Shown piece after piece: positions 1 to 45,140 of a DNA stretch of 45,140 nucleotides. The notes beneath the pieces were generated by a model. It was not told where the DNA came from. It ran no database searches and saw only the letters and a program-made list of their open reading frames with translations. Position numbers and translations under genes: made by a program. How positions within the stretch are numbered: the stretch's first letter is position 1; each line of letters opens with the position of its first letter. The DNA comes from Bacteroidota bacterium (lineage in GTDB: Bacteria > Bacteroidota > Bacteroidia > B-17B0 > Aurantibacillaceae). The stretch lies in contig JANYBY010000061.1 of the NCBI GenBank assembly GCA_025360565.1, forward strand, positions 1-45,140, given 5' to 3'.

Positions 1-313
1 TAAAAATATGTGTAAATAAACCGCTGCCAATTAAAAATAGCCAGGTTCGTTTTGTCATTAATTGGTTCTTCGAATATTTTGTAAATAACCAGGCCGCAAA
101 AAACATAAAACAAAAATTAAAAACAATAGAGTGGGTAATGCCACGGTGTGTTAGCAGAGCATTAACCGGTGTGGTAAAAAAATTATAAACCACATCAATA
201 TCCGGAAAATTATGGGCGATGGCACCAATGAGCATAGCCTTTTTGCCCATTTTTTTTCCGGCAATTGCTTCGCCCATGCAGGCACCGAGTAAAGTGTGTG
301 TAATAGAGTCCAT
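1..313 (-). CDS. YdjM/DUF457-like membrane-bound metal-dependent hydrolase, 3'-truncated by the window edge
   Basis: Own minus-strand translation from ATG at 313: MDSITHTLLGACMGEAIAGKKMGKKAMLIGAIAHNFPDIDVVYNFF...LLTHRGITHSIVF; the DSITHTLLG, HNFPDID and HRGITHS motifs are typical of this family. Open to the window edge. Confidence 0.8.
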   Translation of the reverse strand, partial: MDSITHTLLGACMGEAIAGKKMGKKAMLIGAIAHNFPDIDVVYNFFTTPVNALLTHRGITHSIVFNFCFMFFAAWLFTKYSKNQLMTKRTWLFLIGSGLFTHIF

Positions 314-320
314 TTTTTTA

Positions 321-854
321 CTAAACGGTGCTGTTTGCAGTTTCAGCCTTTAAAGCCTGCGCTTTTTTTAAGATAAATGCAAAGTAACAAATGTAATAGG
401 TACACAAAATAAAAAATATAGAAGCGGTAAAAGGATTGCTGATGTCTTTTAAGGCGTCACGGTTCTGCTGAAGCTCGTCCATTTTATCAAACACCTGGGA
501 CATTTTAAAAAGACGAAATGCCACCCTGCCAAGAATTAAAAGTAATACAGATAACTCTATCCAAATATGCGTGCGGTAATACATCCCATCGGTTCGCTGT
601 TCAAATTTTGTATTTTTTATGGCAAGGTATACAAGCCCAACACCTAGTGCAATGCCAACTATGTCTGAGATAAATGATATAGGATGAAAAACAGTGAGTG
701 CTAATAACAAAACCGACACGAGCGAAAAAAGAACGATCCTGAAAATTAATTTGCCCTGGGAATATTTTTGAAAACCAATTGTTTTTTTAATTCGTCTGTA
801 AATTAAAAAGCCTATTAAAAGTACCGGGATTAAAAGCTGCTTGTAATGATCCAT
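321..854 (-). CDS. Hypothetical multi-pass membrane protein
   Basis: 177-aa ORF with several hydrophobic segments, tightly packed between neighbours on the same strand. Confidence 0.7.
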   Translation of the reverse strand: MDHYKQLLIPVLLIGFLIYRRIKKTIGFQKYSQGKLIFRIVLFSLVSVLLLALTVFHPISFISDIVGIALGVGLVYLAIKNTKFEQRTDGMYYRTHIWIELSVLLLILGRVAFRLFKMSQVFDKMDELQQNRDALKDISNPFTASIFFILCTYYICYFAFILKKAQALKAETANSTV

Positions 855-855
855 T

Positions 856-3237
856 TTATTCTTTAACTATTTTTTGTACAAAGCTATTATTTTCACCGGA
901 AATTTTAAGGAAATAAATTCCTTTTGAAAGTCCGTTCAGGTCTACATCAAATTTATTTGAATCGAAGTTTAGTTTTTTTAATTCTTTACCGTTAATATCA
1001 GTCAAAAATAAAATACCTTTTGTAATGGAGCAATTAATGGTTATAACATCGTGTGCCGGGTTTGGAAAAATTTCGGCTTTAAAATTATTTTTATTGATTT
1101 CGTTCAAACCCAGGCAAGGTGATACACTTAGCGAAAGGGTTTTTGTTTTAACGCAGCCTTCAACTGAAGTACCTGTTACCGTATAAATAGTGGTCGTATT
1201 TGGTGTAACCGCAACAGTTGAGCCCGAACCTCCGGGATTCCAGTTATAATTGGCGGCGCCTGTACCCGTTAAGGTAACGGTTTCGCCGGCGCATATTAAA
1301 GTTGGATTTGCTGAAGCATTTAAAGTAAAATTCGGATTTATACTTACTATTCTCACAGCAGTGTTTGTGCATCCGTTTGGTCCTGTTCCGTTAATTGAAT
1401 AGGTGGTAGTAACGGTTGGACTCACCAAAATTGTTGTGCTTGCGGGTCCGGGGTTCCATGTGTACGAATTTGCGCCGGTGCCGCTCAACGTTAAACTTCC
1501 GCCAATACAAATGGTGCCGATGTAAGGCATAATGGTAATGGACGGCACGGCCTTAACCGTTAGGCTCAAAGTCTGCATTGCGCCTGTGCCGCAGCTGTTT
1601 GTTGCCGCTACAGAAACTATTCCGCTTGCCGAAGGAGTAATAGTTATTGTATTCGTAAGGCTATAGCCCGTCCACCCCGGAGGTAATAACCACTGGTAAT
1701 TAGTAGCTCCGCCAACAGGAGAAGCGGTAAATGATTGCGGGGAATTTGCGCACATGAGTGTATTGCCGCTAATTGAAGCAGGTTGTGTAGGGGTGAGGGT
1801 GCAAGAAGAAAGTTTAACAACAAAAACATCGCTTGATCCTAAAGAGGTAAGATTGAAAACGGAAAGGCCCGGATCGAAATCGATTGTGTTCTGAAAGTTA
1901 CCGGTTAAATAAAGTTCCTGGGTGCTTTTTACGGCTAAGCCCGGGCAGATCTCGGTTCCGGCGCTCGCCCAATTTATCATGCCAAGGTAATTTCCGGCAG
2001 GACCAAATTTTTCAATAAAAATATCTTGTCCCAAAGAGGTGAGGGTAGTAGTACCCGGGCCAGGATCAAAATCAACGGTGTTATTATAATAACCGGTTGT
2101 ATAAATATTGCCGGCACCATCAATGCCAACTTTGTTTCCGCAATCAGTTCCAGCACCTCCAATGTTCAAAGCCCATACAAAACCTCCTACCGCATTTAAT
2201 TTCAAAAGAAAAAAATCTTCATTTCCGTTTGATGTTAAGCTAAATGACCCTGGGCTCGGATCAAAATCGCCGGTGCCGGTAAACGAACCTGTAATGAGTG
2301 CGTTATTGGATGCATCTGCTTTAATTGAAATTCCAGCATTACTCAAAGTCATCCCTCCAACCTGCTTTGCATAATAAAAATTTCCGTTATTATCGAGGCA
2401 GCTAATAAAAATATTTATTGTTGGAGCGGGTGTAAATAAATTAAATGTGGCCGGTCCCGGATCAAAATCACCGGTGCTTGTAAAATATCCGGTGGTAAGA
2501 ACATATCCTCCTCCATCAACACAAATTCCATTGCCAATGGCATAAGCGCCCCCTGTGCCTCCCATTTGTTCGGCCCACACATAAGCTCCTGCCGAACTTT
2601 GTTTACATACAAAAACATTTTGTGTGGCGGAAGAAGTAATGGTTGCTGTGCCCGGGCCGCCATCAAAGTCTACGGTTCCGCTAAAAGACCCGGTTGTAAA
2701 AACATTTCCGGAGGCATCAAGGGCAATACCGTTACACTGGTCATTCGCATTGGCATTAGTATATCGGGTAGCCCAAACAAATGAGCCCGAGTTGTTAAGT
2801 TTCATTACAAACATATTTGAACTTCCGGAAGAAAGGGTAAAAGTACCCGGACCCGGATCAAAATCAACTGTGCCGCAAAAAACACCGCAGAAATTTAAAT
2901 TTCCTGAAGCATCCACTGCAAGGGCATTAGCGCTCATTAAACAGCCGGTTCCTAATTTTAAGGCCCATATAAAATTTCCGAAGGGATCAAATTTTGTTGC
3001 GTATAAACAACCCTGTGCCGGGGCATTTAAAGTATAAGAAGATGGACTAGGATCAAAATCAATTGTTCCGGTAAAAGAACCAACTGTATAAACATTTCCT
3101 GTGGCATCAATATCAACGGCGTTGGCTTTGCTAGCTGAACCTGCGCCACCAACTAATTTACCCCAATTAAAATTTGGCTGGGAAAAAATTGTAATTGCTG
3201 AAAATAAAAATAAACTTAGGGTAAATATTTTTTTCAT
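856..3237 (-). CDS. Secreted SBBP-type beta-propeller protein with Ig-like repeats and a T9SS C-terminal sorting domain
   Basis: Signal peptide; repeated units with [TS]GxFxGTxDFDPGPG; late PNPAHDVITINC...GLSKGIYFLKISGENNSFVQKIVKE tail typical of type A T9SS sorting. Confidence 0.85.
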   Translation of the reverse strand: MKKIFTLSLFLFSAITIFSQPNFNWGKLVGGAGSASKANAVDIDATGNVYTVGSFTGTIDFDPSPSSYTLNAPAQGCLYATKFDPFGNFIWALKLGTGCLMSANALAVDASGNLNFCGVFCGTVDFDPGPGTFTLSSGSSNMFVMKLNNSGSFVWATRYTNANANDQCNGIALDASGNVFTTGSFSGTVDFDGGPGTATITSSATQNVFVCKQSSAGAYVWAEQMGGTGGAYAIGNGICVDGGGYVLTTGYFTSTGDFDPGPATFNLFTPAPTINIFISCLDNNGNFYYAKQVGGMTLSNAGISIKADASNNALITGSFTGTGDFDPSPGSFSLTSNGNEDFFLLKLNAVGGFVWALNIGGAGTDCGNKVGIDGAGNIYTTGYYNNTVDFDPGPGTTTLTSLGQDIFIEKFGPAGNYLGMINWASAGTEICPGLAVKSTQELYLTGNFQNTIDFDPGLSVFNLTSLGSSDVFVVKLSSCTLTPTQPASISGNTLMCANSPQSFTASPVGGATNYQWLLPPGWTGYSLTNTITITPSASGIVSVAATNSCGTGAMQTLSLTVKAVPSITIMPYIGTICIGGSLTLSGTGANSYTWNPGPASTTILVSPTVTTTYSINGTGPNGCTNTAVRIVSINPNFTLNASANPTLICAGETVTLTGTGAANYNWNPGGSGSTVAVTPNTTTIYTVTGTSVEGCVKTKTLSLSVSPCLGLNEINKNNFKAEIFPNPAHDVITINCSITKGILFLTDINGKELKKLNFDSNKFDVDLNGLSKGIYFLKISGENNSFVQKIVKE

Positions 3238-3314
3238 TCTAATGAATTTTTTTGATCAATTAAATGTACAGTATTTTTTAGATGAAGGCAAATAAAAAAA
3301 CCTGTAAGTGAAGT

Positions 3315-3397
3315 GTCATCCTGACGAAGGAGGAATCCGTTCCGGCCGGAAACAGTATCGGATCATTTAGAACGGATGCTTCGTACCTCAGCATGAC
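3315..3397. repeat. Imperfect inverted-repeat intergenic element
   Basis: gtcatcctgacgaaggaggaatccgttc ... gaacggatgcttcgtacctcagcatgac; the arms are imperfect reverse complements. Confidence 0.6.
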
Positions 3398-3430
3398 CGG
3401 CTGATCTTTGGATAAGAAAATGGCAAAAAC

Positions 3431-4351
3431 CTACTCTTTAATTATTTTTTTAACTACGGAACCGATGCGAATAAAATAAATACCATTTTGCAAATGCGAA
3501 ATGTTGTAGGATGATCTTTCTGAATTTATTTTATCGGTAAATACAATTTGCCCAAAAGTGTTTTCGATTTGGATTTTTAGATTAGAGTAGTATTGATTAT
3601 AAGTTAAACACTCAACATTGATGATGGAATTTGCGGGGTTGGGGAAAATTTTGAGGCTTTGGACAGGATTGCTTTCTTCTTTTATCCCAATAATTCCATC
3701 CGGGCAAGAATTTGAGTTACCGGCAGTGCATATTGGAAATGCTAACAATGAAGAGGTCATTATTGATACATAATTGGGTAAACATGTAAATGGATTGTTA
3801 TTTATATTAAAGCCACACATATATTCTGGAAAAGTAGGGAAACATGAAATATTATTACGATTGCATACCAGACCCGCAAGATAATTTGGCAACGCTGGAA
3901 GATATGTTAATTGATTATAAGCGCAATTCAAACTCTGAAGTGAATTTGGTAGGATAGGAAGGCTAATTAAATTATTGTAAGAACACGCTAAAGATTTAAG
4001 TGAACTTGGTAAAATAGGAAGACTGATTAAAGAGTTATTATAACAGTTTAAATATTGAAGCGAATTTGGTAAAACCGGTAAACTAGTTAAAGAATTCCAT
4101 GGACAATTTAACTGATCGAGTGAAGTAAAGTACTGCACCCCTTCAAGGCTTGTGATGGATTGAGAGGAAACGTCTAATATTTGAGTTGTTGTAACCAATG
4201 TGTTTGTTATGTCTAATGACCATCCGCTCATTGCTGAAGGAAATGTATTTTGCAGATAGACCATAAAATAAATATCAGGAATCAGAACATACGTTTGCGC
4301 GATGGTCGGTTTAAAAAAAAACAATAGAAAAAGAAGAATGAATTTTTTCAT
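3431..4351 (-). CDS. Secreted leucine-rich-repeat protein with a T9SS C-terminal sorting domain
   Basis: Repeats such as LPNSLQYLNCYNNSLISLPILPSSLKSLACSYNNLISLP; C-terminal FPNPANSIINVEC...LQNGIYFIRIGSVVKKIIKE. Confidence 0.85.
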   Translation of the reverse strand: MKKFILLFLLFFFKPTIAQTYVLIPDIYFMVYLQNTFPSAMSGWSLDITNTLVTTTQILDVSSQSITSLEGVQYFTSLDQLNCPWNSLTSLPVLPNSLQYLNCYNNSLISLPILPSSLKSLACSYNNLISLPILPNSLQSLNCAYNQLTYLPALPNYLAGLVCNRNNISCFPTFPEYMCGFNINNNPFTCLPNYVSIMTSSLLAFPICTAGNSNSCPDGIIGIKEESNPVQSLKIFPNPANSIINVECLTYNQYYSNLKIQIENTFGQIVFTDKINSERSSYNISHLQNGIYFIRIGSVVKKIIKE

Positions 4352-4451
4352 ATCTGCAATAATAATCTAAGATAATAAAAATGTGCTCAGATACCTAATT
4401 ATTGCAGAGGAATAGATTCCGGCGCTTCGAAATGACGCGTTGCCTTAGAAT

Positions 4452-4478
4452 AAAAAAAAGCCCCGGTTTAACCGAGGC
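4452..4478 (-). terminator. Rho-independent terminator downstream of rny
   Basis: Minus strand GCCTCGGTTAAACCGGGGC followed by TTTTTTTT: 8-bp stem, UAA loop, U tract. Confidence 0.65.
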
Positions 4479-4555
4479 GAATTTTTAATTTGTGTTTCGA
4501 ATAACTCTGCATTCAGGTCATGCTTCCCTTTAGTCTTTTCTCTTGCTTCTAATTT

Positions 4556-4692
4556 AATGGTCTCGCATCTCGACTCCGCTCGATGTGACACGCTCGAACT
4601 GACATCCGTTTCAAATAAAAAATCATATTAAATCATAATCATCCGCGTCATCAGCGTTCCATTTGGTCTCGACTACGCTCGACCCGACAGTA
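4556..4692. repeat. Degenerate intergenic repeat cluster
   Basis: Contains tctcgactccgctcgatgtgaca and ggtctcgactacgctcgacccgaca (direct similarity) plus aatcataatcatccgcgtcatcagcgttccat, related to a copy at 25114-25145. Confidence 0.55.
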
Positions 4693-4698
4693 GATTGA

Positions 4699-6255
4699 TT
4701 ACTTCGCGTATCCCGTTGCCCTCGTTTCTCTTATCACCGTAACTTTTACTTGTCCGGGATAAGTCATTTCGGTTTGGATACGTTGAGAAATATTAAATGC
4801 CAACTCTTCAGTTTGTTTATCGCTTACTTTATCGCTCGATACAATTACGCGAACTTCACGGCCCGCCTGAATAGCATACGTTTTTTCAACGCCTTCGTAA
4901 CTTAACGCTAATGCTTCCAGGTCTTTTAAACGCTTCATATACTGCTCGGCAACTTCACGGCGAGCGCCAGGCCTTGCACCGCTAATGGCATCACAAACCT
5001 GAATGATGGGCGAATACAAACTGGTCATTTCAATCTCGTCGTGGTGAGCACCAATAGCATTTACAACTTCAGGTTTTTCTTTGTATTGTTCTGCCAATTT
5101 CATTCCCAATAATGCGTGTGGCAATTCAGGTTCGTTATCGGGTACTTTTCCAATATCATGTAATAGTCCTGCACGTTTTGCTACTTTAGGATTTAAGCCC
5201 ATTTCACTTGCCATTATGCCACAAAGGTTTGCTACCTCGCGACTGTGCTGTAATAAATTTTGTCCGTAAGATGAACGGTATTTCATACGGCCCACCATAC
5301 GAATTAATTCGGGATGTAAACCGTGAATGCCAAGATCAATACATGTTCTTTTTCCTGTTTCAATAATTTCTTCATCGAGCATCTTCTTGGTTTTTTCAAC
5401 CACCTCTTCAATACGAGCGGGGTGAATACGACCATCGGTTACTAATTGATGTAAAGCCAAACGACAAATTTCTCTGCGGATAGAATCAAAACAAGATAAT
5501 GTGATGGCATCAGGCGTATCATCTACAATTATCTCAACACCGGTAGCGGCCTCTAGGGCACGAATGTTTCGACCTTCGCGCCCAATGATCCTTCCTTTAG
5601 TTTCATCGCCTTCAATATGAAAAACAGAAATTGAATTTTCAATAGCTACTTCGGTGGCAACGCGCTGTATGGTTTGTATCACAATTTTTTTAGCTTCTTT
5701 GCTGGCCGATATTTTAGCCTCTTCCATAATATCTTTTATGTGAGCCATGGCAGCAGTTTTGGCTTCATTTTTTATAGATTCTACTAATTGAACCTTGGCA
5801 TCTTCGGCCTTCAACCCGCTTATTTTTTCAAGCATTTCAACTTGTTTACGGTGTCCTTTTTCTACTTCTTCCTGACGTTGCCTGTAAATTTCTATTTGTT
5901 GTGTTGCCTGGCTTTTAAGGTCTTCGGCTTCTTTATGTTTACGGTTATTGTCCTCAATTTTTTTGTTGAGGTCGCCTTCTTTTTGTTTTAAGCGATTTTC
6001 GGTTTGGGCAATGTGGTTATTTTTTTCGGTAACACTTTTATCGTGTTCGGCCTTTAACTGAAGAAATTTTTCTTTTGCCTGGAGTATTTTTTCCTGTTTA
6101 GTGGCTTCTGCTTTTACCTCTGCCTCCTTAATTAAGTTTTCTTTTTCCTTTTTAGCGCCTTTGTTTAATTTGCTGCCGGCAAGAATAAAGCCCGCTATAA
6201 TTCCTAAAATAAGTGCTCCACCGCCCGCAATCAGTGCTATTGTAATAATGTTCAT
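4699..6255 (-). CDS. rny: Ribonuclease Y
   Basis: 518 aa: N-terminal TM helix, long coiled coil, KH region ([41 protein letters not shown]), HD domain ([23 protein letters not shown]). Confidence 0.98.
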
Positions 6256-6300
6256 TTCTTCAAAGTTTTAATCCTGACTTTTTAGGCCTGGATGATTAAT

Positions 6301-6349
6301 AAAAAAACGCACAACATTTACGCGGTTTAACCGTATAAATCCTGTGCGT
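6301..6349 (-). terminator. Intrinsic terminator of the zapA-rny intergenic RNA
   Basis: Minus strand ACGCACAGGATTTATACGGTTAAACCGCGTAAATGTTGTGCGT followed by TTTTTTT; outer stem ACGCACA/TGTGCGT with inner ATTTA/TAAAT and CGGT/ACCG pairs. Confidence 0.7.
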
Positions 6350-6420
6350 GAGACCCGATCCGCCGAGGCGGTTTATCGGACAAGCAAACGTTAATGGTTC
6401 GGTTAATTCCTCACCACAAG
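6301..6420 (-). ncRNA. ssrS: Structured RNA between zapA and rny; candidate 6S-like (SsrS / 6S-Flavo) RNA
   Basis: Minus strand: CTTGTGGTGAG (6420-6410) pairs with CTCACGCACAGG (6352-6341) in an 11-bp stem with one bulged G; inside are a large asymmetric loop and hairpin CCGATAAACCGCCTCGGCGGATCGG; then hairpin ACGCACA..TGTGCGT plus a T tract. No convincing coding content. The 6S assignment rests on shape and zapA adjacency, not on a covariance model hit. Confidence 0.65.
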
Positions 6421-6425
6421 TTTTG

Positions 6426-6734
6426 CTATTCAGTGATCTTGTTAATGTTTTGGACATGTTGTTGTAACATTTCCTCAACACCGGCAAATAGCTGTTTTAA
6501 ATTACTTAATTCTTTTTCTGCTGTGTTAGCCTGTTTGTATAGCTGAGATACAAGTTGCAGCATTACCATAGTTAACACATCTTTTTTATCTTTAATCGCG
6601 TAAGCTTTTTCAAACTCGGCAATTTTAGTATTTATTAAGTTAACGGCCTCTTTAATATTTTGCTCATCAACAGCATTTACCTTTAACGGAAAAATACTAC
6701 CGGCAATTTCAACTTTTATGTTTACTTCGCTCAT
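6426..6734 (-). CDS. zapA: Cell division protein ZapA
   Basis: 102 aa: VNIKVEIAGSIFPLKVNAVDEQNIKEAVNLINTKIAEFEKAYAIKDKKDVLTMVMLQLVSQL, typical of ZapA; synteny with rny. Confidence 0.93.
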   Translation of the reverse strand: MSEVNIKVEIAGSIFPLKVNAVDEQNIKEAVNLINTKIAEFEKAYAIKDKKDVLTMVMLQLVSQLYKQANTAEKELSNLKQLFAGVEEMLQQHVQNINKITE

Positions 6735-6752
6735 TTAAAGAGGGCGTTAAAA

Positions 6753-9305
6753 TTAAGCACTTAACAACGCTATGCACTTATCAATTTCACGCACCAAATC
6801 GTTTATTTGTTTCTTCATTTGAGGTTTTTCTGTATCCCCGCCTGAATTAGATGCTAATATAACATTCTTCCTGTGATTATTCAAATCTGTAACATTAATA
6901 TTCTCACTATCAACCTGTTGCGATAAATTGCTAACCACATCATTCATTTTTAACAGCTGATCGGCCATTAATCCCTTCTCATTCAATAATCCAAATCTTT
7001 CTTCATTCAAAGATTCAATCTGTTGCAATAAGGTATCAATGTATTCTTTTTGTTTCGTTGATCTGGCTTCGTTTCTTACTAAAGCCACTTCAGTTTCTAA
7101 CCCTTTTATTTCGGCATTTAATTGACTTACTGTAGAATTTAAAGTACCGATGGTATTTTGCAATACATTTATTTCGGCCATCAGGTTATTTTTTTCGGTG
7201 CTTAGTATATCGTAATTATGTTGCAAAGCGGTTAATTGCTCACTTGAGTTGGCTGAACTTAACATTTGAATTTTTAAGTCCTCGATCTCGGCTTTTAACT
7301 GTGTAATTTCTTCAGTCATTGCCGCGTTGTTGGCTTCCAAATTTGTTACTTCAAAATTCTTCGAACTTAATAACGCTTTTAATTCATCAACTCGTCCTGC
7401 GCTTTGAGTGGTTGTTTCTTCTAGTTCAGTTTTTAATAGTGTAATTTCAGCTTCGTGCGCTTCAACTTTATCAGATGCAAGATCTATTTCGTTAATTAAA
7501 TTGGAATTTTCTGCCAGTAATTTTTGAAACTCTACATTTTGACTTTCAATTTGCAAAGTGGTAGTTGCGGTGATCTCGGCGCTTAATGCTTCAAAAGCAA
7601 TTTCTTTTTCGGTAAGTGTAGTTTTAAGTGCCGTTATTTCGTTTTGAAGTTCGTTTGTTTTAGCTTCAATAGTTTGTGATAGCGAATTTTCGGTGTCTGT
7701 TTTATAAGCGGAAAAAGCCAATTCTTTTTCAGAAACAGAAGCGTGCAACACATTTATTTCTGAATTTAAATTCTGAATAGATAACAAAGCGCTTTCTAAC
7801 TCAGTAGTTTTTGCTTCAATGGTTGATTCGGCAGTGGCTAAAGTATTATTAGTATTTTCAACAACAGAACCCAGGTTTTGAATTTCGTTGTTCAATGTTT
7901 CAATTTGAGCGTTCAATTCGTTTACTTGTTCAGATGATGATAGAGCTGAAGTTTGTTTAAAGCCTTCAAATTCAGAAGTAACAGTGTTTAATTTTTCAGT
8001 TTCTGATTTTAACAATGCATCAAGGCTTGTTAACTGACTATTAATAGCATCAATATTGGTAGTTTGAGCAGTTATTTGCGCGCTTAATTCGTTTATCTGA
8101 TTTTTAAAAGCCTCATTTTCTGATTGAACTTTTGTAAACTCTTCGGTCAGCTTTGAATTTTGATCGGTTGAATGAATTAAGGTATTTGAAAGTTTAGCTT
8201 CGTAATCGTTTTTTAAAGTTTCAATTTCGGATTGAAAACCTTCTTTTAAGGATTTGGTTTCTTCTATTGAAGATTCTCTTAGATCGTTTAACTCTTTTGT
8301 GTATTCGCCAACAATTTTTTGTTCTTTGTTCGAGAATTCCTGCGTTAACGCATCTAAGTGCGAAGTTAAATTATTGGTTAAAGTATTACGTTGCTCTTCT
8401 AATTCTAATTTTAAAGTGGAGATCTCGGTTTTGTATGTAAACTCAAGCGCTTCAATTTTTTGAGTATAGCTTTCTTCAAGATTGCTGATAGCAGAGTTGT
8501 GTGCTTTGGTTAAAGCTGCAATCTCGGTTTGCTGTGCCAATGTTAAGGAAGTGATTTCGTTTTCTTTAGCTTGAGTTAACGAAGTGATCTCGTTTTCTTT
8601 GGCTTGGGTTAAAGAAGTAATCTCACCTATGTGCTGATTTTTTGTGGCAGTAAGTTCGGCACTTGTTTCGGATGTAATCTTTTGAATTTGCGAAGTGTAT
8701 TCGGTTTTCAAAAAAGTAATTTCCTGTTGCTGTGCGCTTTTAAGGGCGTACACTTCCTGATTGTGTTTTTGCGATACAGCTTCTTCCTTATCAGCCCAAC
8801 CTGCGCTCAATTCGTTAACACGGTTTTCAAACTCTTCTTTTAAACCAATTTCTTTATAATGAATATTCGAACGCAATTCGCTTATTTCCGCTGAGTGTGC
8901 CTGTTTAGTTGACTCAAGCTCTTGACTCGCTTCAGACTTAAGGCTCTCAATTTTTTGTTCGTATAATTCCGCGATCGAATTCAATTCGGTTCTTAATGAA
9001 TCAATTTCAATCAGGCGAGCATCCACTTCTTCTTGTTTAGCGTGCAATTGATCTTTAATGGTGCCGCGTAATTCTTTAAAAGCAGCCAATTCACCTTTGT
9101 AATTGGTGTTGTCGCGTTCGGTAACAGTTAACTTTGTGTTTAAAACATCAATTGTTACCTGAAGGCGTTTGCAATCTTCGTCGCGCAAGATAAGTTGGTT
9201 ACGGTAATCGCTTAATGAGCGTTTTAGCGCAGTAAATTCCTTACGTAACGTTATATCGTTATCTAAAACTTGTTGCAATTCTGTTTTTAAATTTTCAGCA
9301 TTCAT
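6753..9305 (-). CDS. Very large coiled-coil protein upstream of zapA; possible expanded ZapA partner
   Basis: 850 aa of almost continuous coiled coil; C-terminal MKKQINDLVREIDKCIALLSA resembles the end of a short Bacteroidota protein encoded beside zapA (from memory). Confidence 0.85.
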   Translation of the reverse strand: MNAENLKTELQQVLDNDITLRKEFTALKRSLSDYRNQLILRDEDCKRLQVTIDVLNTKLTVTERDNTNYKGELAAFKELRGTIKDQLHAKQEEVDARLIEIDSLRTELNSIAELYEQKIESLKSEASQELESTKQAHSAEISELRSNIHYKEIGLKEEFENRVNELSAGWADKEEAVSQKHNQEVYALKSAQQQEITFLKTEYTSQIQKITSETSAELTATKNQHIGEITSLTQAKENEITSLTQAKENEITSLTLAQQTEIAALTKAHNSAISNLEESYTQKIEALEFTYKTEISTLKLELEEQRNTLTNNLTSHLDALTQEFSNKEQKIVGEYTKELNDLRESSIEETKSLKEGFQSEIETLKNDYEAKLSNTLIHSTDQNSKLTEEFTKVQSENEAFKNQINELSAQITAQTTNIDAINSQLTSLDALLKSETEKLNTVTSEFEGFKQTSALSSSEQVNELNAQIETLNNEIQNLGSVVENTNNTLATAESTIEAKTTELESALLSIQNLNSEINVLHASVSEKELAFSAYKTDTENSLSQTIEAKTNELQNEITALKTTLTEKEIAFEALSAEITATTTLQIESQNVEFQKLLAENSNLINEIDLASDKVEAHEAEITLLKTELEETTTQSAGRVDELKALLSSKNFEVTNLEANNAAMTEEITQLKAEIEDLKIQMLSSANSSEQLTALQHNYDILSTEKNNLMAEINVLQNTIGTLNSTVSQLNAEIKGLETEVALVRNEARSTKQKEYIDTLLQQIESLNEERFGLLNEKGLMADQLLKMNDVVSNLSQQVDSENINVTDLNNHRKNVILASNSGGDTEKPQMKKQINDLVREIDKCIALLSA
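8548..8624. repeat. 33-bp in-frame tandem repeat within the coiled-coil gene
   Basis: gaagtgatttcgttttctttagcttgagttaac / gaagtgatctcgttttctttggcttgggttaaa / gaagtaatctc; encodes the 11-aa unit EITSLTQAKEN. Confidence 0.85.
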
Positions 9306-9791
9306 TGAAATACAATTTTAATTTTCATAAAAATACTTAGTCCTTCAGCTTCAATTACATATCAACCTCTATATAAGTAAACATTTAGTTGTTAATTAAG
9401 TTGAAGGTTATTAAAACACTTTTGTTAATTAAAAAAATACCTTGTAAGTCTTAATTCTATTGATAATGTAGCGTTTTTATGGCGAAAAAAAATCACTTTT
9501 TATGAAAAAATAAAAAGAAAACGAGAGATTTAAAAATCAAAAAATGGAGGGAAAAGAGGCGAATCAACTAAAAATTCTTCCGGAAAATTTAGATTGTCTT
9601 TACAAAAAATTAAGGATAGCATAATTTAAGAACGATGTTATGACGGAATAAAATACAGGTCGATAAATCACATTTTTTGCCAAAAAAATATCTTTTTTGA
9701 AACTTTTTACCCTTGTAAGCGTTATATAGTATGAAAGACAGAGAAAGAGCTAAAACCCCAATAATTGTTTAAAAATGAACGTTTTTTTCAC

Positions 9792-9799
9792 TATATTTG
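9792..9799 (+). promoter_or_regulatory. Candidate Bacteroidota -7 element upstream of rpoD
   Basis: TATATTTG, 26 nt before the rpoD ATG, matches TANNTTTG; no clear -33 element assigned. Confidence 0.5.
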
Positions 9800-9825
9800 C
9801 AAATTAACCAAAACACCCCGGAAGA

Positions 9826-10689
9826 ATGAGACAGCTTAAAATAACCAAATCGATAACCAACCGCGAAAGTGCTTCATTAGATAAATATCTTCAGGAAATT
9901 GGACGTGAGGAACTTATAACGGCCGAAGAAGAGGTAGTTTTAGCAAAAAAAATTAAAGATGGCGATCAATCTGCCCTAGAAAAATTAACCCGCGCTAATC
10001 TGCGTTTTGTGGTTTCGGTGGCAAAGCAATATCAAAATCAGGGTTTAAGTTTACCCGATCTTATTAACGAAGGAAATTTAGGTTTGATAAAAGCGGCAAA
10101 ACGTTTTGATGAGACCCGTGGATTTAAATTTATTTCTTATGCAGTATGGTGGATCCGTCAAAGTATTTTACAAGCTTTGGCTGAACAAAGCCGTATTGTG
10201 CGTTTACCTTTAAATCAAGTTGGTTCATTAAATAAAATAAATAAAGCTTACAGTAAATTGGAGCAGGAATTTGAGCGCGAGCCAAGTGCCGAAGAGTTAG
10301 CCGATATTTTAGATCTGCCTATAGATAAAGTTAGCGATACCATGAAAGTGAGCGGACGCCATGTAAGTATGGATGCCCCATTTGCAAATGGTGAAGAAAG
10401 TAGTTTATTGGATGTGTTGGTAAATTTAGATTCGCCTAAAGCCGATACAGGTTTAATGAACGAAAGTTTAAGCAAAGAAATTGACCGCGCATTAAGCACA
10501 TTAACCGAAAGAGAACGCGACGTAGTAAAATTATTTTTCGGAATTGGATTGAACCACGGTTTAACCTTAGAAGAAATTGGCGATAAATTTGATCTTACCC
10601 GCGAACGTGTACGTCAGATAAAAGAAAAAGCGATCCGTCGTTTACGCCACAGTAGCAGAAGCAAATTATTACAACAATATTTGGGCTAA
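9826..10689 (+). CDS. rpoD: Primary RNA polymerase sigma factor (RpoD/SigA)
   Basis: 287 aa: [98 protein letters not shown]. Confidence 0.97.
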
Positions 10690-10716
10690 GCCCTTCCTAA
10701 ATCTTCCCAAAGGGAA

Positions 10717-10752
10717 GGACTTGAACCCTCACAGAAATGCTGAGGGTTTTTT
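10717..10752. repeat. Copy 1 of a 36-bp direct repeat containing a terminator-like hairpin, downstream of rpoD
   Basis: ggacttgaaccctcacagaaatgctgagggtttttt; AACCCTCA/TGAGGGTT stem then T6. Confidence 0.85.
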
Positions 10753-10868
10753 GTTGTAGAAAAATCGGTAAAACCATCAAGGTTTTTCCAGACATAAATG
10801 AAAACCTTGAAGGTTTAAATGTGTTCATTGCTCACTATTGTTCCTGATCTGCCGCAGCGGAGAGGGGG

Positions 10869-10904
10869 GGACTTGAACCCTCACAGAAATGCTGAGGGTT
10901 TTTT
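10869..10904. repeat. Copy 2 of the same 36-bp direct repeat
   Basis: Identical ggacttgaaccctcacagaaatgctgagggtttttt, 152 bp after copy 1. Confidence 0.85.
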
Positions 10905-10973
10905 ATTTGTTGAAAAGTCTCGTTTGATAGAAGGTGGATTTAGGGTGAGGCTGCTTAACTTTACGCACTTAAA

Positions 10974-11927
10974 ATGAAATGGGTTAAAATAATAATTGCT
11001 GTCATAATTTCGATCGCCCTCGGATTGATCTTTTTGTACTCCGGATACAGCAAACTAACTCCGGTAATTGAAACCTTTGAATTTACATTCGTTGATGTTG
11101 GCATTGCCAACTGGTACACCGCGCCTGTTATTGCAAGGCTTTTGATCGGGCTCGAATTTTTTCTTGGATTTTTACTGATCATTAATTATAACCTCCGCAA
11201 ATTTGTTCTGCCTTTCACCATTAATTTATTATTGTTCTTTATTATTTATTTATTGATCCAGATCGCAGGCAATGGTAACACCGGCAATTGCGGATGCTTT
11301 GGCGAGCACGTAAGGATGACACCTTTAGAAGCGATCTTAAAGAACATGGCAATGATAGTTGCAGGCGGCGTGGTTTATTTTTTATTTGAAGGCTGGAAAG
11401 TGAAATACAATAAACTGTTTTTGAGTTTTATTTTTGTAAGTACGGTAGCGCTTCCGTTCATCTTTAATCCTATTGATTACGCTTACACATCAAACAATCT
11501 CGAAGAAAAAATAAACTATCCCTTAGAGCTTAATTTGCTTTACTCGCCTGAAGATACCTCGAAGGTGCAGGTGCCCAAGATTGATCTTAGAAAAGGAAAA
11601 CATGTGGTGGCATTTTTAAGTTTAAGCTGTCCGCATTGCCGCATTGCCGCAAAAAAATTCAGACTTATTAAAAAGGGCAACCCTAACATTTCTGTTTATT
11701 TTATTTTAAACGGTGATAGAGAAAAGTACGCGCCTTTTATTTTAGATACAAAAGCGGATAACATACCTTATTCGTATTGCAACGGCAAAACGTTTGTGCA
11801 GCTGGCTTCGGCACAATTGCCACGAATTTATTATTTAGATAATGGAGTAGTTGTAAAAAAAGTGGACTACTATGAATTGAATCAATACAGAATAGAAGAC
11901 TGGATGAAAACCGGTAAGCCTAATTAA
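10974..11927 (+). CDS. DoxX/MauE-type membrane protein with C-terminal thioredoxin-like region (BT_3928-like)
   Basis: N-terminal IIAVIISIALGLIFLYSGYSKL, GNTGNCGCFGEHVRMTPLEAILKNM, later CPHC motif in VAFLSLSCPHCRIAAKKFRLIKK. Confidence 0.8.
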   Translation: MKWVKIIIAVIISIALGLIFLYSGYSKLTPVIETFEFTFVDVGIANWYTAPVIARLLIGLEFFLGFLLIINYNLRKFVLPFTINLLLFFIIYLLIQIAGNGNTGNCGCFGEHVRMTPLEAILKNMAMIVAGGVVYFLFEGWKVKYNKLFLSFIFVSTVALPFIFNPIDYAYTSNNLEEKINYPLELNLLYSPEDTSKVQVPKIDLRKGKHVVAFLSLSCPHCRIAAKKFRLIKKGNPNISVYFILNGDREKYAPFILDTKADNIPYSYCNGKTFVQLASAQLPRIYYLDNGVVVKKVDYYELNQYRIEDWMKTGKPN

Positions 11928-11931
11928 TTTG

Positions 11932-14900
11932 TTAGTTTTGGTTCTTTCCCTTTTTCTTGAGTCTTTTAATATAGCGTGAAAATAACTGAGTAAAAGTTTC
12001 AAATTCTTCGCGGTAAAAAACCCCAATTCCCTGAGTAAACGGACCGCCTTTGGCTACCATTTGGGCGTTATCGTTGCTTTGGTTAAAGCCCTTTAATCGG
12101 TAGCGTCCGTCATCGGTAATTTTGTATTCAATATTCACGTCAATAATTCCGCTCGAGTTTCTGTTCGCGTTATTACCATTCACGCCAAAATTCCCGTCAA
12201 TTGAAACTTTATTATTAAATAATTGTTTACTCAAGGCAAGATCAACCGCATCGCCGCTTGTTTGTGAACCCGGGCGGTAATTTACACCAAGTTGAAGATC
12301 TTTTATTCCGGTTAAATTACCTACATAATTATTTAAAAACGAACTTACCTGATTGCTCAGCATTTCGCTGCCGGTGTTTGCAGCCGCGCTGCCCGCCGTT
12401 ACTCCGCCGCCGCTGCTACTGTATATTTGAGGTGTAACAAATGAGCGAAAAAGTAAAAATGAAAAGACCTGCCGGTTAAGTTCGGCTTCATCGCTTAATA
12501 CATTTGCTATCCTGGCCTTGGCCGTAGCATCAACAGTTGGCACTTCTATGCCAAAATCAATATTTGGCGCGAATAACTTCCCGCTTATTTTTAATTTGCA
12601 ATCTACCGGAAATCTTCCTTTGTACGCGGCAGTGGTATCATTTAACAATACCGCTACCGAAGCTTTTTGTTTATAGCTGGTAACAATATTTATTTCGGCC
12701 CCAAGCGGATCGCCGCTCCATGAAATACTGCTTCCGCCATCTATATCAAATTTTTTATTGATCACATTTTCAAGGGTAAAACGATAATCGCCGTTTGAAA
12801 TATAATAATCGCCTATCATTTCAAATTTGCCAAGGGTATTAATTTTTAAGGTGAGGTCACCAACGCCCGACACATTCAGCACATCTCCTGTTTTTTTATC
12901 AAGGATAATTTGCGCGGTCATGTTTGGATTAGCATGAATGATCATTTCTAAATTAAACCCGGTTATACTTTCGGCTTTTTTATTTTTTAGAGTGTCTTTT
13001 TTTACAAAATGAATAAAGTCCGACTCTTCAACGTCTGACGGGCCATCGAGAGGGAAATAAAATTTAGAACGTTTATCCATTTTATTATCAACACTCATGT
13101 AAATATTATTTAAAAAACCCCAAAGGCCAATTTTACCGGTGCCATAAAGTTTACCGTAAAAGGTTTTGTTTTCTTTTTCGGTGGTGTTAAGTACCATCAT
13201 ATTCTTATAACTTATATCATAGTCTAACTGCATTCGTTTAAAGTTGTTGTGAAATATGTTTCCATTGACGGTTCCTTGCGGAACGGCCTTAAGGCCAAGG
13301 CTTTTTTCGCGGAGCAAAAGATCAACAAAACGGATCTGATCGGGCATTATTTCCAGATCACCGGTAATATTGTAAGTTACATTTGTATAATCTACTTTAA
13401 TTTCGCTTGCGAATAATTTTAATTTTCCGTCGATCTTAATATTATCTGAGGTACCATGAATTTTTCCCGCCCCCGTTATCAGTCCGCTATTAATGGTAAC
13501 AATGCCTTCCAAAAGCGGGCCAAGTAATTTTAAATTAGCCGGCTCGGCTTTAAAATCAATATCAATGCTCTCTTCTTTTTTATCTAAAAAGTAATTCCCT
13601 TTAAACGAAATGTTTTTTGTCTGATTTCCATTCATGTCCGGCAAGCCTAAAGATGTATACCCATCCAAAAAAATATTTTTTTCGAGGGCATTGTAATTGG
13701 TTTTAAGTACAACTGTTCCAAGGGTATTATCATTTAATTTAAAATCCGAAAATGTAAGATCGCTCCCTGTTGCAAATGTTTTCGAATTAAAAACAGTTAC
13801 GCTGCCGTTTAATGTGCCTTGTAAATTCAGCTTTATAGCTTTTAAAATGGGATTAAATTGTGCAAGCAAAACCCTGTCAATTACAACTCCTAAATTACTA
13901 TTGGGTTTATCCGATAAAATGCCAGCAATGCCGATGCTTTGATTGCGACTTACAAACAATAACGGGTTAACGTTTATATTGCCGCTTGTATCAAACACCG
14001 CCGGATTGGTAATTGCTAATTTCCAGGTACTATCTTTTGCTGTTATAAAAAAATCGTCGAGATTTAAAGTTGCTTGACTATTGACGAATGAAATTTTTCC
14101 GGCAATTTTTCCGGAATTATTTGGCGCTACTTTATTGTTCCACTCTAAATTGTATTTTGTGTTCTGGTCTTTTGATACGAGGTACATAAAATAGTTTTCG
14201 AGCCTTATGCTATCGGTTACTTGAATGCCGCTACCTTTAAATACAAGGTTAATTTTATCTTTCTGAGAAAAAGATTCGATGGTGTTATTGTATAATTTTA
14301 CTGAGGCAAATTTTACAGTGTCGGATCTTAAATTAATATTAAAGAGGTTCTTAGAAGCGTCGAAATCGCCTGTTAAAACTGTATTGGGCGATACCATCAA
14401 AGCTTTTACAAAAAGTTCGCTAAACACATTAAATTTTTTAACATTGAGCTTAAACTTAAAAGCGTCGGTGTATACTACTTTGCCTTTATTTTTTGTAAAA
14501 AAGGCCGGGTAGTATGAACTTAGGAATTGGTTAAAGGCGGCAGGGATATTGGTTAGATTGAAACGCCCATCGGCTGTTAAATTAAAATAATTTGAGTTGA
14601 GCACTATTTTTTTGTCAATCTCAGATTGGTTCAGATTTAAATCGAGTGTGCTGAATTTAAATTCCTTTTCCGAATTTTTATAGTGCGTATCGTCAAAATT
14701 AAGTGTTCCGCTAATGTTGTTGAGGTTGTTGCCTTTTAAAGTAATTAAGATCTGGGTAGAGATAGTTGCTTCGTCTTTTGTAAAGTTTAATTTTTTAAGA
14801 TTTATTTTGTTAATGGTTGAAATAAAATCCATTTCGGGGATCTTATTTTTAAAACTAATATTGCCGTTAAAATCAAAATTCGCGTTGGGATCTTTACTAA

Positions 14901-16404
14901 TTAGTAAACCATTGAACACTTTTTCTCTGAAGCTTCCGTTCATATCAATATTGGTGTAGTTGTAATTGTTGTAGGTAATATTCAGCAGGTGCCCTTCTAT
15001 TTCGGTATTAAGCGAATTAAGAGACACGCCTTTGCCCTTCAGCTGTGCGTCGAGCGTAAGGTTACTTAATCCTTTAACATCTGCAATTGCCCCCAAATTA
15101 AAGTTTTGTGTTTGTATTTTTCCTCTGTACTCGGTATCGTCAATTTTTTCACCTACCTTAACTCCAAGGTCGGTTTTAATTATGCCAAGTGCTGTAACAA
15201 ATTGTCCTTTGGTTGTAAAATCGTTCATAAACCCATCGAACCGCCCTTTATAGGAAATAGTGCCGAGTTGTTTTAATTGAATCGGAATCTCCAGTTTTTT
15301 TCCTTCGATAAAAGGGTAGTTTGGTATTTTAATCAGATCCTCATAGTTGGTGGCAATTTCTTTCGCGTCTATTTTCAAAAATCCTGTGGTAAGATTGGGA
15401 AGTCCGGTGAGAATTAAATTACCGTCAAAACGTGTAAATTTCCGGTATTTGAGTTTAAAATTACTTAAATGCAGATCAGTGATGTAGCCTTTTATTTTTC
15501 CCGATAAAAAAACAATTTCATCAAAGCCATTCAGCACATCCGCAAAAACCGAAATGTCGCTAAAATGAACGTGTGTATTGTCGAGTTGGGCATTCATTCT
15601 AATTTTATTGGCAAAATCCGAATAATCGCCCCAATCGTTATAACGAAAACTTACCGTGCCCTTAAGTATAGTAAGCGGGGTACGGAGGTATAATTTGTTA
15701 AGCACAAGCTCGCGGTAACTTATATGAGCAATGGTAGTTAAGTTGGTTATTTTAAAACCGCATTGTTCTTCGGTTCTTAAGCCTTTAATATTTGCCGCAA
15801 TGTTTTCACCGTCAATTTTAAGATTGGTTATTTTAGCGTATGTGTTCTTAAAAGCAATATTATTAAAATTCATATTGTGGCTAACGCGTTGGCTCTTATT
15901 TTCGTCCTTATAAATAAAAGCAAGGTTTTCAATAAAAATATCACCAAGCTTCACATCCCATGGTTTTTTAGTACTGCTATCAGTTACAGTTTCGCTGCTG
16001 AAATAATCGTAAATAAATTGATAATTAAGCGTTGAATCTTTGGGATAGGTGATGAGTTTAGCGGTAACATTATTCAGTGTGATTTTTTTTAAGGTCAAAT
16101 TCCGCTTCTCAATATCAAACTGTTTAATGTCCACTAAAATATCGCCCTTAAATAAAGTATCCTTGTGCAGATCCAATACAAAAATATTTTCAAGACTGGC
16201 CTTAGTAAAAAAATCGAGCTTTATTTTATCTACCGAAACGGTGGTCTTTAACTCATCGCTAAGATAACTACCAGCTTTTTTACCCAGCCAGGTTTGGAAA
16301 GAATGTGTTTGAATAGCAAAATACAAAAATGTGCCCAAAAGTAAAACCATTAGTATGAGAATACCAATGGTTTTAAACAATATTCTTGTAATTTTACGAA
16401 TCAT
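11932..16404 (-). CDS. tamB: Translocation/assembly module TamB (DUF490 family)
   Basis: 1490 aa, N-terminal TM anchor, AsmA/TamB-like beta-rich repeats, C-terminal ANVLSDEAELNRQVFSFLLFRSFVTPQIY and GNLTGIKDLQLGVNYRPG. Confidence 0.9.
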   Translation of the reverse strand: MIRKITRILFKTIGILILMVLLLGTFLYFAIQTHSFQTWLGKKAGSYLSDELKTTVSVDKIKLDFFTKASLENIFVLDLHKDTLFKGDILVDIKQFDIEKRNLTLKKITLNNVTAKLITYPKDSTLNYQFIYDYFSSETVTDSSTKKPWDVKLGDIFIENLAFIYKDENKSQRVSHNMNFNNIAFKNTYAKITNLKIDGENIAANIKGLRTEEQCGFKITNLTTIAHISYRELVLNKLYLRTPLTILKGTVSFRYNDWGDYSDFANKIRMNAQLDNTHVHFSDISVFADVLNGFDEIVFLSGKIKGYITDLHLSNFKLKYRKFTRFDGNLILTGLPNLTTGFLKIDAKEIATNYEDLIKIPNYPFIEGKKLEIPIQLKQLGTISYKGRFDGFMNDFTTKGQFVTALGIIKTDLGVKVGEKIDDTEYRGKIQTQNFNLGAIADVKGLSNLTLDAQLKGKGVSLNSLNTEIEGHLLNITYNNYNYTNIDMNGSFREKVFNGLLISKDPNANFDFNGNISFKNKIPEMDFISTINKINLKKLNFTKDEATISTQILITLKGNNLNNISGTLNFDDTHYKNSEKEFKFSTLDLNLNQSEIDKKIVLNSNYFNLTADGRFNLTNIPAAFNQFLSSYYPAFFTKNKGKVVYTDAFKFKLNVKKFNVFSELFVKALMVSPNTVLTGDFDASKNLFNINLRSDTVKFASVKLYNNTIESFSQKDKINLVFKGSGIQVTDSIRLENYFMYLVSKDQNTKYNLEWNNKVAPNNSGKIAGKISFVNSQATLNLDDFFITAKDSTWKLAITNPAVFDTSGNINVNPLLFVSRNQSIGIAGILSDKPNSNLGVVIDRVLLAQFNPILKAIKLNLQGTLNGSVTVFNSKTFATGSDLTFSDFKLNDNTLGTVVLKTNYNALEKNIFLDGYTSLGLPDMNGNQTKNISFKGNYFLDKKEESIDIDFKAEPANLKLLGPLLEGIVTINSGLITGAGKIHGTSDNIKIDGKLKLFASEIKVDYTNVTYNITGDLEIMPDQIRFVDLLLREKSLGLKAVPQGTVNGNIFHNNFKRMQLDYDISYKNMMVLNTTEKENKTFYGKLYGTGKIGLWGFLNNIYMSVDNKMDKRSKFYFPLDGPSDVEESDFIHFVKKDTLKNKKAESITGFNLEMIIHANPNMTAQIILDKKTGDVLNVSGVGDLTLKINTLGKFEMIGDYYISNGDYRFTLENVINKKFDIDGGSSISWSGDPLGAEINIVTSYKQKASVAVLLNDTTAAYKGRFPVDCKLKISGKLFAPNIDFGIEVPTVDATAKARIANVLSDEAELNRQVFSFLLFRSFVTPQIYSSSGGGVTAGSAAANTGSEMLSNQVSSFLNNYVGNLTGIKDLQLGVNYRPGSQTSGDAVDLALSKQLFNNKVSIDGNFGVNGNNANRNSSGIIDVNIEYKITDDGRYRLKGFNQSNDNAQMVAKGGPFTQGIGVFYREEFETFTQLFSRYIKRLKKKGKNQN

Positions 16405-16455
16405 TTAGCCTTGCTATAAAGATAAGCCAAAAAAAGGCTTTAACTATTTAAAAAA

Positions 16456-17517
16456 ATGCAAAAAGCAAACACGTATATCTTAGCAATAGAAAGCAGCTGC
16501 GACGATACGTCTTGCGCAATATTAAATAACAATGTTGTACTTGCAAATATCACAGCGAATCAAAGCGTACATGAACAGTATGGTGGTGTAATACCGGAGT
16601 TGGCAAGCCGCGACCATCAAAAAAATATTGTTCCGGTGGTTGATGCGGCCCTAAAAAAAGCGGGCGTTAAATTATCACAAATTAACGCGATTGCGGTTAC
16701 TGTTGGCCCGGGTTTAATGGGCAGTTTATTGGTTGGTTTAACTTTTGCAAAATCTTTGGCACTCGCTTTAAAAATTCCGCTCATCGAGGTAAATCATATG
16801 CAAGCGCATATATTGGCGCACTTTATTAAAGAGGCTGGAGACAAGACAGAAGAGGCGCAAGACAATGAACAAATTAATTTTCCCCAATTTCCATTTCTTT
16901 GTCTAACAGTTAGTGGAGGACATACACAATTGGTAAAAATTAAGGGGCATTTAGAATTTGAATTATTGGGACAAACAATAGATGATGCGGTGGGCGAAGC
17001 TTTTGATAAAGCAGCGAAAGTAATTGGGTTACCATATCCGGGCGGACCGCTGATTGATAAATACGCGAAGGCAGGAAATAAAAATAAATTTAAATTTGCC
17101 GAAAGCAATGTGGCGGGCCTCGACTACAGTTTTAGTGGAATAAAAACTTCTTTTTTATATTTTATACAAAACGAAACTTTAAAGAATAAAAATTTTGTTG
17201 CAGAGAACTTAAACGATATTTGCGCTTCTTACCAAAGCCATTTAATAAAAGTGCTTCTTAAAAAAGTGAAACTTGCTCTCAAACAAACAGGTATAAAGCA
17301 ATTGGCAGTTGCCGGTGGAGTTTCGGCAAATAGTTTACTGAGAGAAGAAATTAAAAATATGGAAAAAGAAATTAACGTAAAAACATTTATCCCTCCGTTT
17401 GAATACTGCACAGATAACGCTGCCATGATAGGCATAGCGGGGTATTACAAATTTTTGCAGGGACAATTTTCTCAGGTTTCTGTTGTTCCGCAGGTAAGGA
17501 TGGAAACGGGGAGCTGA
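16456..17517 (+). CDS. tsaD: tRNA N6-threonylcarbamoyladenosine synthase subunit TsaD
   Basis: 353 aa: ILAIESSCDDTSCAIL, VNHMQAHILAHF, LTVSGGHTQLV, GEAFDKAAKVIGLPYPGGP, AVAGGVSANSLLR. Confidence 0.98.
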   Translation: MQKANTYILAIESSCDDTSCAILNNNVVLANITANQSVHEQYGGVIPELASRDHQKNIVPVVDAALKKAGVKLSQINAIAVTVGPGLMGSLLVGLTFAKSLALALKIPLIEVNHMQAHILAHFIKEAGDKTEEAQDNEQINFPQFPFLCLTVSGGHTQLVKIKGHLEFELLGQTIDDAVGEAFDKAAKVIGLPYPGGPLIDKYAKAGNKNKFKFAESNVAGLDYSFSGIKTSFLYFIQNETLKNKNFVAENLNDICASYQSHLIKVLLKKVKLALKQTGIKQLAVAGGVSANSLLREEIKNMEKEINVKTFIPPFEYCTDNAAMIGIAGYYKFLQGQFSQVSVVPQVRMETGS

Positions 17518-17596
17518 TGTACGGATTAGCTGGCACACAAAGCCCGTTCGCGCCGATTTGTAATCACGATTGTACGAAACATTTAAAATATATATC

Positions 17597-17609
17597 GTGC
17601 CTACGGCAC
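17597..17609. repeat. Short perfect hairpin repeat
   Basis: GTGCC-TAC-GGCAC. Confidence 0.7.
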
Positions 17610-17644
17610 ACAATTGTTTATTCTATTTGTCTTCTACTCATATT

Positions 17645-17661
17645 AGGCTCCGATGGAGCCT
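17645..17661. repeat. Short perfect hairpin repeat
   Basis: AGGCTCC-GAT-GGAGCCT. Confidence 0.7.
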
Positions 17662-18012
17662 CATTCTGAAATTAAACTGTACCGAGAAGAGTGAAACATT
17701 TTTGTTTCGTACACTCCTGATTTGTAATCCGTGCGCGAAAATTTTTACCGCACTGTTTTGCGCTTATATGGGTGGACGTTTAACAAAATTAATAAATAAT
17801 TCTTATTTTTTTTTAGCACGGATTACCTTACACGCACTGCCACTCACAAATCAGCGCTAATTGGTTGGATGCTTGAGTACTGTTACGCAAAACATTGATA
17901 ATACTGAAAGAAGTATTGTTTTATAGACTAAATCTGATCTAAAATAAAGGTAATAAAAAATGGGAAACCATAGGAATCCCATCAATAATAACTGATTTTC
18001 TAAACGAAAAAA

Positions 18013-18156
18013 TTAAGCCGCTTTGCGGTGCTTTTTTTCTTTTAATTTTACTTTTACTTGTTCTATAAATTCAACAAGCTCTTGCTTTTCCTTTTTAGTT
18101 AGCCTTGTGTTATCAACATAAAGGTCTACCTCTTTTGATACTCTACGTAGTTTCAT
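18013..18156 (-). CDS. Small hypothetical protein, 47 aa, abutting the GNAT-like gene
   Basis: Own translation: MKLRRVSKEVDLYVDNTRLTKKEKQELVEFIEQVKVKLKEKKHRKAA*; start codon directly adjacent to the upstream stop. Confidence 0.7.
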   Translation of the reverse strand: MKLRRVSKEVDLYVDNTRLTKKEKQELVEFIEQVKVKLKEKKHRKAA

Positions 18157-18669
18157 TTATTTATTTTTAAAATATTGGTTTATTAATTTTAGTGACTCAT
18201 TACTTCCTATATACATTCTTTGACCAAGCGCAACTTCAGCACCTAATGCTTTTTTGTAATATTCCTTTAAAGCAGTTTTTGCTTTAAAGGAAACATAACC
18301 GCCAAATCCCATGTCAAAAGAAAGTTTACAGGCATAAGCAAACAAATTTCCACCAACACCTTCGTATAATTTTTGTTTGCCCCTGTTAAAGTTTGCATTT
18401 TCAACTAGGTGGACAAATATAAAATTAGAATCGATTTCGTAAGAAATTAAGCCTTGAACAATATTTTTGTTTTCAGTTGTAGTCATCTTGAGAACTTTAC
18501 TTTTTTTATCTTTAATCTCAAAACTCCAATCAAACAACCAATCCTTCTTATTAATTTCCTTACCAGTTACTTTACTAAACTCTGTTTCAAATACCTCGCC
18601 TGAAATAACATTAATAATTGAATTTGTTAGCCTATCAATTTCTATATCAATGCCTTTTTTGCGCCCCAT
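18157..18669 (-). CDS. GNAT-like N-acetyltransferase-fold protein
   Basis: ORF 18157..18735; the likely start is the internal ATG at 18669 (MGRKKGIDIEIDRLTNSI). Motifs VHLVENANFNRGKQKLYEGVGGNLFAYACKLSFDMGFGGYVSFKAKTALKEYYKKALGA fit a GNAT fold. Confidence 0.75.
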   Translation of the reverse strand: MGRKKGIDIEIDRLTNSIINVISGEVFETEFSKVTGKEINKKDWLFDWSFEIKDKKSKVLKMTTTENKNIVQGLISYEIDSNFIFVHLVENANFNRGKQKLYEGVGGNLFAYACKLSFDMGFGGYVSFKAKTALKEYYKKALGAEVALGQRMYIGSNESLKLINQYFKNK

Positions 18670-18881
18670 ATTTATAATTACAAATATACAAAAAAAAGCC
18701 GAATTTTTTGTTGTTTTTGCCTTAGCGAAAACCATTTATTCATCAACTCCCTCTGCTAATCTATTGATGTTTGGCGGTTTTTAATCCGAAAGCAAAGTAT
18801 TGCCTGCTTGCCATATTTAAAAATAACTTTTGAAACTTCTATCCCCCCTTTTTATTAAGACCTTGTTAAACCTTAATGTGT

Positions 18882-18989
18882 TTATAACCCCACTATTACG
18901 CCAATTGTCATAAAAAAAAATATACTGGCAGGTAAAATGGTTCCTTTTGAAATTTCTCCATAAGCGCCAGTTTGCTTTATGGATTTCAT
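18882..18989 (-). CDS. Possible 35-aa membrane peptide or remnant of a longer gene
   Basis: Own translation: MKSIKQTGAYGEISKGTILPASIFFFMTIGVIVGL*; hydrophobic C-terminus. Open frame continues upstream without a clear start. Confidence 0.35.
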   Translation of the reverse strand: MKSIKQTGAYGEISKGTILPASIFFFMTIGVIVGL

Positions 18990-19031
18990 TGTCTGCAAAA
19001 ATACCTTATCCGCACCAATAGTTTTTCTGTC

Positions 19032-19065
19032 AAAAAAGGCCCGACAAATTCTGCCGAGCCTTTTT
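19032..19065 (-). terminator. Strong intrinsic terminator downstream of the S8 protease gene
   Basis: Minus strand AAAAAGGCTCGGCAGAATTTGTCGGGCCTTTTTT: long stem with two G-U pairs and a T tract. Confidence 0.85.
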
Positions 19066-19082
19066 AAATTAATTAAAACTAA

Positions 19083-22000
19083 TTATTCAATAACTAATTT
19101 CTTCCTTAGTTTTTCGTTTCCAAGATCTACAACAATGGTATAAAGCCCTTTTGCAAACTCGGTGGTTTGTATAAAGGCCATGTTTTGGTTAATTGCTTTT
19201 TCTAAAATTAATTGTCCAAGGCTGTTGTAAATTGTATAGCCAAAAGTTAACCCTTGCCCTTCAATCCTTACAAATTCATGTGCAGGATTCGGGTAAATGG
19301 TAAGTGCTTTTATATTTTGGTTTTGTTGTGTTTTAATTCCTGTTGGAACTGAACCAACACCGATACAAATGGTATCTTGTTTCTGACAGCCGTTCCCGCC
19401 TGTAACAATCACAGTATAACAACCATCAGTGGCGCCGTTAACAATACTTTGTGTACCGCCCGCAGGTAACCACTGATAAGTGTAAGGGCCAACTCCTGCT
19501 GTAACAGTAACAGCGGCTATCCCGTCAGGACAGCCAGCGCATGATGCGTTTGTCATTGTCATAACAGTACCGGGTAATGGTTTTATAAACACATTCATTA
19601 GACTGCTGGTAGCACAACCACCCGCGGCAGATCCGGTGACAGTGTAAGTTGTATTAACAACAGGGTTAACTGTTATCGAGTTTGCTACAACCGTTGGGGT
19701 TGCCCAGGTAAATGAACTATAAGATCCACTCGCTGTTAATGTAGTTGTTTGCCCTAAACAAATAGAAACGGAAGGACTAGCACTTAAATTAATTGAAGGC
19801 GTTGCAACAACAGAAATTGTAATAGCGGTTGTTCCTGTACAGGCGCCGTTTGAACCAACAATTGAAAAAGTAATGTTGGAAGTTGGGGTTGTTACTATTG
19901 GATTAGCGTTAGAGTTATTACTCCATGTATAATTTACCGCCCCGCTTGCCGTTAAAGTACTGGCACCGCCCGAACAAACTGTTGCCTGACTAGGTGAAAC
20001 AAATATAGCAAGCATAGTACCAATAGTTACGCTCACCGTATTTGTATTTGTACAACCTAATAAATTTCCTGTAACAGTATAAACTGTATTTGATGGTGGG
20101 CTTACCAATAATGGATTACCGTTAAAGCCGTTGCTCCACGAATACGTACCGGCCCCGCCCGCTGTAATAGTTGCCTGCCCTCCCGCGCAAATAGTTTGAT
20201 TATTAACCGCTATGGTAGGGGTGGAATTCATTGTAAGCGTTTTTGTAACTGCAATAGAAGTAGTTCCGTTAAACGCTGTTTGAATAGCCGTATAAGTTCC
20301 GCCTGCGCTATAGGTAACGACGGGATTGCTTAGAGTGGAAGTGTTTGGTGATGCTCCGGGTAAACTCCACGAATAGGATGCCGCGCCTGTTGTAGTGTTT
20401 GTAAATGTTACCGAAGTGCCTGGGCAAACCGCCGCGGGCACGTTAAAGTTTGCAGTTGGTGCAGGGAAAAATAAATTAATATTATCTACATAAATTCCCT
20501 GTCCAAAATGCCCGTGATTAACAAACTTGAAACTTACATTTCCTTGTCCAGCTGTTGCACCTGTAATATTTACACTATCTTTTGTCCACTGTCCGGCCGT
20601 AGGTACAAATAATGCAAACTGGGTTCCGGTTGCAGTTGCTAACGGAACGCCACCGTTAAAGTAAATTTGGTTCCAAGTGGCTCCGCAATTCGTACTCAGA
20701 TTAACTTCAAGTGAATCTGATTCTACAGGATCAAGGAATTGATAGGCGTGATCCCATCTTATATGCGCAACTGCCACGTTGGTAAAAGTATATCTTGGCG
20801 TTCGCATTTCATCACGGTCTCCCTGCACATCCTGACTTGCATTATCAAATAAGGCCGATGCTCCCGGTACAGTAAATCCACCAACAGCGGTTGTACGCTG
20901 CCAGTATATCGGATCATAGCTGTCTTGCTGCCATCCCGCAGGCAAAAACGCTGCTGCCTGAAAACCCTCATTTAAATTTAAAGGACCTGCATTTGCCACA
21001 TTAATATAAGTAAGTTTAGTTATTGCATTTGTTCCGTTAGGTGTTGTAATGCTCATGCGAACCGAATAAGTTCCGGGAGCAGCCCATTGAACAACCGGTG
21101 CGGAAGAACTTGATGTAGCAGGAATTCCCGCTTGAAATGTCCAGCTCCATGCCGGTACCGGAAATAAATATAAAGAACTATCGGTAAATTTCACAGGTGT
21201 GTTCGGACAGGTAATTCTATCCATTGCAAAAAAGTTTGCAACCGGCGGAGTAGTTGAAAAAGAAGCCGCGCAATTCATCGCGGCAGCGGCATCAATTCTT
21301 CCCGCGCCTAATTGAAGACCGGTAGAATAACTTGCATTTCCGGCAAGCGTATATATATTAGCGGCTGTTGATGAGATACAATTTAAAACATTTTGAGGTG
21401 TCATGTACGGACATTTAGAAAGCATTAATCCGCATAAGCCCGCCACAATTGGCGTTGCCATTGAGGTGCCGTCAAAAAAAGCGTATCCCGTTGGAACCGT
21501 ACTATATATTTGATTTCCCGGAGACATGATGTCTACCCATTGATTTCCGGGTGTTCCGTAATTGGAAAAACTTGATTTTACATTTACTGTTTCGCCTGCA
21601 AGACCGTTAATACCGGTACCACAAGCTGCAACGCAATACACATTGTTATATGCTCCAGGATAATGCGGGGCATTGCTGTTATTGTTTCCGGCTGCAATAA
21701 CAAGAATACAACCTTTGTTCCAAGCGTAAGTAATTACATTTTGTTCTGTTTGCGCAAATGTAGCACCTCCCCATGAACAAGAAATAACACGCGCTTTTGC
21801 TTTTACGGCATAAATAATTCCGCCATAACCATTGTAAATTGAACTAACTGAACCGGTATTAGGCGTACATTTTACAGGAATAATTTTAATATTCCATCCA
21901 ATAGAGGCAATACCCAATCCATTATTATTAACCCCGCCTGCATCACCTGCGCAATGTGTACCGTGGTCCATAGCGTTGTTTGTTGGAATTGGATCGTTAT

Positions 22001-22622
22001 CGTAATCCGCCACATCGTAACCGTGAATATCATCAATATATCCGTTCGCGTCATCGTCAACCCCTGCAACACCTCCAAACTCAGCCATATTAGTATAAGT
22101 GTTTGCCGCTAAATCGGCGTGATTCCACTTAACCGCGTTATCAACAATAGCAACTGTAATATTAGAGTTTCCGTTAAATACATTCCAAGCTGCCGGCGCG
22201 TTTATCTGGTTAAGATAAGCCATTGATACATTATTAAGATCATTAGGAGTAACATCTGTGCTCATAACCGGAACTTTTTCAGCGTATTCAACACCGTATA
22301 CTTTTGATATTTCATTTACAAATTCGTTTACTTTATTTATTTGGTTAAACTCAAATTTTACAACAAACGGTAAATTCGCATCATCGTCGGCCTGGTAAAA
22401 AGGCTTGTAAGCCTTGGTTACACCGTACTTGCTTAATACCTCGCTAACAGTTGATAATTTATTAAGAGGAATGTTGTTAGGGTTCTCCCTCGATGCTTGT
22501 TTTAAAGCCCATGGAATAAATTTAACGTAAACTACGCCATCAACGTAATCTCTGAATACGGTTTGACCGATCAATAAATTTGTTGCAAAACAAATAATAA
22601 GGGTGGATAGAATTTTCTTCAT
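19083..22622 (-). CDS. Secreted S8 (subtilisin-like) serine peptidase with PKD/Ig-like repeats and a T9SS C-terminal sorting domain
   Basis: Catalytic motifs VAIVDNAVKWNH, DHGTHCAG, FFDGTSMATPIVAG; C-terminal TIYPNPAHEFVRIEG...FAKGLYTIVVDLGNEKLRKKLVIE. Confidence 0.93.
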   Translation of the reverse strand: MKKILSTLIICFATNLLIGQTVFRDYVDGVVYVKFIPWALKQASRENPNNIPLNKLSTVSEVLSKYGVTKAYKPFYQADDDANLPFVVKFEFNQINKVNEFVNEISKVYGVEYAEKVPVMSTDVTPNDLNNVSMAYLNQINAPAAWNVFNGNSNITVAIVDNAVKWNHADLAANTYTNMAEFGGVAGVDDDANGYIDDIHGYDVADYDNDPIPTNNAMDHGTHCAGDAGGVNNNGLGIASIGWNIKIIPVKCTPNTGSVSSIYNGYGGIIYAVKAKARVISCSWGGATFAQTEQNVITYAWNKGCILVIAAGNNNSNAPHYPGAYNNVYCVAACGTGINGLAGETVNVKSSFSNYGTPGNQWVDIMSPGNQIYSTVPTGYAFFDGTSMATPIVAGLCGLMLSKCPYMTPQNVLNCISSTAANIYTLAGNASYSTGLQLGAGRIDAAAAMNCAASFSTTPPVANFFAMDRITCPNTPVKFTDSSLYLFPVPAWSWTFQAGIPATSSSSAPVVQWAAPGTYSVRMSITTPNGTNAITKLTYINVANAGPLNLNEGFQAAAFLPAGWQQDSYDPIYWQRTTAVGGFTVPGASALFDNASQDVQGDRDEMRTPRYTFTNVAVAHIRWDHAYQFLDPVESDSLEVNLSTNCGATWNQIYFNGGVPLATATGTQFALFVPTAGQWTKDSVNITGATAGQGNVSFKFVNHGHFGQGIYVDNINLFFPAPTANFNVPAAVCPGTSVTFTNTTTGAASYSWSLPGASPNTSTLSNPVVTYSAGGTYTAIQTAFNGTTSIAVTKTLTMNSTPTIAVNNQTICAGGQATITAGGAGTYSWSNGFNGNPLLVSPPSNTVYTVTGNLLGCTNTNTVSVTIGTMLAIFVSPSQATVCSGGASTLTASGAVNYTWSNNSNANPIVTTPTSNITFSIVGSNGACTGTTAITISVVATPSINLSASPSVSICLGQTTTLTASGSYSSFTWATPTVVANSITVNPVVNTTYTVTGSAAGGCATSSLMNVFIKPLPGTVMTMTNASCAGCPDGIAAVTVTAGVGPYTYQWLPAGGTQSIVNGATDGCYTVIVTGGNGCQKQDTICIGVGSVPTGIKTQQNQNIKALTIYPNPAHEFVRIEGQGLTFGYTIYNSLGQLILEKAINQNMAFIQTTEFAKGLYTIVVDLGNEKLRKKLVIE

Positions 22623-22805
22623 TTTTAGTGTTGTTAATTAGATAAAAATATAAAAATTTTGTGAAAATCCAAAATAATTTGTCGAAAATCGGTGTAAACA
22701 TCGAAGAAATCCCATTGTTAAAATTTAGTGAAAGATTTAGGTCAATTTAAATGATCGGTAAACGACTTTTTTTTAAAAAACCGGTAAATTCTGTATATTT
22801 AAAAA

Positions 22806-23747
22806 GTGAGATTAGCAGTTATAGATTGTGGTACTAACACCTTTAATATTCTTGTTGTGGATACGCAGCAGGATTGCAAATACACGCGTATATTTAATAC
22901 AAGGATTGCCGTTAAGCTTGGCGAAGGCTCTATAAACAAAGGATTTATTGGCGCTGAACCGTTTAAAAGAGGCATTGATGCCCTAATGACCTTTAATGCA
23001 ATTATTAAGGAGCATAAGGTTGAAAAAGTAATGGCTATTGCTACATCCGCCATAAGAGACGCAGCCAACCGAAAAGCATTTGTTGAAGAAGCTTTTATGA
23101 AAACGGGTATCAGCATAAATGTAATAACCGGTAATAAAGAGGCAGAATTAATTTATTTAGGTAATCAGGAAGCGGTTAAACTTGATGATAACATTTCATT
23201 AATAATGGATATTGGAGGTGGAAGCACCGAATTTATTTTAGCTGATAAAAATAAGATCCATTGGAAACAAAGCTTTAACCTTGGGGCCGCCCGTTTGCTC
23301 GAAAAATTCAATCCATCTAATCCAATTACAAACGGAGAAATTAATTTGATCTTTAATTATCTCTCTCAAAATTTAATTCCGGTATTTCAGGCTCTAAAGA
23401 ATTTTCGGCCAACAGAATTAGTTGGATCCTCGGGCGCGTTTGATTCGGTTGTTGAAATGATAAATGGGGAATTAAAAGGCGAAGCGATCGTGGATACTAA
23501 AACGGGCTATGAAATAAATATGGACAACTACCACAAAATTTCCGCTTTGGTAAAAGGCTCGTCGCTTGAACAGCGAAAAAAAATAAAGGGTTTAGCGCCA
23601 ATGCGTTTTGATATGATTGTTATTTCGTGCCTTCTTATTGATTTTGCATTAAAATATTTTAACCTTAATAAAATGCGGGTATCTACTTACTCTTTAAAAG
23701 AAGGTGCAATTGTTGATCTGCTAAAACGAGAATTAAATACAAAATAA
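22806..23747 (+). CDS. Ppx/GppA family phosphatase (GTG start)
   Basis: MRLAVIDCGTNTFNILVVD, AIATSAIRDAANR, SLIMDIGGGSTEFILAD, GSSGAFDSVVE. Confidence 0.92.
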   Translation: MRLAVIDCGTNTFNILVVDTQQDCKYTRIFNTRIAVKLGEGSINKGFIGAEPFKRGIDALMTFNAIIKEHKVEKVMAIATSAIRDAANRKAFVEEAFMKTGISINVITGNKEAELIYLGNQEAVKLDDNISLIMDIGGGSTEFILADKNKIHWKQSFNLGAARLLEKFNPSNPITNGEINLIFNYLSQNLIPVFQALKNFRPTELVGSSGAFDSVVEMINGELKGEAIVDTKTGYEINMDNYHKISALVKGSSLEQRKKIKGLAPMRFDMIVISCLLIDFALKYFNLNKMRVSTYSLKEGAIVDLLKRELNTK

Positions 23748-23750
23748 ATT

Positions 23751-24902
23751 ATGGCTAAGATCTTAGTAATAGATGATGAAAAAGCCATTCGACGTTCCAT
23801 CAAAGAAATTTTAGAGTTCGAAAAGCACAAGGTAGAGGAAGCCGAAGAAGGACAAATGGGGCTTAACATGGCGCTTAAAGGCGAGTACGATATTATTTTG
23901 AGCGATATTAAAATGCCGAAATTAGATGGCATTGAACTGCTTCAAAAACTAATTGAAAATAATATTGCCAGCACAATTATTATTATGAGCGGCCACGGCA
24001 ACATTGAAACCGCTGTAGATGCCGTTAAGCGCGGGGCGTACGATTATCTTGCCAAACCCATTGATTTAAACCGTTTGTTGGTTTGCGTGCGTAACGCTTT
24101 AGAAAAAGGTGACTTGGTAAGCGAAACAAAAGTTTTAAAAAAGAAAATTACCAAAGCGGTGGATATGGTTGGCAAAGCGCCTGCTATACAAGCCATAAAA
24201 GATATTATTGAAAAAGTGGCGCCAACCGATGCTAAAGTTTTAATTACCGGTGGCAATGGCAGCGGAAAAGAACTAGTTGCAAAATGGCTGCACGAAAAAA
24301 GTAACCGAGCTTTGGGGCCCTTGATAGAAGTGAATTGCGCGGCCATACCGTCTGAATTAATTGAGAGCGAATTATTCGGGCACGAAAAAGGTTCGTTTAC
24401 CAGCGCGGTGGCGCAACGCAAAGGTAAATTTGAAATGGCCGAAGGCGGTACTTTATTTTTGGATGAGATCGGTGATATGAGTTTAAGCGCCCAGGCAAAA
24501 GTGCTGCGTGCTTTGCAGGAAAATAAAATTACAAGAGTAGGAGGGGAGAAGGAAATTAAAGTGAATGTACGTGTGATAGCGGCAACAAATAAAAATTTGG
24601 AAAAAGAGATAGAAAAAGAAAATTTTAGAGAGGATCTTTTTCACCGTTTAAATGTTATCCCAATTCATGTGCCTTCGCTTGATGACCGTAAAGATGATAT
24701 TCCATTATTAGCTGATTATTTTATAGATATGCTTTGCGAAGAAATGGGCATTGCCAAAAAACAAATTGCAGATGATGCTCTACAAGCGCTTAAACAAAGG
24801 AACTGGCCGGGCAATATTCGCGAATTTAGAAATGTAATTGAACGCCTGATTATTTTAGGCGGAAAAGAAATTTCGGCGGGAGATGTGAAAACTTTCGGGT
24901 AA
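23751..24902 (+). CDS. Sigma-54-dependent response regulator (NtrC-type REC-AAA+) lacking a C-terminal HTH
   Basis: REC domain (ILVIDDEKAIRRSIKEIL, LSDIKMPKLDG), AAA+ GGNGSGKE, ESELFGHEKGSFTSA, GGTLFLDEIGDMS; ends at FRNVIERLIILGGKEISAGDVKTFG*. Confidence 0.93.
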   Translation: MAKILVIDDEKAIRRSIKEILEFEKHKVEEAEEGQMGLNMALKGEYDIILSDIKMPKLDGIELLQKLIENNIASTIIIMSGHGNIETAVDAVKRGAYDYLAKPIDLNRLLVCVRNALEKGDLVSETKVLKKKITKAVDMVGKAPAIQAIKDIIEKVAPTDAKVLITGGNGSGKELVAKWLHEKSNRALGPLIEVNCAAIPSELIESELFGHEKGSFTSAVAQRKGKFEMAEGGTLFLDEIGDMSLSAQAKVLRALQENKITRVGGEKEIKVNVRVIAATNKNLEKEIEKENFREDLFHRLNVIPIHVPSLDDRKDDIPLLADYFIDMLCEEMGIAKKQIADDALQALKQRNWPGNIREFRNVIERLIILGGKEISAGDVKTFG

Positions 24903-24911
24903 TACGCGTAT

Positions 24912-25145
24912 AGAACGCTGATACCGCTGATGGTTATGATGAAGTATGATTTTATCTGTGTCAATCATATCCCGAAGTTTCTCATCTTGTGTCTTTTTAA
25001 TTTGTGTCTTGTCTCCTTTTTTACCTTCCCAAAAAAGCATCCATCATATTCTTGAACGGAACGCGGATACCGCAAATTTGGCATGATTCATTATGATTTT
25101 TCTAATCAGCGCTAATCATAATAACCTGCGTCATCTGCGTTCCAA
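24912..25145. repeat. Interspersed palindromic repeat region between the sigma-54 regulator and O-antigen ligase genes
   Basis: gaacgctgataccgctgatggttatgatg..., gaacgcggataccgcaaatttggcatgattcattatgat..., and aatcataataacctgcgtcatctgcgttccaa. Confidence 0.7.
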
Positions 25146-26975
25146 TAAAAAAGCATCCACCATCCTTTGATAATTTGTTCTTCTTTCCGAATCATGGAAC
25201 AAAGTTTTTAAACAAGAGTCGGCTGCCTTATAGTTTTTTTCATTAATATAAATAGCGGTTAAATTTAATTTTGGGCCGTCAAATCGCGGACTGATGCGTG
25301 AAGCCTCCCGGTAATATTTTTTTGCCTGGAAAATTTCTTTGTTAAACGTAAAAGACGATGCCAGGTCGTTAACTACATTTCGGTTATAGGGATTTAATTC
25401 ACGGGCGTTAATAAAATCCCACCGGGCTTGTTCGTAATTACCAATTGAGGCATAAGCATTACCGGTATACCATAATAAAGGAACGGATGTTGGATCGATG
25501 GAATATGCAAAACTTTGAGCTTTTTTTGCCGCTAAAATAAGTTGATCGTTTTGGCCTTTGTTTTTGTGATCATACATTTTTCGCGTAAAAAATTCACCTC
25601 GGTATCTAAAGATTCCAACTACAACCAAAAATAAAAATAGCGTTATAGGTAAATTAAAACTTTGTTTGCTGGCGGTAAAATGCCAAATAGACCTTAAAAA
25701 ATTATTTTGTTTAATGTAAAAATAAGAAATACCAAAAATTATATTTATCCAAATAATATGCTCCATTCTTTCTTTCGGGAAATCGAAAAAAGAAATCGTG
25801 AAAAAACCAATTATAAATGAAATGGATAGAATTAGATTACGGCCTATTTCTGATCCTTTAGCGGAAAGCCTTAAGGTTTTCTCAAGGAATAAGAGCAAGC
25901 TAAATAAAAAAAGTAAAAACAAATTAAAACCTATAATTCCGGTTTCGCAAAGAATCCATAAAAGATCGTTGTGCGGCCGCTGAAAAGTAAAATTAAGGTC
26001 TTCGGCACGCCACAATCCGTTTAATGTTTGATCGGGAAAATGAATTTGCCAGTTGCCGGGGCCAACACCAATTACAGGATGTTTTTTAAACATGCCGTAG
26101 GATTTATCCCACAAAATTAAACGTTCGTTATCTAATTCTTTTTTACTGCTAAGCGAAGGATCAATTTTCGCGTTGTAATTTATGCCTTTGCTTATAATGG
26201 GTTGTAAAACAAAAAGGAAAAATACATTTGCGATGAGCACACTTATGATCAATACTAAATAAAATTGTACAGCGAATTTTTTTTTGCCGGAAGCATAAAG
26301 ATGTAAAGCAACAGATGCCAATAGCGCAACACCACACCCGATCCAAACAGCTTTGGTTCTTAATAAGGCAATAACTACCAAAGTAAAAAAAATTGTAATG
26401 AAAGCGGCGATCTTCCAGGGTTTTGATAATGTGTAAATGGTTTTAACTAAAAAAAATAAGTTCAAAAATAAAAAACTGGAGTAAAGATTTTTGTGTCCGT
26501 TTAAACCTGTGATTAAATATAGTGATTCTTTGTTAAGGCCCGCGAACTGATAACAGGCGAACGCCAAGCCAATAAAAACAACAATAACCGAAAATTTAAG
26601 AAGGGCGTGTATAAAATAGTCGGGGCTTTGTTTTAACGCAAAATAAGTAAACAAAAAAGCAAACAGCCCCAGTAATAATTTACATACTTCAAAAAGCGAT
26701 TCGGCCGTATTAACGCTATAAAAAATCAGAGCGGTGCAAAAGAGAACATAAAGAATATAAAAGAGTAAAATAAAATCGATGTCTACTTTAAACGCGAAGC
26801 CCGTTCTTGAAAGAAAATATAACGAAAGGCAAATGAAAAGCGAAAAGGTTATAAACCTTGGCGTGAGTGTGAAGTCTAGAACGAAGGGGGAGAAAATGAA
26901 ACAAGAAATAAAGATGCCAAATAAAAACAGTGTATTTACGAGCTTCACCTTAACGTTGTTCGATGAATTTTGCAA
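25131..26975 (-). CDS. O-antigen ligase/polymerase (Wzy-like) membrane protein with C-terminal TPR region
   Basis: 614 aa, many TM segments, GVGPGNWQIHFPDQTLNGLWRAEDLNFTFQRPHNDLLWILCETGIIGF; C-terminal TPR-like repeats. Confidence 0.88.
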   Translation of the reverse strand: MQNSSNNVKVKLVNTLFLFGIFISCFIFSPFVLDFTLTPRFITFSLFICLSLYFLSRTGFAFKVDIDFILLFYILYVLFCTALIFYSVNTAESLFEVCKLLLGLFAFLFTYFALKQSPDYFIHALLKFSVIVVFIGLAFACYQFAGLNKESLYLITGLNGHKNLYSSFLFLNLFFLVKTIYTLSKPWKIAAFITIFFTLVVIALLRTKAVWIGCGVALLASVALHLYASGKKKFAVQFYLVLIISVLIANVFFLFVLQPIISKGINYNAKIDPSLSSKKELDNERLILWDKSYGMFKKHPVIGVGPGNWQIHFPDQTLNGLWRAEDLNFTFQRPHNDLLWILCETGIIGFNLFLLFLFSLLLFLEKTLRLSAKGSEIGRNLILSISFIIGFFTISFFDFPKERMEHIIWINIIFGISYFYIKQNNFLRSIWHFTASKQSFNLPITLFLFLVVVGIFRYRGEFFTRKMYDHKNKGQNDQLILAAKKAQSFAYSIDPTSVPLLWYTGNAYASIGNYEQARWDFINARELNPYNRNVVNDLASSFTFNKEIFQAKKYYREASRISPRFDGPKLNLTAIYINEKNYKAADSCLKTLFHDSERRTNYQRMVDAFLLERR

Positions 26976-26983
26976 AAGGATCC

Positions 26984-28030
26984 TTATTGAATAACAACAA
27001 TTTTTAATTTAGTTGTTGGGGTTATTATAAAATAAATACCGCCGTTTAATCCGTTAATTTTGATTTCGGCATCGGCAATTAAATTTACGGTTCTTATAAT
27101 TTGTCCAAGCTCATTTGTAATGATCGCAACTTCTGATTTAGCGGAGCGAATATTGAACCAGCCCCAAGCCGGGTTTGGGTAAATGAACAAATGATCTGTT
27201 CCGTTTACAAAATTTTCTCTTAATCCCAATCCGCAAGGAACCACAATTTGTGTAAGGGTGGTTGTGCCAATACAGCCTAAGCCATTACTGCCGCTAATGG
27301 TGTATGTTAAGGTAACAGTTGGTGAAATTACCGCGTTCGTTAAACTGCTTACACCATTTAAGGAATAAGTAATTGCGTTGCCATTAATAGTTAAAGTGGC
27401 ACTATTTCCAAAACAAAGTGAATTTGTATTTGAGAATACTGAAAGTGTTGGAGTAGGCAATACGCTAACCGTTATCTGCGCCGAGTTAGAGCAAATACCT
27501 TTTGTAGCAACAACTGTATAGGTAGTGGTAACCGATGGATTAGCAATTACATTGGGCTGATTGGTAATGTTTAATCCGTAAGCCGCTGACCAGCCGTAAG
27601 AGATAGTTGGGCTTGCCATTAAAATAGTGGAGCTTGCCTGTAAGTTCGTGGAGGAGCCCTGGCAAAAACTATTTGCACCTGAAAAAGTTACACTAGGTGT
27701 TTCAAAAATGTTTACAACAAAAGATGTAGTGGGGCTGGTGCCAAATCCGTTAGATGCTTCACAATATAAAGTGTAAGTAGCGTTAGAGTAAGGAAAACTG
27801 ATAGTGGTTGTTGCATTGATAGGACTGCCTATTATAACACCAACTGAAGGTGTTGAAACATACCATTGATAAGCGGTTGGAGAGTTAATCGCAGAAGCAC
27901 TGAAGCTCATTGGCCATGAAGGAGAAGAGCAAACGTTCGACGGCCCGGAAATAGAATTCATTACCGGAATTTGCGCAACGCAATTAAATAAGGCCAAAAC
28001 AAAAAAGGTGGAATAAAAATATTTTTTCAT
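26984..28030 (-). CDS. Secreted PKD/Ig-like repeat protein with T9SS-type C-terminal tail
   Basis: Signal peptide; repeated SVTFSGANSFCQGSSTNLQAS / TTTYTVVATKG units; FIYPNPAWGWFNIRS...GLNGGIYFIITPTTKLKIVVIQ. Confidence 0.83.
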   Translation of the reverse strand: MKKYFYSTFFVLALFNCVAQIPVMNSISGPSNVCSSPSWPMSFSASAINSPTAYQWYVSTPSVGVIIGSPINATTTISFPYSNATYTLYCEASNGFGTSPTTSFVVNIFETPSVTFSGANSFCQGSSTNLQASSTILMASPTISYGWSAAYGLNITNQPNVIANPSVTTTYTVVATKGICSNSAQITVSVLPTPTLSVFSNTNSLCFGNSATLTINGNAITYSLNGVSSLTNAVISPTVTLTYTISGSNGLGCIGTTTLTQIVVPCGLGLRENFVNGTDHLFIYPNPAWGWFNIRSAKSEVAIITNELGQIIRTVNLIADAEIKINGLNGGIYFIITPTTKLKIVVIQ

Positions 28031-28053
28031 TTAGTTGGTTTTAAAACCTTAAT

Positions 28054-28084
28054 CAAATATAGCACAATATTTGTGATGTCCAAA
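28054..28084 (-). promoter_or_regulatory. Candidate Bacteroidota promoter for the 26984-28030 gene
   Basis: Minus strand TTTG-N19-TATATTTG, matching the TTTG / TANNTTTG consensus, about 24 nt upstream of the ATG. Confidence 0.6.
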
Positions 28085-28221
28085 ATTAACGTTGAATTTT
28101 GCAACCTATTGTCCACATATTCAAATTATAAATAAATTGAAAGTATAGCAGGGCTGTAAAAATAAAATAGAATTACAGGTTCAAAAAAAATCAGGTTCAA
28201 CAGCCGCTGAAGGCTGAGGTT

Positions 28222-31200
28222 TTAAAATTCCTTTTTCTTTTTAAATAATCGTATGTTGCCAAAGAAATCCATTATGCGTTTAAACACATCGTAATATAAA
28301 GTAACCATTAGCGTTAAACTCATGATCCAAATTACACACACGTTAAACCAAAATGTAGGATAAAATCTTCCAAGAAATTTTTTACGAGGCGCGAAAAAAT
28401 GTGCGCTTCCTAAGTTAGATTCGAGCGGATCGGCGTAAATTGGATCGGTAGTTTGAATAAAACGTCCGTCTTTTTCCAAACAAGCTTCGCCCCCAAAGTT
28501 ACTTGCATTCTTTACCAGATCAGTAATACTTTGGTTTTCGTAATGTTCTTGAAACTCTACAAATTTTTGATTGCCGCCCAATTCATCCTGCATTTTGTGG
28601 GTGATCAAATCCTTTTGGGCTCTCGCGGCCTTATCCACATCCTGATAATATTTTACAAGTGTTTTTAAATAGTCTTTAATAGCGGCCGAAACGGCAGGAT
28701 TATATTTTTCAACGGTAATATCCTCCACAACCGGACATTTTATTTTTCCATTATTGCTCATCGTTTCGGTAAGGATCCCATTCCTTAGCATATCGATATC
28801 AGATTTAATTTCTGAAAGCTTTTTGCCTTCTTTTATGAGTTTGTCAATTTTTTCTATTTTGGTATATACTTTTGGTTTCCAGTAATTGTTCTTGTAATTG
28901 GCGGTACTCATTCTCTTTTCTACCGTATAAAAATTTTTGCCAAACTTATTTTCTTTGAACTGGTTAACGGCTAAAGCCTCAAACGCCCAGCGGCTGGCCA
29001 TAGCCTCGCCCCATGCCGAAACCCCGCCTTCTTTAATAACCAATGGATTTAATTTATCAAATTTAACAACCACACCTGCTAATAATAGTTGCGGGATAAT
29101 TAAGAAAGGAATTAAAATATAAATGGTTACGGCACTATTGAACGCGGCCGAAATATTTAAGCCCAGCATATTCGCGAAACAGGACGCGCTGAACAATACA
29201 AGCCAATAATCAAAAAACATGCCTTTAATACCCATAATAAGATTGCCCACTAAAATAAAAGTTACGGTTTGCACAGCCGACAAAGTAAACATGATTATTA
29301 TTTTACTCCATAAGTAACTGCCCAGACTTAAATTTAAAAACGATTCGCGCTTACGGATCTTTCGGTCGCGGATAATTTCTTCGGCACTCACCGTTAAACC
29401 AACGAACAATGCAACAACAACCGACATAAACATGTAAGCGGTCATATTTGAATTTTCGCTGAACACATATCCTTTTGATGTTTCATCATCGGTATTGTAA
29501 TACCTCACTAAAAACGCCAGGATCAATGCAAGAAAAGGCGCTTCTAAAAAGCTGATCATCATGTATTGCGTGTTGGTTAATTTGCTTTTAACATCACGCG
29601 TCATGAACACTTTGAACTGTTTCACCACATTCGGGATCCTGAAAATACTTTTTGGAATTTCAGTGTGCTTTCTATCGGTGTGAATATTATTTTCTATCAG
29701 TTCTTTATAATGCACGTTCCATTCAGCGGGTTTGGTTTTACGGGTATAGGTAATGTTACCGTACTCATCCAACACCTTGCTTTCAATTATATTAAAAATT
29801 TGTTCAGGATTTACGTTACCGCAATTAACACACTCGGCCTCTTCGGCATTTACGTGGTTTACCAAACGTTTAAAATAACTTACAGCGTCAACCGGATTAC
29901 CATAGTAGATCGGATAACCGCCAACATCCAGGATCATCAGCTTATCAAACATTTTGTAAATGTCGGATGAAGGCTGATGGATAACCACAAAAATTAATTT
30001 TCCTTTTAACGATAATTCTTTTAAAAGGTCCATAATATTTTCAGAGTCGCGCGATGATAAACCGGAAGTGGGCTCATCAACAAATAACACCGATGGTTCG
30101 CGAATTAATTCCAATGAAATATTTAAACGCTTGCGTTGCCCGCCGCTTATTGTTTTTTCTAATGGTGAACCAACTTTTAAATGGCGCGTTTCGCTTAATC
30201 CAATATCTGCCAATAAATGATTACAGCGTTTTGCAATGTCTTCATCATTTAAATTTCCGAAAACCAATTTGGCATTGTAAAATAAATTTTCGTAAACGGT
30301 CAGTTCCTCTATCAAAAGATCATCCTGGCTCACGTGGCCAATTACACCTGCAATGGCATCACGTTCGGTATGCACATTTTTTCCGTTTATTTTTACCGAA
30401 CCGCCGCTCGGACTTTCCATGCTGTTTAAAACATTTAAGAGGGTAGATTTACCTGCGCCTGAACCGCCCATTATACCAATGAGTTTGCCGCTGTCTTCGC
30501 TAATGTTCACATCGCGTAAGCCAAGTTTACCGCCTTTAAATTTGTATTCCAAATTTTTAACTTCGAAGGTAATTTTCGCCTGCGACTCATCACTTAAAAA
30601 ACGACTTATAACGTCGCTGTAATAAATGGGTTTAATTTTACTTGAGCGCAATGATGAACCCGGCGTAAAAATATGAACCCGGTCGTTATGAATGATCTGC
30701 CCGTTCAACACCAGTTCTGTTGAATCGTATATTCTCAACGCGTACATACTTACGCTTGGGATCTGAACAATTCTTATATCGGCATTAACGTTTTCGTTGA
30801 ATAAATGTTTGGTATGATTTTGATAACCGTTTTCTTTATTATTTATTACCAAAATATTCGGACTATCAGGAATAACCTCTAATTGGTTTTCGATAAACGA
30901 TTTTAATAAATGAAACTCATCGTTAGAGATGTTAAAGGTGTCGGCCACCGTAATTACGAATTCATATTCCTGTTCAGAAATTTCGTTGCTTGAATAAATA
31001 AATTCGAGCAAACGCAGCAATACGATCACTTTTTGTGTTTGTTCAAGTTCCTGATTGATCTGAGTACAGATCTTTAAAACTTTTACTGAGTTTAAAGATG
31101 TGCGTTTTGCTGCACCCTCTTTCTTCTTACTTGCGGCCTGGTTTGATTCAAGGAACTCATCAAAAATATGCAAATAGGTAGCAACCTGATCGGCACTTAG

Positions 31201-31311
31201 CTGCTGCTTTAAAAAGGATTGTACAATTTCTCGTCCGGTATTATTAATGCCATCAACCTTTGCGATGATTGAGAACATTTGCATCAGGGCTCTTAGTATT
31301 CGTTCACTCAT
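28222..31311 (-). CDS. ABCG-type ABC transporter (fused ATPase and ABC-2 membrane domain) with TerB-like N-terminal region
   Basis: N-terminal helical TerB-like region; Walker A GGSGAGKSTLLN; signature ISGGQRKRLNISLELIREPSVLFVDEPTSGL; C-terminal TM domain with a large inserted soluble loop. Confidence 0.9.
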   Translation of the reverse strand: MSERILRALMQMFSIIAKVDGINNTGREIVQSFLKQQLSADQVATYLHIFDEFLESNQAASKKKEGAAKRTSLNSVKVLKICTQINQELEQTQKVIVLLRLLEFIYSSNEISEQEYEFVITVADTFNISNDEFHLLKSFIENQLEVIPDSPNILVINNKENGYQNHTKHLFNENVNADIRIVQIPSVSMYALRIYDSTELVLNGQIIHNDRVHIFTPGSSLRSSKIKPIYYSDVISRFLSDESQAKITFEVKNLEYKFKGGKLGLRDVNISEDSGKLIGIMGGSGAGKSTLLNVLNSMESPSGGSVKINGKNVHTERDAIAGVIGHVSQDDLLIEELTVYENLFYNAKLVFGNLNDEDIAKRCNHLLADIGLSETRHLKVGSPLEKTISGGQRKRLNISLELIREPSVLFVDEPTSGLSSRDSENIMDLLKELSLKGKLIFVVIHQPSSDIYKMFDKLMILDVGGYPIYYGNPVDAVSYFKRLVNHVNAEEAECVNCGNVNPEQIFNIIESKVLDEYGNITYTRKTKPAEWNVHYKELIENNIHTDRKHTEIPKSIFRIPNVVKQFKVFMTRDVKSKLTNTQYMMISFLEAPFLALILAFLVRYYNTDDETSKGYVFSENSNMTAYMFMSVVVALFVGLTVSAEEIIRDRKIRKRESFLNLSLGSYLWSKIIIMFTLSAVQTVTFILVGNLIMGIKGMFFDYWLVLFSASCFANMLGLNISAAFNSAVTIYILIPFLIIPQLLLAGVVVKFDKLNPLVIKEGGVSAWGEAMASRWAFEALAVNQFKENKFGKNFYTVEKRMSTANYKNNYWKPKVYTKIEKIDKLIKEGKKLSEIKSDIDMLRNGILTETMSNNGKIKCPVVEDITVEKYNPAVSAAIKDYLKTLVKYYQDVDKAARAQKDLITHKMQDELGGNQKFVEFQEHYENQSITDLVKNASNFGGEACLEKDGRFIQTTDPIYADPLESNLGSAHFFAPRKKFLGRFYPTFWFNVCVIWIMSLTLMVTLYYDVFKRIMDFFGNIRLFKKKKEF

Positions 31312-31317
31312 AGTATG

Positions 31318-31848
31318 TTATTTTTTTACAGCAATTTTATCGTAAAAACATTTCGATATTTGTTTTATCTGGCTGCAATCTTGTTTTGAAAAATTTGTTT
31401 CGGCGTGGCCAAATACAATGGCCGTTATTCCGTCGTCTTTTAATGTTCCAATATAATTTCTAAATACTTCAATTAAATAATATCCGGTAAATTTATCTTT
31501 TTGATACTGTTTTGTCTCCAATGTCCAGCTCTGTTTTTTTCCTGATCTTATTTCCAATTTTTCGGTTTGATTAAAATACAGATTTTCGGTAACAGTTAAT
31601 TTTAAAAAAAAACGATTGGTTTCGGTTTTAAAGATCTGCACGGTGGATCTGTTTTTTAAAGCGGTTTGAACGTATTCCACATTCACAACTTTATTGTCTT
31701 TATGGGTTGTTAAAGAAGGAACAGAAAGCGTATCTTGAACAAAAGCGCAATCATTTTGAGAAAAAGCACCCAAACAAAAGGTAATAAATATGAACGTATA
31801 TAGTTGTTGCAAATTAATATCTAATTTAATTACCGGTTTTAGATCCAA
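31318..31848 (-). CDS. Hypothetical exported protein
   Basis: 176-aa ORF 6 bp upstream of the ABC transporter gene; hydrophobic N-terminal segment; no family recognised. Confidence 0.65.
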   Translation of the reverse strand: MDLKPVIKLDINLQQLYTFIFITFCLGAFSQNDCAFVQDTLSVPSLTTHKDNKVVNVEYVQTALKNRSTVQIFKTETNRFFLKLTVTENLYFNQTEKLEIRSGKKQSWTLETKQYQKDKFTGYYLIEVFRNYIGTLKDDGITAIVFGHAETNFSKQDCSQIKQISKCFYDKIAVKK

Positions 31849-31957
31849 ATCTAATTCAGCAATCTAATATACTAAAAAAGGACAAAGTGTAAGCTTTATC
31901 CTTCAATTTTTTTAATAAACCAATAAAACTGCTGTGAGTTTTTCGGGGGTGTCCCGG

Positions 31958-32386
31958 TTATTTTTGTTTAAATCCTATTAAAATAACAGCGCATCCTGAT
32001 CCCGGGTTTCTATTGCCGTCCAATTGCCCTTCAATAATGGTTTCAAGGGTTGATTTAACTTTAAAATCCCAATACGGGGCGTTTTTTTGAGTACGGTTTG
32101 TAAATAACAAGTTACGATCCTGATCATAAATATTAAAGATCAAATTCCCGTCCGATGTTCCGCTGCAAGCGGCAATACGATAAGTAGTTTCTCCAAAAAA
32201 AGTGGTTTTAAATTCAGCGGTCTCTTCAGAGTTCAATAAAAGCGCGCGGTATTGCTGCCCGTCTGAAATGAAAGAAGAAATAATATGTTTAGCGCAAATA
32301 TTTGCAATAGTATCGCACTGCGCATTGGATCTGGTAGAGCAAAGACCCGCAACAGCAACCGATAAAACAAAAATAAATTTTTTCAT
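31958..32386 (-). CDS. Hypothetical secreted protein
   Basis: 142-aa ORF with clear signal peptide (MKKFIFVLSVAVAGLCSTRSNAQ). Confidence 0.75.
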   Translation of the reverse strand: MKKFIFVLSVAVAGLCSTRSNAQCDTIANICAKHIISSFISDGQQYRALLLNSEETAEFKTTFFGETTYRIAACSGTSDGNLIFNIYDQDRNLLFTNRTQKNAPYWDFKVKSTLETIIEGQLDGNRNPGSGCAVILIGFKQK

Positions 32387-32394
32387 ATTGAATA

Positions 32395-33324
32395 TTAGGA
32401 TTGAGTAGTGTTAACAATTTTATTTCTGATTTCTTTTATCTTTTCACTTATCTTAATGATCTGCTCATCGGTGATAGAAACCTCGGTAGTGCTGTTAATG
32501 GTGGTTACTTTTTTTATTGTATCTGTTGTTGGTGCAACAAAACTGTATTTAAAAGAAATGCCATCGTAAACCTTTGCCAGATCAGTAAATTGTGCTGTAA
32601 GATCAACTACATCTTTGTTAGTATTATTACCTAAGATCTTTATTAAGCTGGTTAAGGCCAATTTTTGTTCAGCAATTCTAAACTTTACATCATTGGTTGG
32701 TTTTGTTTTGTAGGCTGTAACCGAAAAGTGCATACTCTCGATCCATCCGCCGGTTAAAACCAAACTGCTCACATCTGTTCTTTGATTGTTCTTTAAAAAG
32801 GCATCACTTTGGCGATAAGCGATCCCAACCAAAACCATCATACTATCTTTGTTGGTTACATTTTTTTGAATGCGCTCCATAGTTGTAGCATCAAAGGCCG
32901 CAGAGATACCCAACTTGTCTGCTAATTGTTTTACAGCCGCTAAATAACCCAACGCATCTTGTGTTTGGTTGTATAGCGAAACGTAACCAAGGTCGGCACC
33001 ATAAATACCAAGGTTTAATGAACGCCCATAATCGGTTGAAAATGTATTTACTTTATTTGAAGCATTTAGTGTGGCCTTATCATACGGAATGCCGCTTTTT
33101 TGAATAAGCAAGGCAGTTTGGATAGGTGAAGGCACGCTGAATAACTCGCCGCCAACGTTTAAAACAGAAGTTTTAACGGTGTCAGGAGTTTCAACTAAGT
33201 CTTCTTTAACTTCGTCCTTTTTAGGATCTCCGCACGATGCGAAAAAGCCGGCTGTAAGCAATGCGAAAGCCAACGGGGTAAAAAAATGTTTATTTGGCAT
33301 ATTTTTATTAATAATCATCGACAA
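32395..33324 (-). CDS. Hypothetical lipoprotein
   Basis: 309 aa; lipobox-like LLTAGFFASCGDPKKDE; 8 bp upstream of the next gene. Confidence 0.78.
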   Translation of the reverse strand: MSMIINKNMPNKHFFTPLAFALLTAGFFASCGDPKKDEVKEDLVETPDTVKTSVLNVGGELFSVPSPIQTALLIQKSGIPYDKATLNASNKVNTFSTDYGRSLNLGIYGADLGYVSLYNQTQDALGYLAAVKQLADKLGISAAFDATTMERIQKNVTNKDSMMVLVGIAYRQSDAFLKNNQRTDVSSLVLTGGWIESMHFSVTAYKTKPTNDVKFRIAEQKLALTSLIKILGNNTNKDVVDLTAQFTDLAKVYDGISFKYSFVAPTTDTIKKVTTINSTTEVSITDEQIIKISEKIKEIRNKIVNTTQS

Positions 33325-33473
33325 ATTAATGTTTTTAAGGGATTAATTTTGACGCAAGTAAACAAAAAATACTGAGATGCACAAATAAAAATATGAGCTA
33401 AATCGGGTATATTTTTGTTAAAATGCAAATTTGGCTCAATAAGGGCAAAATCTACTTTTTATAGATTAAAATG

Positions 33474-33914
33474 CTAGTTGGCGTCTCCTCCAAAATAGTT
33501 CATTTCAATAATGTCGGCATTAAAGGCTACATCATAAATTACCTCGTTTAAAATGGTTTCGGTGGTGAGCTCAACCGGCTGTACTGCTTGTACAATAAGA
33601 GTTTCGCAAGGCGAACCATCGGCCCTTTTATCTGTAGTTACCGTTACTTGCGCAAAAGTACCATAACCGCCTTCCTTTAAAAGTTTGTAATGGTTTAAGT
33701 TTGGGTTGTACTCGCCGCAGCGGCTATTCATGTAAACAACGTCTTTTCCAAAATGGCGGCCGGCAATGATCCAAACGTAAACAAACTGATACCTCCAGCT
33801 GTCATCCTTCATTTTAAGGGCTACATCCATTCTGAATACTCCCGGACTGATCTCGTCCACCTTATATTTCCAGCGTTCTGAAATATTGGTTAGTGCCTTT
33901 TTTAAATCAAACAT
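33474..33914 (-). CDS. Hypothetical cytoplasmic protein
   Basis: 146-aa ORF of ordinary composition with clean start and stop; no family recognised. Confidence 0.75.
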   Translation of the reverse strand: MFDLKKALTNISERWKYKVDEISPGVFRMDVALKMKDDSWRYQFVYVWIIAGRHFGKDVVYMNSRCGEYNPNLNHYKLLKEGGYGTFAQVTVTTDKRADGSPCETLIVQAVQPVELTTETILNEVIYDVAFNADIIEMNYFGGDAN

Positions 33915-34038
33915 ATTTATAGTTTTTAAAAGATTTTTTCAAAAATAAAATAAATAAACTGTGAACCAAAAAAATGTTTTAAATATTAATTATAACATAA
34001 TAATCAGGTATTAAATAACCTTAACTTCGCCAATTATT

Positions 34039-35238
34039 ATGAAGCGTTCCGAAATTTTTTTATTGCTCACTCTCGCATTTGTTCAGTTTACCTGCATTGT
34101 TGATTTTATGGTGCTTATGCCTCTAAAACCAATGCTTACAAGGCTTTGGGGTATTGATCCCCTGCAATTTGGCATAGCCGTTTTTGCCTATGGTTTTGGC
34201 GCCTTCATTTCATCACTTTTCTGTGTAAATAAGGTAGATCGTTTTGATCGGAAAAAAGTACTGACGGTTATTTACATTGGATTTACCCTTGGCACATTTT
34301 TTTGCGGATTTGCAAATAGTTTTGCTTTACTGGTAACAGCGCGCTTTATTACCGGACTTTTTGGAGGCGTGGCGGGCTCTATCATTCAATCCATTGTGGG
34401 CGATGCAATACCCGCCCAACGCAGGGGGCAGGCCATGGGTATTTTAATGAGCGGTTTTGCTTTGGCTAGTATTGTGGGAGTACCCGGCGGTTTATATTTA
34501 GCCGCAAAGTTTGCATGGTATACACCTTTTTTAGTTTTAGGAGGATTGTGTTTTTTGGTTTTTATCGGCATTTTATTTGTTGTCCCGTCGTTTACCGAAC
34601 ATTTAAAAACCTATAAGCCTCAAACTTTTGTTGGTGTAATGAAAAGCGTTTTTTCTGAAACAAACAGAAGGTGGGCTTTGTTATTGGGCATGGTAATAAT
34701 GCCTTCGCACTTTTTTATTATTCCTTTTTTAACAGATTATTTTACCCAGAATTTAAAATTCGATTATGCATCCACAGTGCCGCTTATTTATATTGTTGGC
34801 GGAAGTATTACTGCGTTCACCTCACCGCTTATTGGTAAACTGAGCGATAAGATAGGACGCTTTAAAGTTTTGTTTGTGTTATCAATTCTTTCTGTAATTC
34901 CTTTAATTGGAATAACTAATTTACAAACCGACAGCAAATTAATTTTATTGTGTTTTACTGCGTCCTTCTTTGTTTTTAGCGGAACCAGAATGATCATTGT
35001 AATGGCGCACACCACATCCACCGCCGAGCCATCCATACGCGGGGCTTTTTTAATTATTAATTCATCCTTCACGCAATTTTCAACTTCCATCGCTTCGCTC
35101 ATTGGCGGTTTTATTGTTGTGCAGAGTGCCGATAAAACATTGCACAATTATCCTTACCTGGGTTATCTCGGGGTTTTGTTTGGAATAATTACACTGCTAG
35201 TTTTTACGAAGGTGAAGGTAACGGAGGTTAAGCGATAA
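34039..35238 (+). CDS. Major facilitator superfamily transporter
   Basis: 399 aa, about 12 TM segments, FVQFTCIVDFMVLMPL, RFITGLFGGVAGSI, GKLSDKIGRFKVL. Confidence 0.92.
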   Translation: MKRSEIFLLLTLAFVQFTCIVDFMVLMPLKPMLTRLWGIDPLQFGIAVFAYGFGAFISSLFCVNKVDRFDRKKVLTVIYIGFTLGTFFCGFANSFALLVTARFITGLFGGVAGSIIQSIVGDAIPAQRRGQAMGILMSGFALASIVGVPGGLYLAAKFAWYTPFLVLGGLCFLVFIGILFVVPSFTEHLKTYKPQTFVGVMKSVFSETNRRWALLLGMVIMPSHFFIIPFLTDYFTQNLKFDYASTVPLIYIVGGSITAFTSPLIGKLSDKIGRFKVLFVLSILSVIPLIGITNLQTDSKLILLCFTASFFVFSGTRMIIVMAHTTSTAEPSIRGAFLIINSSFTQFSTSIASLIGGFIVVQSADKTLHNYPYLGYLGVLFGIITLLVFTKVKVTEVKR

Positions 35239-35339
35239 TTTTTTATCAGACCCTGCATTTAATATGCAAAATTAGCCTGTTTGTATATTTTTTATCGGCT
35301 GCAACTATTTACACTATATATTTACTTAAAATAAATACA

Positions 35340-36467
35340 ATGAAATTTAAACTCATTATCGCTTTAATTGTTTTTTCTTTTTCAAAAGCAAAATCTCAAA
35401 CTCCACCCTGGCAATCGGCATTAATGACCTGCACAAGCACCAATGGCGTTAACTTTAGTGTTGCTTCGGTGTTTCAGGATTCATCAGGTGTACCAACAGT
35501 AATAAGAATAGGTACAACAAATAGCGATACGCTTATTTCGGCCTTCCAATGGTTTCCGGCACCAACCGGAAATTCGCATTGGGATAAAGTGGCCGTAAAG
35601 TTTTCATACAACGGAGGAACAACATGGACAGCACCAACAACTTGTACTTTTATAAATTTACCCGTTGGCAATCAAAGGCCTTTCGATCCCTCATTGGTAA
35701 AATTACCGAACGGACAAATAAAGATGTATTTTTCAGATGGTGTAAACGCCCCGCCTACAGGGGGAATTGATACATATTCAGGATTATCGGATGATGGAAA
35801 AACATATACGTTTGAACCAACTGCAAGATTTGATGACCCAACTAAACATGCAATAGATCCATCGGTTGCGATTTTTGGAGGAACATATTATTACAATTCC
35901 TGGACCGGTACAAATAGCGATGGAGCCTTTAGGGCAACATCTTCTAACGGAACAAGTTTTACAACACAAGCCGTTTCTCCATACGACGGTACGCATTTGT
36001 GGCTGGGAAATTATTTGGTTGAAGGAAGCAATTTAAAATTTTATGGATGTGGTATGGGCATGTGGGTAAATTCATCAAGCGATGGCATCACATGGAGCAC
36101 CTATACAAACATACCAATAATGGGGGCAGACCCGGCGGTGGTAAAAAATAAAGCGGGTAATTATAGAATGATCTATACCGGCCCACCAAACGCCACAGGT
36201 ATTAATGCGAATATAAAAGATGATCAAGGCATAACTATTTTTCCAAGTGTTTTTGATGATCATATTTTTATTTTGAACACGGGAAAAGGAGGTGATCGCC
36301 AATTGGAGATCTATGATGTTGCCGGAAAATTTGTACACGGGGCTACACTAAAAAAAGAATTCGAAATAAATAAGATCGACCTGTCTTTTTTAAGTTCAGG
36401 TGTTTATTATTGCAAAATTTTCAACGAGGCAAGTTCAGTTACTAGGAAGATTGTGAAGAATGACTAG
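35340..36467 (+). CDS. Secreted beta-propeller (GH43/sialidase-like) protein with T9SS C-terminal tail
   Basis: Signal peptide; FDPSLVKLPNGQIKMYFSDG, HAIDPSVAIFGGTYYY, GADPAVVKNKAGNYRMIYTG; C-terminal SGVYYCKIFNEASSVTRKIVKND. Confidence 0.75.
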   Translation: MKFKLIIALIVFSFSKAKSQTPPWQSALMTCTSTNGVNFSVASVFQDSSGVPTVIRIGTTNSDTLISAFQWFPAPTGNSHWDKVAVKFSYNGGTTWTAPTTCTFINLPVGNQRPFDPSLVKLPNGQIKMYFSDGVNAPPTGGIDTYSGLSDDGKTYTFEPTARFDDPTKHAIDPSVAIFGGTYYYNSWTGTNSDGAFRATSSNGTSFTTQAVSPYDGTHLWLGNYLVEGSNLKFYGCGMGMWVNSSSDGITWSTYTNIPIMGADPAVVKNKAGNYRMIYTGPPNATGINANIKDDQGITIFPSVFDDHIFILNTGKGGDRQLEIYDVAGKFVHGATLKKEFEINKIDLSFLSSGVYYCKIFNEASSVTRKIVKND

Positions 36468-36485
36468 AGTCAAACGAAACGCTTA

Positions 36486-38984
36486 TTAAAACTTAACCTG
36501 CAGTCTTAAATTAATTTGCCGGTTGGTTAAATAATTGGGTATGGCGTAACGGTTGCCGGTTACATCGGTTATCCAGGTAAAGGATACTGTGTTTTGTACC
36601 TGCAGTAAATTAAACACTTCTAAAAAGATCCACATTTCTTTTAAATTATTAAATACATTTTTTCGGCGCACTTCTTTATTCGCTTTAATCACGTTATAAG
36701 CAAAACCCGCGTCAACCCTACGATACGGCGGCATGCGCAAAATCTGCTGCCAGCGTAAATGTGTTGGCGGACCAAAAGGTAAACCGCTGCCAAACTGAAT
36801 GTTTAAATTAAATTTTAAAGCGGGTACTTTTGGTAAATAATCCTGAAAAAATAATCCGAATGTAATTAACTGGTCGGTTGGCCTTGGTATATAACCGGGA
36901 TCAACGCGCATACTATCGGTTTTTACCTGATCAAAAGTATATCCTTTCACTATTTGTTCGCCCCCCTTATTATAATAATCGTAATGAATATTATTTGCAG
37001 AATATTCGTATGTTCTTAAAACACCAATGGTGGCCCAGCTTTCAACGCCTTTTACAAACTCTCCGTTTATCCTTAGATCCATTCCGGTTGCAAATCCTTT
37101 GGTATTATTATTTGCAAAATAACGAATGCGAACATTGTCAACTTCGTACGGCACAATACTGCTCAACTGTTTGTAATAACCCGACATAATAAATTTAAAA
37201 GGGCGGTTCCACATTTTAAAAATATAATCGCTTGTGAATATTACGTGAAGCGATTTTTGCGCTTGCACATTTGTATTTATTTGCCCGTCAATATTTCGAA
37301 TCTCCCTGTAAAAAGGAGGCTGATAATAAAAACCGGTGTTCAATTTAAATAACCAATTGCGTTTCCAATTAGGTTTATAAGCAAGTGTAATTCTTGGCGA
37401 AATAACAAGCTGATTATTCACTGTCCAGTAATTGCCGCGCACACCGGCGGTAATTATTAAGTGAGAAGAATCGCGAAGCATTCTTGTAAAATTATATTGC
37501 GCATAAGCCTGCGAGCGCGTGCTTGGCAGGGTAATATTTGTTTTGTAAACGTCGGTTAAATTAATGGAGGCTGGGCTGTAAGGCACCAAGTAGCCGGCAG
37601 AATCAATGGAGCGCCACTCTCCTAATTTGTCCACAATTTGCTCAAACTGGTGACGCGCGCCCCACAACAACTGATTGTTATCGTTAAACGTTTTTGTACC
37701 CTTGTGTTCAAAATTAAAAACAGTTGCCGTTAAATAATTGCGTCCATTATTAATAAATGTTCCTACTCCGCGGTTGAATGCTTTTTGCCCGAAGTTTGAT
37801 TTGCTAAGATCAGCTTCTAACTGATCAATATAGTATTGCCCTTGCACCGTGTAAAGTTCCTGCTCATTGGCGCGATAAGCCGAAGTAATGAATTTTAATT
37901 TTGTTTTTCGGTTCGGACTATAAGTTGTGGAAATCCCTCCCATAAAAGTAGTGTATTGCATCAGCTCTTGTCCGTCAAAATAAACGGTAAAGCGTAAAGC
38001 GTTATTAACGGTACCAAAATTTGTTTCGCGGTTGCTTGGAATTACGAGATACCGGTTATTGGCGATGTTGCCTAAAAACTCAATTTTTAATTTCGGATTT
38101 ACATCAAAGGTTAAAAACGATTGCACATCAAAAGCGCTGGGGCGGTACTCGCCTTTGGTATCAAGGCTTTTGAGCAAGTATGCATTGGTGCGGTAACGGC
38201 TGCCAACACTCCATGCAACCAGTCTGTTTTTGCTGATGCCTTCTAATTGTAAGTTTCCGCCTAACAAACTGGCCGATGCATTGCCCGCAAATTTTAGTGG
38301 CTTACGATAAGTAATATCTAAAACCGAACTTAATTTATCGCCGTATTTAGCTTCAAAACCCCCTGCCTGAAAATTAATACTCTGCACCATATTGGGGTTT
38401 GCAAAACTAAAACCTTCCTGTTGCCCGCTGCGCACTAAGAACGGACGATACACTTCAATATCGTTTACGTAAACCAGGTTCTCATCAAAATTTCCGCCAC
38501 GCACGCTGTAACCGCTGCTGAGTTCGTTATTGCTGCTTACGCCAATTTGTGTTTTTATCAGATCCTCAATATTTCCGGTGCCCGATGGCAATTGATTAAA
38601 AACTTTTGGATCAAGCCGTCCGCCATCTACCCGCGTTTTCAGATCGGTAACTTCCACTTCAACCAGTAAATTCTTAAATTTTAATTTCGGCGAAAAGCTA
38701 TAAGCCTGATTTGCTTTTGCAATAAGTGTATAGGAAAGCACTTCGTAGCTGATACTTAAAAAAACAACGGTAATAGGTTTTCCGGCATCTACCACAAGGG
38801 TAAAAACTCCTTTTTCGTTTGAAAAGGTGTTTTGGTTAGCGTTCTCTTTAACCCCAATGGTTACGCCCTCCAAAGGCTCATCGTCTGCACCCCTTACAAC
38901 ACCGCTGATCGTAGCCGTTTGTGATCGAAGCAAAAAACCTGTAAAAAGGAGTGTAAATAAAATATGTAGTTTAACGCGGTTCAG
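36486..38984 (-). CDS. TonB-dependent outer membrane receptor with N-terminal carboxypeptidase-regulatory-like domain
   Basis: TATISGVVRGADDEPLEGVTIGVKE, plug domain LPSGTGNIEDLIKTQIGVSSNNELSSGYSVRGGNFDENLVYVNDIEVYRPF, C-terminal beta-strands ending LRLQVKF. Supplied ORF starts at TTG 38933; the frame extends upstream through a signal-peptide-like NRVKLHILFTLLFTGFLLRSQ to a CTG at 38984. Confidence 0.88.
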   Translation of the reverse strand: MNRVKLHILFTLLFTGFLLRSQTATISGVVRGADDEPLEGVTIGVKENANQNTFSNEKGVFTLVVDAGKPITVVFLSISYEVLSYTLIAKANQAYSFSPKLKFKNLLVEVEVTDLKTRVDGGRLDPKVFNQLPSGTGNIEDLIKTQIGVSSNNELSSGYSVRGGNFDENLVYVNDIEVYRPFLVRSGQQEGFSFANPNMVQSINFQAGGFEAKYGDKLSSVLDITYRKPLKFAGNASASLLGGNLQLEGISKNRLVAWSVGSRYRTNAYLLKSLDTKGEYRPSAFDVQSFLTFDVNPKLKIEFLGNIANNRYLVIPSNRETNFGTVNNALRFTVYFDGQELMQYTTFMGGISTTYSPNRKTKLKFITSAYRANEQELYTVQGQYYIDQLEADLSKSNFGQKAFNRGVGTFINNGRNYLTATVFNFEHKGTKTFNDNNQLLWGARHQFEQIVDKLGEWRSIDSAGYLVPYSPASINLTDVYKTNITLPSTRSQAYAQYNFTRMLRDSSHLIITAGVRGNYWTVNNQLVISPRITLAYKPNWKRNWLFKLNTGFYYQPPFYREIRNIDGQINTNVQAQKSLHVIFTSDYIFKMWNRPFKFIMSGYYKQLSSIVPYEVDNVRIRYFANNNTKGFATGMDLRINGEFVKGVESWATIGVLRTYEYSANNIHYDYYNKGGEQIVKGYTFDQVKTDSMRVDPGYIPRPTDQLITFGLFFQDYLPKVPALKFNLNIQFGSGLPFGPPTHLRWQQILRMPPYRRVDAGFAYNVIKANKEVRRKNVFNNLKEMWIFLEVFNLLQVQNTVSFTWITDVTGNRYAIPNYLTNRQINLRLQVKF

Positions 38985-39085
38985 AAGCTTACAAAATAAC
39001 GGAAATTACCGCTAATTATTACCTTTTAAGTCGATAAATTTGAATAAGTAATTGTATTTTGTCCTTGTTTAAATTACATGCCCCG

Positions 39086-41974
39086 ATGAAAAGAATAACA
39101 AAATTAATTGTGCTCCTAACAGTGGCATTAAATTGCGGATTTGCACAAATAAGCATTGAGTACGTAAAAAAAACCAAAACTTACGGTATCAAAAATGTAA
39201 AAACCAGACAATGGTTAACGCAGCCTGTTTATAAAAATATTTCGGAAGTGTCTTCTTTAAGTGGAGAGATAACGGCTATTCGCTACTATATTGCGAACAC
39301 CGGAAAAAAAATGTTTTTTATTTTAGCAAATGGCAGTACATCGATCAGCCCTCAATTTGATGAAATAATTTCAAGTTCTAATCCTGAATTATTTGTTGTT
39401 AAAAACAAAAACGTTTATTGTTTTTTCAACCCCGGATCAGGAATATTGAAAGGCCCAGGAAACTTTACATCTTACAATAATCCCGAAAATAATATGAACC
39501 TATATATCATAAAAAAGGGTGAAAAATATATGATGGTAGATATAAAGAAACAGGGAGTTTGTTCTCCTGAATATGATCAAATAATTGGGATTTTGTCGGA
39601 TTCGGCCTTTGCGGTTAAAAAAAATAATAAATGTGGAGTGGTTAATTTTTCAGGAGATCAAAAACTTGATTTTATATACGATTCGATAGTATTTACAAGT
39701 TTAAGGACGATAGATGAGTTTATTGAATTAAGAAAGGATAAAAAATGGGGGCTGGCAGACTTATCGTATAAGCAAATTATAAACTGTAAATATGAAATTT
39801 TTGACTTAAAGTTTTTAAGAAATTTCTCTGATTCTTTTCCTCAAAAATGTTTCCCGGCAAAATTAAATTCAAAGTGGGGAATGGTTTCACTTACCGGGCA
39901 ACAAATAATTCCGCACGAGTACGATTCAGTTTTAGATTTACGAAGAGACAAGCGTTTAACTGTGGTAAAGAATACTAAAATGGGTTTGATCGATTTAAAC
40001 AACAAGATCTTGTTTCCTTTTTTGTATGATTATTTTGAGTCTGAAAACGATAATTATGTAAATGAATCAAAAGAAAAAAATTATTTTGTTTGTAACAAAG
40101 GTGCGAATGGAAAATTTAAAGGTCAGTCTCTTGGCATGGCCGACAGCACCGGCAAAATTTTGCTTCCCATGAATGCAAATAGTATCCCGATTTTTCAAAC
40201 GTATAATTATAGAATACCTGAAAATTTTGACAAATTTGATGGTCGCAAAGATTCGACCTTAGTTGGTTATTTGTGGAACATAGGCGGGATATTAAAAAAC
40301 GAGATTCAATCAACCGAAACCTTCCAGGAGTCGGTGTTTGACGAACAAGGAAACGAGCGTATAGATGACGTGGTTAGAACTTTTAAGGTGTGGACAATTA
40401 AAGGTGGAAAAACCGGTATTGCCGGAAAGGATGGAAAGATGATTGTTCCTACGGTGTATGATGATATGATCTTTTTTTTTAGCAGAAATGACGATAGGGG
40501 TGATGTGAGGTCATCCATTTCAAACGCGCCGGGTATCCCATCTAATAACGAAACGGATTATCTTGTTAACACCTCCCAGCCCATCATCGCTAAAAAAGAT
40601 GGCAAATGGGGCACGATTGCCTGGAGCGGGAAAGAAATAATTCCCTGTATTTACGATAGTATTTTTTATGAGTACACTTCGAGTATGTTGGACGCGAATG
40701 ATTCGGTATTTGCTGCAAGAAATTATCCAAAATATTTTTACAAGGTTTATAAAAACGCATTGCACGGCTATATTTCAACAAAAGGAAAAATACTAATGCC
40801 GGCTGAAATTGAAAGGGATGTTTGCGATATTACCATATCCAGTATTGATTCTATCGTAAATCCTGCTTATTATCCATATCATGATCACGTGACATACACG
40901 AAAATTTTAGCCAATAACGTTAAAGAAAAACCATACATAATTTGTAAACAGGGATATGTACACAGTCCTGAAACCGGTGAAAATGAAACGGGTCCGGTAA
41001 CTGTTGAATTTAATTATATAGAAAAAGCGAAATTCAGTTTTCAGAATAACAACACTGTTCAATTTATGGCGCCTTCAAAAGCGGAGGATGTAATTCTGTT
41101 GGATAAAAATCTCACCCCGTATTTACTAAGTTCTCTTAAGGGCCAGCTGACTATATCCGGTAATGCCAAAGGTGTTCTAGGATTTGATTCTATTCTTGAT
41201 AAAGCAAGTGGCAAACGTGTTTTTAAGGAAATGTATGTTCGTGGATCGGAAGAAGAATTGTTTTTTATTGACCACATGTTTGCGAAATACGATGGCAAAT
41301 GGTACCTGCAAAATATAACCGGAGTACTGCTAAATAACGGACAGCCATTTGACAGCGTTGAGATTGTAGACAAACAAAAATACAAAGCCTGGCGTCAAGG
41401 AAAGTTTATTTATTATGGATATAAATACAAAGGGCCTTTTGACCGTGAAATGGATCAGGAATATCCGGATAAACCTTTTGCCGAAAGAATATCTTGCCGT
41501 AATTGTAAATACACAATGAAAAAATATCCAAGACAAACTATTCTTGAACAATTTAACGCGGAAGGGAATCAGATCAGGGATTCAATAATTCCATACACTT
41601 TCGATATTCCGGTAATGCAAAAAGGCACATATAATATTATTGATACAACAAATAAACTTTTATTAAAGATCTGGGCCGATGAAATGATCCTTCCTCCCGT
41701 TAACGGGTATAACTTTAATATGGCCGATTCAACCAGCGGAATATATGATGAAAAAAATTTTAATAAACCCGGCTATCCTTTTTTTGGAACACATAAAAAA
41801 AGCATCGCTTTAAAATATGCTCAAACATGGCGACTCACCACCGTTCAAAAGCAAGATGTTTTTATTGACGGATTTACTGAAGTAAAAATTGAAGGAGATA
41901 ATTGGGTTGTTAAAAAAAAGAAAAAGGTTTTGTATTATAGCATTGATGGGCTGAAGAAAGTGAAGAAGGAGTAA
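39086..41974 (+). CDS. WG-repeat-containing secreted protein
   Basis: Likely start at internal ATG (MKRITKLIVLLTVALNCGFAQ); repeats such as KWGLADLSYKQIINCKYE, KWGMVSLTGQQIIPHEYDSV, KWGTIAWSGKEIIPCIYDSI. Confidence 0.87.
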   Translation: MKRITKLIVLLTVALNCGFAQISIEYVKKTKTYGIKNVKTRQWLTQPVYKNISEVSSLSGEITAIRYYIANTGKKMFFILANGSTSISPQFDEIISSSNPELFVVKNKNVYCFFNPGSGILKGPGNFTSYNNPENNMNLYIIKKGEKYMMVDIKKQGVCSPEYDQIIGILSDSAFAVKKNNKCGVVNFSGDQKLDFIYDSIVFTSLRTIDEFIELRKDKKWGLADLSYKQIINCKYEIFDLKFLRNFSDSFPQKCFPAKLNSKWGMVSLTGQQIIPHEYDSVLDLRRDKRLTVVKNTKMGLIDLNNKILFPFLYDYFESENDNYVNESKEKNYFVCNKGANGKFKGQSLGMADSTGKILLPMNANSIPIFQTYNYRIPENFDKFDGRKDSTLVGYLWNIGGILKNEIQSTETFQESVFDEQGNERIDDVVRTFKVWTIKGGKTGIAGKDGKMIVPTVYDDMIFFFSRNDDRGDVRSSISNAPGIPSNNETDYLVNTSQPIIAKKDGKWGTIAWSGKEIIPCIYDSIFYEYTSSMLDANDSVFAARNYPKYFYKVYKNALHGYISTKGKILMPAEIERDVCDITISSIDSIVNPAYYPYHDHVTYTKILANNVKEKPYIICKQGYVHSPETGENETGPVTVEFNYIEKAKFSFQNNNTVQFMAPSKAEDVILLDKNLTPYLLSSLKGQLTISGNAKGVLGFDSILDKASGKRVFKEMYVRGSEEELFFIDHMFAKYDGKWYLQNITGVLLNNGQPFDSVEIVDKQKYKAWRQGKFIYYGYKYKGPFDREMDQEYPDKPFAERISCRNCKYTMKKYPRQTILEQFNAEGNQIRDSIIPYTFDIPVMQKGTYNIIDTTNKLLLKIWADEMILPPVNGYNFNMADSTSGIYDEKNFNKPGYPFFGTHKKSIALKYAQTWRLTTVQKQDVFIDGFTEVKIEGDNWVVKKKKKVLYYSIDGLKKVKKE

Positions 41975-42040
41975 AGCGGAAGCAAGAGCCAAGACTGAAG
42001 AGAGGCATGACCGAGACGCGAGAGTTAATCTTGCTTCTTT

Positions 42041-43951
42041 TCAGTCCTGCTTCTTGCCTCCCTTAGAATAAACCCCGCCATTCCAGATCAATGCATGGTT
42101 GTATGTTTGCATAAATGCGCGGTATTGTTCAATATTTAATTTTTCAGCATCAGGGTATTTTTTAAGAACATTTATTTTCTGCAAACTGTCACGCTTTAAA
42201 TTGTTAACCGAATTTAGGTCTGTGCCTTTATAACAAAACAGCATGGTATCGCAAACTGCAAAATTTATCCCGCTCGAATAAAAATAACAATTGTTGTTTT
42301 GTTTTTTTAAATACGATTGGCCAAAAGCGAAAAACGGTTTGTTATACCCCATTAAATTGAGTGCACTGGGCAAAATATCTATTTGCGAAAAAGAGCTGTC
42401 GTTAGTACGCGCTAGACTATTATCGGGTTTAAAAAATAAAATGGGAATAGATTTTAAACCAACCGTACTGCTGTAATAATTATGTTCTGAAATACTACAG
42501 TGATCCGCGCATAAAATAAATAAAGTATTATTATACCAATTTGTTTTTTTGGCTTCGTTAAAAAATTGGTTTAAAGAAAAGTCTGCATAACCTATCGATT
42601 CAGAATTTTCTAAATGCCCTTTTGAAAATTTACCCTTGTATTTTTCGGGAATTAAATAAGGGTGGTGTGAACTTAAGGTAAAAATGGAAGAATGAAAGGG
42701 TTGTTTAAATGCGTTCATCTGTTTAATGGAGTACTGTAAAAAAGGTTCGTCCCAAATGCCCCAAAATCCGTCAAAGTCGGCATCGTTGCCATATTCGTTC
42801 TTACCGAAATATAGATCATAGCCGGCTAATTTTGCGTAAGCGTCAAAATTCATGGTGCCGTTAATGCCGCCGTGAAAAAAAGCGGAAGTATAACCTTCGG
42901 CGTTTAAAATTGTTGGGAATGAAGTTTGAAAATTATTTGAATAGGGCGAATTAATAACGGGATTTTCCATTAACGAAGGTAAAGAAGAAAGTATGGCCGG
43001 AATTCCTTCAATAGATTTTGAGCCGTTGGAATAACCGTTTGTAAAAACCAAACTGTGTTTCATTAAGCTGTCAAAAAATGGCGTGTAACTTACGGTTTTG
43101 CCAAGGGCAGTGTATTCTTTCGAAAAACTTTCTAAAATTAAAACCACCACATTTTGTTTGATAAATTGCCCGTTCGCAAAATGATGAATGGGATCAAATT
43201 TTTCTTTCAAAGTAATTTCATCGTAAAAATTTAATTCGGCGAGGCTTTGTTTACCGGTTGATTTTATGAGTGTGAAAGGTGTGTTTAAAATAATTGGAAC
43301 TTCGACAGGATTTACCATTCCGCCGGCATCCACAATATCAACCGGAATACGCTGCAAGCCTCCGCGAATGCCGAGTACAACCAAGCCGCCGCTGAATAAA
43401 AAAATAAGCCAGATAAAAATACCTTGTTTAAACGAATGCATTTCGTCAGATCTTTTTTGAATTTTTATTTTATTGTAGCTCCAAACTATCAATACGATCA
43501 TCAAGATAAATAACAAAATGATCCACCAGAAATCTTTAGCAAATTGGGGTAGTAATTTGCCAATGTCGGTTTGTCCGCCTAATTGATGGAACAAATCGGC
43601 TCCCGAGCGTTTTTTAGTGAATGGGAAATAGCCCACGTCAATACAATTAAATGCAATAAACACCGTATTGGTAAGGACAAAAATAATTTTTAGAATTTTT
43701 TGATAGCCTGTTTTGTAAAACAAACCCAATGGCAAAATGGAAAGTAGAATAAATAAGCTGTTGGAAACAAAAATACTGAAGGTGTCAAAGCGCAAACCGT
43801 AAAAGCAATCCGCTAAAAAGGAGCCGAAACCAACTGATGAAAAAGCGGACCTGTTAGCTGTGTAAAAAATCAATCTGCATAAAAAATAAATTAAATAGCA
43901 AATAAGTAAACGCTTAATTAATATTTTTATTTGAAACCTGTAATTGTTCAT
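42041..43951 (-). CDS. LTA synthase family / sulfatase-fold membrane protein
   Basis: 636 aa: N-terminal TM helices, VVLILESFSKEYT, SKSIEGIPAILSSLPSL, FFHGGINGTMNFDAYAKLAGYD, FTLSSHHPY, LFILCADHC. Confidence 0.9.
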   Translation of the reverse strand: MNNYRFQIKILIKRLLICYLIYFLCRLIFYTANRSAFSSVGFGSFLADCFYGLRFDTFSIFVSNSLFILLSILPLGLFYKTGYQKILKIIFVLTNTVFIAFNCIDVGYFPFTKKRSGADLFHQLGGQTDIGKLLPQFAKDFWWIILLFILMIVLIVWSYNKIKIQKRSDEMHSFKQGIFIWLIFLFSGGLVVLGIRGGLQRIPVDIVDAGGMVNPVEVPIILNTPFTLIKSTGKQSLAELNFYDEITLKEKFDPIHHFANGQFIKQNVVVLILESFSKEYTALGKTVSYTPFFDSLMKHSLVFTNGYSNGSKSIEGIPAILSSLPSLMENPVINSPYSNNFQTSFPTILNAEGYTSAFFHGGINGTMNFDAYAKLAGYDLYFGKNEYGNDADFDGFWGIWDEPFLQYSIKQMNAFKQPFHSSIFTLSSHHPYLIPEKYKGKFSKGHLENSESIGYADFSLNQFFNEAKKTNWYNNTLFILCADHCSISEHNYYSSTVGLKSIPILFFKPDNSLARTNDSSFSQIDILPSALNLMGYNKPFFAFGQSYLKKQNNNCYFYSSGINFAVCDTMLFCYKGTDLNSVNNLKRDSLQKINVLKKYPDAEKLNIEQYRAFMQTYNHALIWNGGVYSKGGKKQD

Positions 43952-43970
43952 ATTGGGTATGAATGTGGAT

Positions 43971-44070
43971 AAAACGTTTGTTACAAGGCGCGAAAAAATT
44001 TCAAGCCGGAGCTTACTTTTGTAAGTGAGGATTTGAAATTTTTACGGCAACGTAGTAAGAACGAAGTTTT
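43971..44070. repeat. 100-bp imperfect palindromic intergenic element
   Basis: aaaacgtttgttacaaggcgcgaaaaaatttcaa...gcttacttttgtaagtgagg...tttgaaatttttacggcaacgtagtaagaacgaagtttt. Confidence 0.75.
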
Positions 44071-44105
44071 ATACATATTCTTTAATTGAGTAAATTAGCA
44101 ATTTA

Positions 44106-45140
44106 GTGAACACGAATAGTAAAGAAGATATTCACAGGGTTTTAAAGAAGTATTGGGCTTATGATTCCTTCAGGCCATTGCAGGAAGAAATTATAAACTC
44201 TGTAATTTCCGGAAACGACACGCTTGCCTTGCTGCCAACGGGCGGGGGCAAATCTATTTGTTTTCAGGTGCCGGGTTTATTGGCCGGCGGAACAACTTTG
44301 GTAATTTCTCCTTTGGTGGCTTTAATGAACGATCAGGTTCAAAATCTTAAAAAGAAAGGTATTTCGGCAGTTGCAATAAGTTCCGCCATGAATTTTAAGG
44401 AAATTGAAATAGCCTTAACCAACGCGGCATTAGGGCATGTTCAATTTTTGTATGTATCGCCCGAACGTTTGCAAAACGATGAATTTAAAAAGAAACTGAG
44501 TTATTTACCCATAACCATAATTGCTATTGATGAGGCGCATTGTATTTCGCAATGGGGCTACGATTTCAGGCCGAGTTATTTAAAGATCGCCGAATTAAGA
44601 ACGTATTTTGAAAAAGTAACTTTTATTGCCTTAACGGCAAGCGCCACAAAGGATGTAGAGGAAGATATTCAAGTAAAATTAGAATTTAAAAACCAAAAGG
44701 TTTTTCGACAATCGTTTGTAAGAAAAAATTTGCGCTACGTTGTGCAGTTAGAAGAAAATAAAACGGAACGCCTGTTAAAACTCATAAAAAACATTGGTGG
44801 CTCCGGCATTGTTTACGTAAAAAGCCGAAAGAAAACGGAAGAGGTAGCAATGATCTTAAATCAAAGTTCCATTTCTGCCACTGCTTATCACGCGGGATTA
44901 AAGTATGATGACCGGAATTCGGTTCAACAAAAATGGATCGAGAATAAAACACAAGTAATTTGCGCCACCAATGCTTTTGGTATGGGTATTGATAAACCCG
45001 ATGTGCGTTTTGTGGTTCATTTAGATCTTCCTGAAACCCTGGAAGCGTATTTTCAGGAGGCCGGCAGGGCAGGGCGGGACGGCAAGACAGCCTACGCGAC
45101 TATTTTTTTTACTAAAGCAGATCAGCAACGTTTGCTCGAT
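44106..45140 (+). CDS. recQ: RecQ-family ATP-dependent DNA helicase, 3'-truncated by the window edge
   Basis: Own translation from GTG 44106: MNTNSKEDIHRVLKKYWAYDSFRPLQEEIINSVISGNDTLALLPTGGGKSICFQVPG...IAIDEAHCISQWGYDFRPSY...CATNAFGMGIDKPDVRFVVHLDLPETLEAYFQEAGRAGRDG. Confidence 0.96.
   Translation, partial: MNTNSKEDIHRVLKKYWAYDSFRPLQEEIINSVISGNDTLALLPTGGGKSICFQVPGLLAGGTTLVISPLVALMNDQVQNLKKKGISAVAISSAMNFKEIEIALTNAALGHVQFLYVSPERLQNDEFKKKLSYLPITIIAIDEAHCISQWGYDFRPSYLKIAELRTYFEKVTFIALTASATKDVEEDIQVKLEFKNQKVFRQSFVRKNLRYVVQLEENKTERLLKLIKNIGGSGIVYVKSRKKTEEVAMILNQSSISATAYHAGLKYDDRNSVQQKWIENKTQVICATNAFGMGIDKPDVRFVVHLDLPETLEAYFQEAGRAGRDGKTAYATIFFTKADQQRLLD

Follow-up and report, generated by a model that had tools for sequence, protein, structure and literature searches.

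In Caulobacter crescentus, the gene encoding the short protein ZauP adjoins zapA. Known links between the Z-ring and the chromosome are limited to two systems, MatP–ZapB–ZapA and ZapT–ZauP–ZapA (PMC7858052). In each, a coiled-coil ZapA partner (ZapB of E. coli, ZauP of Caulobacter) joins the Z-ring to a protein on the terminus DNA, MatP or ZapT, respectively (PMC4388696, PMC7858052, PMC7188993). ZauP itself has no affinity for FtsZ, and acts within the ZapT–ZauP–ZapA chain that reaches the replication terminus (PMC7858052, PMC7188993). ZapB is a fully coiled-coil protein that self-polymerises into bundles; FtsZ and ZapB are offset by 37 nm in E. coli, and MatP lies about 30 nm further in (PMC4388696). 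Division-linked coiled-coil rods also occur in Actinobacteria, where FilP and Scy have heptads expanded by hendecads and vary largely in length (PMC9858780).

How does the present locus compare with these systems? The window, by which we mean the whole analysed stretch of 45,140 nucleotides from a Bacteroidota bacterium (GCA_025360565.1, contig JANYBY010000061.1), contains a zapA gene directly preceded, on the same strand, by a gene for a very long coiled-coil protein, hereafter called the giant (Table 1). A preliminary description had reported an 850-residue, nearly uninterrupted coiled coil ending 18 bp before zapA, and this is borne out by the open reading frame call, the presence of a single proline (Pro828), the periodicity, and an AlphaFold model that is nearly all helix. 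The stop codon of the giant ORF and zapA share a reading frame, and the protein ends with MKKQINDLVREIDKCIALLSA. Its two cysteines, Cys45 and Cys844, lie one at each conserved end. The gene is present in a single copy: searches of its own genome with the tail and with the head each returned one match, and no paralogue was found.

Table 1. Features of the rod gene and its neighbours, in window coordinates
Feature	Position	Strand	Evidence
Putative giant ZapA-partner coiled-coil protein, 850 aa	6753..9305	(-)	ORF from ATG
zapA, 102 aa	6426..6734	(-)	PF05164, E 1.5e-13, exceeds Pfam cut-off
rny (RNase Y), conserved downstream neighbour and tree marker	4699..6255	(-)	TIGR03319, E 1.1e-188
Probable intrinsic terminator past zapA, CGCACA...TGTGCG-TTTTTTT	6308..6355	(-)	Recurs in relatives
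Conserved N-terminal head, residues 1–100, LKxELQQVLDxDxxLRKEFxxLKRSLSDYRNQLIxRDEDCKRLQ..., including Cys45	9006..9305	(-)	Column identity
Hendecad segment of rod, residues ~101–370, best period 3.62–3.69	8196..9005	(-)	Windowed Fourier analysis
Mainly heptad segment of rod, residues ~376–760, period about 3.5	7026..8180	(-)	Windowed Fourier analysis
Private 44-aa (4 x 11) insertion in hendecad segment	8547..8678	(-)	Pairwise alignments with nearest relatives, alignment gaps
Private 40-aa insertion in heptad segment, residues ~545–584	7554..7673	(-)	Pairwise alignments
C-terminal domain, residues 762–850, homologous to whole short zapA-upstream protein	6756..7022	(-)	hmmsearch, hhalign
C-terminal tail helix, residues 827–850, class-invariant E, D, Cys (C844)	6756..6827	(-)	Invariant columns, model

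The CGCACAAA...TTTGTGCGTTTTTT hairpin between zapA and rny recurs in most genus-mates. The wide retention of this terminator-like hairpin after zapA points to a two-gene transcription unit of the rod gene and zapA, apart from rny. The stem at 6308–6324 was picked up by a terminator scan, whose count of hits was not above that of shuffled sequences. No Rfam match to 6S or another known RNA was found between zapA and rny; the conserved element there is terminator-like. The spacer between the rod gene and zapA (window 6735–6752, TAACGCCCTCTTTAA) is near-identical through most of the genus, and may serve zapA as a translation signal or coupling element. A primary-type sigma-70 factor of 287 aa that lacks a long region 1.1 (9826–10689, plus strand) is encoded divergently to the rod gene, on the far side of an AT-rich intergenic region of ~520 bp. 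Positions 3431–4351 on the minus strand encode a 306-aa leucine-rich-repeat-like protein, the C-terminal stretch of which we take to resemble a type IX secretion sorting domain. The giant has no PHROGs match, and a phage origin was discarded.

The giant is composed of a head, a rod, and a C-terminal domain. In windowed Fourier analysis, the hydrophobic periodicity of 3.5 or 3.67 residues is strong over most of the protein, and in most places it exceeds the 95–99% level of shuffled windows. As judged from these periods, the rod has two parts, a hendecad segment followed by a mainly heptad one; within residues 131–320, self-identity is 26% at a lag of 11 and 22% at a lag of 22. Two stretches are the most conserved, and the head (80–96% mean column identity per block) is one of them, while most of the middle lies at 26–73%. 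The head is itself helical without a globular fold in the AlphaFold model, and no DNA-binding or membrane-binding motif was seen in it. No recognisable domain was found in the giant with Pfam and TIGR-type models, the matches being generic coiled coils under the cut-offs; those to the eukaryotic proteins FBF1, ATG16, and CENP-F were rejected on this ground. A relation to SMC or Rad50 was likewise rejected, and the SMC-like function raised in the preliminary description is not supported, since SMC_prok_B scores 53 bits against a cut-off of 567, in the central coil only, and no ATPase domain is found in Pfam.

The AlphaFold model, based on 14 relatives, contains a near-continuous helix from residue 3 to 800 with four short breaks, a short helix at 805–819, and the tail helix at 827–849; it is a monomer model of moderate confidence (pLDDT 69, pTM 0.20), silent on the oligomer state and the straightness of the rod. 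A flexible, Gly-containing linker precedes the tail helix and sets it apart as a separate helix. A rise of 0.15 nm per residue over ~800 helical residues would give a rod length of about 115–120 nm. In E. coli, two proteins bridge the FtsZ–ZapB offset of 37 nm and the further 30 nm or so to MatP; one giant rod could span this gap of ~67 nm. When the tail was fused to ZapA in one read-through chain, the AlphaFold model had low confidence (pLDDT 48) and gave no reliable contact, and the PDB relatives of the tail are generic coils only.

Both ZauP and the giant are coiled coils, and we liken them by description; the giants are set apart by their length, 415–911 aa across the order, by their hendecad segment, and by a novel head. 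ZapB has 81 residues (PDB 2jee), as compared to the 850 of the giant. The Pfam ZapB model PF06005 matches neither the giant nor its tail, and its best score against the short proteins described below is 22 bits, under the cut-off of 31.5. The giant resembles FilP and Scy in its rod extended by hendecad repeats. However, these proteins have a DivIVA-like head, whereas the giant lacks a DivIVA match in Pfam (matches to E 0.1), and the resemblance would be convergence.

About 300 genomes of the same class, belonging to other families, encode a protein of ~90–110 aa upstream of zapA that ends with KINELVREIDKCIALLN. In all 20 of the family representatives outside the order whose locus was read, a gene for 89–108 aa lies upstream of zapA, and nearly all of the products have a KINELVREIDKCIALLN-like end. 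The family is present in 339 of 396 class genomes; outside the order, its length is about 90–180 residues from stop to stop among the roughly 290 genomes listed, with few exceptions. The giant has the family position, directly upstream of zapA on the same strand, and the family motif [IL]-N-x-[LM]-[VIL]-x-E-[IV]-D-x-C-[IL] at its C-terminus, in which E, D, and C are invariant across 15 families; in size it is a long variant, at 850 aa against about 90–110 aa. The preliminary proposal that its C-terminus is homologous to small zapA-adjacent proteins is upheld by this shared tail motif and by profile searches. A profile made from 16 short proteins alone matches the C-terminal ~80–90 residues of 33/33 giants (E 1e-11 to 1e-14), and that of the window giant at residues 762–849 (hmmsearch, E 9.5e-13), while hhalign of the short family with the giant C-terminal profiles gives 98.8% for the crown clade and 99.5% for the other profile. 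By profile, motif, and gene order, the C-terminal domain and the short protein are orthologous. ZapA was found in 20/20 tested carriers of the short protein and was absent in 8/20 genomes without a detected one; among the rest of these 20, at least two have a short ORF at the locus that is too diverged for the profile. The short protein has no named Pfam family, and in the literature searched, with subscription journals outside its scope, no paper on a Bacteroidota ZapA partner of this kind was found. The class-wide short protein, with its gene position, its tail motif, and its coiled-coil character, makes a good candidate for a ZapB/ZauP-type role, and so does the giant, for that role with a long arm.

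The giant form fills one monophyletic order of uncultured Bacteroidota, comprising one family with 10 genera and 87 genomes, of which 80 have a match. Every giant frame in the order that is uncut by a contig end measures 415–911 aa, as compared to ~95 aa elsewhere. Short frames in six genomes (G010, G020, G031, G445, G452, and G456) are not real exceptions: four start near the contig start, and two reach the contig end. Close relatives carry the same giant rather than an unrelated protein: at the loci read among the genus-mates, the ORF ends 13–20 bp before zapA and is 540–889 aa long where complete, and its head and tail are nearly invariant. All relatives of the order with an uncut locus, except for one zapA-less genus, retain the ORF, its tail, and its position, and therefore the giant ORF is not a product of chance. 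In the RNase Y tree, the order with giants forms one side of a branch with an SH-aLRT support of 97. The rods of the early-branching genera (g26, g206, and g207) are almost purely heptad and 415–561 aa long, and their head has the sequence EDLSNRxSLQExRRNxFL. In the crown clade, the hendecad block is present and the lengths are mostly 640–911 aa, apart from two shorter members of 540 and 564 aa.

The lineage-specific expansion suggested earlier was thereby found: expansion to a giant is specific to this order, and another family shows a second, more modest lengthening. The latter is a ~401-aa version before zapA in two genomes of genus g146 (family f11; L158:915-2120 and L159:701-1906), and is a smaller independent expansion. 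One g14 genome, G091, has a 202-aa version with internal repeats (L160:1196-1804). The coil has therefore been lengthened on more than one occasion, and farthest in the giant order.

The length of the rod changes in register. Among 35 indels of at least 5 aa between nearest relatives, 17 have a length divisible by 11 and 12 a length divisible by 7, as counted from alignments within repeats, where alignment is uncertain. Lengths divisible by 11 make up 15 of the 20 indels in the N-terminal half, and lengths divisible by 7 make up 10 of the 15 in the C-terminal half; the binomial p-values of 2e-9 and 2e-3, respectively, assume independent events, an assumption that holds only approximately. Indels between close relatives thus appear, from these alignments, to follow the local period of the rod. 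A 33-bp tandem DNA repeat at 8542–8624 (2.5 copies, 88%) overlaps the private 44-aa insertion of the window giant, and points to duplication of 33-bp units as the likely mechanism.

The genus that lacks zapA, g205, is nested inside the long-rod clade of the RNase Y tree. In its two genomes with the locus intact on the contig, the rod gene (L153:5679-7697 and L154:5364-7547, encoding rods of 672 and 727 aa) lies directly before rny, and zapA is missing; no PF05164 match over the cut-off was found in the genus, and ftsZ is present. The g205 rods retain the LDAxRKxTIFA stretch. In contrast to this retention, the tail KKQINDLVREIDKCIALLSA has become LNSVNDLNTQLNQILNEKLS and IQSVNELNTQLTTLFNEKLN, with the class-invariant E, D, and C all changed, in a comparison made by eye in ungapped register, where MAFFT puts small gaps. 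This joint loss of motif and zapA is most simply read as marking the tail as the ZapA-docking site, which would have been freed from selection when zapA was lost, the rod being kept by another function; this reading is drawn from two genomes, the other two of the genus being fragmentary. As the rod has survived in a genus devoid of ZapA, it must have some task besides ZapA docking.

Based on these comparisons, we propose, as the explanation that is probably right, that the giant is the ortholog of the short zapA-upstream coil, enlarged into a tether or cross-linker of the Z-ring that docks on ZapA by its tail. In one order, the short protein would have been enlarged into a long, probably parallel dimeric rod. 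The C-terminal tail helix, on its flexible linker, would dock on ZapA and hence on the Z-ring. The rod would then carry the conserved head to a distant second partner, most likely the nucleoid, as in ZapB–MatP and ZauP–ZapT, or another copy of the rod, and the giant would thereby tether or cross-link the division ring over a long distance. By analogy with the known systems, contact of the head with the nucleoid would be the most attractive option, and head-to-head cross-linking its main rival. A tentative extension is that the giant may serve as a division-site ruler: a ~115-nm rod bound to the Z-ring via ZapA at one end and to a second partner at the other, whose length evolves in 11- and 7-residue units, with natural variants of about 60–135 nm in the order, and which in one genus was freed from ZapA and functions in its absence.

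Several other explanations have to be weighed against this tether. The giant might be unrelated to ZapA, with its C-terminal likeness and synteny reflecting coincidental coiled-coil similarity, as coiled coils do yield spurious profile matches, e.g., to SMC, FBF1, and ATG16. However, the identity in the tail is motif-specific, including the invariant E, D, and C, and synteny holds in all of the genus-mates with the locus read. Moreover, shuffled or reversed giants are absent from the best 60 rows of the search with the short-protein profile, and the inner coil segments of giants reach at most 17 bits, as compared to 40–50 for the C-terminus. Coincidence is accordingly very improbable.

Rods without any chromosome partner could instead join ZapA-bound FtsZ filaments head-to-head or laterally, their length setting the filament spacing or the ring width. 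Such a cross-linker is a possibility that we rate well below the tether in general; E. coli ZapB forms bundles by itself (PMC4388696), and the helical head without globular fold or visible DNA-binding motif is in line with it, but the conservation of the head is far above the need of a mere oligomerising coil, and conservation at both ends is expected for a protein with two different partners. Less likely still is a general, FilP/Scy-like cytoskeletal or polar scaffold with only a secondary tie to ZapA, in which a long coil that already existed acquired the short ZapA-binding protein at its C-terminus. The hendecad-rich rod growing from heptads resembles FilP and Scy (PMC9858780), the rod outlives zapA in g205, and no homology was detected between the giant heads and the N-termini of the short proteins (hhalign probability 2–3%). 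Against this, no other gene with the crown-clade head was found in the 396 class genomes, one weak match (E 1e-4, outside the order) apart; Pfam gives no DivIVA-type match; and the intermediate lengths in the early-branching genera fit the stepwise growth of one gene.

In the reading of the giant as an enlarged ZapA partner, the short coil and its long form would constitute a class-wide candidate for a third family of ZapA partners, which is under no name in Pfam or in the papers searched. One order has stretched this class-wide coil nearly ten-fold with both ends frozen, and the hendecad expansion of the giant parallels that of FilP and Scy in Gram-positives. Two ideas become testable through the natural series of rod lengths and the genus devoid of zapA, namely that ZapA binds at the C-terminal motif, and that the length of the rod matters for the spacing between the ring and the nucleoid.
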